A stretch of DNA of 64,000 nt, from positions 62,001 through 126,000 of the forward strand of contig JABSSW010000054.1 of assembly GCA_018902385.1 (NCBI GenBank), in the 5' to 3' direction. A program made the translations under genes and the position numbers. How positions within the stretch are numbered: position 1 is the stretch's first letter; the number at the start of each line of letters is the position of its first letter. The DNA is from Physcia stellaris (lineage: Eukaryota; Ascomycota; Lecanoromycetes; Caliciales; Physciaceae). Below, one piece after another: positions 1 through 64,000 of the stretch. The notes beneath the pieces are model-generated. The model did not search any database, had not been told where the DNA came from, and saw only the letters and a program-made list of their open reading frames with translations.

Positions 1-1221
1 CTAGGACTGCTTGCACCAACAACAATACCAGAGCCAAGAGGCCAATGACCTGATGGGCGGAGTTATAATGTTTGGACTGAAATGAATATCAGCCCAGCCT
101 ACTTTGGCATCCTTTCCAGATACTTACCCTGTTATACATCTGGCTTATGTTCAAGCCATTGCCGATTCCTATGATGGCACCCACGAGTCCAATTGCCTGG
201 GCTACCCAATGCCACCTGACACTGCCCTGTAGTCGCAAGTACGCGGCTCCGAAAGGGAAGACGACAACGAAGACACATGCCATGATGAATGCATGCGCAG
301 AGCTGCCATAGTCGTGGTCATCGTACACTCCCCCATTGGCTGTCGCATTGTCGGATTTCGAGATATCTACAGGGAAATCTGCGGGATCGCCATTTGAAGC
401 CTGCAAATTCATTGTGAATCTACCATATTCTGCATGTCTCCTGAGGCCCGCGTCTTTCGCATTGGAACTAAGGTCCGCGTCATCTGGACCCACTGCATAT
501 ATGAACGACGAGTTGGTAGAGTTGAGGTCCACTGATCTATGTAATATTTCGGAGTCAGCATTCAAGACGGATTTTCTAAGCGAGTCGCTCCTACGACATG
601 TGTTGCAACTCACCCTCCGTTCCAGCTGGCGATATTATTGCAAACCCCTTGCGCTACCGCGACGCCGTTGAAAATGCCTGTGCCATTACGAAGTGTACAA
701 TCTATGTCCTTAGAATAACTTGGCTCGGAGTGACCCGTAGCAATTCGAGGGCTGAAGGTGACATCTGCGGCTGTTATCAGCAAGCGTTCAGCGAAAGCTA
801 TTCCTAGTAACCATCCTACTTTTACCGTCATGGGTAGGGTAGATGACAAACATCAAGGCCCCCTTCATATGCTCCCCGAACCCGACCGCTGCCCACAGAT
901 TCAGTACTCGATTCCCCACTACTCCAAGAATGGCATACCTGTCCATTGATTCGAAGTAGGACCGCTGAGGTAAAAGAACAGTTCGTTGGGTTTGGCGTCG
1001 TGGGTGTTTACCGCGAAGGTAAGATTGTAGCTATCGTCATCTTGTCCCAGCTTGGAAACGAAGACTGCAGCCTGTTCATTTTGAGCCTGGATGAGGGTAG
1101 TGAATGGTAAAAGTACTGCCCATTGTCAGCAACGCACGTTATGCCGTCGCGGCGTCGACTGGTATGGTGGAGATTCACGCGTGAGAAGTACGCCAAGGAA
1201 CGCGTTTTTGGAACCCATCAT
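1..1221 (-). CDS. DOMON / cytochrome b561 domain membrane protein (3' end cut by window edge)
   Basis: Likely a secretory-pathway transmembrane electron-transfer protein: a heme-binding DOMON domain followed by a cytochrome b561 helix bundle. Exons read on minus: 1221-1179, 1115-939, 888-826, 764-614, 536-128 and 76-1, all junctions in frame. Exons 1-2 give a signal peptide (MMGSKNAFLGVLL, then LLLPFTTLIQA). DOMON signatures include LSGPTSNQW, AVGFGEHMKGALMFVIY, VTFSPRIATGHSEPSY and SFIYAVG. The b561 part starts at HAFIMACVFVVVFPFGAAYL, then VRWHWVAQAIGL, and after the last intron HYNSAHQVIGLL, supplying the usual heme histidines. The protein continues past base 1. It lies head-to-tail downstream of the NADPH oxidase gene. 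The family is clear; the electron donor and acceptor are not. Confidence 0.85.
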
Positions 1222-1654
1222 TGTTCTCCTCTCACTCAATCTCGACAGCGTTCGAGGAATGTTGCCTAGACTCTTTCCATGCGCATTATGGAGCCCGCTG
1301 TAAATAACCGCGAAACCCGTGGCTTACACGCGGCCCCCTGCTGTTATCTAGGCGTCTCCTGAAACGTAAGCCATCCCGGGTTGCGACCTTTTCCAGCCAC
1401 GTTCAGCGGATGCCGACGTCCGTAGACGACAATTTTACTATCTAAAGCTTGTCTGTTGAACCGGGTTCTGAATTGCGAAGGTCACCTCACCTACAGGCAG
1501 AATGTCGACTAAATGAATCCAAAATGTCATAAGCTGCGCTATATAACAAGACAGAAAATGGTATCATGACCCAGGTCCCCTACTGGGTTGTAAATGCAAT
1601 CAAGCAACGCTGACATCGTTCAAAACTCTGTCCCACCAACCGCCCCGTACGCAT
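1222..1654. other. Intergenic spacer between DOMON-b561 gene and NADPH oxidase gene
   Basis: Head-to-tail spacer of 433 bases that must hold the promoter of the DOMON-b561 gene and the 3' end of the NADPH oxidase transcript. I see no reading frame with family sequence. Confidence 0.6.
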
Positions 1655-3405
1655 CTAGAAATGCTCCTTCCAGAACCTAAATCTGACATCCCTACTCGTC
1701 ACTGACTTCGTAGCATCTCGAATATCTCTTGCTGCCGCATTAGGTCCGCAGAAGTAAACTCCAACGTCGGTGCTCAAGCTTCCATCAAGACCTCCCATGT
1801 ACGTCCCATTCATGATGCCATCCTTCATGCCCCTGAACAGCCGCTTGAAGTCGGGTCGCCCGAAGTTTGTTCTTGTCTTCAATTCTGTCAAAGGGTCAAC
1901 TTGCGACCCGACGCTGTTGAGCTGGATATTTGCGATCGTGTCAACATCGAGGCGTTGCGTGAGGTAGATGTGGATTCGCAAGAATTCGGGAGCAGAAGCA
2001 CCTTTGGCATCAGCATTAGACTGAGCTTCGAGAGATGAGAGGAGTGTCTGAAACCACTCGAAAGTACTGGTGTCCTTGCAGACCCAAATGAATTCGACTC
2101 GCTTTAGCCTTGTGGGTGGATTGACACTACTGCGCAAGTGCCAAATGTTTTTGAGAATCGATGCCCATGGCGTCACGCCAATCCCTGTTCCGATAAGTAC
2201 GGCAATTTCGTTGTCAAACACATCTTCTGCCGGAGCACCGTAAGGGCCGTCGATACGAATTCTTGGCATTTGCTGCCCGTTTTGCAGTGCAATCTCGTAC
2301 ATGCCCATAGGATCTAAGGCATCATAGTCTTTCGCTTGCGAGGGACCGGCACCCAGAGCATCACCTAATGCGCGGGTGAAGTCGCCGACTTGTCGAACGT
2401 GAATGCTGATATATGGATCGTAAGGGCATGAAGTGATTGTGAAAGGGTGCCATTGTGTGGTTGATACGGCTGGTACATTCAGCATCAGCCACTGGCCGGC
2501 CTTGTATTTCATGCTTGGCTTGGAAAATTGAATCTCCATCGCATCATACGGATGACGGATCACTTTGGTAATTTTAGTAGGCCGCCGGGAATTGATCTCG
2601 CGGTAAATGCGCTCAAAGAGGTACAACCCCCCACCCCAGAGCTCCCATCTCCATCCTTCGTAGCCGATGCAGTGATCCCAGAATGGCTTGCCTGCCAGCG
2701 GCGAGAATGGCGCTACGGAGTCTCGCACGAAGCAGCCAGTCGCATGAGTATATAGAGCTAGTAGGAAAGGAATGAACAGGTGATGAGTGTACCAGAACGT
2801 CTCGTACGATTGCTGCCTTATCTTCGCATGGGCAGTAGTGAACATGAGGAGCATGCAGAAGAGCATCACATGACCCGTGATGCCGCCTGCCTGGGTATAA
2901 TGGATCTGTACTGCCGTTCCAGGTCTGATCTGAGATCTCTCGACATTGAAGAAGCTGATATGGTTAGCGGTGCGCAATCAAGACGATTGAAATACTCACT
3001 TCACGTAATGCGCACACACATGGACTATAGTCCAAATCAACAACGAATACGCCACTTGTCGGTGAAACCATTGATTTTCGTCCAGTGGTAGCCAACGTAT
3101 CTTTGGCCTTATCCACCGCAGGATATTCTTGCACATGGGAAGGAGAATGAGGGCGCCATCGATGGAAAGATTCAACCCTGCGCCTCGAGATAGCCAGACA
3201 GAGAAGGTAAGAGTGTTCAGAGGTGCCAATTTTTGGTTTGTTGCTTGCAAAAACCTGCGTCCATCGTCAGACTTGATTTCCCGATATGGAGGGCCGAGAC
3301 TCACCATCCAAGCGCAAACATAGCAATATGTGCTCCATGAAATAGGAGATTGAAGATCAACTTCCGTCCAGTAAGGTGCCGAACCAAAAATGAACGCTGA
3401 CCCAT
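1655..3405 (-). CDS. noxA: NADPH oxidase, NoxA/Nox1 type
   Basis: Catalytic subunit that passes electrons from NADPH through FAD and two hemes across a membrane to oxygen, making superoxide; fungal NoxA is used in sexual development and hyphal signalling. Exons 3405-3305, 3254-3000 and 2954-1655 give 551 aa, a normal NoxA length. Visible parts: an N-terminal helix (LIFNLLFHGAHIAMFALGW), heme histidines near residues 98 and 112 (HRQVAYSLLIWTIVHV) and in THHLFIPFLLALYTH, FAD site WHPFTITS, NADPH sites GTGIGVTP and YFCGPNAA, and the C-terminal FWKEHF. There is no EF-hand extension, so it is not NoxC-like, and the short N-terminus with the conserved LLPMC-RWIRPKIRWLPLDE stretch favours NoxA over NoxB. 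Intron 1 splits a Trp codon. NoxA as opposed to a paralog rests on motif memory. Confidence 0.92.
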
Positions 3406-5771
3406 GATGAGATATAGTATGTCGTTCTAGGTTATTATATGCCGTGAGTATGTACTGGCAGTATTAGGGCCTTGGGTTCAGGAGGAAACGCTGTCGTAGG
3501 CGAAAACGAAAAGAGAGGCGAAAGCTTAGCAGAGGTATGGGCAAGACCAGCAAGCCTGTCAAAAAGGAAACTTCAGAGCATCCAGGGATATTATGAGGCC
3601 AAGACGCCTTGGCGATTGCAAGCAAGATGACGCTGATGTGAACCGGTGATGCGATGATTAAGGGAAACCTGAGTATGATCTGCCACAACCATGAAACCCC
3701 AAAAGTATGTTGTAAACCAGCGCCAGCGCCCTCGCCTTACTGAACTATTATCGCACAGGCCAGGTGCCGTCTGATCCTTAGATTATGCCACTTTGTAGTA
3801 AGAGGAGTAATCGTGCGTTGGACGAGGCGAATCGGTACCATGGAACGGTCAATGCGGGTGGAGGCCTTCAATGCGATGGCCACTTGGCTTGACTCGAGGT
3901 AATCTTATTAATGACGGGAGGTATATAGCTCGGAGGGTGGGAGGCAGAGCTTAGGACTCTTCCAAACAGTTTTGATACTTGGCGGCTGGGACCGTCAATG
4001 CAAAGCACTGGACCTCGGAGACCAGTATAGTAGCATGTCAGAGCAGATGATGCCTTATTTTCGGGGAATTTGAAGACGCTAACGAGTGGTGTTCGCTTCT
4101 AATAAGCATCAGCCAGTGCTTGGTAGCGATATTCACTTGTGTCTTCGGGGGTGGCAGTGTGAAGGGCCTCTTCGATCCGTGTACCCAAGAGAAGCTGTGC
4201 GGAGACTTGAATCTGTCGCAGAATAGACCCGAGAATGTGGATAGACTTGCTAGGCCTGCAGGAGCGTATGCGCGCAGACGGATTTGGGGGGGTGAGTTGC
4301 TCAAACGTTGAATGTCTGGATCAGGAGGCACTCATAGAGTAAGCAGCAGGCGCTTACTCGAGAGGAATAGTGGCTGTTGCTGATGGTGAGAGATCTTCGC
4401 TTGATAGCAATGCATTGAATTCAGCGCAGAATTGGAGTATGTGAAGGTATAGGAGCGCGGTGTCTTCCAGTACTTGCAGTGTGATTTGGACTACGGGGTA
4501 GGTTCAGATAGGTGGCCAGGCACGCCATGGTTAATAGTCCTGTCCCGCTCGCTACAAGCCGCGATGTGCATTGGGAAGGGCCATTGCTGCTTCGGCAAGG
4601 ACAATTGGATCTCGCAGCGAGGCGAGTGCTGGCTCTGGACTCTTTGGGAATCAACGGTGACGGAGCTTGGAGGAGGTTGGGATGCAAGCCAATCGCAGCT
4701 GGAGAACAGCCGCCGAACTCTCTTGCCCCTCGATTTCTCTTGCCGCTGGCAGCCACTCCGACTCTCACTCAACCTCCTGACTTTGACGTTCTACAGTTTG
4801 AGGTGGCACTATTCTAGCAACGAATACGATGATTGATGTGACTTCTAGTCATCCTAGCTCAACTCAGCCCGCTCACTGCTCCGTGTCATTCTTCACACTC
4901 CTCCTTGGGTCAGATTCTTCAGCCTACGTCGGCGGCTGCAGAGCGGCCGGGAGCTTGACACAATACGTAATGGGAGCAAAGAGTGAATTTGGCTCTCCAT
5001 GTCAAAGCACCATAATAATTGCAGAGGAAACGAAAGGTCTTATGGGAACGATCCAAGAGCGTTTGTACACATGGTTTCTGATCGTGCAGATAGAGTTAAA
5101 CTTTCGTGTCTTTCTGTGTTTCGTTCCCGCCATCGCGCTGCAGTTCTCCGCTTCGTCACACAAGCGTCCAATACGGATTGCATCGTCTCATCGTCCGGAC
5201 TCTGGAATCCTCAGGGACTCTCACCGTGCATGTTCTCTTGCCTGTTTTTGCCCTCTGTGATTCGCTATCCCCGCTCCCGCCGAGTGATTCGTGCATGAAG
5301 ATGGCACTAAACCCCCCCTGTCGGCGGTTATTTCAAGCACATCTTCAACTCTCATGCGTCTTCGCTGCATGAATGGCTGACGACCATGCACGCTATTCTT
5401 GCGTAGATTCTCCACCAACCATGCTAGCTACGAGCATCATCTGGTCCTGCTCCCACGCTGAGCGGCATGGACTGGGTAGATTATGGAGAGCTACAGCCAT
5501 GCCTTTCTCTCTGCTTGCATCCAAGTGATACACCTCCAGTCGGACCTTATTCACTTGCAATATACCTCGCAATACCCGAAGACATCATCCAAGCAGAGAA
5601 AATCTTCCGCGACTTCATATTGCCAAGTTTGCCCACTTCACTATGCTTGACCGGCTACCACTACGATAACGATTGCAGCGCAATCGTCCGACGCTCGCTC
5701 GCCTTAATACTGCTGTTCGACCACAGCTTAAACTAATTCATACCATATAATATTCAAATCCTGCTCCGAGC
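3406..5771. other. Gene-poor divergent upstream region of noxA and the DUF7727 gene
   Basis: A 2.4 kb stretch between two divergent genes. Open frames at 4.0-5.7 kb overlap each other on both strands, lack recognisable domains or introns and look like chance frames. An AT-rich patch (catataatat, about 5744-5753) lies some 20 bases before the DUF7727 start. It may carry long noxA regulatory sequence or an unseen non-coding RNA; neither is shown. Confidence 0.5.
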
Positions 5772-6264
5772 ATGGGAAAGCTCATCAAGAACCACTGGGC
5801 CCGTCTCATTATCCTCACCGCCGCTGTCTGTATGTTGCAACTTCCTTTATCCCAGTAGCCTGACTTTGAAGGACTAACATAAGTCAGACCAAATCGCCGC
5901 TGCCATAGAAGGCTTCTTCTGGCCCAAAATCTTCTGGGACTTCCTCACCAAGAACCTCGATGGCGCCGTCAAGCCAGCGCCCATCCTACAGATAATCAAT
6001 CTCTTGTTCGGCATCCTGGGGCTCGCATGGGAATGGCCGCTCCCATTTCTTGCAGGAAAGATGATGCACCGAAGCATGGAAGCCCGGCTTGTCGTCTACC
6101 CGCTAGCATCGCTGGCTGCATTTCTCCTGTACCAGGCTACCAACCCGGGCATCTATTACCTTGTCGGCATTGGGGTCTACTTCTGGGCTTTTAGCGAGGG
6201 AGAGGTGGTGTGTTCCGAGCCGTGGGCGCTGCCCAAGAGGAGTAGAGGCGTTGAGAAGGTGTAG
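5772..6264 (+). CDS. Small membrane protein, DUF7727 family
   Basis: A 144-aa fungal membrane protein of unknown function. Exons 5772-5829 and 5888-6264 join in frame (T|AC makes Tyr) to give AAVYQIAAAIEGFFWPKIFW. The start MGKLIKNHWARLIILT, the FFWPKIFWDF segment and the PAPILQIINL...GLAWEWPLPF stretch match my memory of DUF7727 proteins. Three or four hydrophobic segments are visible: residues about 9-25, 50-70, 90-105 and 108-125. No catalytic motif can be seen. It stands alone, divergent from noxA. The gene is well supported; function unknown. Confidence 0.85.
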
Positions 6265-6864
6265 ACCACCAATGTGTTTGCTTTTGAGGGTGGAACTGCA
6301 TCATGATTGGAAGAAGACGTGTTTGGAATGCATGGATGGAGTTGAGATACCTGGGGCCTCTGCCTCCCCTCATGCAATGGATATTACGAAGGATTGAAGG
6401 CGTCGTGGAGTGATCAGTCTGGCATCTTCAACCCTTTCGAACTGTATATAGGATTGCTAATCACATTCATTCCATATTCTACTAACCAGTATTTCATCTG
6501 TTGACCATGTCCCTTCAACCAAAGATTTCCGCCGTTCTTGAAACCTAGCGCTCTGTTGAAGTCATTCTCATTTCTATTCTCACGGACAACCACTCGGCCC
6601 TGGAAAAATTGAGTGCGGGTCTCTCTCAGATGATTACAATCATCTACCCAAAGCGAATGAACCAATGATAGCCCGTATTCGGAAACACGGCTAGTCTAGA
6701 ACTCCGTTCATATCAGGTTACTTTCTGAATTCCAAAGACGGGTAAGCGTGATCTGATCAGTGATTCCTATCTTCTATTTGCACCCAATTCTGTCCGGGGG
6801 CGAGTGAACTCATGTTCAGAGCTGCGCAGTTGATGGAACACTTAGAGGCGAGTATTGGCATTAT
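6265..6864. other. Convergent 3' region
   Basis: Tail-to-tail spacer between the DUF7727 gene and the DUF7708 gene. A minus frame at 6414-6665 has no family sequence. Nothing else seen. Confidence 0.5.
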
Positions 6865-9832
6865 TCACGAATTGCTGTCGTCACTGTCCCAGATGTTTAC
6901 GTGATCATCGTCAACGATGATCTGACCGAGGTCATTTCCACATGGAATACTGGGCGCTCCAAACATGTCTTCTGTTTCAGATTCCTCGCTGATCCCGAAG
7001 ACAGAATCGGATTGCGCGTCCCTTATCTCTTCTAGGTTGAGGTCCAGATCACTATCATCAAGAAAACTCTCTTTGTTTCGTCGAAGCACCAACGGCGAAG
7101 GACGCTGCATATTGACTCCAAATGACTCATCGTCTTCGGAGCTCACAAATGCATCTTCGCAACCAATAGAGCCCAGAGAATCCGACTCCTCAAGGTCATA
7201 CCACTCTGCATCTCCAGCTGAACTTCTTCCTTGGTTTGCATTGACTGGGGCACCCTCAGAGTTGCTGCTGTCGAGGTCGTCGGGAAGCCGACCAGGTTTT
7301 CTTGTATGCTTCGCCAGTAGTGTTGCAAGCGTGCGATGTCGTGCTCTTGATATTGTGATTACCGCGGACTGCGTGCTCAGTGCACCGCCATTTATTGATG
7401 GAGGAGACAGCAACTTTGATGGACCTGCATTTCGGCTTGTGATAAAAATCTTCACCGTCCACATAGGCTGTTTGGCGATAGAATCAAGAAATCCCAGCAG
7501 GATCTCACCGTCGGTGTTGTGTAACATATCAATAGCATCGATAACAAACCAAATACACTTCGCCTTGACATGAAGAAGAATATCCTGGAAGATTTCCCAC
7601 AACGTTTCGGGCCTGTCCCTAGCTGACTCGGATCGCTCGAGAGCAAGCTCTGATGCTTTACTGCTGATTTGTGCTACATGTCGCTTGAGCGTTTGAAAAG
7701 TAAATGACTGGATAATGTTGGCCATAGTAGGAATGGCTACTGCGGCTGAGCGACCCTGGCAGAGATGGAGTAGAGGAGTGATGTACGGTAATTGCGCGGC
7801 ATGGTCAATTAAATTCAAGGAGAAAGCACTAGCCCAATCTGTATGACCAGCAAGCCAGCTGTTAACCCATAGAATCTTAGACTGATCCGCTTCGAACCAT
7901 GCCTTCATTTCTTCATGCTTCAGAAGCCCAACAGACTGCTGATAGTCATTAGCAGTAAGGTGGCGATTCCTTGCTCTGAGTTGCAGCTCTCGCTGAGAGT
8001 AAACGAGAAGCTCTGGAAATGCTCTTTCTTCGATCTCGTCAAGCTCCGTCTTGGATACGGTCACAGCGGACGTCAAGGGCATAGGATTGGAAGTTTCGTC
8101 GCAACTAGAGGCAAATGAAGCCTGCTGTGGAGATATTGTGTGCTGCAGCTCGTCGAATCTTTGGATCCAGGCTGCGTTGAAATTGCTAAACATCTCTCTG
8201 TTGCAAATCTCGGAGTCAGCATTGCCAGACTGGGGCAAGCGTTGAGTTGTAGGATATCTCTCTATGTCTTAAGGCACAGCTCCTGAACGAATCTGGATAA
8301 GGAGATGATTGCTCCGAAAAGACTTACTGGAGGCCTTGTTGCATCTCTTCCTTAATCTTTGTCACATCGTGATGAATATCATCCTGTCCATTGCGTAGCA
8401 AATGAAGAAACTGCTGGGTTTGCAGCTGTGAAGGTATTGAAGTCAGCACTCTCAGTCTAGATCGAGTGATTTGGAATAAACAAATTAGATATTGCCCCTG
8501 ACAATGGTCGGCTGTTCATGATTCTGTTTGATGTCGTGCCTGCTGGAGGTCGACCAAGCAGAGATCTACAGACGAGCTTGCTGGTTTTGCGAAGCTCTGG
8601 AGCACGACAAAAACAGTGCACAGACATCTCAGAAATGAGCTATCGCTATAGCCAATGAACGAACGGCTGAGGAGTCACTTACCGTAGCACGATAGTGGGC
8701 AGCCTTAGAAAGCTCTCGGATGTTCTGAAGTTCATCATCGATCAAATCAACTATGGGCTGGAATTTGGTATCCCAAGGAAAAGCGAAGGCGCCGAGAGCT
8801 CTACCTAGAGAAACATGACGTTTAGCGAGATAGATCCATCAAAGAGCGTTGAGCCACCTCTAGACTTGACAACCTGGCAACGAGGGATGCCCTGAAAGGC
8901 CTTGCAAAGTACAGTGCCATGGGACATTAACTTACTCAATCTAGTCTTTCTATAATACTTCAAAGCCTTCGCTAGAAACTTTGAGAAATTGGCGAACAGC
9001 AATGCAACTGCCTCGATCATCTTTGCGGTTGGAACGCTGTAAATCAGTTGATTTACCAAGTCAAGCTGTTCACCAATTCTGACTAGGTGTTGCTCCACTT
9101 TCTGTTTGAGCAGTGCGTTATTGATGTTGGCAACAAGCAGCACCTTTAAGGATCCCCAACACAGTGAAACATATTCAGGGCAATGGTTCTATTCTTATGT
9201 CTTAAACAGATACCTCCAATAGGGATGAAGTGCGTCGACAAGACATACATACCATGAGTACATCAAGGAGCTTGGAATATTCAAGGGCGACGCTAGAAAA
9301 GTTGCCTATTGCTGTAGATTTCCCGTTTTTGGTGAACAGGTTCTGGCTAGCTTCAGTGGTCCTTCTCTTCAAGCCAACTATGTCTTGGTGGGCCCGTGAG
9401 AGCTTTTCCCACTCGTGAACGTCCGCTTCTTTGTCGTAGGCCTCCACGCTCGCGCGTAGATATGCGACAGATTCGAGCAGTGGGGCTCTACAGTGCGCAG
9501 GCGTACATTAGCTATTATCCTTCAGATGCCTTGTGACGGTTGACTGACTGTAGTGCAATTCCCTCAGCCCATGTCTTTCTCTGATCCGCTGCCTGAGAGC
9601 TGCTCTTTGACCTGTTACGCGTTCCATGGCTACCGTCGTTTGTTGGATGTTTAGAGGGTTCATTTGCATTGACGTAGTGGGTAGGTGGTGAGGTTGAGGT
9701 AGGTGTCTGCGAACCAAAAAGTCGCGCTCTGCCAAGAAAAGGCTGTCCGTTTCTGAGCTCCGATGGATTTTCGACCTCCACTCGGTCACCTTGCTCATCG
9801 CTGCTTATAGAAGTCATCATTTGAACGTTCAT
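6865..9832 (-). CDS. DUF7708 STAND-like protein with degenerate NTPase region
   Basis: A fungal protein of the group that pairs an N-terminal DUF7708 helical domain with a STAND-type NTPase region, relatives of NLR-like sensors; role unknown. Proposed exons on minus: 9832-9549, 9487-9253, 9188-8936, 8804-8683, 8425-8328 and about 8261-6865. DUF7708 shows as YSKLLDVLM, NHCPEYVSLCWGSLKVLLV, RIGEQLDLVNQLIYS, FSKFLAKALKYY and, after an intron, FAFPWDTKFQPIVDLID. The large last exon has ILWVNSWLAGHTDWASAFS where a P-loop is expected, but no GxxxxGK[ST]; the IWFVIDAIDML stretch resembles Walker B. The C-terminus (last about 110 residues) is Ser/Asp/Glu-rich with no ankyrin or WD repeats. The last junction (8328 to about 8261) does not close in frame with any donor and acceptor I tried. 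Start ATG at 9832. Confidence 0.75.
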
Positions 9833-10892
9833 AATATCGCACTTGTACGGCAGGATGATTCAGGTGCAGTTTGTCCTTCTCTCATCTGTTTGATTTCGCG
9901 AAGCCAGTCTCATCAGGCCGACCGAATGTCAGCGGTCACAAGGCTACCTCGCGGCTTCTCTCCTTATCTGCTCGAAGGAAAGGAGGTTGGCCTCAGTATG
10001 CTTTCAATTGGCTCTATGGCCTCTCTCTCTTGGCTACCTTGAACCCTCTAAGCCTCACTTTTGTCGGCATCTTCCACTATCGAACCCGCAGATAGTTCCG
10101 CATCAGTCTCGGCGTTGTGTTGCCTGGACACAGAAGGCGACCAGTACAATGACAAGGCTTATCGGTCCGTCTATTAAAGACGTGCATCTCATTTGTCATA
10201 TCTCCTGTCTACAAGTGCTTATCTACTACTGCGATTGTTCTTGCCTGCAATTCTTTGAGTATGCCGATTCCAGCCGACAGCCCTGTTCTTAAGCCTACAG
10301 GGCTTTGGGAGCCAGTGAGGCAACCAGATTTGAAGTGCGTGCGTAAAACATGTTTTGTCATTGGGCAATACAAGCGTGAAAGTCGTCAAAATGCCTTTCG
10401 CAATGCCTTGATAACCGGCAGATTAGCTGATCCGGGCGTCAAGAGCCCCACACCATAAATCAATCTTATAAGCCGATGGCTTGGTTGTGTGCCTTGAACT
10501 TTTGAACGAGGCTCTGAGCATCCCTTGAGCTTCTGCTGCTGCTCCTCACACTCTTCGACTCCTCCGAACTCCCCCTTCCAAACAATCTTTCATTTTCGTT
10601 GTCGATTTTAAATCTTTCTTCATTAACGATCACAGAACTGGTAGAGGCTTTGTAAACATACTCGCACGACTGCTACGATCCTACCGATCAGAGATTTGCA
10701 GCCATAATTTCAACCCTGCGCTCTGAAGATGCCTGCTTTTACACCGGCTGGCAATCTCGGTAGGCCCTGTCATCAATCTCAATATAAGGTGGATTTGCTG
10801 ATATAATATGCGAAGATTCGGATTGTCCTGCAAGCCCACAAACCCGAGCAAGATTTCTCGAGCTAGCTGGGTCGCCCAGTAGGCTTACCCCT
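9833..10892. other. Divergent upstream region of DUF7708 and AAA genes
   Basis: About 1.06 kb shared upstream sequence. An ATG at 10729 opens MPAFTPAGNL and could join by an intron (donor gtaggc, acceptor gag near 10847) in frame to the AAA gene upstream of its 10893 ATG; the intron would need a weak acceptor. Other open frames here look spurious. Confidence 0.45.
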
Positions 10893-13691
10893 ATGAAACA
10901 CTCGACGCAAGCAGGTAAAGATGCATATGGAGCTCTTGACGATGATTGTGTCGTCGACTTGCAGCTGCGCAAGGATCCCCTCTCAAAAGACGATGATACT
11001 TTGGCAAAGGAAGCAAGTCAGATGGATGTCCATACAGTCCAACCTCTGTGCCCCAAAACGGATATCCTTGCACGTGATGCAGTAACACTGCTGAACGATA
11101 ACCACCCGGCCATGGAGGATCCCGCAAAGCTCTTGGCCCGCGTGCGAGACTTAGAGCAAAAGCTAGAAAGGACGGCCAGAGAGCTTCTTGAGGCCCAGCA
11201 ACATAAGTCTCTTGAAGAAGTCACCAACCTGGCAGGTTTAGTGCGATCCCCGGTTATTAACGGGGAAGGATCCACAGCTCCTCCTACCAAAACCCCGAAA
11301 TCCCAATGGAACAACGAGATCAAGCGTTGGAAACGTGTAACAAGTCGGCATGGCTCAACAGAGATATACAAGGCTAGCGAGAAAGTTGAAGACGTACGCG
11401 CACGCAGCAGTGGTTACGTTCTGACTGTGTACGATGAGTATGATCATGAAGGCAATAGGACACATGTGTCCCTAGAGATCAACTCTGCTCCACTGCTGGA
11501 TCTACTTCGCAAGGTTATCACTTATTATCCTGGCGATGAGTTTGACACGTTAAGGGGTCTGGAGTAAGTGATTGTCGCTCATTTTATCCCCTCAAGCCTT
11601 TCATTGGAGTCAAGTATCGTGGCATTTAGTGCTCAACCCGGGCATCATCTTCTGATTACGTGCCAAGTCGCGTAATCGTTCTTTTCTTTTTGTTTTTCAT
11701 TTTCTAAAACTTTTTAGACATGGGTGCTAATGCTATCGTTACCCATAGGGCTACTGGGGATACAGTCACGTTCACTGACCCTTCGATGATTCTATTTACC
11801 TACAGAAGGCAGTTACAGCAATGTCTACATGATGATCATCCGGAGAACGCTAAAGACCATCTGAGAATGCTGCTCGAGTTCATGCGTAATGAGCACCCGA
11901 AGTTTTGCCTGAAGCTAGAAGAAATCGAGGAAGGTCGTTGTCAGAAGATCGGCTTCAATTACTTGTGGCTGCTCTATCCTCCTAACACCCCCGTGTACGT
12001 AGGGAAAGGGGGAGTCGATCGCCAGATGGTGGTATATTCGAGGGCCTCGTCGATCAACCAAAAGGGTCTCTCAGTCCCACTGAAGTTGCAGTGTTGGGAT
12101 GTGGATTACGAGCAACGAGTGTTCAAACGCATATTCTCAAGGTGGATCATCGAACCCTTCTTAGGAGAGAAGAATTTGGAAGACCTCGACCTCGTCCCAG
12201 CTCACTACATGTCGGATTACGCGACTTTACAGTCCAAACTGATTTCTCGTGGGCGGCGATACTTTGAACTGAACAAATCTGTTTGCCTCCAGGAATACTA
12301 TGGATATGAGTTCCCACGCGGCTTCAAGGATGAGCCCGTACGTGTTGTTGTCGATGAGGAGACATACTGGCGTAAACATCCTGCTAGGTATTCCAAGGAT
12401 GACCTACCTTCCCAAGAATTCGGCTTTCCCGAAGGCGAGGAGACCTTAGTTGACGAGACAGGACAACCCTTCGATGATACCTTCGCACGGTGCTTTCCTA
12501 GAGTCGGCGTGTATTCAATAAGGGACAAATGCTGGTGTCTGGTAAAAGTGGATGATCTCAAGCCTGTCGACTTTCGAGAGAAGGCCTTCAAACGGCTTGT
12601 GATCAAAGACGAATACAAGAAGATGATCAAAGCCATGGTGCAGGCATATATGCTCGAACAACCAGGATTTAGCGATCTAGTATCGGGCAAGGGTCGGGGC
12701 CTTACCGTCTTGATTCACGGCCCACCGGGTGAGTAACCTCAGAGCTTTCCTCCTCTCCTCATTCTCCTCCTGTAACTTTCAGGTGTTGGAAGCTTTCCGC
12801 GCGGGTGCTGTGTCGTGCAGCCCAATATATTCTCAAGAAGGCAATGCTGACTCCAAACTCACCGCTCAGGGACCGGCAAAACTTTGACGGCGGAGTGTGT
12901 GGCAGAACACGAGAGACGGCCTCTGTATGCGATCTCTTGCGGTGACTTAGGAACAGATCCTGAAAGATTGGAGGTTAAATTGAAAGAAGTCTTCAACTAC
13001 GCCGTGGCTTGGAAGGCCATTCTGTTGCTAGACGAAGCAGATATCTTCCTACAGGAGCGAAGCATTGATGATGTCAACCGCAACGCCTTGGTGTCTATTT
13101 TCCTTCGTGAACTCGAATACTACGACGGCATTCTTTTCGTAAGTCCCGTCCATCTCGTACTACGCTATCCTTTTCCCAGCCAAACATGAAAGGCATGTCA
13201 CATTGAATATTACGAGCGGCCTGACCATGATATTCATGCTTTCCATTATTACCACAAAGACACTGACAGTTGAACAGATGACCACGAACCGTCCAGGCGA
13301 CCTAGACGAAGCTTTCGTCTCACGCATCCACATCACAGTCGGCCTCAAACAGCTCGACGCCAACGAGCGGAAAAAGATCTGGACAATCTTCATCCGCGAC
13401 CTCGGAGGCGAGAGCGACCCCTACACCGACAAAGAACGACAGCTGCTCCTCAACTACGCGATGCAGAACTTCGAGGGCGATCGGCTGAACGGGAGGCAGA
13501 TCAGGAACACCATCCGCATCGCATTGACGATCGCGCAATTGAACCACACGCATGTCGCCCCCGAGCATCTGGAGCTCGTTGTCCGCAATGGCCGCGAGTA
13601 TTCGAATTACATGGCCGAGCTGAATAAGATGGGTGCGGAGGAGTACGCTATTGCGTTGGGCCGTAGAGCGGCGCCTGTTCCCGCGAAATAG
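10893..13691 (+). CDS. AAA ATPase with DUF7025 domain
   Basis: An AAA-type ATPase of the fungal DUF7025-AAA group, role unknown. Exons 10893-11563, 11749-12728, 12870-13138 and 13278-13691 give 777 aa, all phases closing. A charged N-terminus contains a short coiled coil (KLLARVRDLEQKLERTAREL, about residues 83-110). DUF7025 spans roughly 180-480 and ends in the ECYGYEFPRGF-like segment QEYYGYEFPRGF. The ATPase has Walker A GPPGTGKT (split by an intron inside the loop), Walker B ILLLDEAD, sensor-like TTNRPGDLDEAF and the SRIH arginine-finger region, then a helical lid. Intron 1 must end at 11748, not at the closer AG at 11717, to stay in frame (LEATGDTVTF). A start at 10729 through an extra exon is possible. 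It diverges from the DUF7708 gene. Confidence 0.88.
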
Positions 13692-14421
13692 AGAGGGTCT
13701 GTGGGTTGTATAGATAGCATGTGGGAAAGGGCAGAGACGCATACCTTCGGGCTTTTTTGGTGGTGGTAACAGTTAATGCGGGAATCCTGTAGACAAGCGT
13801 GCGAAAATAAGGACAACGGTTAATAAGTGGTTTGGAATACACCGACAGATCTACCATGACCCGACTTAGGACGGATCAGAAGTTGATGTCTTCTTCATGT
13901 GGTTTTCATGCCGTCTTCAGATGCTTTGTGCCAAATACGGGTACGCGTGTTGTTGAATTGGATGTATTGGTGGCAATGCATGGGAGGCAGGATCGCACCA
14001 CACCAGACGACGGGATACGTACGTGAGTTATGCAATCGGTTCATTCGCTTTCAGTCTACCTCTTCACAACCTTAATAGCGCCTAGGACAACCACATCATC
14101 CCACTTATGCCGATGTCATACAGGACGATCCTGTCCCTTTATAGGATGTATGTTGTCGTCAAAGTTATCCATAGGTGCAACATCACCAGAGGAGGCTACA
14201 GAAATGGCAACATGGATTGAATGGGAGGGGTTTTTTTCTTCAATCTTGACTATTGACGGGCTTGAGGAGGCTTTATGTTGCAGGCTTCTCCCAGACCAAA
14301 CCTTTCGTCGAATCGTCTGTCCAGATGCACGTGCTAAGATCGCAAGACAAAAAAGATCAATGGCATCACACCTGATGCATGCTAGTTTCTTATTGAAGCC
14401 CATCATCACGGCAATGTCTTT
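13692..14421. other. Convergent 3' region between AAA and epsin genes
   Basis: Tail-to-tail spacer of 730 bases. Frames at 14030-14479 and 14116-14409 overlap on opposite strands and lack family sequence. Nothing else seen. Confidence 0.5.
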
Positions 14422-16308
14422 TCAACCTAGCAGGTCGTCCAACCCTCCTCCCACTTTTTGGCCACCTCCTTGCGCCTGACCTAATGGCCTTTGCGATTGT
14501 GGCTGTGCAGCACTGGTAGATGGCGCATTTGCGCCCCATATTCCCGCACTGGCCTTTTCTTTAGCCATATCTGCTAACTTCGGGCCTGAGTTGCCCGGCG
14601 TAGACGTTGACTTGATGCCTGCAGTAGCACTGGCCGTCGACCAGAGAGAGCCGAAGACGTCACCGCCTGCTGACGAGGACTTTGTTTGCGCAGGCTTGTT
14701 GAAAGTACTTGAACCCATGGAGGATTTGCCTCCCATTGCCGAGGACGGCTGAGACGCAGGACTTGGTGCAACAGGGACGGAGGTGAAGTAATTAGGTGTA
14801 GTAGCCTGATAGCTGGTCGGTTTCGATTGTTGCTGAGTGATCGCTGATGGAGAGGCAAAAGCGCTAGGCGGTGGAGACGTAAATGCGCTTGTAGAAGGAA
14901 CATTGTAGTTGCTAGCCGGCGGCGACATCATAGTGGCAGTACTTGGTGTGGGGGATATTGTGTTAAACCCGACCAAATCGTCCAGAGTGCTGCTTTGCGA
15001 GGCAGAGACTGGCTTTGGTGCTGCGAATTGGGTAGTAGACAGAGGAGCAGCTCTAGGCGTCGGGGATAAGAGGCCGGGTATCGAGGGGTTTGAGGCAGTT
15101 TGTGTAGTTGGCGCAGCGGATTGAAAGTCGTCAAAATCATCTTCGTCCGCTCCACCAGCCTGGAGTGCTCCAAATCCATCGTCCATCGGATTTGAGGCGG
15201 CCTTTTTGCCGTTCGAGGCGAGCTCTTTAGGCGGAGTCTCCGGAGGTATATCATCGTCAAATGCGAGGATATCAACCTCTGGTTCTTTTTTCTTTGGAGG
15301 TTCAGTTTTCTTGGTCTCTCGTCTCGCACTTGATGCGGAGTCTGCTTTTCGCCGTCCTGGATTTGCTACTGCGCCTTCGTCGTATTCGTCGTATTCCTCA
15401 AAACGGTCTCGCCTGCTACTCGTATCTTGAAAGCCGGAGGTGTTGCCGCCAAAGCCGCCGCCATCACCATAAACACCACCACTATAACCACCGTAGCCTC
15501 CACCGTCTTCGCTGCCAAAGCCACCGTACCGGCTACCGCTGGAAAGGCCACTACTCATTGCGCCTCCAGAAACACCTCCAAATTTGTTGCGATTCGCCCT
15601 GGCCTTCTTCCTCTCCGCTCGGATCCGATCGACGTCTCCCAGCAGGTCGGCGAGTTCTTTCGATCTATTGCGAACATTGACTCCTTGATCTTTGCCGTTT
15701 GGATCAATGTAGTGGAATTGGCGTAGCATCTTGAGGAGGGAAAGGTGGGAGCGGGCGTCGTCAATGACTCGTTCGGACCCGTTCTTAATCAGAAATTCGA
15801 GCAGTTGCAGTGCCTTGAACCCCCTTGTGAGCACTTGGGTAATGGAGTTCGTATGGCCTATTCGACTGACCTTGTATATTTGCCTCCATTCTTCTGCAGC
15901 TTTCTCGGTAAATCGTTTGTATATCATTGGCATGATCTCATTCAGCAATTGGCTTTATGATAACGTTAATGGCGTCCAAGATAGCTTGAAGGTTTACCCA
16001 CTAAGACTGTGTGGCATTGGCAATTTCTTGCATAAGAGTAGACGATGCCCCCCATGGCTCATTGTTGGTGGCTTCTCGGACCTTGAGCCAAATGGTCAAT
16101 CAGTCTTCTTTAGGTCAGCAACTGCGGATTCAATCACCTTCGACTCCATCTCCGTATAGTTCATGACAGCTGTGAAACGTTTGTGAGCTTCCGCATTGAG
16201 CATCTCCATTTGCGGCATCAGCTCACCATTCTGTACTTTCCTCACGCCGGCTTTCAGGTCATACAACGTCAAGTTGCTGACCTGATCTCGAATACTGTTC
16301 AAATCCAT
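14422..16308 (-). CDS. ent3: Epsin-like ENTH-domain clathrin adaptor (Ent3 type)
   Basis: Adaptor that binds phosphoinositides through its ENTH domain and recruits clathrin and AP-1/GGA ear domains at the trans-Golgi and endosome. Exons on minus: 16308-16227, 16169-16138, 16081-16002, 15952-15871 and 15813-14422. ENTH covers about residues 1-145: MDLNSIRDQVSNLTLYDLKA, NNEPWGASSTLMQEIA, EIMPMIYKRF and ALQLLEFLIKNGSERVIDDA. The rest is a disordered Ser/Pro/Gly-rich tail with an acidic phenylalanine motif (DEDDFDDFQSA), as in proteins binding gamma-ear domains, and GGGLDDLLG at the end. A 57-nt segment (15814-15870) with donor GTCAGT and acceptor AAG is an intron without in-frame stops; keeping it would add 19 residues inside ENTH. 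Ent3 rather than Ent1/2 is inferred from the FxDF-like motif and the lack of visible UIMs. Confidence 0.88.
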
Positions 16309-16692
16309 GGTGCCCGTGTGATTGACTTATGTGTAGAGGTTGAAAATTAGTCGATAGTCGACAGAGAAGTGGTTAGAATACTCTGTACGAGTACAATCGT
16401 CCATGTTCAATATTACGTGTAAAATATTTTAGCGTGCGGCCAGGTATTGTTACTTGTCGTTCGTCTAATCACTCTTACCTTCGTGCTACCACTGCTGTCC
16501 GTCTGAATAGTGGCCAAAGAGTAGATTCAAGCATGATCAGTCGATGACTGCTCAGCACTCTGCTTACTGCGTTCTCGATTCTTTGTTGTACTGGAGCAAA
16601 TCTATGGTCAAGTGGATGCTTTGTTGGTGTGAAGCTCTAGAAGCTAGTCCACCCTTTCCTTACTTTCTCCTCTCAATGAGTCTGCTATTTAC
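16309..16692. other. Spacer between epsin and alcohol dehydrogenase genes
   Basis: Holds the 3' end of the epsin-side neighbour's upstream region: epsin promoter (minus) directly above and the alcohol dehydrogenase stop below. No coding signal seen. Confidence 0.5.
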
Positions 16693-17924
16693 CTAGGCTT
16701 GAGCCCCATTGACCAACGTGTATCGGTATCTCGCCTTCCCTGAATTCATGTCCACAATAGCCTTGTTCGCCTCCTTCATCGGACGCGTCTCAATCCATGG
16801 CTTGATATTCTTCTTTGCGGTGAATTCGAGCATTTCCTACGAACGTCAGTGTTGCGGAGAGTGTTTGCTATACAGAAAACCTGCCTCAATTTCATGAGGA
16901 GCACCAATGGCACTACCACCAATCTTGATCCCCTTCATAATCAAAGAAAACGCATTGAAAGCAGGCATTGGCTCCTCAGGAGCGCCGACTTGCACAAATG
17001 TTCCCTTGACACGTAGCAGCATGAGGTATTTCTCCAGAGGCATATCACCAGACGATACCGTGCTGATGAGTAGATCCAGGGTGTTAGCGTTATGAGTTGC
17101 CCATTCCTCATCTTCGCTTGTCGCTATAAAATGAGTAGCCCCCATCTTCTGAGCGTCTGCTTTCTTCGTGCTGGAGCGACTGATCGCAACGACTTGATCT
17201 GCTCCGAGTGCCTAGACTACGTCAGCATCATCTCCACATAGTGGGTCCAACGATTGTTACCTTTGCGTATAGTAAGCCAAAGTGGCCTAGACCTCCGACA
17301 CCAATAATGCCAACCCTCTTCCCTGGTCCACAGCCGTTCTTCTTTAGTGGCGAGTAAACTGTGATGCCTCCGCAGAGCATCGGAGCAGCATCCTCGGAAG
17401 CAATGGCGTCGGGAATCTTGAGAACAAAGTGCGACGGTACTCGAGCGTAATCGGCATAGCCTCCGTAGGATTTGTCGCCATTAGAGAAATGGCTGTCGTA
17501 GGTGTTGATCATTCCCTGGCAATGATTCTCTTCACCGTTTGCACATTGTTCACAGTCAGGCTTCAGGCAAGAAGCGGACTGAGCTCCAACGCCAACACGG
17601 TCTCCGACCCTTGTATGGATTAGCCTTCTGGTTCTCAACGCTCAAGGTGAAGGTTCTTGGCTACTTGATGCCTCTCTCAGCTTTGCTTCCAACCTTCACT
17701 GCTCTGCCAACAATCTCATGTCCAACACAGCACGGATAGTTGGTGGGTTTCCATCCGCTACGGAGAGTATGCAGGTCGGAACCACAGACACCGCAGTGAG
17801 AGATCTCGATGTCAACGTCACTATCGCTCCATTTCTTTGGCTCATAAGACTCCCATTTCATGTTACCTTGGACAGACTTGGGGTCATGTCCCAACCACCC
17901 TTGAAATTTGTAGTCGGTGCTCAT
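16693..17924 (-). CDS. Zinc-dependent alcohol dehydrogenase, NADP cinnamyl-alcohol (Adh6/7) type
   Basis: Medium-chain dehydrogenase/reductase that reduces aldehydes to alcohols, probably with NADPH. Exons 17924-17665, 17609-17261, 17211-16885 and 16836-16693 give 359 aa, the family length. Catalytic zinc ligands sit in CGVCGSDLH and GHEIVG. The structural zinc site has four cysteines in the segment CLKPDCEQCANGEENHC. The Rossmann loop is GIIGVGGLGHFG. The last intron (16837-16884) starts with GC rather than GT: only this reading restores APHEIE-EMLEFTAKKNIKPW, and it closes in phase 0. Substrate cannot be told from sequence. Confidence 0.92.
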
Positions 17925-19339
17925 ATTGATTTTGGTTTTGGTGGTTTAGGGTTCAGACGAGGATGCTTTACCGGTTTTCGCGAAGGAGTAGGAAATCTGT
18001 ACGAGTAATCCGTATGAATATCTCAGAAGAAAACAGTAATCTGAGGTTACACCGCTCGCACACGACGACAATGAGAAATACATGTACCTATCCCCACTAT
18101 TGCCCCACTTGACGTCACGATCCCTGGAGACTTGAAATTTTCACTATTGCGTACTTCGCTCGGCCTCCTTGATCGGATGAAGATGAATGTGCCGTCGTTG
18201 CCGGTTGTTCATCCGCAAGCCTGGGCCTAGCCTATCACTGTTCAAAGATATGGCCGAGGGACTAACGTAGATCGTTTGTACCTGCATACAGATCTGAACC
18301 TCACATAAAGCCCTGCAGCAGGTGGACGAATCGGAGCAAAGCCGCTAAATGACACGCGATCCGGCAGTGAAAGGTGCAACTGCTTTAAACTCCACTGTTC
18401 GACGACGGAAGTCAGATAACAACAGATGTTCAGGCGAAGAAGGAGAAGGGAAACGACGCCAACCCCATACGCACGATCGTGGATTGGAAGTCGAGGTCTG
18501 CTTTGTAGAACCGTTGAGGCATGTCCTGACCAGAATTAAATCCAGGCTCACGCTCCTAGTAATGAAACCCAGTAAGATTGGACCGTGGATGAGAAGTCAA
18601 GTGTTGACGACAAAGACGATAAAGACAGCATTTCGCAATTAAAGTATCCGTTCACAGTGGATCCTGATTATCAACGCATCTCAAGATACAACTGCCAAGT
18701 AGACTTGCAGACGAGCCTTTTACAGGCAGCCAGGAAGGCTAGGGAGGTACAAGACACGTATACATACATCGTTGATCTTGAAGAGAGTATAGCATCACGT
18801 TCACCCAGGAGGTGATTGAGAGCATAGCGTGCCTTCGGGGCTTGGCCGAGGATAAATGATACAGACGGATTTGATATTCGTGATGATACTGTTTATTACT
18901 CGATATGGCTTGCCATCTGGTATGTGAGCTAAGAAAGTTCCAAACAGGGACAAATCTGATGAACAGGCATACCTACAGCACTCAGTACTTTCCTAGCTTA
19001 TCCTTGATACCACTATTGTACCTGACGTCGACCGACACCTTTGTGTGGACTTGAGATTATGAAGCTTGGGTCCGGCGGCTGTTTTGGAAAGCTGAGCCAC
19101 CATAGACAGACAATTGCTTCGCCGCCGGTCTCCCACGGGCTTCGAACCTGGTGTTCTTGTCTGTACCTTCTGATGCGCCTGCAAATCATTGAGAACTGTG
19201 CCAGCTTGAGAACCAGCTCCTGAAAGGTCGAGCGAGAGCAATCGACCACAATTTAATACGAGTGCTGAAACACGTGCACGTATCGACCGAGAAACCTACG
19301 TGCATCCAGCGGAGAGATTGCAAGTTTTGAGACTCTTTA
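17925..19339. other. Intergenic region upstream of the alcohol dehydrogenase
   Basis: 1.4 kb between two minus-strand genes. Short frames at 18349-18815 and 19013-19249 lack domains and introns. A GTTCGAAGC stretch near 19140 on minus resembles a tRNA T loop but no stems fit. Nothing else seen. Confidence 0.5.
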
Positions 19340-20673
19340 CTAGTTGCCCAACTCACCCAAGAGTAACGTCCTGTCAGATGATCCGGATACGACTGAGATA
19401 TAAGTCAGGTGATGCTGTATGAAACAAAGTAAGGCGTCACTCACTGATCGACTGTTCCCCTGCCGCAAAACGAACGTCATTAACGGTGCCTTTATGGCCT
19501 GGCAGCTTATACAAAAGTTTCGCGGTTTGGGCGTCCCATACACATGCTGTACCGTCCCCACTTCCAGCAGCTATCTTGCCGCCTTTGGCATCCCAGCTCG
19601 CCTTTATCAAATTCTTCTCAAGACCAGCCGGTGCTCCTGCAAAAGTCCTGATCTGACGGTCAACAGGGGCAAAAGGTCGTACATCCCAAGTGTTCGCCGT
19701 GCCGTCGTGAGAGTAGGAAAGCAGAGATTGGCTATCAGGGGAGACTTCTAAAGAAGTTACGGTATCTGTGTGGCCTGGCATGGAGTAGACAACCGCTTGT
19801 TTTCGCATATCCCATGCTTTGATGTCATTATCAATACCTCCGCTATACAACTCATTACCGGCTTGCGCAATGGCAACAGATGTGATTGGGAAGTCCGTGG
19901 CTATAAAGTCAAGTGCACGCTTCTGCCGCGGATCCCATAGACCAATGTAGCCATCGTCTGAGCCGCTAACGAGCATTTCCACTCCGCGGGGGCTGACAGC
20001 CAAGGCATTGACGACCTCCTCGTGTCCTTCGTGCCGTCTTATACGTAATCCGGACTCTAAGTCCCAACTTGCGAGAGTCATATCCGCGGACGCGGAGAAT
20101 ATGACATTAGAGTCGCGTGACCAGTTCAGGTCTAGTATTGCGCCTTTGTGTCCTGTGAGAACACCATAATTTTCACATTGACCGTACGTTCTCCAAAGCA
20201 CTTGAAGTGGTCATCAGCATCCTGTTCCTGTACCTTGATATGACAACACATACTGATTGATCTATCCATCGAGCCGCTTGCTATCAGGTGCCCTGCAGGA
20301 TCAAATCGTGTCGCGAAGACCTCCCCGGAATGTCCTGAAAACCATCAACACCTTTTCTCGGATGATTCTATTGGTCAATAGAAAGTACCTACCAGTAAGT
20401 TCCATGATTGGCGCTTGCAGGCCGCTCGTTCGAGGCACCTATCGAACCTTCGCATCAGCCGGCCTCCTTTCATACATCTATTTAGCACAGATCCATAAGC
20501 ATAAAATATGCCACCTCACGGAGACTTACGGCTTGTATGAGAGCTCCATTTGCCGAACTAGCTTTTGTTGTAGCCACCGCTGCATTGTTTCCCAGATCTG
20601 CATTGGACTTCTGGCGCTTCACAAGCTGGGACGTTCCAAATGAATTAGAAGCGAGACGCTTTTCGGCAGACAT
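19340..20673 (-). CDS. cwf17: U5 snRNP 40 kDa-like WD40 splicing protein (Cwf17/SNRNP40)
   Basis: WD40 propeller of the U5 snRNP that takes part in the spliceosome. Exons 20673-20530, 20438-20393, 20334-20254, 20200-19445 and 19392-19340 give 359 aa. The N-terminus MSAEKRLAS...LVKRQK is followed by VPRTSGLQAPIMELTGHSGE, then about seven WD units such as DRSIMLWRTYGQCENYGVL, SADMTLASWD, SDDGYIGLWD, GGIDNDIKAWD, SHDGTANTWDV, GSGDGTACVWD and SSDRTLLLGEL. The TYGQCENYGVLTGHKGA stretch is diagnostic for this subfamily. Four introns, three near the N-terminus; the second exon is only 46 nt. It diverges from bet3 over 368 bases. Confidence 0.92.
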
Positions 20674-21041
20674 TTCCGCTGATGTTGGATAATCGTTAAG
20701 GTCTGTGACATCCAACGACCTCGTCTTTGTTCGAACTTCGAAGCGACTCAGGGAACGCAAAATGAACAATTATCAGTATTTCGTTCTCTGAACTTACCCT
20801 AATTTTGAAAAACGACCACCCATCCTCGCTCGCCTCGGATGCAAAGTTTAGCGCAGCCGCGCCTCACGCTAAGCCTTACGAGTATCGTTCGCAGGGCCAA
20901 GCTAATCGAAGTCCTTGCCTCGCATAAGCCTCAAGGTACCATCTAAGCCGTGGTTCGAGCAAATACATCCCAGGACAGCATCCAATTAAGCAGAAAAGCC
21001 GATGATCAAATTGCTCGCAGACCTATCATACTGGTGAGACC
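20674..21041. promoter_or_regulatory. Divergent promoter region, cwf17 / bet3
   Basis: A 368-base head-to-head spacer between two housekeeping genes, so probably a shared promoter. No TATA box or clear factor site stands out. Confidence 0.45.
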
Positions 21042-22010
21042 ATGGCGGCGGCAACCAAGGCTACTAGGGTTGGTGAAGAGTACGGCTCTTCCCTTGATTA
21101 ATTTTTACAACGATTTTGAAAAGCTAAGAATATCCAGAGTTTGGAAGTAAGCCGACTACCAACTTGTCAAAACATAGCTACCTGCTTAATAAGTGGCGTA
21201 ATTTGCCAAATCACTTTCTAATGTAGACGTAGATCTCGAGTCGACAAAGTCAATGCTGAGCTTGTAACATTGACTTATGGCACAATGGTCGCCCAGTTGT
21301 GTTCTGACCTCGATGGCAATTATGCCGAAGTAAATAGTCAATTGGACAAAATGGGTTACAACATTGGTATGCGCCTGATCGAGGATTTCTTTGCAAAGTC
21401 TGGAGTACCCAGGTGTGCAAATTTAAGAGAAACCGCCGAAACAATATCAAAAGTAAGTAATATTCTTTCCTACTTATGGTGAGATCAGAGCTTGCTCGGC
21501 TTGAATGACAAATTAATAAGCCCTTCCGCTAACGTAGATGTAGGTAGGATTCAAGATCTTTCTCAATATCACGCCGGTTGTGACAAACTGGACAGCGGAC
21601 AATAAGCAATTTTCGTTGATTTTTGAAGAAAACCCTTTGGCAGACTTCGTGGAACTGCCCGACGACGGAAAAGCTCAAGATGAGTTATGGTATTCGAACG
21701 TGCTGTGCGGTATCCTGAGGGGCTCGCTTGAGATGGTAAGATATTAAATCTTTTGGCCCTTCATAAATTCCTAAGCCCACATCGCTACGAAATGCGATCA
21801 GTCTATTATCAAGATTTCCTTGGGGTTTGACCATCTCTACCATCGCGTTTGCTTCATGCCTATAAGCACTTGACTGACATAGCTCCCCAGGTCCAAATGC
21901 AAATCGAAGCGCACTATATCAGTGATGTTCTTCGAGGAGACGACACAACGGAAATGAAGATCACGCTGTTACGATATATTGACGATGAAGTGCCTCCTGA
22001 TGACGAATAG
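21042..22010 (+). CDS. bet3: TRAPP complex subunit Bet3 (TRAPPC3)
   Basis: Core subunit of TRAPP, which tethers ER-derived vesicles at the Golgi and activates Ypt1/Rab1. Exons 21042-21079, 21138-21146, 21233-21452, 21544-21735 and 21891-22010 give 192 aa. Family sequence runs [32 protein letters not shown] (the Cys matches the acylated cysteine of Bet3), [23 protein letters not shown] and the C-terminal [14 protein letters not shown]. Exon 2 is a 9-nt microexon (AGTTTGGAA); taking the earlier AG at 21127-21128 instead would make it 18 nt and insert ISR, which fits the family less well. The start ATGGCGGCGGC gives a short normal N-terminus. Confidence 0.9.
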
Positions 22011-23657
22011 CTTGTTTTCGTGTTTGGTGTTGGGTGCAAGAAGGACTGGTATTCCAGATTGAACGCCCCCAAGGACCGCTTCCCCATTCACAAGCAATCG
22101 ACCTCATGGCAGCCTTCAGCGGCTAGTACATTGCTGTGCTGGCTCCGATCAACAATAGCTTGTAGTGCATGCAACCTCCTTAAATGGGAATATTATAAGT
22201 CAAATCCGGGTCATCTCGATAATCCAAGAATTCCACTTGCTTACCCAAGAGGTTCGCAAACATGGACTCCCTCTCACTGGGATCCGGACGCGAACGCGAA
22301 GCAAAGGATATCACTAGGCATCGCTGTCTAGCATTGGCAGATTGTGGCACCGGAGATCCCAAAGAGAAGTTCACTCACGGCAGACATAGAATACTGGTGC
22401 CAAAAGCGATGTTCACAGATGGTAACTCGATTTCGGAATCCTTGTGATACACGGACTTACATTGACCTACGTCCCAAAATGGAATATTACTTCGTCGTGA
22501 TACTCTAATTTCTTCTATAATGAGAGTCGACGGAAATCGGCCTCAGGGTATGAACGGGATGGAGAGGAAAGTCGGGGTCTTACGCTAGTGACGCCAAATG
22601 ACTGTTACATCTTCAGAGCACTCGTAGGGCAGCAAGATAGCTTTCATGATACAGATCATGATACAGAGATTTAGCGTGAAACGAGCTACATCGTTTACAC
22701 TGTGGTCGGTCTTCGTAATAAAAGTCTCTTCACAAATTTGGCCCAGACTTGGGAAAGCGTACGGGGCGGCGAAGAGGTAGAAGTTTCGATACACAGCGCT
22801 GAACAAGTTCCTCGTCCTAGAACGGATTCGCACAGACGTGGTGTAAAGTAGCTAAATTAAGTAGCGCAAATGGATCCAGACCCCGTGACCTTTTTGATAA
22901 TCTCAGCTGCCAACGGTCCCATCACCCAGTAGCCATGCCCAAGGGTTTCCCAACCATGAGTCGAACTGGAGATTCAGCAGGCAAGATTTGGACGTCCTTG
23001 TCAATCCAATCCTGCTCCCCTCGGCCAGCACATTAATTGATTTCTCTCATCGAGGTGTCAGGTTGCCGGTAGGAGGGGCAAGCGTAATCTGGTCTAGCGC
23101 AGCCCGTCCCCCCCCAGACTCGCTCAGTTGAAAAGCAAAATCTGTCCCTGGGAGGGAAACCACTTTACACAGCCAGCTTCGACATCCCCCACTAACCCGC
23201 ACGACTGTACAATACCTTACCTTGCTTCCGCCTAATTTTGTGCCTGTCTGTATTTCGACTGTTGTGTTGGGATTTTGCCGCGCCGTTGTCCGAAGCTGGG
23301 CCTCATCCGAAACTGCACGAGCTACCCATCGCTGTTGCAAGCGAAAGGATCACCTTTCACTACCGACTTGATCTTCACCGCCGCTACCGCCTGCACATAT
23401 CAAACTCTATTACCCTGCCATACCTTCAGTATCCACAGCTCTTGCCGTCGCTGCATTGCCCTGTCTCGAGCCTGTCTGTTGCTCGCTGCTCCGCCTCGCG
23501 AAACTCCATCCCAGCTTACATCTGGTTTCCCGCACTTCCAGCCATCGAGCTCACCGATGATTCCTAAGCGTTTACAAAAACCAGTCGTCGAATTCACCAC
23601 ATAGACGCCATCCTACACCAGCCGGAGAGGTAGGTACGGCCTGCACAGCTACCAGGC
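22011..23657. other. Long upstream region of the SomA-like gene
   Basis: 1.65 kb before the SomA-like start. The last 400 bases are pyrimidine-rich on plus with many short C/T runs, as in long leaders of fungal regulatory genes. A small minus frame at 22585-22833 has no domain. Confidence 0.5.
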
Positions 23658-26208
23658 ATGAGTCATATGAATATGGTTGGCATGAATGGCGGAAACGGCG
23701 TCATGGCTGGCGTGCCCATGATGAACAATGGTATGAACGGCGCAACACCAAGACCAGGTGGTGAGCAGGACGACGTCGACTACCAGGGACGGCTCCATGC
23801 GTACATATACGACTACTTTGTCAAGAGTGAACAATTCGAGTGCGCACGGGCACTATGCAACAGCGGTGTCAATTTTTCTCCTCGGCTAAGGCAAAACAAC
23901 GATGTCAACGGGGCCGACGATAATGCAATGCATACAGATACAAAAGACGACCCAGATTCGAAACGACCAGATGACCTGCCTCCACCTTCTGTCCAGTCCG
24001 AGGGGCAAGGTACATCCTTTCTCCTTGAATGGTTTGGTCTGTTCTGGGATGTATTCCATGCGCAGAGAAAAGGCAGCAAAGCCAGTCAGCAGGCTTCACA
24101 ATATATCCAGCATACTCAGGTAATGTCATAATTATTGTGGTTGTAGGAATAGATTCTGACATCCCCGCTAGGCTCAGTCAAGGCTCCGAGCAGAGCAGCA
24201 ACAAGCCCTTCTTCAAGGTACGATGCGGCCTATGATGCCCGGCAGTCTTAACGAACAACAACAAATGTTGCGGATGCAGCAGGCATACGGAATGCACATG
24301 AATGGAGATTTACGAAAGAATGCCATGAACAATCGCGGAGGTTTCAGTCAAGCGTACGTTTTACCAATCGAGTACTTTAGTATTCCAAAGATATCCTCCA
24401 CTAACAATGCTTGATAGAACACCGCAACAATTAGCGCAGATGAAGCAAGCGCAGTTGTTACAGCAACAAATGCGCCGCGATCCTTCGGATATGGACGTGA
24501 ATGGTCAAAGACCGCGTACACCCTCGTCGGGAGACAACGCGCCATCACCGTCAAAACGACCCCGCCTTGAAGGTGCCCCGTTCAACGGACAGATGATGCC
24601 TAATGGTAGAGGCCCCCTCCAGGGCATGCAAGGGCAGCAGATGCTGGATATGAACGCAAATCAGGCAAACCAAATGTTAGTAAAGAACGGGATCAATCCT
24701 GAGCAACTCTCGCAGGACCAATTCGCCTCCTTCCAAGCGCAAAATCCCCAGATACAACAAAAGTCGATACAAGTATACGCTCAAAATCTGGCAAGGAACC
24801 AGCGTCAAGGCATGCCTAGACAGGGAATGGCTGGCCAAGACTCCCCAATGATGCAACCAGGCTTCGACATGGGCCAACAGGAAATGTACAATCAACAAAT
24901 GATACGAGCTGGTCCCGGAGGGCCCAATGGCGCAAACGGTGGCAATCACGCTCTTCAGGATTACCAAATGCAACTCATGCTGCTCGAACAGCAAAACAAG
25001 AAGCGACTTCTGATGGCAAGGCAGGAGCAAGATAGCGTTGGTCGTGATGGACAGCCAATGCCTGGTGGTCCTGGTGGCTTCGCTCCAGGAATGTCTCCTG
25101 GTAGCCGGTCCGGACCGTCACCAGAACCAGGGCAGATGAAGCGCGTCACTCCTAAGATGGGCCCAGCGGGCTTGCCTACATCCCCAATGCCAGACAATAT
25201 GCCTCAGCGAAGCTCTCCTGCAGCGATGGGCTTCGCGGGCCAGATGCCTCCCGAGATGTATCAGAACGGTATGACTGTTCCACCTAATGGCATGAGAATG
25301 GCGCCGAGCTCACATCCAGGACAATTCGGCGGACAACCCTTCAACCCCACCGCACAGGCAGCTCAAATGGAAGCCTTGCGAGCGCAGGGCAGGCTCCCGA
25401 ATGGAGCCAATTGGCCGCAAGGACCGCAAGGTCAAGCGCCGATGATGCAACCTACGCAAGCACCGCAACCACAGCCTATGGGAACCCCACAGCAGCGCAA
25501 CGATATGCCCCCCTCCAGCAGTGCAGCCCGGTGCAGGTACGAATGGTCGACCAAGTCCTCCCGCTCAACCTGCCCCTCCTACACCTCAGCCAGGCAACAA
25601 GGCCAACCCCAAAAAGAAAGATACAGAGAAGCCTCGAAAGGTATAACCTCTGAGCTACTGTGACTGAAGCAGTGTACTAATGATGAATTAGCGGCCTCCT
25701 AAGAAGGGCTCCTCAGCAAGTGTTGCCGCCACACCATCAGGCGAAGCTGAGGCACCCCCTACACCTACGCCACCAACCCCGACCATCCCTAAACATCCAT
25801 CGTCGTTCAGTGGTGGACAAAATGTTGAAGCCCTTGCACAACCGACTGTCGCGCCCGCCCCTGCGCCTGCCCCTGTGCAAAACATCCCACCTCCTCAGCC
25901 TGATCTCAATCCGATGCAACAATTCGACCTTCCGAATCCTGAAGTAAGTTCACAGCTCCTACTTGCACTCATCTCTTTCGGCATCATCTTCCCCTATCGG
26001 TCTCACAGGAAGAAATCCTCTGCTAACCAATCCTCTTACACAGGGGCAATACAGCATGAATTTCGGAGGCCTTGAGAATCCCGACGTTCTCGACAACTTC
26101 GACTTCGATTCATTTTTGCAGAGCAATGACGAGTTCCCTGAATTTGATCCTACCGGCCTCAGTTTCGGCGCCCCGGAGGGTGTTGAGACTGGGGCCGAGG
26201 GTGCTTGA
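23658..26208 (+). CDS. somA: SomA/Flo8-like LisH-domain developmental regulator
   Basis: Transcription regulator of the SomA/Som1/Flo8 group, acting under cAMP-PKA in adhesion, conidiation and virulence of moulds. Exons 23658-24119, 24172-24353, 24418-25640, 25692-25943 and 26044-26208. A LisH motif lies near residues 40-75 (YQGRLHAYIYDYFVKSEQF). The conserved block after it is DDLPPPSVQ...SFLLEWFGLFWDVFHAQR and ASQYIQHTQ. The long middle is Gln/Met/Pro-rich; the end is acidic and aromatic (NPDVLDNFDFDSFLQSNDEF), typical of an activation segment. The frame breaks at a six-C run, 25508-25513: before it runs QQRNDMPP, after it the family tail NKANPKKKDTEKPRK continues one frame over. With five Cs the frame would stay open, so an indel, real or from assembly, is likely. 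Confidence 0.85.
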
Positions 26209-27238
26209 GCAAGCGACTCGACCAGCTCAGTAAAGAAGTTCGTGTCACATTCTGCGAGGAAGCCATTTGGTCTCGCAGTGGTCTTCCGGCGTTGGAAACG
26301 CGAAGAAGATCTTCCCATAGAGCGGGCAACCCCTCCGCCTGCACGGCCTCATCGATTCTTACCTCCTCATCGACGCTTTATGGATCATTCCTTGCCTCGA
26401 CGGATCACAGCATTAGCTGCGCAAAATTGTGTCTCTTGATCTAAACCGCCTTCTTGGCTACCGATCGTCGAGTCGCTATCACTCTTCCTCCATCGAGCCG
26501 AATATTTCGGGCGTTAATATCCGCACGGTCGGGCAGCAGTTGTCCATAGGAGTCGAGAAAGCCCATCGTGCTGAATGGTGGAGTCGATCAGGATGAATCC
26601 TCTCACCTTTGTTTGACTTTATGTATTCCTCTATCGATATCACGGTCTTGACGTGTGGTGCGTGTTTTGAGTGGTGTATTTAAGGGGTTGGGGTGTTCTT
26701 GTGTATGGATATGTCCGTGTGTGTTTGTGGGATTAGTGGATAGGACCGGACGGAGTAGACTATTTGCCCATCTCAACATCGTTTTTTAAGGATAGGTCGT
26801 TTTTTTCTGTTTTTTGTGTTTTTCGATGTTTAAGTTGATAACCCCCTCGAACGTGTTAGGTCACTTTTGCTTATAGGGAACCGGAGTAATAATGATCCAT
26901 AGATTCATGTTTTACTTTTTTTTTGAAGGTTGATACCGCCACGAAAGCTTTGTGAACCCTCCGTCATCAGATCCGGAAGCCATCACCAAGCACATTCTAC
27001 AGTCATACTTGTGAACCAGTCATACTCCTGGGGACTCAAAAGCAGATGCTCATAACACATTCCCCAAATTCCCCAAATACTCATACCCTACAGTATAAAT
27101 TCCTCCTCGCCCTCCTGCACCCCTCCCCTCAAGATATCCCACACAGAAAGCCCAACTACCCACAAAGCAATCTCGATTTCCTCCAAGGCCATCATTTAGA
27201 ATCATTATATCTCCATTCGGCGGCAAAAAAGCAACTCG
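26209..27238. other. 3' region of the SomA-like gene
   Basis: About 1 kb without a convincing gene. T-rich tracts lie at about 26779-26825 and 26913-26925, plausibly in the 3' untranslated region or terminator area. Short frames at 26205-26444 overlap the SomA end out of frame. Confidence 0.45.
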
Positions 27239-27809
27239 ATGCATATCCCACCACCCACCCCCTTCTTCTTCTTCTTCCTCTTCTTCCTCTCCTCCGCCTT
27301 CTCCCTCTCCCTCTCCCTCTCCCTCTTCCCAGACACAAACTCAACCCTCCCTGGGCCCTCTCCCCTCCACGAGCGGCAACCCTCCCCCGCCACGCCCGCC
27401 TGTCCGCCCGCGTGCGATTACACCAACTCCGCGCCCGGCGATGCTGGGAATTTACCTGCGATTGTGACGGGGTGAGTCGCTCCCTGGCTTAATTAGTGCC
27501 TCTGAGGTTTTAGTTTTGCTTCGATTTCTTTTGTTCGTTCGTTCTTTGGAGCGGAAGGTAGTGAAGGGGATGAGGATTGGAAGGAGGTTTGAGCTATACT
27601 TAGGTAGAGGTATTTCGAAGTGATGCAGTAGAAAGCTGACTCGGGCCTTTTTATCGGATAGGATGTGTGTCGCGGTCGGGATCGCAGGGATTGCTGGGGG
27701 GTTGGGGCTGGGGTTGGCGCCGGGGAGTGGGGGAGATGGAGAGAAGGAGAAGGACAAGGACAAGGAGAAGGAGAATACCAAGGCGGAAGGGGAGGAAAAG
27801 ACAGAATGA
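27239..27809 (+). CDS. Hypothetical small secreted or membrane protein
   Basis: I do not recognise this protein. Exons 27239-27471 and 27662-27809 join in frame (GG|G makes Gly) across an intron with donor GTGAGT, branch CTGAC and acceptor TAG, giving about 126 aa. The N-terminus is a strongly hydrophobic signal or anchor made of Phe and Leu/Ser runs (PFFFFFLFFLSSAFSLSLSL), encoded by a CTT/CTC pyrimidine tract. The middle has two cysteines (TPACPPACDY). A second hydrophobic stretch follows the intron (CVAVGIAGIAGGLGLGL), then a Lys/Glu/Asp-rich tail (EKEKDKDKEKEN). This could be a two-pass membrane protein or a GPI-like product. Support is the clean intron and opposing hydrophobic and charged parts; low complexity leaves doubt. 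Confidence 0.45.
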
Positions 27810-29590
27810 GGTTTTGGAGCGGCTACGGGGAGGGGGAAAGGGATCGCGATGGAATTTGTTGGAGAGCAAAGTGCAGGCGGTTGGCTTGCTCGTAATGGAT
27901 GGATAGATAGATGTAGATGGGTTTGAATGCTTGCTTGCTTGCTTGCTTGCTTGCTGAAAAGAAAGGTGAAACATGTCTGATACCCTGGCTGTTCTGACAC
28001 ATTGTTTATCGCGCTGACGTCGCGGGAGCGCAATCGTGGGATTGGTTTCGTGGCGTTCCCAATGTTCAGTCGCGTACTATTGCTTGGATTGGCGCCGAGA
28101 GTGATGATCGAAACGTTTCAAGGTCTGCAGCAGTTTTGTGCTATGTAAGGTCAAGACAAGGGTGAAGAGACGCGTCTGTACTGCACCGTATGTGAGCACC
28201 AGGCCGGGCATCACTATCGGCGATGTCAAACAGACATTTACACGATCATATGGAGATTCAAATAATTACATGTTATACCGAGCTGGAGTAGAATTACACG
28301 GCATAAAGAGAAACATAGGATAGCAAATAGGATCCCCACTTTTGGGACTGCGCACATCCCTCTCAGTTTGAGCACAACGCGCTCGAGGGCTCCTGCCAAG
28401 CTTAAGGACGACACCGTGGCCAATGGTGCATGATGCCTTTCACAGTCTGATGGGCGATCGGCACCAAGTCCTGATTGGCAAGACGAAATGTTGACAGGCA
28501 GCCCACGAAGTACAACCAGACCTCTTGCCTGTTGTCAACGGCGGGAAGATCCTAGGACGACTCCTGTGCCTATTTCCTCGCTCAGACGTCCAAAGAGTAT
28601 AGTAGGCCTCCTTGGTACGGTAGTGTTTAGCTTTTGGGTAACGGGGTGGTTGATGGGAATCTGTACTTTCACAAAGTTCATGGATGCGGCCAAAGTCGTC
28701 GATGTACACAGTACCAGTGCCAATGCTGCTAAATGTCGGCATGAAGGGTTTGGGTGAGGCATTTAAGACAACGTGTGAGGTAGCTGCATGCTCTCAGCCT
28801 TTTTGTTCTCGATCGGAGTCGCGCGTTCCTGGGATATTCGCAAGCGTTCGGGAGCTGACGGCAGTAGAGCAAGGTGGTCTCCTATCGTGAGTCTCTCAGT
28901 GGCCGTATGATTTGGATAGCGGTGTAGTCGTACAGTGCGGTCTATGTTCCCACGCGACGTGCATCTTGGGTCGGTTCATCGGCTAACTCGATGCCGATAG
29001 CGTGTTGCTATTTTCCTTTTTCTGATTCGTCTGCGTGGACCCTGAAAGGCAAAGCGAGACCTATTTCCCAACCACCTCTTTGCCCTAAGGCCACTCACTG
29101 TCGCCGTCGCGCTGAGGCAACAAGACCGCGACCGCGCAACAGTCGTGAGGAAACACCAAAATATGCACTGGAGAGGGGAATCTCCTTCTTTCGATCGTCG
29201 CAACAGATATGACTCACGGTCGCGCACACTCTTGGCCAGAGAATGATTGGCGTTTGCTCTCTTTAGCAAATCCCTTATGTTAAACGGGGATGCCCACTTG
29301 TTTCCTGAGGTATCCTCATCCCCTTCGCAAGGCTGCTCTGCATTCCATTCGAAGCATAGTCGCAAAATTCAATTGAGTTCGTGGTAATTGAAAAACCGTT
29401 AATTGATTTCGCCTGATCTTTGTCAATTGGATTGACCTCCCTTGATATCGACGCCGTCGTAATTGGAACATATTGCTGCTACAATACTGGACACAAACGT
29501 ATGCAACGGCCCCTCGCAGTGTACAGATGCATCACCTAATAGTATCCGTGTGCCAGTGTGCTTTTTGGATGAGAGACATGCTTAGTCCTG
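27810..29590. other. Gene-poor region with short repeats
   Basis: 1.8 kb with a TTGC microsatellite near its left end. Overlapping minus frames at 28440-28742 and 28535-28762 are the only ones of note; the latter opens with a signal-peptide-like stretch (HLAALALVLCTSTTLA) but then ends after 75 residues. Confidence 0.45.
27928..27955. repeat. TTGC tetranucleotide microsatellite
   Basis: Seven near-perfect TTGC units in a row, just 3' of the small hydrophobic-protein gene. Confidence 0.9.
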
Positions 29591-30937
29591 ATGTCTTGTC
29601 CTGCCTTTCTTCAATTCTGGTGGACCGGCAGGTCTCGAGATACATTTTTGTCTTTTCTTCCGAAAGAAGATCTCGCTTCTCTGCGCCTGGCGTGCCATGA
29701 CTTCAGCGCACGAGCGGCGCCGGTGCTCTTCGAGGAGATCACAGTCACCTTCCGAGCGAGCATCTTCACCAAGCCAGCACGCATGGCAGCTCTCGATCGG
29801 ATAGGACACCATGTTCGGAGCCTCGAGTTCCGTATGCCGCATGGGCCAGAAACATTTTTGCCACCTCTGCTGGATCCGTCGACGGGTGAGGAGGTCACTT
29901 TCATCTACGAGCCATATGTGCAATCTCCAAGAGACTCTCCCTGCCGACATAGTGTTCCCACGTATGGTAGCTGGGAAATGACCGATATGCTGGTCAAGCA
30001 ATATCCACCTCTGTTCCACGCCGCGGCAAATGTTCCTTCCTTCATCCGAGCATTGTCTTCAGTCTCAAATCTCAAGCATCTGAAGATTTCATGCCCTGGC
30101 CAGGAAGTAGGTCAGCGCTACCGGCGCAGTATAGTCGACTATGCTCTGATATCGCTTCGTATGGCAGTGGAACGAAGCAAATTGTCAGCGCTGGACACCT
30201 TGTCCCTGAACCCAGTCCATGCTGGCAGTGTTCTATACCTGAACCCAACTATGGGCTTCGGAGCTTTGCCAAACTCAACAAGACGTTGGAGACAAATCAA
30301 GACGCTTACCGTCAAGATGGACAGTGTCCCTTTCGCTCCGCATCCGCCAGCAGACCACTTGAAGATGCTGAATGCTTATCTTCAAGTCTTTGCACCATCA
30401 GTAAAGCGACTCACCTTCCGCTGGCTGGGTTCGAAAGGTCTTTGCCCCTTGACATTACATGAGGAAATTTGTCTACAGGGTCAAAATCCAAAACTGGCAT
30501 GCCCGCGTAGATCGCACATTGCTCTACCTCCGCTCAAATTTCCAAGGCTGCGTAAGATGGAAGTGGAGAACGTTGTAATGGACGCCTCACAGATCTCAGG
30601 CTTCATTACTAGCCATCGGCGAACACTGAGCGACTTCAATTTTGAAGATACGAAGCTTCGCAGCGGGACCTGGGATCAAGCGCTGAAACCACTTACCCGC
30701 ATTAGTGGCAGTGAGAAATGGAAGGAGAAGTCGGAAGAGGTCATGGATGTTCCACTCATGCTCAGTTCCGTGGGCCTTGAGAACAAGCAGGCGGAGCATG
30801 TGGTGCAGGAGTTCCCTTTTCCCAAGCAGCGAACGCCCAAACCATGCCAAAGAGGGTGGCGAGCTGGGGCGAAGCTCTTGGGCACACCCGATCATATGCG
30901 GAGGTTTTTGCGATCTTCGGTTTTTACCTGGATATAG
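29591..30937 (+). CDS. F-box-like protein, function unknown
   Basis: A single-exon 448-aa frame. Near the N-terminus FLPKEDLASLRLACHDFSAR (about residues 22-41) matches the second half of an F-box as found in many fungal F-box proteins, which bring substrates to SCF ubiquitin ligases. The remainder alternates short Leu-rich segments (HHVRSLEFRMPHG, VSNLKHLKISCPG, LSALDTLSLNPVH, RRWRQIKTLTVKM, FAPSVKRLTFRWL, FPRLRKMEVENVV), consistent with irregular leucine-rich repeats. The first half of the F-box is weak in this frame; the +1 frame just upstream reads MLSPDVLSCLSSILVD, so a frame change or intron near 29630 is possible. C-terminal tail is basic. Confidence 0.7.
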   Translation: MSCPAFLQFWWTGRSRDTFLSFLPKEDLASLRLACHDFSARAAPVLFEEITVTFRASIFTKPARMAALDRIGHHVRSLEFRMPHGPETFLPPLLDPSTGEEVTFIYEPYVQSPRDSPCRHSVPTYGSWEMTDMLVKQYPPLFHAAANVPSFIRALSSVSNLKHLKISCPGQEVGQRYRRSIVDYALISLRMAVERSKLSALDTLSLNPVHAGSVLYLNPTMGFGALPNSTRRWRQIKTLTVKMDSVPFAPHPPADHLKMLNAYLQVFAPSVKRLTFRWLGSKGLCPLTLHEEICLQGQNPKLACPRRSHIALPPLKFPRLRKMEVENVVMDASQISGFITSHRRTLSDFNFEDTKLRSGTWDQALKPLTRISGSEKWKEKSEEVMDVPLMLSSVGLENKQAEHVVQEFPFPKQRTPKPCQRGWRAGAKLLGTPDHMRRFLRSSVFTWI

Positions 30938-31277
30938 GGTCTTTCCGGTCGATAAGATCGCCTGTAAATAGTGATGAAATGACATTCGTTTGATGAGCGG
31001 GAGGTTGAGTGTGTGATGTTTCAAGTGCCGAGGCGAAGCTCGGTGGCTTTCACATGCTACGCCGCTGTAGTCGATCCTTCATGCCCCTTTCAAACGTGTT
31101 ATCAGTACATAGAAACTCATTTAATACGCCTTCGTCACTGTCTCTCCTGTGTCAATCATTCCAAATTACAGCAACTGCCAATCAGTCAAGAAACGTCGAT
31201 CTTAATCACTTCCCAGCTCCGCAAAGTTCAAGCCAAACCCAAACTTGTACCGCCCAAGAACCAGCCGCATCTGCACC
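30938..31277. other. Spacer upstream of the SCP2 gene
   Basis: 340 bases between two plus-strand genes; no coding signal seen. Confidence 0.45.
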
Positions 31278-31812
31278 ATGTCTCTCAAGAGTGGTAAGGT
31301 TTCGTACAAAGTCTGAAGCAACCGCAGATTTTGGCTGACTCCACATAGACGCGTTTCCCTCCTCTGAAGCATTTGAAGCCATCAACAGCTCGCTGCAATC
31401 AGACGATGCTGGACGGAAAGACGCGGTGAAGAAAGGAAACGCCGTTTTCTCCTTCACACTCAAGAATAAAGAGGGCCAAACGGAGAGCTGGCACATTGAT
31501 TTGAAGGATAAGGGCGTAGTGGCCAAGGGCGAGGCACCGGCCGGCAAAAAAGCAGACGGTAAGCCTTCCTGTGCCTCTTTTCTGAGCTTCAGTCATATGC
31601 TTCGTCATTAGGAAAGATTTTGATCATCTGTACTGATTAGTAGCATAGTCTTCCTCTCATTATCGGACGATGATTTCGGTAAGCTGGCCAGCGGCAAGAC
31701 GCAGGCGCAACGGTTATTCATGTCCGGGAAGCTGAAGATCAAGGGTGATATCATGAAGGCAACAAAGATGGAGCCAATATTGAAGAAGGCACAAACGAAG
31801 CCAAAATTGTAG
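31278..31812 (+). CDS. SCP2 sterol/lipid carrier domain protein
   Basis: A 129-aa stand-alone SCP2 domain, a soluble carrier for fatty acyl-CoA and sterols, usually peroxisomal. Exons 31278-31293, 31349-31558 and 31649-31812 close in frame; the first codes only MSLKS plus one base. Family segments: KKGNAVFSFTLKNKEGQTES, WHIDLKDKG, ADVFLSLSDDDFGKLASGKT, AQRLFMSGKLKIKGD and MKATKMEPILKKAQ. The C-terminus is PKL, a weak variant of the SKL peroxisome signal (relatives end in AKL), so peroxisomal import is likely but not certain. Confidence 0.93.
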
Positions 31813-32359
31813 ATATGCGGGACCCTCTATGTGTGCATCTTGCGTGACTCCATCCAATGACTGAGATCTGCTCCCGTGAAGATTTATCTCTGATTGGCTA
31901 ACATGCTATTTCGGGACTGGTCATCCGCTTACCCGCGGAGCCGCACTAAAATCACACATGCAAACACGTATTTGGCTCCAACATCGTCGACTCCCTCCCC
32001 AACTACCAGCTCACTGATGCAGAAATACACCACTTTGACCATACCGCCGATGATCGGAGCTTCGGCTGTGAAGATCTACCTCCAAGACAATCACCTTTTT
32101 GATGATGGAGTCGATTTTCACCATTATCGGCTCACCGCCCCAAATCTACCCAGCTGCATCTTTCCATGTTATTCACCCTTGTCCAAACGGTGGTAATGAA
32201 TATCTCCTTGCATACGGATAGATATGATAGCTACATTATTCACGCTTGTGGTGATTGAGTCTCAATCTGCAAGCTCTCACCATTTCGGAACTCGTTCATT
32301 TCTCATGTTGACCCTCGTAGCATTAACGACAGATTCCCCGTGCTGGATGAAGGTGAAGT
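31813..32359. other. Spacer upstream of the SDR gene
   Basis: About 550 bases with frames at 31894-32196 and 32224-32505 that show no domain; the second overlaps the SDR start out of frame. Nothing else seen. Confidence 0.45.
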
Positions 32360-33427
32360 ATGCCGATGATGACAGCAAAGCCGGAGCTACTACAGGGCAA
32401 AGTCGCGGCAATTACAGGTGCGCTTACCGGGATCGGTCGCGCAATCGCCGTGGGTTTTATTCAACATGGCTGCAAAGTCGCCATCAACCATCTTGGCGGA
32501 CCTGACGAAGATCAAGCCCTCAAAGCCCTGCGTTCGGAACTATCCAAGTATGCAGGAAGCTTTATCAACATTCCTGGAGACATATCTAAGCCAGAGACGG
32601 GGATCAGATTGGTCGAGGCTGTCGTGAAACAATGGGGCAGATTAGATATCTTCATCAGCAATGCAGGTATCTGTCAGTTTGTCGAGTTTCTAAAGTATTT
32701 GGTTCCGTGGTTCTACTCGATCGTTATGATCTATCTGACTACGAGAGTAGCATAGAGCCAAACCTCTACTCTCAGACTGTTCGCACGAATCTCGATGGCT
32801 CATTCTACGCTACCCAGGCAGCTGCCCGCCAAATGGCCTCACAAAAGCCCCAGGGAGGATCAATTATCGGAATCTCTTCCATATCTGCCTTGGTTGGCGG
32901 AGGAATGCAGTGGGTCTTCTCGAAGCTCTTCTTTCTTTTCTTGTCTAGATCTTCCCTAAGTTCCAAAAGTTTTGCCGAAGTGCTCTGCTCAAGAGAAATA
33001 TTTCGAAAGTTCATGTCTTGGCCAAGAATCAGAAATGCTGACTCGGAGTTTATGACCAGAACACATTACACGCCCACAAAGGCCGGGATTCTGAGCTTGA
33101 TGCAGAGCTGTGCGGTTGCGCTGGGGAAAAGTAGCATTAGGTGCAATGCCATACTGCCTGGAACAATCAGGACGCAGATGAACGAAGCGGATCTGAGCAA
33201 TGAGAAGAAGCGAATGGCTATGGAAGAGCGCATACCCCTTGGAAGATTGGGAGTACCCGAGGACCTTGTAGGGCCGGCTCTGTTTCTGGCTAGCTCGATG
33301 AGCCAGTACGTAGTAAGTCCTCACTTGCGTTGCTTACCTCAAAGAATTGGAGGCCGGACAATGCTAACTTGTCAAGACTGGCGCCCAATTGCTCGTTGAC
33401 GGGGGTTGTTTCGCCAATTTGCAGTAA
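32360..33427 (+). CDS. Short-chain dehydrogenase, L-rhamnose-1-dehydrogenase (RHA1) like
   Basis: NAD(P)-dependent SDR most like fungal L-rhamnose-1-dehydrogenase, which oxidises L-rhamnose to its lactone in the non-phosphorylated pathway. Exons 32360-32694, 32748-32909, 33060-33312 and 33377-33427 give 266 aa. Cofactor loop TGALTGIG, the NAG motif (ISNAGICQF), catalytic Ser in GISSISALVGG, and the YTPTK active site across a junction. Stretches VAINHLGG, GDISKPETGIRLVEAVV, RCNAILPGTIRTQMNEADL and GAQLLVDGGCFANLQ follow RHA1 closely as I remember it. Intron 1 must end at GAG|T (32747), because closer AGs give stops. Next on the same strand are a DapA-type aldolase and a nicotinamidase. Substrate is inferred. 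Confidence 0.88.
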
Positions 33428-33928
33428 GGTAACCTTCATCCATAAGTTTCAGATGAGTCTGTGAATAGTATTCAGTTGGCATATGTTGCAGCTTCAATAA
33501 ATTTACAGGAACTTTTTGCGTCTTCGGACGTAAGGGTATTCAAGAGCGGTCGGTGGGTTCAATCTCCAGCTGTTCAAGTTTCCCTTTCTAAAATAAACCC
33601 CAATTCATACCTTAAATTCCAGGGCAGTGACCTTGGCCCTACGAGAAGCTCAGATAAAATTACAAACTCACGGTCGTAGATGGAGAGGGGATATTGTCGG
33701 AATGAAACGTATTATGATTTGGATACATAACTACAGCTTCCAGTGCATGAGACTGTGTACATGTAGGTACATACATATTAATCCATCGGCATCTCCTCGG
33801 TGAACATCACCCCGCAAAACGTCATCCCGTCAGAAGCTAGGCTTTCCCCACAAACAATCACAAATACGTACACCTATTGAATGCTGGCCGAAGATTTCTC
33901 AGTAATGGGTTTCTTACAATAACCCGCA
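33428..33928. other. Spacer between SDR and DapA-like genes
   Basis: 500 bases, no convincing frame; probably the SDR terminator and the aldolase promoter. Confidence 0.45.
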
Positions 33929-34897
33929 ATGGCCATCTCACCTCCGCCAGGGGTTTACGTTCCCGTTCCTACCTTTTTCGTATCTCGAAAGGCTTCCAAC
34001 TACTCCCCTGAAGCAGCTGCATTAGATCTTGAAACGCAGACAAAACATGCGATCCATCTTGCAAAGTGCGGCATTCGTGGTCTTGTAGTACTGGGATCTA
34101 CCGGTGAAGCCATTGCAATCACCAATAAGGAGCGATCGGAGCTTTTAAGACACGTGCGCCAGCAGCTCGAGAGTGCCGGTTACAAGGACTACCCAATCAT
34201 TGCAGGGACAGCGACGCAAGGAATTGAAGACACAGTGCAGCAGCTTAAGGATGCCAAAGACGCAGGTGCCCAATGGGGTCTTGTACTCGCTCCAAGTTAC
34301 TTTGCAACAACGATTACCCAAGACGGATTGAATGATTGGTATGTTGCGATTGCTGATCGCTCGCCTTTACCTATCATGGTGTATCATTACCCGGCAGTCT
34401 GCAACAACATCACGATACGAGCGTCTACTTTTCAATCGTTGGCTTCTCATCCTAATATCGTTGGCTGCAAGCTCTCCCACGGCGACCTCTCTATGCATAC
34501 CCAGATAGCTTCGAATCCTAGGATTGACTCGAACAAATTTCCTGTGTTCACAGGCCTCGGACAGCAGCTGTTAGCAGTCTTAACAGTAGGCGGAGCCGGT
34601 GCGATAGACGGCTTGGCTGCGATATTTCCTCGAGTCCTCGTTCGGTTATGGGAGTCCACAACCCACGGCAACTTAGACGAGGCCAGAAGTATACAGGAGG
34701 CGGTTTGCAAAGGCGAAGAGTTAGTGGTCGGTTGCGGAGTGCCGGGTATCAAGGAGGCTGTCAGTAGGGTTCTGGGAATGGGAGATAGAGATGGCACGAG
34801 GCTCCCACTGAAAGGCGGCATTGGCAACGCTGATTGGGCGAAGTGGACTGAGATAATGGATGATCTGGGTAGCCTTGAGCAAGAATTGGCGTCGTAG
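33929..34897 (+). CDS. DapA/N-acetylneuraminate lyase family aldolase
   Basis: A 322-aa single-exon class I aldolase of the dihydrodipicolinate synthase superfamily. Fungi do not make lysine by DapA, so a sugar-acid aldolase (2-keto-3-deoxy acid or 4-hydroxy-2-oxoglutarate type) is more likely. Motifs: GSTGEA for substrate carboxylate binding, Tyr152 in VYHYP, and the Schiff-base Lys181 in VGCKLSHGDL. The fold runs from GVYVPVPTFF to the C-terminal helices. It lies 500 bases after the rhamnose-dehydrogenase-like SDR on the same strand, which suggests but does not show a shared sugar-acid route. The intronless frame begins at a clear ATG. Confidence 0.88.
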   Translation: MAISPPPGVYVPVPTFFVSRKASNYSPEAAALDLETQTKHAIHLAKCGIRGLVVLGSTGEAIAITNKERSELLRHVRQQLESAGYKDYPIIAGTATQGIEDTVQQLKDAKDAGAQWGLVLAPSYFATTITQDGLNDWYVAIADRSPLPIMVYHYPAVCNNITIRASTFQSLASHPNIVGCKLSHGDLSMHTQIASNPRIDSNKFPVFTGLGQQLLAVLTVGGAGAIDGLAAIFPRVLVRLWESTTHGNLDEARSIQEAVCKGEELVVGCGVPGIKEAVSRVLGMGDRDGTRLPLKGGIGNADWAKWTEIMDDLGSLEQELAS

Positions 34898-35283
34898 CTT
34901 TGAGAAGCCAGGAAGGACTTGACCCTGACAAGCTGCAAGAGTATTGACTGGGGTGGTGCTTGTCCTCAACTATGTGCATACCGAGCTGGGGATTATTTGT
35001 GTCACTATGTATATAGAGGAAAAGATTATCTTTTGGAGTGAATGAGTACGAAGCCTGCGCTTTTAACGTATTAATTGTGTGTGCTGCTTGACAATAATGT
35101 CTAGAGCCACATGTGTGATTATGCTATTGTCAGCTGTTCACCAACACCAGATGTGATCTCAATCTCGAAACCCCACATTTGCTCAACCCGCCTTGCCGTC
35201 CATGACACAAGAAATACTTGGAATTCCAAACCAAACTGATCTACCTCAGCAATGATACTATTCTGTCAATCTTAAGGCATTTG
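34898..35283. other. Spacer between aldolase and nicotinamidase genes
   Basis: About 390 bases, AT-rich in the first half. No gene seen. Confidence 0.45.
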
Positions 35284-36063
35284 ATGGCGATGGCCGAGCC
35301 AGATGCTCACAGGGCAGCCCTCATTGTGGTCGATGTGCAAGAAGATTTCTGTCCACCTGTATGGAGAAGCCCGAAATTGACGAGCAACTGAGCAGAGACA
35401 GAGACGCTAATCATAGTACAGTCTGGATCACTAGCAGTATCGGAAGGCCGAAGTATAGCACCCGGTATCAACGAATTGCTCTCCTTACCTTTCGCCATTA
35501 AAATTGCTACTCAGGATTGGCATCCAAGCGACCATGTTTCTTTCGACGCCTCTCACCCTTCCCCAGACATCAAAGCATTCGAATCTAAGGTGACCATTCG
35601 AGATCCAGCAGACCCATCCGTGTCGCAGGAGATACCGATATGGCCAGTACACTGTGTGCAAGGCACAAAAGGAGCAGAGATTATCCCAGAGTTAGACGTC
35701 TCAAAATTCGATCACATCGTACGAAAAGGGAGGGACAAAAGGGTCGAGATGTTTTCTGGCTTCACTACCTGCTTTGGAACTAAAACGGACGCAGCCAGTC
35801 ATGACTTGGGAGCTTTACTGAGGGAAGCCAACGTACGTGACGTTTTCATCGCTGGACTGACTGGAGACTTCTGTGTTCGATATACAGCTATTGATGCTAA
35901 GAAGGAAGGCTTCAATGTCTACGTCGTTGATGAAGTTACCAGAAGCGTTGATCCCAGCGAACAAGGATGGGGAGCAGTCAGAAGAGAGTTGGCCGATATT
36001 GGCATTAATGTTGTCAGCATCAAGGGGCCGGAGCTGAGGGTACTTCATGGGTCTCTGGCATGA
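35284..36063 (+). CDS. pnc1: Nicotinamidase (Pnc1 type)
   Basis: Hydrolyses nicotinamide to nicotinate and ammonia in NAD+ salvage and, by removing nicotinamide, relieves sirtuin inhibition. Exons 35284-35358 and 35422-36063 give 238 aa. Triad and metal site are visible: Asp17 in VVDVQEDFCP, a Lys in HIVRKGRD, the nucleophile Cys in GLTGDFCVRYTA, and metal ligands in TQDWHPSDHVSF. The WPVHCVQGTKGAEI segment is typical of the fungal/animal group. The intron has donor GTATGG, branch CTAAT and acceptor CAG. The isochorismatase superfamily is broad, but the DWHP and WPxHCVQGT pair argues for nicotinamidase. Confidence 0.93.
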
Positions 36064-36426
36064 AAATGATCCATGGCACAGTCTGAATACCAAGTCTTCC
36101 TAATTAGACATTATTGGGCCAACAAGGGTCTGCAGGTCTCTCCAATCCGGACTCCTTCATGTTTGATGCGGTCCAAATCTGTAATGGTCAAGGCGACGAC
36201 CTTCTCGTGTGAGCATGCTCGAGCATGGTTCTCAGGGTCGCCCTACCAACCGGTTAATCTGAAGCACAGGGGATAAGCGGCGAGTGCGGGTAAGCTAAAT
36301 TAGCATGCAGAGCTCCCTCTGCTGCGACATCTCTGGACGCGATCGGCTTCGACTCCATTACTCGTAAACTCATAACAACCACACTCTCTCAACCATACTT
36401 CAATCACACCATCACAATTTGACAAG
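36064..36426. other. Spacer upstream of the Lys-rich protein gene
   Basis: 363 bases. The last 60 are C/A-rich with short CTCTC runs before the next ATG, as in leaders of well-expressed fungal genes. No frame of interest. Confidence 0.4.
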
Positions 36427-37076
36427 ATGCCTTCATCCAAGGGAAAGCCTACCGACCCCAAGCTTCGCGAAGAAGTCAAGGAGGGTATGCCTCAAATGTC
36501 CAAACAATGATGTACTAGAATGATTGCGTGCTGATGCGCGCAACAGACGTAAAGAACGAAACCAACAAGGATGGCTCTGGAAAAGGTCAGATGACTGCCT
36601 GGAAGGTACAGCTCCTCGTTCCTTTTGTTGCGCGACGATGCGCTCTCTCCTTTCCTCCCTCGTCGCAATCTTGCATTTCGCTAACGCGCCATATACGATA
36701 GGGGATGAAGATCTCCAAGGAGTACGAGAAGAAAGGCGGCGATTATGAGAACGAGGCTGGCTCCGAAAACAAGCCACAGAAAGGCGCGCCGGAGGGCAAG
36801 TCCGAGGGCGAAAAGAAGGAAGAGACCAAGCAGGACGGCGCCACGGATAAAGACGACGCCAAGACCGAAACGAAGGATAAACCCAAGGCCAATAGTGCCA
36901 AGAAGGCAGCGACAAAGAAGGCAGATACTAAGGCCAAGGCGCCCAAGAAGGAGAAGAAGGAGCCTGCGAAGGGGACGCGCCAGAGCTCACGCGTCGCAAA
37001 CAAGCGATCTGCTCCGGAGGAGGAGCCCAAGGAGAAGGCTCCTCCTGCAAAGAAAGCTAAGGCTGCTAAGAAGTAG
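36427..37076 (+). CDS. Conserved Lys/Glu-rich small protein, function unknown
   Basis: Exons 36427-36484, 36547-36605 and 36702-37076 give about 163 aa. The N-terminal 70 residues look conserved: MPSSKGKPTDPKLREEVKE, NKDGSGKGQMTAWKGMKI and SKEYEKKGGDYENEAGSENK; I recall similar openings in many ascomycete proteins but not a named function. The rest is a highly charged, disordered Lys/Ala/Glu tail with nuclear-signal-like clusters (KKAATKKADTKAKAPKKEKK, SSRVANKRSAP, PPAKKAKAAKK), like linker-histone or HMG tails. A nuclear, chromatin-linked place is my inference. All junctions close in frame. Confidence 0.75.
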
Positions 37077-39152
37077 TAGCACTTTACAGCAGCTAGGGTT
37101 TGTCGTCCTTGTGCCGGGTGTTTGTTGTGTGGTTCATGCTGGTTAATGGGAGTGTGATTGTTCTTGTGGCAAGTCTAGATGTACATTATCACGGATCCTC
37201 GATGGTAGCTAGGGTCGCATGAATCGATTGACAGGCTTTTTGAGAACTTAGGCTCCTTCGTTATCATTGACTAGAGTGATGGATAGATACATTCTCCATC
37301 CAGCACTAGAAACTACAGACAATACAACTGCCTACAGCGCATCGTGACTGCTTGTACCCGATGCATGATCTCGCGATCCCCCATTTCTGCTTGGCTATCC
37401 TGACTTGATATGCAGGTTTCCCGTTGAATCATCGAGTCTTGTTCTAAAGTAGCCCCCACTCATCCTACTTTGAGAGCACGTCTACCCGTCTTCGGGACAG
37501 GCAAGTACATGTGAGGCGATCAGACGCTTCGCCAATGCCTTTTGTCCTAGTGGACAGAGTTATTCGATACACATGTCGAAGCACCAAATATTGCCCGACA
37601 GCGTGAGAGGTAGCCTAATAAGAAGGTAAGCAGACTGGTACTACCTTACTCAGATATTGGCGAAACACACGACGACTTGGAGAGTAGAATCTAGCTTTAG
37701 GGCACGTGAGGAAGGGTCTTGACCAAAGCGCCGTTATATCGAACGACAAGCATTTATTTACGTGATTGAGAAGAGAACAGATTGGGACGGATTTCATCGT
37801 GCCCTCACCTGAGCCATCAGATGTTGAAATTTGCAGTCTTGGTACGGTGTTTTGAACAGATTTTATCGAAATTCTCAAGCATGGAACATGCAATCGATGT
37901 GCACTTCGGAACCACTGGTTACCCCCTCCAAAGCCTGCGAAGAGCTCAAGTAGCCCCGATTTGAGTCGAGTAGGCTTTGGCTTTACAACTGGGCTGTTGT
38001 CCGAATGGTCTCACGATTGGGACCAAATTGTTGGAGGACGTCGTAAGTTACTAACAGAGATGACAGGAAAAGAGGAGATTGAATGAGAAGTGGGCAATCC
38101 AGAGGAGAATGAGGCCTAGACCTGGTTAGATGGAGCTACCTCCAACTTTCATCCCATAGCAGACAGTCACTATTATAACTTCAATACCAACGTTGTGCGA
38201 TTCAAGATGTGTTACACGGATGCTTTGTCGAGGAGCTTTCGTACACTACCGTCATCACTGCCCGATATTTTCAACAGCCATTTGATGCTGGAAGTCCGGC
38301 TAATCTGGGATAATGAGATGGACTCTCCATAACAACTTTGATCTATGTCCCATTGCAACACCTGCAACTCGCTTCAGTGGGAGATTTGGAAGTTTTAACG
38401 ATCACGATCCCACCGTGGTGAGACATGCCACGCAGACACAAAAGCCTCCAAGTACTGTCGGGATGCAGCTTGGAGTTTCCGATCGCCTTTACTTGATTAG
38501 GCTTACGAGGAGATGGTTCACTACCCAAGACAGCCTAAGCGTGCACGCTCAACAGTCGGAATCCGAGATGTTGAGAAAAAAACCGATCTCGGGCATTACC
38601 GTTTTGAAACGGAAGCGAGGATGATTACACTAGCACGTGACGAGCAGCAGCTCGGAGAAGTTGAGAAGCCTCGACGATCTGAACCCTGATTGGCTTTATC
38701 TCCACCGTCCCTTGGTTCCACTTGTTTCGGCCCCGAGTGAAAATCCCACTATCATCATAAGCGTGGTCAAGGATACCGCAATATTCAGGCTTACCTTACT
38801 GTATGCACCCACGCTCCCATGAGATGCGTTGTCGCTCTCTTGCACTTTCCATTGACCATCCAGTTACGCTGAGCAGAAAGAAGGACCGATTGAAGCCCAC
38901 CAACTCTGCGGATCTGTCTCTATAGTATTTCCCCTCGGGCGGACCATCCCACGTAAGAATTCCACATGTTGAACTTACCTTTCGAATCCATACTATCCAA
39001 CTCCTAACCAACTTCGAAGGTACGGATGGAAAGCTAACGAATGACGCACCTTCCCAGAGATCCATCATCAGTCTGCTCTCACCAAATGTCGTGGCTAATG
39101 CACTTGAACTGCCTGCATTAACTCTCATCGCAACCTCTTCATTCTATCCACT
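37077..39152. other. Gene-poor region upstream of HMG-CoA reductase
   Basis: 2.1 kb. Frames at 37615-37893, 38313-38624 and 38796-39128 are short, on different strands, without domains or splice-compatible partners. Probably terminator of the small Lys-rich gene plus a long HMG-CoA reductase control region. Confidence 0.5.
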
Positions 39153-42100
39153 ATGCTTGGTGCCTCATTCCTTCCTGCACGCTTCCGAAGCGACCACGGA
39201 CAAGCAGCAACCTCAAGCCCCGGCTACATCAATCGATGGATTACGCCCTACCTGCAATACGTTTCTCGTCGAGCTTTCACTCATCCTATACACACCATCG
39301 TATTCGTAGCAATCCTCGCGAGTACCTCTTATGTGGGCATCCTCGAGGGTAGCTTGCTGGACCATACAAGTCTAGATGGAAATGTAGCGCGTGGTACGGA
39401 CTTAGCTTCTCTTGCCGAGGGTGGTCGACGATTGAAGCTTGGTAAAGAGACATCATGGAAATGGCAAACAGACAATGGAGGAATCAGCACAATCGTGGTA
39501 GATGCTGTATGTGTCTGGGTGGCATTGAGCTACGAGTACCGCACTAATGCTGGAACAGGCCACCCAGCATTTAGCGCTCTTAACCTTGGTGTTTCCAGAT
39601 TCCCTCTCTGACGTCTATCCTCGGACAGCTCCGCGGCCGGACAAAATTCCTATGCCAAATGATACCGCCGCCCACTTTCTGCCAACAACTCCGAATACAT
39701 TATCTTCATTCTCCCATGATACCACACTTTCGATAGTGGTGCCTTTTAGCGAGGCCTCGTCATTCCTGACAGAGATCAGAGAGCTCCCTAACGAGGTAGG
39801 TAGTAACAAAGATAGCGAAGGAATCGAACCACATTTGATTCAATCATGGGTAATGGAAGCTGCGAAGAAGACAGGGGAAGATCAGCGGCCAGTGCCAAGC
39901 TGGACAACGAGTGCATGGACAAAGTTCGTGGACTTGATTAAGGTAATCCTTTGTACTAGAATCGCTGTGATATTGTCTGACAAGGGGTAGAACGCCGAAT
40001 CGTTGGATATCATCATAATGGTGTTGGGATATCTGTCCATGCACCTGACTTTTGTGTCTCTTTTCATGTCAATGAGACGTATGGGATCCAATTTCTGGCT
40101 CGCAACGACTGTCCTCTTCAATTCTGTTTTTGCTTTCCTTTTTGGCCTGGTTGTTACGACAAGACTAGGGGTTCCAATCAATCTAGTCCTTCTTTCTGAG
40201 GGATTACCGTTCTTGGTCGTTACTATCGGCTTCGAGAAGCCTATCATTTTGACCAAAGCGGTACTTTCGGCCTCAGTGGATTCACGACGTCCGGAAGCAA
40301 GCCCTGACTCGGATGTCCGTAAGAATTCTAAAGAACCAGGAACAATTCAATCTGCATTGCACGTTGCAGTCAGAGAGAAAGGCTTCGCCATTGTTCGTGA
40401 TTATTGCATTGAGATTGCCATACTTGTTGCGGGAGCAGCATCGGGTGTACAAGGAGGATTAAAGCAATTTTGTTTCTTGGCAGCATGGATATTGGTCTTC
40501 GATTGCATACTATTGTTCACCTTTTATACTGCTATCCTCAGCGTCAAGCTCGAGATCAATCGGATCAAACGCCACGTCGCCCTCAGAAGAGCACTGGAAG
40601 AGGATGGACTCGACAGGCGTCTTGCCGAAGATATCGCCTCCCGGAATGACTGGCCAAGGGCAAGCGCCGAGCTTGGATCTACTGGCACAGAGGCCACAGG
40701 CGAGCAACCGGCAGTCTTTGGCAACAAGGTGCGCGATAGTAGTGTGCCAAAATTCAAAGTCCTCATGGTAACTGGGTTTGTTTTCATCAATGTCCTTAAC
40801 CTTTGCACGATTCCTTTCAGAGCCGGTAACAGTAATGCCGCTTCATCGACGGTGTCAAGTATCTCTAACCTTCTGACGCCTCCTCCCATGGACCCCTTCA
40901 AAGTCGCACAGAACGGCTTGGACAGCATTTACGATGAGGCCAAAGAGCAACGGATCGAGACAACAGTGACTATTTTACCGCCCATCAAATATGATCTACA
41001 TTACCCGCTTTTAGAGCCGGACATGGACGATATGGACAGGTCAATCCTCGAAAGAGATTACGCCGATCTTTTCGACGTTGTTGTTGGTGGAAAGGTCATT
41101 GAAGGTGTTCTGAAAAGCCTCGAGGATCCTGTGCTTAGCAAATGGATTGTTGTGGCATTGACAATGAGCCTGGTACTCAACGGTTATCTGTTCAATGCTG
41201 CACGATGGAGTATCAAGGACTCTCGAACATCCGAATTCCCGAACCCAGAAGCACCACCTGCACCAATACCTCAAGCACCACCACATGCAGAAATCGTAGA
41301 ACAAGTACCTGTCCAAAATAATCAGGAATTTGTCGACGTTCAAGCGGCTCAGCCCAATGGACATGTTGTAGAGGTTGACGGGAGCATTGATCCCAGAGAC
41401 GCAACTGAATGTAGGCAGATGCTTCGCGAGAAGCGGGCTGCAGAACTTAACGACAGAGAGCTAAGCGATCTGGCTACACAGGGGCTGATTCCCGGATATG
41501 CGTTGGAAAAGACTCTAGAAAACCCTACTGTTATGACCAGACTTCAATCATTGACAAGGGCTGTGAAGATTCGAAGAACCTTAGTTTCACGAACACCGAC
41601 TACATCTCAGACATCAACCCTGTTGGAACACTCTAAGCTGCCGTACCAAGGTTACAATTACGAATTTGTCCATGGTGCATGTTGCGAGAATGTCATCGGA
41701 TACATGCCTATTCCTGTGGGTGTTGCCGGACCGTTGATCATTGACGGCCAGCATTATTACCTCCCAATGGCGACCACTGAAGGAGTTCTCGTGGCGAGCA
41801 CGAATCGAGGCTGCAAAGCGATCAACGCTGCCGGTGGGGCCACAACCGTCCTGACTGGTGATGGAATGACAAGGGGCCCTTGTGTCGGGTTTGATACACT
41901 AGATAGAGCCGGCGCAGCGAAACTCTGGCTTGATTCTGAAGAAGGACAGAAGGTCATGAAGAAAGCGTTCAACTCCACTAGCCGCTTCGCAAGGCTGCAG
42001 TCTATGAAAACAGCGCTAGCGGGGACTTATCTCTATATTCGATTCAAGACTACTACTGGTGACGCAATGGGCATGAACATGATTTCGAAAGGAGTCGAGT

Positions 42101-42878
42101 GCGCTTTGAACGTCATGATGGCAGAAGGTGGATTTGAAGACATGGCCATCATCTCGGTCTCAGGCAATTTCTGTACCGACAAGAAACCGGCTGCCATCAA
42201 TTGGATTGATGGGAGAGGCAAGAGTGTGGTCGCCGAGGCCATCATACCTGGCGAGGTTGTGCGAAGTGTGCTAAAGAGCGACGTGAATGCATTGGTCGAG
42301 CTTAACACCAGCAAAAACCTCATCGGAAGTGCGATGGCTGGAAGCATTGGAGGCTTTAACGCACATGCCGCAAATATCGTCACGGCGTTGTTCCTTGCCA
42401 CCGGCCAAGACCCAGCGCAGAACGTGGAAAGCAGCAATTGTATCACGGTCATGAGAAAGTAAGTGTCATGTGGTCTTTTGGATCACGCATGTTGGCTAAC
42501 GGTGCCAGCTACAATGGAAACCTACAAATCAGTGTCTCCATGCCTTCTATTGAAGTCGGCACTATTGGCGGCGGCACAGTCCTCGAACCTCAGAGTGCCA
42601 TGCTCGATCTTCTAGGCGTCCGTGGAGCCCATCCAGTCAGACCTGGCGAGAACTCGAGACGCTTGGCTCGAATTGTGGCTGCGAGCGTTCTGGCAGGAGA
42701 GTTGAGTCTTTGCAGCGCTCTTGCTGCAGGACATCTGGTCAGGGCACACATGGCTCATAATCGGAGCAATGTACCTACAAGATCGACCACGCCCGTCTCA
42801 GCGGCAGTGTCGGCAGCTCCTAACAAGGGGCAACTCCAGGAAGGGCTGTCGATGGCCAACGTTCGTGCCGGTCGATGA
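39153..42878 (+). CDS. hmg1: 3-hydroxy-3-methylglutaryl-CoA reductase
   Basis: Rate-limiting ER enzyme of sterol and isoprenoid synthesis: HMG-CoA plus 2 NADPH to mevalonate. Exons 39153-39506, 39559-39942, 39991-42458 and 42509-42878 give 1191 aa. N-terminus LLPARFRSD-like with a first membrane segment ([20 protein letters not shown]). A sterol-sensing domain starts near residue 250 ([20 protein letters not shown]) with several helices to about 480. After a linker, the catalytic domain has [17 protein letters not shown], the Glu of [18 protein letters not shown] (about 841), [11 protein letters not shown], the Lys in [17 protein letters not shown] (about 976), [13 protein letters not shown] and the His of AHMAHNRS (about 1148). 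Regulation by sterols is expected from the sensing domain. The last intron splits the Asn of MRNYNGNLQ. Confidence 0.96.
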
Positions 42879-44233
42879 AAGCGAGTGAATGTCATTGTCT
42901 GAATTGTGCGGATATCATAGAAAAGAAGCATTGAGCACACTAGAAGGCGTTTGGGGGTTGAAGTAGATCCGAGTAGCAATAGGTTGCTGTCCCCCTGTGC
43001 ATTTGATACACTTATTAGATGGTGAGCACAGTCTCCAGCTAACAGCTAGAAAGGGTGCCACAAATCGTTGCTTTGCCACTAATCATGAGCCTCCCTGTGT
43101 CATATTATTATTGTCATGGACGTGGGCGGGCGTCTCGTGTAAACATTCTACATCCTGATTGTGTCCGAAAGCTACTTTAGGCATTCTATGAGCCCGGCAA
43201 TAATAGTCACTGGTACTACAACGTTGTGACAGTGAAAGAGACAGCTGACGGGCACCGGCGTCCTCCGATAGTTGTATATTGATTGCTCCTACGAACCTCG
43301 GATAATAATAAATGAGAAAGTCAAGTGGCGCCGGCAACAGATTGCTCACGGCCGATTCGAACTCCGTCCATCATACTTATCAGCTGACGTGGACAGTAAG
43401 CTGGTTTACATACACAATAGGGCTTTGCGTGGCGTTTTGACGGCCAATCCCAGATCCCAGATCAAACCGGATTCAAACCGTTCAAAAGATTTCCAGAAAC
43501 ACCGTTTATCCTTAGCTAACCCGTAAAATTGCGGATGCATGAAGGCATCAAAATCCCACCTAGTATGTAGTCTCCAGATCTTCTAAATAGGTACATAATG
43601 CAGTTATCAAAGCGACAGTGAATGAGTAAAGTAGTAGTAGATCGGGCATTCGGGTGTAACGCTCTAGAACAGGCGCGATGGTGGGCGGATTCGCGAAAGG
43701 GCCTGATAAGGACCAATCACGGCTTTGCAAGCTTCTTATCTCGATGCTGATCCAGTTTGCTAAATATCCCACCCGGTTCTGGCTCCTGCTCTTCCCCACC
43801 ACCAAACCAGATCGGAAGGGCGTGATCTTGCATCGATCCTCACCATAGGACCCTCCTCTCAATATTAATGGGGAGGCCCGTACTTGGAGCAATTATTGGA
43901 TCTACCGTGCTAGCTGATCATCTCGAGGCACACGAGTGTTACTGTCATGTCACTGCCGAGCCCTTATCGGCATGTTGTAGAACACTCGAGCTTCTAGTCC
44001 TACAATAGGAACCATCGCCGTCGGCCGTCTCCATTTTCTTCCTCTCCTTTTTCTCTCTCTCTCTCTATTCAAATATCATCACCTTTCTCGGTGTACTTCT
44101 AAGTTCACTTCTCTCTCACATAATTTCCACTTTGGAGTCATCAGTGTATCCCAAGGACCAAGACAGTGTGACGGGCTCCCACAGCACAACACTTGAGCTT
44201 CTGTAGCCCCCATCCAGTCGTGTTTGGGCAAAG
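42879..44233. other. Intergenic region upstream of the NCS1 permease
   Basis: 1.35 kb without convincing genes; frames at 43083-43349 and 43560-43892 (minus) lack domains. A CT repeat lies near the right end. Confidence 0.5.
44052..44066 (+). repeat. CT dinucleotide tract upstream of the permease
   Basis: About seven TC units inside a longer pyrimidine-rich stretch (44030-44070), some 170 bases before the permease ATG. CT tracts often flank fungal transcription starts. Confidence 0.5.
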
Positions 44234-45990
44234 ATGGGGTACGAAAAGGACATTGACATCGAGCAGCATTCTCCATCTGATCGCTACTCGGGGGAGAAGC
44301 TGCCGCCACCCATCGATACCGATGCTACTACCGGCGTTCCGGGCGAGAGCTTCGAGATCGGTAACTCTCTGTACGCGAGGTTGCAGAGGGCTGTAGGCAA
44401 ATATGGTGTGGAGCAAAGAGGCATTGAGAGAGTGCCAGAAGATGAGCGCACCGATTCGAGTCTCGTCAAAGTTGGCACCATGGTATTGCCCAGAACATCC
44501 TCCGCCATAATGGAATCTGGCTGCTGATCGGAAATTGAACAGTGGCTGGCAGCCAACCTGGTCGTGTCTAGTTTCGCAATTGGCGCTTTGGGAGTTACCG
44601 TCTTCCACCTTGGTTTCGTCGATGGGCTGCTCACCATCCTCTTCATCAATCTGCTTGGAATTACGCCCGTATGCTTTTTCTCAACATTCGGTCCTCGCTA
44701 TGGCTTGCGCCAGATGGTCCTTTCGAGGTTCTTCTTCGGCTATCATGCCGTCAAAGTCAGTAAGTATACGCGACTTTCACGACGCCTTTTGAGCGATGTT
44801 CTCCGTGGACATGTGGCTAAACAGTTGATAGTTGCATTTTTCAATATCCTCGCATGCGTTGGCTGGTCGGCTGTCAATGTCATTGTAGGAGCCCAGCTTC
44901 TGAACGCGGTCAACTCCAATCTACCGGGCTACGCAGGCATCATTATCATTGCAGCGTGCACCTTCATCATCACCTGTTTCGGATACAAAGTGGTCCACAT
45001 GTATGAGATGTACTCATGGGTTCCCTGTTTTATCGTTTTCCTCATCGTGCTTGGAGAGTTTGCACATTCAGGAGACTTCCAGAATCTCACAATGCACACT
45101 GGCAGCGCCGAAGCAGGCTCGGTTCTGAGTTTCATGGCGAGTGTGTATGGGTTCGCAACCGGCTGGACCAGTTATGCGGCCGATTACACCGTCTATCAGC
45201 CGGCCAATGTGTCTCGTACCAAGACGTTTTTCTGGACTTGGCTTGGTCTCATATTTCCCTTGTGTTTCACCGAAATGCTTGGTCTAGCTGTTGCCACTGC
45301 TACCGTGGGTGCCGAGGACAATCCATACATTGTCCAATACAATAAAAGCCATATCGGTGGTCTGCTGGCAGCAGTACTGTTTCCCCCGTTGGGGCGCTTC
45401 GGTCAATTCTGCCTTGTCATCCTTGCTCTCAGTATTATTGGCAACAATTGTCCAAACATTTACAGCGTGACCTTCAGTCTACAGATCATGGGTCGCTGGA
45501 CTCAACATGTGCCAAGATTTCTTTGGACATTTGTTGGAACGCTAATTTACTGTGCTATCGCCATCCCCGGCTATTCACGTTTCGAACAGGTGCTGGAGAA
45601 TTTCATGCTACTCATTGTACGTTCAGGCCCTGATTGTGTCGTATACTTATTATGAGGTGATTGTTAACATGCTCTCAGGGGTATTGGCTGGCCATCTACG
45701 AGGGTATCTCCCTGATGGAGCACTTCGTCTTCGCCAAACGAAGGTACGACATCACCGCTTTCAATACTCCGTCACGACTTCCGCCGGGCATAGCAGCTTT
45801 GCTCGCTTTTTGCTTCGGTATCTTGGGCGCAGTCATGGGCATGGCCCAGCTGTGGTTTATAGGACCTATCGGCAAAAGGATTGGGCTTCCCGAGTACGGA
45901 GGTGACGTCGGATTCCTGCTGGCATTCGCATTCAGCGCAATTAGCTACTGCGGTCTGAGGACGTTCGAGAAGAAGTATTTCGGGCGCTGA
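44234..45990 (+). CDS. fcyB: NCS1 purine/cytosine permease (Fcy2/FcyB type)
   Basis: Proton-coupled plasma-membrane importer of cytosine and purines. Exons 44234-44482, 44543-44759, 44832-45616 and 45679-45990 give 520 aa, close to yeast Fcy2. A soluble N-terminus ends in GIERVPEDERTD; then about 12 hydrophobic segments, beginning with WLAANLVVSSFAIGALGV. Family signatures: FFSTFGPRYGLRQMVLSRFF, FFNILACVGWSAVNVIVGAQ, GFATGWTSYAADYTVYQP, and GYWLAIYEGISLMEHFVF. Intron 2 uses GTAAGT at 44760 and TAG at 44831; this gives AVKVIAFFNILACVGWS, better than keeping the 3n frame open across the segment. Substrate range within cytosine and purines is inferred from family. Confidence 0.92.
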
Positions 45991-46584
45991 AAGCATTATC
46001 GTCATGAGATTTAATTTTGTCGGTATGTATGTATGCGTGAAAGTATCATTCGATCTATTCCCGATTCCAAGTCTCGTCCCACCCTTGGTCTGTTGCCATC
46101 GCGTGAGCCTTTCATTCCGAAATCCACATTCTTGACTGCGATTGTTGGTCTCATAGAGTTCTCCAGTCATGACTCGTTACTGTACTTCTGTGAGCCAACG
46201 CTTGAGACCCTAACCCTCTCTCTTCGTGCTGTCATGAAGCTTGCCAAGACCGACGTCGACCCTGATCGGCGGCCAAGGGTTTAGGGGTCTTCATCCCGTC
46301 ATTCTTGTTGGTTTTGCAACTTTCTTACCTGCTCGCACTCGTTGGTAGTAGAAGTTGTCAGCTGAAGAAATCTCTGTAATAATTGTCTTCGATACCAATT
46401 CATCCATCCCCCTTTCGATTATTAATCATACAAGCATCAAGGCAAGATTCTTTGGCATCTCCATCGGGTTGCAGGGCAGCGTCATAACCAGATATTGACA
46501 TCGATTCACCATTTCTTCCACGCTTCCACTGCATACTCCTCCTTCTAATTCCGGATCTAGTGTCGTCTGTCGGATCCGAGTAGT
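45991..46584. other. Upstream region of the cyclophilin gene
   Basis: About 590 bases between permease stop and cyclophilin 5' end. No frame of note. Confidence 0.4.
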
Positions 46585-47516
46585 AGTACGTATTTCCAGC
46601 CTTGCACTTTCCTGATCCCTCTGCCCCACTAACACGTGACAGTGCCCCGCATCGTTTCTCCCTCACTGTCAAAAGCCCTCTTTACCTCATCCTCTTTTTC
46701 TCGGCTTCCTAGACATACACACTCCTCAATCCGAAACTTCCACGCATCACCTACAATCATGGCCATCAAGACCTATTTCGATGTCTCTTGGGAAGGGCCA
46801 GTGTTGGTAAACGGCAAGGTAACAAGCAAGGTCGAAAGTAGGCTTCCCCAGATTATCATCAGTAGCCACTACTGGCGATGCTTACCCACTGACAAACTCG
46901 AATGACTGACTGTGGGACAGATCAGTCAGGCCGCATCAACTTTGCACTCTATGATGACGTTGTCCCTAAGACGGCCGAGAATTTTCGTGCGTTGTGCACT
47001 GGCGAGAAGGGCTTTGGATACAAAGGATCGAAGTTCCACCGGGTGATCCCTGAATTCATGCTTCAGGGTGGTGACTTCACCCGTGGCAATGTAAGTTTGC
47101 CATGTGCTGCCGGCGGTAATGTCCATTTAGGAAGTTGTCAGCTAATTGTCGATGTCAGGGCACTGGTGGGAAGTCAATCTACGGAGAGAAATTCGCGGAC
47201 GAGAACTTCAAGAAGCAGCATGTTCGCCCTGGACTCCTCTCAATGGCCAACGCAGGCCCGAATACCAACGGCTCACAGTAAGCTTCTCCCCACCGGTGTG
47301 CGGATCCATTCATCCACAGGCGTTGGTTTAACAGCTTACAGGTTCTTCGTCACCACTGTCGTCACCAGCTGGCTTGACGGCAAACATGTAGTCTTTGGTG
47401 AGGTCGCAGACGATCAATCAATGGACATCGTCAAGGCTATTGAGGCAACGGGTAGTAGTACTGGCAAAATCAAATACTCCAAAGCCCCAACCATTGACGG
47501 TGCCGGACAGCTTTAG
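46585..47516 (+). CDS. Cyclophilin peptidyl-prolyl isomerase, probably dual mitochondrial/cytosolic
   Basis: Cyclophilin A type isomerase, cyclosporin-binding. The cytosolic form starts at ATG 46759: exons 46759-46837, 46921-47090, 47159-47277 and 47342-47516 give 180 aa. Signatures include [49 protein letters not shown] and [12 protein letters not shown]. In the same frame upstream of 46759 lies a mitochondrial-type presequence ([32 protein letters not shown]) with a cleavage-like RNFHAS, but no ATG before the stop at 46630-46632. An intron 46586-46642 (donor GTACGT, branch CTAAC, acceptor CAG) would join A46585 to TG and create the start codon. Neurospora cyclophilin is known to make both forms from one gene. 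The feature start given is that of the long form. Confidence 0.9.
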
Positions 47517-47745
47517 GCGACAAAGGGTTGGAATCTCAAGGTCGTGTAAAACGGAGAAAGCGTTGGAGGCCTTCGAATTCTAATTGCGGCAAAGATCTGC
47601 ATTTTTGTGGTGGCATCTAAAAAGTCTGGCGTCTTCTGAGTAATAGACAACATTGAGCTCCTCACTCTCCAAAGACGCTCTCGTTCCACAAGGCTTGCAT
47701 TTGCTTCAACATTGTTTACCGCTATGTTCAGCGACCGTACAAGTG

Positions 47746-48604
47746 CTACTGTACAACACTTGCAAGCATTTTCTTCCCCCTTTTTCGAACGACAGCATCC
47801 AATATCTCTCGTACTTGTTTGCATCCATCTACGCCGACAGCCAGCATACTCTCCAACCTCTCCACTCTCACCTTCGTCTCCATTACACAGACGCTGACCC
47901 TCTCCCCTGCACCAAGAGTGCCCACCGTCAACCATGGCAATTCTAATTCCTCCTGTCCATTGAGGTCCAGCAAAGGGTCTGCAGTCTCGTTTTCTGCATC
48001 CCTTCCAGTATACGAGGGTATTGAGCCTGAGGTGCAAGCAACGATATAGTCGCTCATTGGTATCCCAGCGTCAATAAGTGCCAATGTAGCGGCATTGAGA
48101 CAGGCAGCAAGAAGTGCCCCATCCTGGGAGAGAATGGAGAGCGTGATTGATATTGTAGATCGAGGGTACAGGTGCGTAAATAATGTAGAGGAAAAGGCTG
48201 ACGAGATGGTCGCTTGCATTTCTATTGTTCGTCTAAGGAAGTCAGTCAGGAACTTTCTACGGCCTTTCTACCGCACTTTACTTCTAAAGCTCCAGGAAGA
48301 GTCAAGGATATTCGCACTTATCACCTCGTCCTCTTTTTCTTCTATCCACTCCGCTGAAGCCCGCTATCCCCACTTCAACATGAACGCTGGCCTTATCGTC
48401 TTGCCCCCCTCCTGCAGCCCCTCTCCGCACCTCTGCAGGCCCGCTCACAGTGCATATGACTTTAGTGTTGCCCATTTCGAGGTATGAACTGCCATCTGCA
48501 GCAGCTTGGGTCGAGATTTGAGCATGAATCCGGCGAAGCTCATTCCATCGCCGCCCGTCGAGGCGGAGGTGGGAGAGGGCGTAGATTGAGGTGTCGAGGG
48601 GCAT
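47746..48604 (-). CDS. rrp41: Exosome core subunit Rrp41/Ski6
   Basis: RNase PH-like subunit of the nine-membered RNA exosome ring, acting in 3' processing and decay of RNA. Exons 48604-48318 and 48232-47746 give 257 aa, near the yeast length of 246. Signatures: RLDGRRWNELRRIHAQIS, SYLEMGNTKVICTVSGP, the fungal Gly-rich insert, GDKRTIEMQATISSAFSS, LYPRSTISITLSILSQDG, AACLNAATLALIDAGIP and DYIVACTSG. The intron has a weak donor (GTGCGA) but closes as GDK-RTIEMQ. Its start is 181 bases from the divergent Snf2 gene. It is tail-to-tail with the cyclophilin gene, 229 bases apart, so the transcripts may overlap. Confidence 0.93.
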
Positions 48605-48785
48605 TACGGATTTGCGTGTGCAGTGTTCGATGAGGTGTTAGGTAGATATTGGAGATCCAATTTGAAATGAGAGACAGTTCTCACTTTGTGAAGAGCAGAC
48701 TGCTGAGATTTTTGGAATCGGGCGTCTTGCGGCGACGCGACAAAAAGACCCCGCGCGTCAACCTGTTCTGCATCGGTCTTCCACC
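48605..48785. promoter_or_regulatory. Short divergent promoter, rrp41 / Snf2 ATPase
   Basis: 181 bases between two start codons facing away from each other, so the promoters must share or overlap. The Snf2 side ends in CCACCATGG, a strong start context. No known factor site is claimed. Confidence 0.55.
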
Positions 48786-51700
48786 ATGGATGATGTTACA
48801 GCAGACCTGACAGACAGCGATGATCTCGATGTTACGCATAGTGTGAGGCGGGACCTTGAAGCTGATGCATACATTACAAGTATCTAAGCGCTGCTTACTG
48901 AATCGAGCGAGATTCATATTCTAACCTGCTGCAGAAGTAAACGACTCCGGCACAGCGACTGAGTCCGCGACCGATACCGACCATGGCGCAAACCAGAGAT
49001 CACGCATGCGCGATAGCAATGTCGGAGGTCAAAGAGTTGAATGGTCCGCTGATAGCGGTGACGACGAGTACGCAAAGTTCAGGGACCGCAAGGCCATCAA
49101 GAGGAAGCAAGCGGCCGCAAGCACTAGAAAAGCAAAAGCCGTGGAGAAAGAGAACGGCATTGGCAATACATCCAAGAAACGAAAGACAGCAAATGGCCCT
49201 GGTAAGAGCAAGGCTGCGAGCAGCAAGGCGAAAGACTGGGGAGACGCATCAGATGATGATTTAGGAATGGAGCACACCCTTCCAGTCTTCCTCCAGTCAC
49301 GCCGCTCTAGATTCGAAAAGCGTATGGAAAACCTCAAAGAGGCTGGATTGAGGCTGCCACCTGGATACGACGACGTCGACTTCTCGGATGATGAGAGACT
49401 GGAGGACCTCAAAGAGAGACCGAAATTTCCCGGAGGCAAGCAGTGGCAACCTTACAAAGATATCCAATTACCAAGGTCTCTAGGACTGATCCCAGCGCCA
49501 GTGGCTCAATATCTAAGGGGCTATCAGATCGATGGTACTGCTTTTCTACATGAATTATTCGTCTACCAGACTGGAGGCATTCTCGGTGATGATATGGGGT
49601 TAGGCAAGACTGTCCAGGTCATCTCGTTTCTTACTGCCGCGTTCGGCAAAACTGGGGACGAGCGCGATTCGAAGCGTATGCGAAAGAAGAGAAGAGCGGG
49701 AAGTTCTTGGTATCCTCGAGTCTTGATCGCCTGCCCCGGTACCTTGATTGAGAATTGGAAGGATGAGCTGAAGCGTTGGGGCTGGTGGCATGTCGATGTT
49801 TTTCATGGAAGCACGAGAGAAGGAGCCTTAGAAGCAGCTAAATCCGGCCGGATCGAGATCATGATCACGACATATACGACGTACAGGATGAACAAGGAAT
49901 CTATTAACGCGATCGAATGGGACTGTGTCATTGCAGACGAATGCCATCAGATCAAAGGCAGACGCTCTGAAACGACTCAGGCCATGAACGAGGTCAATGC
50001 TCTCTGCCGGATAGGCTTGACAGGAACCGCTATTCAGAACTCCTACGACGAGCTGTGGACCCTGCTCAACTGGACGAATCCTGGCAAGTTTGGTCCTATT
50101 TCGGTGTGGAAAGAGACCATAAGCAAACCTTTGAGAGAAGGGCAATCTCACGATGCTACAGTCTTTCAACTAAGCAAAGCTCGCAAAACTGCCGAGAAGC
50201 TTAGAGACAATTTACTTCCTCGCTTCTTCCTTCGCCGCTTGAAATCCCTTATTGCAGATCAACTTCCGCAAAAGAGCGACCGAGTCGTCTTCTGCCCATT
50301 AACAGACACTCAAAGCGATGCTTATGAGAATTTTGTCGACGGTGACGTCGTCCGTCATATCAAAGACTCTACTCTTCCATGTACTTGCGGTTCAGGCAAG
50401 ACACAGGGCTACTGCTGCTTCAAGTATCTTCCTGACGGTGGCAAGTGGCAGTCTTACGTCTTCCCATCCATAGCAAACCTGCAGAAGCTGTCCAATCATA
50501 TGGCAATCATGATCCCGCAGTCTAGCGACCCGAAGGAGAAGCAAGACAAAGATCTAGAAAGTCTTCAAGTCGCTCTACCGGATCAATGGCGTGAGTTGTA
50601 TCGCAGCCGCGACAGTATTCTTAATTACTCAAATCCAGAGTTCTGCGGCAAATGGAAGATTCTTAAGAAGCTTTTGAAGTTCTGGCACGGCAACGGGGAC
50701 AAAGTGCTTGTCTTTTCACATTCCGTGAGACTATTGAAGATGCTCCAAATGCTTTTCACCCATACATCCTACATCGTCGCTTACCTTGATGGAAGTATGT
50801 CCTTGCCAGACCGTGCAAAGGCCGTCGACGACTTCAACAGCGATCCTAGCCAGTTCGTCTTCCTGATCAGCACCAAAGCCGGCGGCGTAGGCCTGAACAT
50901 CACATCAGCGAACAAAGTCGTCGTGGTCGACCCCAACTGGAATCCATCCTACGATCTCCAAGCCCAAGACCGCGCCTACCGAATCGGCCAAAGCCGCGAC
51001 GTGGAAGTCTTCAGACTGGTCTCGGCGGGCACGATCGAAGAGATCGTCTACGCGCGCCAGATCTACAAGCAGCAACAAGCCAACATCGCCTACACCGCCA
51101 GCACCGAACGGCGCTACTTCAAAGGCGTGCAGGACGACAAGACGCAAAAAGGCGAGATCTTCGGCCTCGCCAACCTCTTCGCGTACCAAGGCGACAACAT
51201 GGTGTTGCGGGACATTGTCAACAAAACCAACGTCGCCGAATCCCGCGCGGGAGTCCAAGTCGTCGGCTTCGAGCTCTCGCAGGAAACCGACGACGACGGG
51301 GACCCCCTCCGCTCCGACGACGAAGACGGCGCCATGAGCCAGCTGGCCGCGATGGTCGTCGACGAGGCCGCCGAAATAGCCGGCACCACCGACCCGAAAA
51401 AAGCGTCCGGGAAAAAGAAAGAGAAAGTCAGCGCAGTGGTCAGGAAGAAAAAGAAGGTCGACCCCGTGCAAGCCATCCTCGCGGGCGCGGGCGTCGAGTA
51501 CTCGCACGAAAACAGCGAGGTCGTCGGCTCCTCGCGCGTGGAAGCCAAACTGAGCCGCCGCGCGCAGGAGGCGGGACTTGATATCGATATGGGCGGTATG
51601 CACGTCTTTGCTAATACGCAGGATCGGGCTTCGAAGCCTAAGTACGCCGCGGAGGAGAGTGATAGCGATCTTGTGGAGATTGATGGCGGACTAGATGGCA

Positions 51701-51909
51701 GTGAGAGGAAAGACGCGGGCGAGATCGAGTGGCGGTATCACCCCCCGCGGGAAGTGATGGAGAGACAGCTTTGCACGATGGCGCGGACGTTTGGGTATGA
51801 GGATGTGGTCGAGTTTGCGTGTGTCGTTGAGGGCTGGACGCAGGCGCAGAGGAGGGATTGTTTGGAGAGGTTTTATAGAGGTCGTAGGGAGAGGATGGGG
51901 CTTGTGTGA
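48786..51909 (+). CDS. Snf2-family DNA translocase, ERCC6L2-like
   Basis: Double-stranded-DNA ATPase for chromatin or DNA repair. Exons 48786-48879 and 48935-51909 give 1022 aa. The N-terminal 150 residues are acidic then Lys-rich. Motor lobe 1: LRGYQIDGTAFLHEL, Walker A DDMGLGKT (about 249), DEAH box as DECH (VIADECHQ, about 363), LTGTAIQNSYDELW. Lobe 2: VFSHSVRLLKML, STKAGGVGLNI, DRAYRIGQSRDVEVFRL. Between lobes sits CTCGSGKTQGYCC (about 513), a SEC-C-like zinc-binding pattern. The C-terminal FGYEDVVEFACVVEGW...RDCLERFY resembles the HEBO domain of ERCC6L2 as I recall it. The path after the motor (ESRAGVQVVGFE, then GAGVEYSHENSEVVGSSRVE) also fits the ERCC6L2 group. Codons turn strongly C/G-ending from about 50.84 kb on. 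Confidence 0.88.
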
Positions 51910-52238
51910 TGCTATTTTGCTGGATCTAGATGAGCGAGGCGTTTGAGGTGGTTTGAGGGTTGATGGTTGGTATGATACCCCAAGTGTTTTCCGGTCTTTT
52001 GGCATCGTTCTGCTTCGATTTCGACGTTCTCATGCATACCCCAGAGCTTTTTCTTCTGTTACATGATAAGATATTGAAACGATCAGATGCTCGATCTCTA
52101 CGTCGTCGTCCAAAGTCCTCGATTCTCGTTCTTTAATACTCCTATGATTATGAAATACAAAAAGCTGGTGATCCTCCTCCATAGTCGAATCCACTGATAG
52201 CGAGTCTTATGGTTCAGGCATTTGATTTGTTCGGGTTC

Positions 52239-52273
52239 AAGTCGTCAAGTCGTTAAGTCGTTAAGTCGTCAAA
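52239..52273. repeat. Short tandem repeat, about four 9-base units
   Basis: Four consecutive units of AAGTCGTYA, where Y alternates between C and T. Confidence 0.75.
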
Positions 52274-52543
52274 GCGTCCAATTCTCAAACCCTCAGAGTC
52301 CTCAGTAGACAAATACCACCCTCAAGACTAGATACTGAGTCGCTACTGGCTTTCCGACGTTTGATCGGCAATAGCTGCCTTGAGGGTGGAGATATAAGAC
52401 ACGAGTAGCATCCTAATCTGCGGCTGGGTGGCAGATCTCGCGCTGGTGCTGGGGATGGGAGGGTAGGACAGGATTGAAAGTGGGATTGGGAACGGGGATG
52501 GGGGAAAAGGTGACTGATTCGTGAGAGGAGTAGTTATTGAGAA

Positions 52544-52583
52544 AGGGCAGGGGAGAGGAGGGGAGGGGAGGGGAGAGGAGGGG
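52544..52583 (+). repeat. G-run tract, possible G-quadruplex
   Basis: Seven or more runs of three or four G separated by one to three A/G bases on plus; upstream (52441-52510) further GGG runs occur. Fits the G3+N1-7 pattern. Confidence 0.6.
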
Positions 52584-52852
52584 AAACGGTGCCCCCTCAA
52601 CGAAAGTAGTGAGTTTTAATATACATTGGTGGAATTTGCAGGTGTCGTTCTAGCGCTTGCGCGGTTTCGTGGGTCGTATTTTGGTGCCATGGCGGTAGAT
52701 ATTAGGAGTAGATGTTCTGGGCAGCTTGGTATCGGGGTTGCAACTCGGCGCCTTGTGGCTCTTGGAGGGTTCTTGAGGTTGAGAAAGGGCTCTGACCTTA
52801 TGGCCTCTCATCCAAATTCACTCCCCCCTCTTGGTGGAGAGAGGGAATCCCT

Positions 52853-53754
52853 TCAAACCCACCCTCCCCTTTCCCTCTTCCCTACCCCGTCCGCCCACAC
52901 CGGGGTCGTATCCCTCGCCAGCATCCTCCCCCCTCCTTCCCTCCCCACCTCCACCGCCCCAACAGCCTCAACCTCCACCCCCAACTCCCTCTCCAAAGCC
53001 TCTCTACACCCCCCACACATCCCACCTACATGCACCCTCTTCCCATGCACCCGTAACCCCCTCACCAAAGCGCTCCGAACCTCCCGCGCCTCCCGCCTCA
53101 CATCGCTCCCATCCCAATACCGCACCCAGTACCCCCTCTCCAGCTCCTCCTCCTCGCCCAGCGCCTCGATCTCAACGCCCACCTCCTCCAGCGCCATCAT
53201 CGTGTTCACGTGCGCCGGCAGCGCGAACACGCTCTCTTCCACCGGCAGCACAAGGCCCAGCAACACTGCAAAGCCGTAGGGCCAAGTGGTGCCAGTCGCG
53301 TCGATCATGTCCGCCATGTTGAGACAGATGCGTAGTTTGCGGAGGCGGTGTGTTTGGAGGAGTTTGCGCATCGTGTCCGCGGGGAGGGCGGGGGTGCAGA
53401 CGTGAAGGGTGAGTGTTAGGTGAGAGTAGAGGGTGGTGCTGAATTCGGCGGTGAAGGCGCGGGAGAGGTGGAAGAGGGTGGTTGGGAAGTGGGTGTGGCT
53501 TGCTGTGAGGTATGTTTTGTATGGAGGGGGCGCAAAAGGGGGAGAGGGAAGGGGGGCTTGCAGGGGCCGAGCATGTGTGTGTAGATCAGGTTGCGAAGCT
53601 CGAGGGGGAGGGAGAAGAAGGGGAATGGTGTTGGCGATGGTTCGAGGGGGGCGATTGGGCGAGGAAGGATTGGAGGGGAGGGCAGATTGTGGGTGGAGGA
53701 TAAGGGCTCGACTGCCGAGGGGAAGAAATGCGAGAGGCGGAGAGCTTTCGGCAT
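52853..53754 (-). CDS. Protein with LPLELRNLIY (2EXR/F-box-like) motif; frame broken at a C6 run
   Basis: A fungal protein of unknown function. From ATG 53754: MPKALRLSHFFP, a Pro-rich stretch, then SLPLELRNLIYTHMLGP, the opening motif of the many 2EXR/F-box-like fungal proteins. After GPCKP the frame ends, while the next frame continues TYLTASHTHFPTTLFHLSRA, AEFSTTLYSHLTLTLHV, LRKLRICLNMADMI and a charged C-terminus with CGGCREALERELGV to the stop at 52853. The change falls in a six-C run (G6 on plus, 53551-53556). There is no GT donor between, so an intron cannot explain it; one more C would keep the frame. Very high GC with C-ending codons. An ATG at 53910 lies upstream in the first frame. 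Confidence 0.65.
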
Positions 53755-54788
53755 GTTGCTTTTGTGATGATTGAGGTATAAGAATGGGTATTGCCCGACA
53801 TATAGGAGACTGAAACAAAAGATGGAATTTGAAAGCAAGCGTAAATTACCAAAAAAAGTCGATAAGATGGGAGATGAGATGAGTACTTGACTTTCAGAAT
53901 GAGATGCCATCCAAGCATTATCAAAGAGGTTAGAAAATTGAGTCAGAGGTGACTCAGACAGACACTGGAGCTATTGAGCAAGCTTCGTACGAAGTACTTT
54001 ATTGCTGAGCTACAGCTACCCTACTCACACGAGTTCGGCTCGATGAGCTAGAGGATAGTTGATGAGTCAAAGGCTCCAAGCCAAAATCCGGAGACTCTTC
54101 GCCAAGCATTGCCGGAGGTATCTCGAGGGCTAAAACAATACATGATTTGAACAAGTGTCTCGTGAGCTTTCGGAGCTGCGATGGTAGAGGTCTGACTCAA
54201 TAATAATGAGCCGGATGGAGATGCAGGGCTACTATCTCGGCTATTTATCCTCATGCCAAGACGCTAGAGAGCTTAAACGAACATTCTGACAGTGGAGAGA
54301 ACAAAAGCTGTTTCGAAGGTAAAGAGGTGTCTGGAATGACAAGGCTAACAAAGTTCAAGGATATCTATTTGGGCCAATGCATTCGCTTCGCATCACTCCC
54401 TTTCCCCAGCCATATCTCCTATTCTACCTGCTACAAGCTAGAACACACCGGTCTTTCGAACAGTGTGCGCTGGTGCAATAAGGGCATCGCGTACTTAATC
54501 CACAGGTGGAATCGAATTGCGAGATCCTAATATTACAGGTAAGCTATGTGCCAAGATAGCTAATCATAAGCATACAAGCATATAAACATTAACGTTTCCT
54601 CATCTTTCATCGCTGCCCTACACGTATGTCCAGATGTCATCCTCTGCTCCCTTCCCGATCATCTCTCATCCAATTGTTGTCCCTCTAGATGCTCCTCTTA
54701 TTGATCCTCCAACCCCTGCACGCTGTCCAAAAAATCCAAGAACCGAGAACGAAGAACAAGAAGAGACTGTATATACTATGCCAAGCCT
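53755..54788. other. Spacer between C-rich protein gene and Zn2Cys6 gene
   Basis: 1 kb with small frames on both strands and no domain. The promoter of the minus-strand C-rich gene should be at its left end. Confidence 0.45.
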
Positions 54789-57420
54789 TCACCACCAGTT
54801 CGTCATCCCTCCCATACCCGGCACCTCTCCCATTCCGTTCATCGGTATCGGCAATTGTGCGGGCTGTCCCGCATAATCCTTCACCATCTCATCCCAGCCC
54901 ACCCAATTCATGTTCCCATCCGCCATGATCGGCTCCTGAATGTTAGCAAACGACGTCTCGTCATAGAGCCATTGGTCGACCAGGTTTCCATTCATTCCTT
55001 TTCCGTTGTCGTTGCCATTACTGAACTGATGTAGATAGCTGTCTTCCATCGCTAGCATTGGCGGAAGACCGTTGGTATCGAGCGGATAGAGAGTCTGCGT
55101 GGGGTTATTGACAAAGGGTAAGAGACCCGTGTAATCCAATGGATTCGAAGCTGCGTTGAGGCCTGGCATCACCTCCGCCGGCGGCAGATTCTTAGACGAT
55201 ATAGTGGGTCCTAGGGAGCCATCAAGCGGGAAGCGTTTGCGCTTCTCTAATTCCTCCGCTCTGGCTGCGCGGGCACGGATCATCATCTTGCGGAGCGGCT
55301 TCCAGAGCATACCCTTCTTGGTTGTAGGGTCGCCCGCATGCCATTCTTTGAAGACGGCGTCTATGATTGGCCACGCGCGCTCGACTTCGGGGCCCTTCGT
55401 CCGCACAGCGAGCTGGGACAGAACGTACGCCATGGCATGCCACTGCTGATAAGTAGCGAAGAGCCAGCCCCATCTGCGGGTTGCCTTTTCGGTTTCGAGG
55501 AGGCGGGAGAACTCAATGACTTCGACAGAGGTGAGAAAGAGGCGGTCAAGTGTCTCCTTGGGTAAACCAGCGCCGCGGTCTTCGCGTAGGAGGGGATGGT
55601 GGACGACAAGCCACATCTTCGCCATGATGAGCCGGGTTACCGTTGCGGCAACCCAGTTCAGGGGGACACTGAGATCACAGTATATGAGGTATTTCTTCTC
55701 GAGATACTGGTGCAACTCTTCTATAATATGCTCCTTGTCTTCTAGGGTCATCTTTGCGCCCCTTGTCCGACAAGCGCCCGGTCCTGGTGGAGCGTAGCTT
55801 AATCGTCGCACGGTGGTGCTAACTGAATATCGTATCAAGTCAAAGGTTGTCTCTGTCCAACCCTCATGCTCTTTCGGGCTTTCTGTGGTAGTGGGGCAGA
55901 AATCGTCATCATTAATGTTGGAGGGATATTTGGTGTCGAATGTGGATTCGACAATGGAAGGATCAATGCCATGATCTTCAGACGCCCGCACGTCCAGTGT
56001 GCAGATATGCCACCACAGTCTCCTACGCATTTCTGTGTCGAACGTCGATAGACCAAAGTGGGAGCCGTCTCGGTGAACGCCCAAGGCGGTGGCCAGTCGA
56101 ATGAGAAGCCCAGATAAACTCCAGACATAGCGAGTATCGTCAGAACGACGAGCACACGTTAGGTATAGCGTGAAAGATTGTAGGACCAAGACTTCTTGTG
56201 TGCTAAGAAAATTGGCTCGCGCCAAAGATTGCTCGAATGCAAACCGATACTTCTTAAGACCTGAGTCCTTGTCCATCCCAAGGACCGCTAAGCAATCACT
56301 TGGATTCATCGAAGTTACAACGGCATAGTATATGGCAAACATCATCGTCTCCATCGGCTTGCTCATATGGCTCAAGTTGCGGACGGCTTCACGAATGAGC
56401 TTCTCAGTATGGGGCCTATGTAATATTCTGAGAACTGGGTCCACGTTCTCCTTGAATATTTCCCAGTACATTGGAATTTGCGTTGTAGGAGGATGAAAGT
56501 TCCTCAACGAACGAACCGTAGAACTGAAGTTGAAAATGAAGCCGGTGCTGTTTGTAGACGCCGAAGAGCCAGAAGCTGAGCCCGGGGAAGGGTAGTCGTC
56601 TTCGTCATCTGTAGGGTCGTCAAGTATATCGCGCATCTCAGCTACCTTCACCAGACAAATATCAGCTGCTTTATAGATCTCGGACTTGCGTTCTCAAGGG
56701 AGCTATGCATACCTCTTCGCTCAACGAAGTCCAAAACTTATTGCTGACATATCTACTCCTACCCTCCTCCACAACCAGACGTCCAAAGTCTTTTACAAGC
56801 TTGCCGGTTCCTTTATCGTCATCTTTTTGATCCAGGTAATTCAAAAACCGAGTTGTATTGCACCCCGGATCTTTTTCCGCCAGGGTACCCTTGACGACGA
56901 TTGGCTTTCCTGTTCCATGTTCTGGTCCAGCTTCGTCCTCTTCTTCGATCTCTTTACCCATGTCCTTGACCATACCCTCGAGTTTCCTCAGTCTTGCCAG
57001 GAGCTCGGTGTCTGGCGGTTTCCTACTTCGGCGCGGCGCCCTACCAGGGCCTGGGAAAATGCATTCGATCCCCGCTTTGTTGCAATTGATGCATGGGTGC
57101 TGTTTGTCACATCGGACCTTTCTCTTCCTGCAGGTTACACAGGATCTCGGGTTCAAGGAGCTTCCTGCAGCCATGTGCTTTGGAGCATGGCCGTTGCTCG
57201 GTCTGGAACCGTTAGAGGTCGTGGGACCACTGTGATCGCTAAGGGTAGCTTCATGTTGGGATATTGGCGAGTCGCTACCAGCGCGAGGCATATAAAGATT
57301 TCCACCATGAGAAGGCATAGCGGGTGTGGATTTCTCGTTCGGGAGATGACCGTTTGCTGAGTGCTTTCCTTCCGTGGCCCTTGTGCCAGCGCTCTTGGTC
57401 TTGTTTCGAGAGTCTCCCAT
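54789..57420 (-). CDS. Zn2Cys6 transcription factor with fungal_trans (MHR) domain
   Basis: A binuclear-zinc-cluster transcription factor. Exons 57420-56713 and 56645-54789 give 854 aa. DNA-binding cluster: Cys 94, 97, 104, 110, 113 and 120 (CVTCRKRKVRC, CINCNKAGIEC), preceded by a disordered Ser/Gly-rich arm and followed by a linker with heptads (LLARLRKLEGMVKDM, about 145-160) for dimerisation. The middle-homology region runs about 270-620: YWEIFKENVDPVLRILH, FAIYYAVVTSM, ALGVHRDGS, RRRLWWHICTLD, GIDPSIVESTFDT. The C-terminus is Met/Asn/Gly-rich (ending GMGGMTNWW), likely an activation part. The LHRP-to-DCLAVLG arrangement resembles factors of the Bas1/Stb5-like MHR class only in general; target genes are unknown. 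Confidence 0.92.
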
Positions 57421-58384
57421 TTTGCAGTCAGGCGAATGATATATGCGCCTATAGAATAGGTATTATTGAAACAGTGGGGTTCGATTCTGACACAATTCCA
57501 ACACTGGGCGGTCTCTAGTCAGAGTATCCTGAGAACTGGAAGGCGAAGCTCTACCCCCGATGAGGCGTTTGCGGCACGAACCATTTGACGATTCAAAAAG
57601 TAGCGGCATGCATGAGATGATTAAAGTGCAATGTCGTAGAGAAGTGCGCCTCATGTCGAGACCCCCCACCCTACATTGCCAGGAGCTAACCTTATCTCCG
57701 CCCCCTTCATATTGTTCAGCTTTCCAGAATAGAATACACCGACGTTTATTCACAGGACTGTTCATTTCCCTTCGAGGATTCAAGGGGATGTGATGACATT
57801 TGCTCACGGTCAGCTGTGGAATAGGAATTATACCATTGGTGAATGCGACGACACTACTATATGTACTGTCTATCCTTGTGTAAACTGTAGACTACGCCTC
57901 CTCCTGGCGCTACCATCCAATGCTTTTTCAGTGTCGCATGGTGATAATGTACAGATGTAGATATTCAAATACAGAAGGTCGTCATGTGTTTTTGCACACT
58001 TGTCCCTAAGTGTGCAAGCACGATCATTGCTTCCATGGTTGCCCAGTTGTGAGCGCTGCAGCGCAAGACTAGGCGGTGCAGATTGAGTGATTCTAGCATG
58101 ACTGATTGCTAGAAGTAAGTGGAGGCCACAGTGATTCCCGAGAGGGCTGCCTTCATAGACAAAGGTAGCTTCTATCAGCCGTCAACATGCGTTTGCCTGA
58201 TCCAAAAATGGCCTTGTATTCCACAAAGTCGGCCTCGGTGACTTGGGATTCGTAATATACTTCAGCTGCGGTGTCGAGGCATTGTATAGGCTAGCTTGTA
58301 CGCTCCCACTCGAAGTTGGTAGAGTTGAAAGTGTGACTACAAAAACCATCAATCGATTTGCAGAGGATAATAGTTTTTGAGCAC
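57421..58384. other. Spacer upstream of the Zn2Cys6 gene
   Basis: About 960 bases between two minus-strand genes. No reliable frame; frames at 57463-57807 and 57560-57793 overlap on opposite strands. Confidence 0.45.
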
Positions 58385-59428
58385 CTACTGTTCGAATTTG
58401 GTGTTGGTCAGGGAATTCTTCCCATACTCCTCTTCCAGTAGCTCTGCGTAGTTGTAAGGTATCTTGACAGGTTGCCCTTCGAATATGCTGTCTCGCAGAG
58501 GAAATATGTCCTTCGCCTATAGAGAATGCCCATTTCAGCTTTGGACAGTTTCACCCGGATGCTGCACGTAATTTGACATACCTTATATTCATGCCTATCC
58601 TTGACTTGTAAAATCCCTTCTTCACCCTCCTTAATTCTTACAGTCGTGATATCGATGAACACTCCCGTCTCAGTATCAATGAATCTTGCGTCGATAACGT
58701 TCAATTTATCGTCTGGGGAGCCATTGGTATACCCAGGGTTGATTTCCAGCATGTAGTTTCTTCCTCCAGTTGGCATTAAAGAGGTAGCGTAGTGATGGAT
58801 AGTCATGTTGTAATAGCTTGCAAGGAAATGCATGGTCTTCAGTGACACTTGGACGTCAATGTCTGAATCCCAAGGCATGATCTATGGCACGTCAGGATAA
58901 CAAAGAAGCCTATAAGATGGTCCGACGCCAACCTTGGCATTCCACCACCATCCCAGTAATGTCCCATGCATTATCCATGTGTCTGCGCCGAGGTCAACCA
59001 TGGTCGATAGGTATGCTTGCATCGCTGCCGTAAGATTGGTTTTCTGGTCTTCGTAGTCCAAGGCATGGTTGGTGAAGCTGCGCAGGAAGGATGAGCGTAG
59101 GACTATTCGCGGACAGCAAGCTCCTCTTACCGGCCGTCATAATGAGGGTGGAAGCTGAGCGATATGAGCACCGCATCAAAGACATGGATGGTGCGAAACA
59201 CTTACACAGATTCGTCTGGCGAAGTCAGCGAGACAAGCAAGGAGCCACTGGAATGAGCCACTTACGCCAGTACTTTTCCTTGGGATCCCCTCCTTTCCCG
59301 CTGGAATCCTCGGTCATCAAGACCCGTACGCTCTCGAAGTCGGCATCTCCTCGTACCTGAGCGCATTGGAGCGCCAAGGCAAGAAAGACGAGGGCAAGCG
59401 CAAACCAGCAAGGCTGTCGGGTAATCAT
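58385..59428 (-). CDS. LicD-family protein (Mnn4-like), secreted or Golgi
   Basis: LicD domain proteins transfer phosphocholine or assist mannosylphosphate transfer (yeast Mnn4). Exons on minus: 59428-59266, 59206-59215 (10 nt), 59131-59154 (24 nt), 59077-58933, 58881-58582 and 58516-58385, 257 aa with every phase closing. A signal peptide or anchor comes first (WFALALVFLALALQCAQVRG). The spliced core reads EKYWHESVFHPHYDGRF, then TWIMHGTLLGWWWNAKIMPW, the acidic motif DSDIDVQV and TGVFIDITTVR; the end is AKDIFPLRDSIFEGQPVKIP and YNYAELLEEEYG. These are diagnostic for fungal LicD proteins. The intron at 58882-58932 has an unusual donor (GTTGGC). Which sugar or lipid it serves is unknown; it is smaller than Mnn4. 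Confidence 0.88.
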
Positions 59429-60382
59429 CTGGCCTTGGTACGCAATCGTACCATGATCGGGAAGGTCCAGCACGGTGGACCAGCGTTACCGATAGACCAA
59501 CCTCTAGTATGGCCTCAACAATGCAAGTGAAGTCACTTTTTCGATGAATGGAGGATATTGCCAAGAGTTATACCGCGTGTCTTACTACCAAGATGGTGGA
59601 GCCAAGCTGCCAGGAAAGGGGGTTTTCCCGATGCCGTCACACAGAGGCTAGGGATAGAAACGAGTGGATGGAATCACTCTGCTGACGCGGCTTCTTCGCC
59701 CCAGCCATTTCCCAATCTGGAAAAATGGAATGCACGCAGCAATTGAGATTGAAATTGCCTTGGTCTATATGGACAGGCAACACTTCTCGATCGAGAAGGA
59801 TCGGCAACTCTAAAGCCAGAACTCATCAAAACATCTACGCTTTGAAGCATGAGACACCAACGAATCGCTGGAACAGTAAAAGGCCAGTCTCCAAGAGGAA
59901 GAATAAAACGCCAACATGGCGGGTTGTTGTCGTGGGGAGAAGGCTTGATCGGATGCTGAGTAACTACTATCTTTTACAGCTTGCTACTCTTGGGACCTCT
60001 GGCTCCATCCACGCTTATTCGTGTAAGCCGTAGACAGATAGTTCATATCGCTCGATACAATATTGTAAAGTTGGAGATTGGCCGTGTGTGGCAAGGGGAG
60101 CTGGTGGATAGTTGTTGGCTGGCTCCATACTGCGAAGCTCATCTGCATGATGCAAAATTGCTTGTCTGTCGTGGGTATCCGAGACATATCACTGGAATGG
60201 GAGATGCTTCAAAGCCACGTGGGAATCGATCTGCATTAGTGATAATGTTTGTACATGATGATACCCGCCCGGAGTCGTTCCCGACAATTCTAAACCCTAG
60301 GAATATTCACAAAGTAGAGAGAGAGAAACGCCCCAGGCGAAGTGCAAACGATATTGACAGGCAGACAAGCACTACCGCACGC
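59429..60382. other. Spacer between LicD and UGP genes
   Basis: About 950 bases. Plus-strand frames (59725-60033, 59981-60616) have no domain and the second is antisense to the UGP end. Nothing else seen. Confidence 0.45.
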
Positions 60383-61975
60383 TTAATGTTCCAACAGTCT
60401 CAGACTACCCTGCACGACCACATTTTCCAAGATCGATCCGGGGGGAACGTCGATCGTACTGCCCTCCGTCGCCACAATGATGACCGTCCCCTTCAACACC
60501 ACTCCACGACCCAAGTTCACTGCTCCTGTGATGGTCAAGTGATCCAGCTCCAGGATTTTGGGGATACTCGAGATACGCTTCTGGAAGTCGCTGACCTTCT
60601 TGAAGTCAGACCCTAGTTTGATCAAGGGTGCTGGCCCAAAGCGATCGGTGTGCATTACGAGTTGGCCGTGCTTCAGGCTGTACAGGTCAGACTTGACAAG
60701 CATCAGGTCGGAACAGGTCTTGACAGGCAAAAAGCGTCTCCGAGGGACATTGACACCATGGGCGTTGCCGAAATGACGGATGGCGGCGCCAACGGCGGTC
60801 TCAAGCTGGACAATTGATACATCTGATTCGCCCTTCTTGTCGGCTGGGATCGACTTGTTGTTGGGAATGATTTCCATCTCCAGCTCGTTGTTTTCGACAA
60901 CCCTCTTGATAGCCTTAAGATTGAGCCAGATGTTGTTCGTGTTGAAGTACTTGAACTTCTTGATCGACTTGAATTCGTTTGTGTGTTCCTTGGGGACTTG
61001 TGCAATCTCGAGGAGGCGGACAGAGTTCTCATAGTTGATGATAGTACCACCCTTGACGTCGGCCTTTGTCTTGTCGGTCAATTCCATAATGTACTCCGAT
61101 TGAGATTCCACCATATGTTGCAGGATGCGGAGATCGACTACTGCACCAAGGTTGTCCGCGTTCGAAAGGAAAACAATCTCGACGCCGCGCTCAATGAGTT
61201 TGTCGAGGATGCCAGAGTTGTATAAGGACTCGAAAACGTCACCATGTCCTGGTGGGTACCAGTCCGAGATCTGTGAGTTGTAGGATTTGGGGGCTGGGAG
61301 GAGCGAGTCTTTGAGGACACGGGGATAACGTGATTGGTTGAAGGTGAGAATGTCAATATTGTGCCCCTCGTACTTCTTGATGATGTTGCCTGTGTCTTCA
61401 TCGGTGTTGAAGGAATTCATCAACACGAAAGGCACGTTGACGTTGTAGGTACGATTGAGGTACTCGATTTGCCGTACGGAAAGATCAAGGAAGGACATGC
61501 CATCGCGGACTTCGATGACCGACTTGGGGCCGACACAGCCCATAGAGGTTCCGAGGCCTCCATTAAGCTTGATTACCGCGAGTTTGTTGAGGAACTCGAC
61601 TGCGTCGCTGTTCGGCAGGTCGTCGTAGCTCACGACCTGTTCGGGTTGGGGGGGTGCTATCCGGTCCCACGACAGCGCGTTGCCCTTGGCCTTGTCGTTT
61701 AGGTACCGTCGGAACAGGGCAAAAAAGTTGTCCATCTCGGTCTCGAACCTCGCCTTCTCCTCCGGATCCTCGCAGGTATCTGCGAGTGCGTTTAGGGCGT
61801 TCCTCATCTGCCCTGCCGCAACCGAGGTTGACGTGTTTTCGAACGCCTTTACGGGATTGTCTGTCAGCTTCTCTCTGCTCTCGTTGCCTTTGTTTCTCAT
61901 ATCGTTGTCGTTTCTTCTCTCGATATCGCTCCGTCTTCTTCTCGGTTGGCTCATGGCTTGAGGTTCCATAGCCAT
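60383..61975 (-). CDS. ugp1: UTP--glucose-1-phosphate uridylyltransferase (UDP-glucose pyrophosphorylase)
   Basis: Makes UDP-glucose from UTP and glucose-1-phosphate in the cytosol, feeding cell-wall glucan, glycogen and trehalose. One open exon, 530 aa from ATG 61975. Landmarks: [40 protein letters not shown], the nucleotide-binding [64 protein letters not shown], and a left-handed beta-helix end ([20 protein letters not shown]). The first in-frame ATGs are 61975, 61969 and 61954; further upstream the frame stays open but hydrophobic to a TTG at 62080, which I do not take as start. The first 50 residues ([17 protein letters not shown]) differ from the family, so an N-terminal intron may be missed. 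Confidence 0.94.
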
Positions 61976-63607
61976 AATTACCGAAGTAGGCGGGCAAGGG
62001 GATAACAGGGGGAGCAACAACAATAGCCATTGCAGTGTTGAAGGAGGTTTAAAGGAGACAGGGCTTGGAGATGATGCCAACGATGACCCAGTGTCGAGTT
62101 TCTAAGGAGACGGTGATATGAAAGAGAGTGTATGAACACCAGGGTGTTCTAACCATGCCGATGTGACTGCAAGAACGGGGCTTCTGGCTCGAAGTGTCAT
62201 TGCGCTTGTTGCACTGACCGAGCGAAAAGCCTCCATTGCGGATGCATCACCAGCTTCCCGACATTTCCGACATCCAAACCTGTAAGAGGAAGGTTCAACT
62301 CACCACATGCGACTGTGTCTTGCCATGGTGCTTTCTTTCAAAGGCTCCGTTTCCCTCGCCGTTGCTCACAGCACCCTTAAGGTGCGAGGGCAGGGCTTTC
62401 GAAGCCAATGATGCCATTTTATTGGAAGGACCGAGTGACCGAAAACCTTGAAGTAGGAGTTTCTAGTGACAAGGAGGGTTAGCAATTGCCTCATATGAAT
62501 CAATGGGAAACAATTGCCAAATTGCTGGACAAGAGGGCAACTCACTTAGGATCTCACGAGTTGGCCAAAGAGGCGATTTCTCCGAGTGGGTGTCAGGTAG
62601 ACAGTCGGTTAAAAAACGAGGGAGTTTAGAACAGACTTCAACGTCCCAGAAGCAAATATGTACAAGCGAGGGAGATGGGGGCTTTTAAGGAGGTTTATAT
62701 TTCACGAGGTCTATCGCGATGTTGAGCGCTCTCGGCCAGCTAAGTCGAATCAGGAAAGGCTACCGCAACGGGAAGTCTAGCACGCAGGGAAAGGCAGGAA
62801 AAAATCATTTCTCGGGATGAATCTGCAGGACAATCACACTCCAATTGGAGACGAAGGAACCAAACAGCAGCCCACGTTGCTTCTTCTGATGGCAACCATT
62901 CTCAGCTAGAATAGTGCTTTATTGTCTGGGTGTCACCGATCATCAATGTCATATCTTGCTCTTCCTCTCGTGTACGGGTTTCCCAATTCAGACACGTAGA
63001 TCCACTCTCATTTCCCTTTCGATCAGTCTATCGTATGTTTAGCCCTGGTACTTACGATGACAGCCTACTTCCAGCAACCCCTAACCCGATTGATAGGCAA
63101 GCCTAAGATAAGGTACCTTATCGAGTCCTCTTCTGCAGTTCGGGTTGAATATCAGACCTTGCTGGTGGCGGACCCAATGGCCGAAAATCACCCACGGCGG
63201 CTTCCCGCAGACTGCCTATGCCAAGCTTCCAACCTCAGCAGGTTGGAAAGTGTGTTAGGCATGTGCTCGATGATATCGTAGAGCTTATTAAGACGTAATT
63301 CGCACTAGGACCTCTTCGGCTGCCGTACCAAGAACCTCCATGTGGTGTTTAGGCGTTGCCGACGGTGAATTCCATGTCAAACCGAATGCACTCAACCACA
63401 CGTTGCCAGAGGCTCACACACGCAGAATAAATATGTCTATCCTACCAAACCGGCAGAACTCCTAGTACGCCGGACCCTGCTTGTAAAGTGATGAAATTGC
63501 TACGTAGAGTTGCCACCACCAAGTTTGGCAACTGGTTCGACCACCTGGCCCGCAACAAGCCATTCACTTCATACATGCATGAGCTTGTGTAGTCCTGTAA
63601 GTGTGCC
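61976..63607. other. Intergenic region upstream of ugp1
   Basis: 1.6 kb between ugp1 (minus) and the ubiquilin gene (minus). Holds the ugp1 promoter and possibly 5' leader introns. Short frames at 62236-62451, 62503-62688 and 63057-63281 have no domain. Confidence 0.45.
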
Positions 63608-64000
63608 TTAATGGGTCAAAAGATACTCAACCGCCCCTTGTACGCTGCCTCCGGATCGTCTCAGCGCCTCCACGTTCCTCTCGAATTCGTAAAATCCCAT
63701 GTCGTTGAGCTGCCTTAATTGATCGGCGTACCTTTCTTCGGGCGGTCTGGTATCTGGTGGTGTGGCGGGTGGAGCTCCGAAACCACCAAAGCCTCCTGCT
63801 CCGAAGCCACCCATGCCGCCAGGCCCAAACATTGCTGCAAACGGGTTTTGCTGTGAAGGATTAGAAGAATCCGAGTTGGTGCTCCCTGGTTGCTGAGGGT
63901 TCTGTGAGCCCATCATCGACTGCATCATTTGTTGCATCAGCTGTGGATTCTGCATCAAGGATTGCATCATCGGGTTTTGCATGGCGGCAAAAGGGTTGGC
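63608..64000 (-). CDS. dsk2: Ubiquilin / Dsk2 C-terminal part (5' end cut by window edge)
   Basis: Shuttle protein that carries ubiquitinated clients to the proteasome. Only the last 130 residues lie here; the frame is open to base 64000. Visible are STI1-like Met/Gln/Asn repeats (QNPMMQSLMQNPQLMQQMMQ), a Gly/Phe/Met-rich linker (GMGGFGAGGFGGFGAP), and a complete UBA domain (YADQLRQLNDMGFYEFERNV, ALRRSGGSVQGAVEYLL) with the MGF loop that binds ubiquitin. The N-terminal ubiquitin-like domain should lie beyond the window. The stop is at 63608-63610. Confidence 0.92.
   Translation of the reverse strand, partial: ANPFAAMQNPMMQSLMQNPQLMQQMMQSMMGSQNPQQPGSTNSDSSNPSQQNPFAAMFGPGGMGGFGAGGFGGFGAPPATPPDTRPPEERYADQLRQLNDMGFYEFERNVEALRRSGGSVQGAVEYLLTH

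Follow-up and report, generated by a model that had tools for sequence, protein, structure and literature searches.

A candidate intron-split start codon for a predicted mitochondrial form of a CypA-type cyclophilin in Physcia stellaris

The cyclophilin gene that begins at ATG 46759 in a contig of Physcia stellaris raises the question of how a presequence-like frame lying directly upstream of a cytosolic start codon could be translated when that frame holds no ATG of its own. The window, by which we mean the whole stretch of DNA that was analysed, comprises 64,000 nucleotides of contig JABSSW010000054.1 (positions 62,001 to 126,000, forward strand) and belongs to a genome of 44 Mb in 147 contigs, which its gene structure and protein similarities suggest to be that of a filamentous ascomycete; all coordinates given here are positions within it. 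The answer that we consider probable, judging from the sequence, is that this one CypA-type gene gives rise to both a cytosolic and a mitochondrial form, with the removal of an intron at 46586-46642 creating the AUG from which the mitochondrial form would start.

The cyclophilin gene and the frame upstream of it

Protein searches and in-frame joining define four exons on the forward strand, namely 46759-46837, which carries the cytosolic start ATG 46759, 46921-47090, 47159-47277 and 47342-47516, which ends in the stop codon TAG and is further supported by PF00160. Joined in frame, the exons of this gene (46759-47516) encode a protein of 180 residues. The product, taken together with the presequence, matches PF00160 with an E value of 1.7e-44, and comparison with solved structures confirmed its identity as a cyclophilin and added nothing beyond that. 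The joined exons and the PF00160 match show that the gene has both its own cytosolic start and a CypA-type cyclophilin domain, and ATG 46759 itself lies in a context with A at -3 and G at +4 (ATCATGGCC).

The upstream neighbour, on the same strand, is a cytosine/purine permease gene. Convergent with the cyclophilin gene is an RNase PH-type gene at 47749-48637 on the reverse strand, with matches to PF01138 and PF03725, which is probably an exosome subunit. Downstream lies an SNF2/ERCC6L2-like ATPase gene (48925-51906, forward strand), where the leader of ATG 49006 contains an intron-like site with a score of 19.6 in the intron model described below; its use would add an acidic extension of 35 residues, perhaps the true first exon of that gene. 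As for relatives, a scan of viral contigs returned no fungal homologue (seven stretches matched a pattern, none of them related), and neither did the best 80 of 162 genome contig loci, all of which carried bacterial record titles.

Protein and PF00160 searches of the organism's own genome returned stretches representing at least ten cyclophilin genes, and those from the other nine share 43-73% identity with the protein read from 46759. By eye, these others include an ER form whose leader is hydrophobic (C28) as well as Cyp40-like, TPR-containing (C3) and nuclear or multidomain types. One of these nine, L107 (G000 C16, reverse strand), has a lysine-rich N-terminal extension before its domain (MKKLKQMLKSDKSEKR...), a point that weighs against the reading proposed here. 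Among these genes, of which there are at least ten, the one at 46759 is the only source of CypA type that was recognised, again by eye, for both compartments.

The frame of ATG 46759 is open back to a TAA at 46630-46632 and holds no ATG over that distance, much as the sequence-only reading had described in calling attention to a presequence-like stretch there. The codons directly following the TAA are CAC GTG ACA GTG CCC CGC. The candidate presequence (46645-46758, forward strand) has five lysines or arginines and no aspartate or glutamate, and its maximal hydrophobic moment over 18 residues reaches 0.62 against a mean of 0.38 in permuted versions (P 0.014). A test for the combined features of an open frame, no acidic residues and five basic ones was passed by 363 of 10,000 shuffles (3.6%) and by 4 of 215 upstream stretches, a set that includes the candidate by construction. 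Codon usage lends the presequence no support, since its hexamer score is -0.385 per codon compared with -0.540 and -0.234 in the other two frames; the attempt to prove coding potential in this way failed, all three frames being negative. An in-frame presequence, and with it a predicted mitochondrial signal, appears to be present upstream of the cytosolic start.

This stretch forms part of a longer leader without ATGs. The 520 bases at 46239-46758 contain none on the forward strand, where 5000 shuffles averaged 5.26 and gave none with a probability of 0.0016, a figure that is flattering because the interval was picked to start past the last ATG, at 46234. For shorter stretches the corresponding probability rises to 0.04 (46440-46758) and 0.25 (46560-46758), and six ATGs occur within 45991-46238. 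A contrast between CAT and ATG in the leader was also considered and set aside as mostly a matter of composition, since the 16 copies of CAT compare with an average of 14.2 in the shuffles. In any transcript that begins within 46239-46758, the AUG at 46759 would come first unless the intron at 46586-46642 is removed.

Two aminoacyl-tRNA synthetases of the same genome provide a useful comparison. HisRS and AlaRS are apparently encoded by single genes (L125 and L130, both G000 C17, reverse strand) and presumably serve both cytosol and mitochondria. Each has an arginine-rich, presequence-like extension before its cytosolic start (MRYSFRTYARLSQISRSPP... and MRGVKVLGSRGSFFGHISSHSR..., respectively), and both extensions carry ordinary in-frame ATGs, so that the missing ATG at the cyclophilin gene calls for an explanation. 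These are two of the three synthetases examined; ValRS is left out here.

A candidate intron that would assemble a start codon

Sequence inspection, intron scoring and joining point to the following arrangement. A candidate leader exon ends with the A at 46585, and the canonical signals of an intron follow directly: GTACGT at the donor, CTAAC at 46629-46633 and ACAG at the acceptor, giving a 57-base intron at 46586-46642. The presumed branch A is at 46632, ten bases ahead of the last base of the intron, and the TAA noted above falls within the branch motif, where it would shut the longer frame if the intron were retained. Joining A46585 to the TG at 46643-46644 gives ATG CCC CGC and a protein of 219 residues in frame with the cyclophilin. 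The resulting AUG has A at -3 (AGTAGTATGC). The intron and the junction are confirmed at the coordinates that the sequence-only reading had proposed.

Three other donors would make the same ATG, at GT 46580 and GT 46583 (score 14.7 each) and at GT 46560 (13.6). The bases at 46580-46591 (GTAGTAGTACGT) contain three GTs spaced three bases apart, and since an A precedes each of them, a shift of the donor among the three would keep the same start codon. Overlapping the 3′ end of the candidate intron on the forward strand is also a CACGTG (46633-46638), which we take to be a hexamer of the E-box type. It might act in a promoter that drives a shorter message for the cytosolic form.

How unusual this intron is can be judged against a model built from 25 introns in 180 kb of the same genome, which were chosen by a rule that looked for consensus-like donors and branches with coding flanks at lengths of about 40-120 bases. 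The score covers donor, branch and acceptor and has no term for length. The candidate scores 21.5, above 84% of the 25 training introns, although the scores are partly circular, given that the rule demanded GT[AG]NG donors and YTRAY branches. Within a leader of 768 bases, introns of 45-115 bases with positive scores produce an in-frame AUG extension in four ways (scores of 21.5, 14.7, 14.7 and 13.6), all of which share the acceptor at 46642 and split the start codon between A and TG. No intron of that size range in the 768-base leader joins the frame to an upstream exon with a plain ATG. When longer introns are admitted, 28 combinations with a score of at least 8 and lengths of 40-760 bases yield an AUG extension, split and plain ATGs being pooled in this count.

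Chance expectations were taken from 4000 dinucleotide shuffles of the leader, in which extensions of at least 15 codons were counted; the figures are only indicative, as the training rule favours consensus-like introns. At a score of at least 21.4, shuffled leaders held 0.0035 introns each, and the whole set gave a single in-frame AUG extension and no split ATG. Lowering the threshold to 19.5 gave 6 extensions, and at 16.0 there were 90, of which 1 had a split ATG and 3 were presequence-like. Real DNA is richer in such sites, with 14 introns as good as the candidate in 360 kb of strand, or about 0.03 per leader length, a count that includes true introns and the candidate itself; the density is approximately ten times that of the shuffled leaders. 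Among 48 real ORF leaders from the same genome, 3 had an equally good intron, 1 had an extension and none had a split ATG. One of the 48 leaders, and one of the 3 with such an intron, should belong to a false start (46902) inside the cyclophilin gene, the leader of which spans the candidate intron.

The intron is most likely real, and removing it most likely supplies a mitochondrial precursor with its start codon. What the sequence offers for this reading are the splice signals, the open frame, a leader free of AUGs and the recognition of just one gene of CypA type. On this reading, long transcripts would begin upstream of 46585, and splicing of the 57-base intron would join A to TG. The AUG formed in this way would come first in the message and would open the frame of the 219-residue precursor with its putative presequence. 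A message retaining the intron, or one beginning downstream of it, would have the AUG at 46759 as its first and would yield the 180-residue cytosolic enzyme. In the former, the TAA within the branch motif would block the longer frame, and a leader of about 500 bases without AUGs would leave the unspliced message to be read solely from the cytosolic AUG. Both messages contain a complete frame, of 219 amino acids when spliced and of 180 when unspliced, provided that the transcript starts after 46236. The candidate routes to the cytosolic form are retention of the intron, a downstream transcription start and leaky scanning.

Competing explanations for the upstream frame

A stronger version of this reading holds that the start codon cut by the intron is the switch itself, with splicing turning GUG into AUG and the efficiency of splicing setting the ratio of the two forms. 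The sequence-only reading had proposed both a split start codon and a regulated switch. The former is well supported in the sequence by the strong intron, by the sole acceptor in the leader that provides the presequence with an AUG through an intron of ordinary length and by the single recognised CypA-type gene. The latter is not established, because the same pair of proteins would result from constitutive splicing combined with a downstream start or with leaky scanning, and we regard it as rather doubtful. A serious contender, to which we would give somewhat less than an even chance, is that splicing is constitutive and that there are two transcription starts, an upstream one for a spliced, mitochondrial message and another, from a promoter around or within the intron, for a short, cytosolic one. 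Splicing would then not be the switch, but the split start would stay real. For Cryptococcus, part of PMC11302930 describes alternative transcription starts by which a mitochondrial signal is left out, and the sequence here has CACGTG at 46633-46638 followed by a C/T-rich stretch. Against this, the hexamer is found 29 times in 180 kb, 9 of them in the window, so that a single copy means little. Of course, two transcription starts are one version of the best explanation, and the odds of both overlap.

The remaining alternatives do away with the split codon altogether. The mitochondrial form might be translated from an unspliced message at a non-AUG codon, for which GTG 46642-46644 (with A at -3), GTG 46636-46638 and CTG 46666-46668 (with T at -3) are all in frame, and mitochondrial starts of this kind are familiar from yeast GRS1 and ALA1. 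This seems improbable, as GUG is a weak start codon, the strong intron would stay unexplained and the two presumably dual-service synthetases of the same genome use ordinary ATGs. Still less probable is a longer leader intron, the best of which (46023-46642; 620 bases, donor GTATGT) shares its acceptor with the 57-base intron and would attach a plain ATG at 46004, giving MRFNFVVPRIV.... It scores 22.5 as compared with 21.5, but the score lacks a length term and was trained on lengths of about 40-120 bases, and it is therefore silent on a length of 620. Moreover, ATG 46004 sits 14 bases past a stop at 45988-45990; the frame ending there is taken to be the final exon of the permease gene upstream, although that exon alone has no Pfam match, and an ATG so close behind the presumed permease stop is probably part of the 3′ end of that gene. 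Finally, there may be no mitochondrial form, the site being an ordinary 5′ leader intron, which is common in fungi, or a match that arose by chance, with the presequence an accidental open frame in a C/T-rich leader. The frequency of presequence-like features in shuffles (363 of 10,000) and in upstream stretches (4 of 215) is in keeping with this, as is the unsupportive codon usage. We nevertheless think it unlikely, since an in-frame split ATG, a presequence and a genome in which no second CypA-type gene was recognised would all have to coincide.

Precedents and implications

Dual service by one cyclophilin gene has been described before. In Neurospora and Gibberella, both forms are attributed to a single gene in the cyclophilin passages of PMC1618848, in line with the sequence-only reading where Neurospora is concerned. 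As to the route in Neurospora (Tropschug 1988, as cited), the relevant passages of PMC1618848 and PMC3688495 differ, being divided between cleavage of a signal peptide and alternately spliced isoforms. The case at 46759 resembles Neurospora crassa cyclophilin and GzCyp5 of Gibberella zeae, as these passages present them, in having one CypA-type gene with forms distinguished by an N-terminal signal; it differs in that an intron-split start codon is not among the features that they describe. For Tolypocladium, it had already been hypothesised that a dual cyclophilin gene is alternatively spliced, and the part of PMC3688495 concerned with it ascribes the cytosolic and mitochondrial isoforms of both Tolypocladium and Botrytis BCP1 to alternative splicing of one gene, much as proposed here. 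The position of the splice is left unstated in that part of the paper, whereas here it would fall between A and TG.

Start codons cut by introns also have precedents. In Yarrowia lipolytica, 47 genes have a first coding exon that consists of the A of ATG, according to an excerpt of PMC2911113, and a 2026 survey of the same yeast (PMC13309789) counts 42 introns directly after the A, T or G of the start codon. The suggestion that a split start codon would in itself be notable is weakened by the 47 Yarrowia genes. Unlike the cyclophilin case, the Yarrowia introns are presented in these extracts with no described link to two products per gene. Splicing that determines the compartment is exemplified by PTC7 of Saccharomyces cerevisiae, where the spliced message is mitochondrial and the intron-retaining message serves elsewhere (PMC3597508, in its account of this gene). 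The retained PTC7 intron encodes a predicted membrane helix, whereas retention of the cyclophilin intron would abolish the upstream start codon. In Cryptococcus, MAE102 and IDP1 are made with or without a mitochondrial signal by alternative transcription starts (PMC11302930, in part), and the authors of PMC7961099 propose leaky scanning for SOD2, which has a very short leader. All three share with the cyclophilin gene the production of one protein with and without the signal, but no start codon made by splicing is described for them in those sections. A literature search at the level of titles and the openings of abstracts returned no intron-split cyclophilin start codon, a result that makes no claim about its absence from print. 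Each element, namely the split between A and TG, the dual cyclophilin and the splice-dependent compartment, has its precedent; the combination in one gene would be new as a variation on known themes.

If the proposed arrangement is true, the compartment in which the cyclosporin target ends up depends on a single short intron. Were it common, it would explain presequences of organelle genes that look startless, perhaps including the group F cyclophilins of Aspergillus, for which no signal peptide is reported in the corresponding section of PMC1618848. The same section places a separate CypA gene alongside them in the Aspergilli, so in group F this would be a hidden start and not a switch. Annotation that proceeds from intact ATGs can miss mitochondrial forms whose ATG arises by splicing, and, if the reading given here is true, further genes regarded as cytosolic-only may conceal organelle forms likewise.
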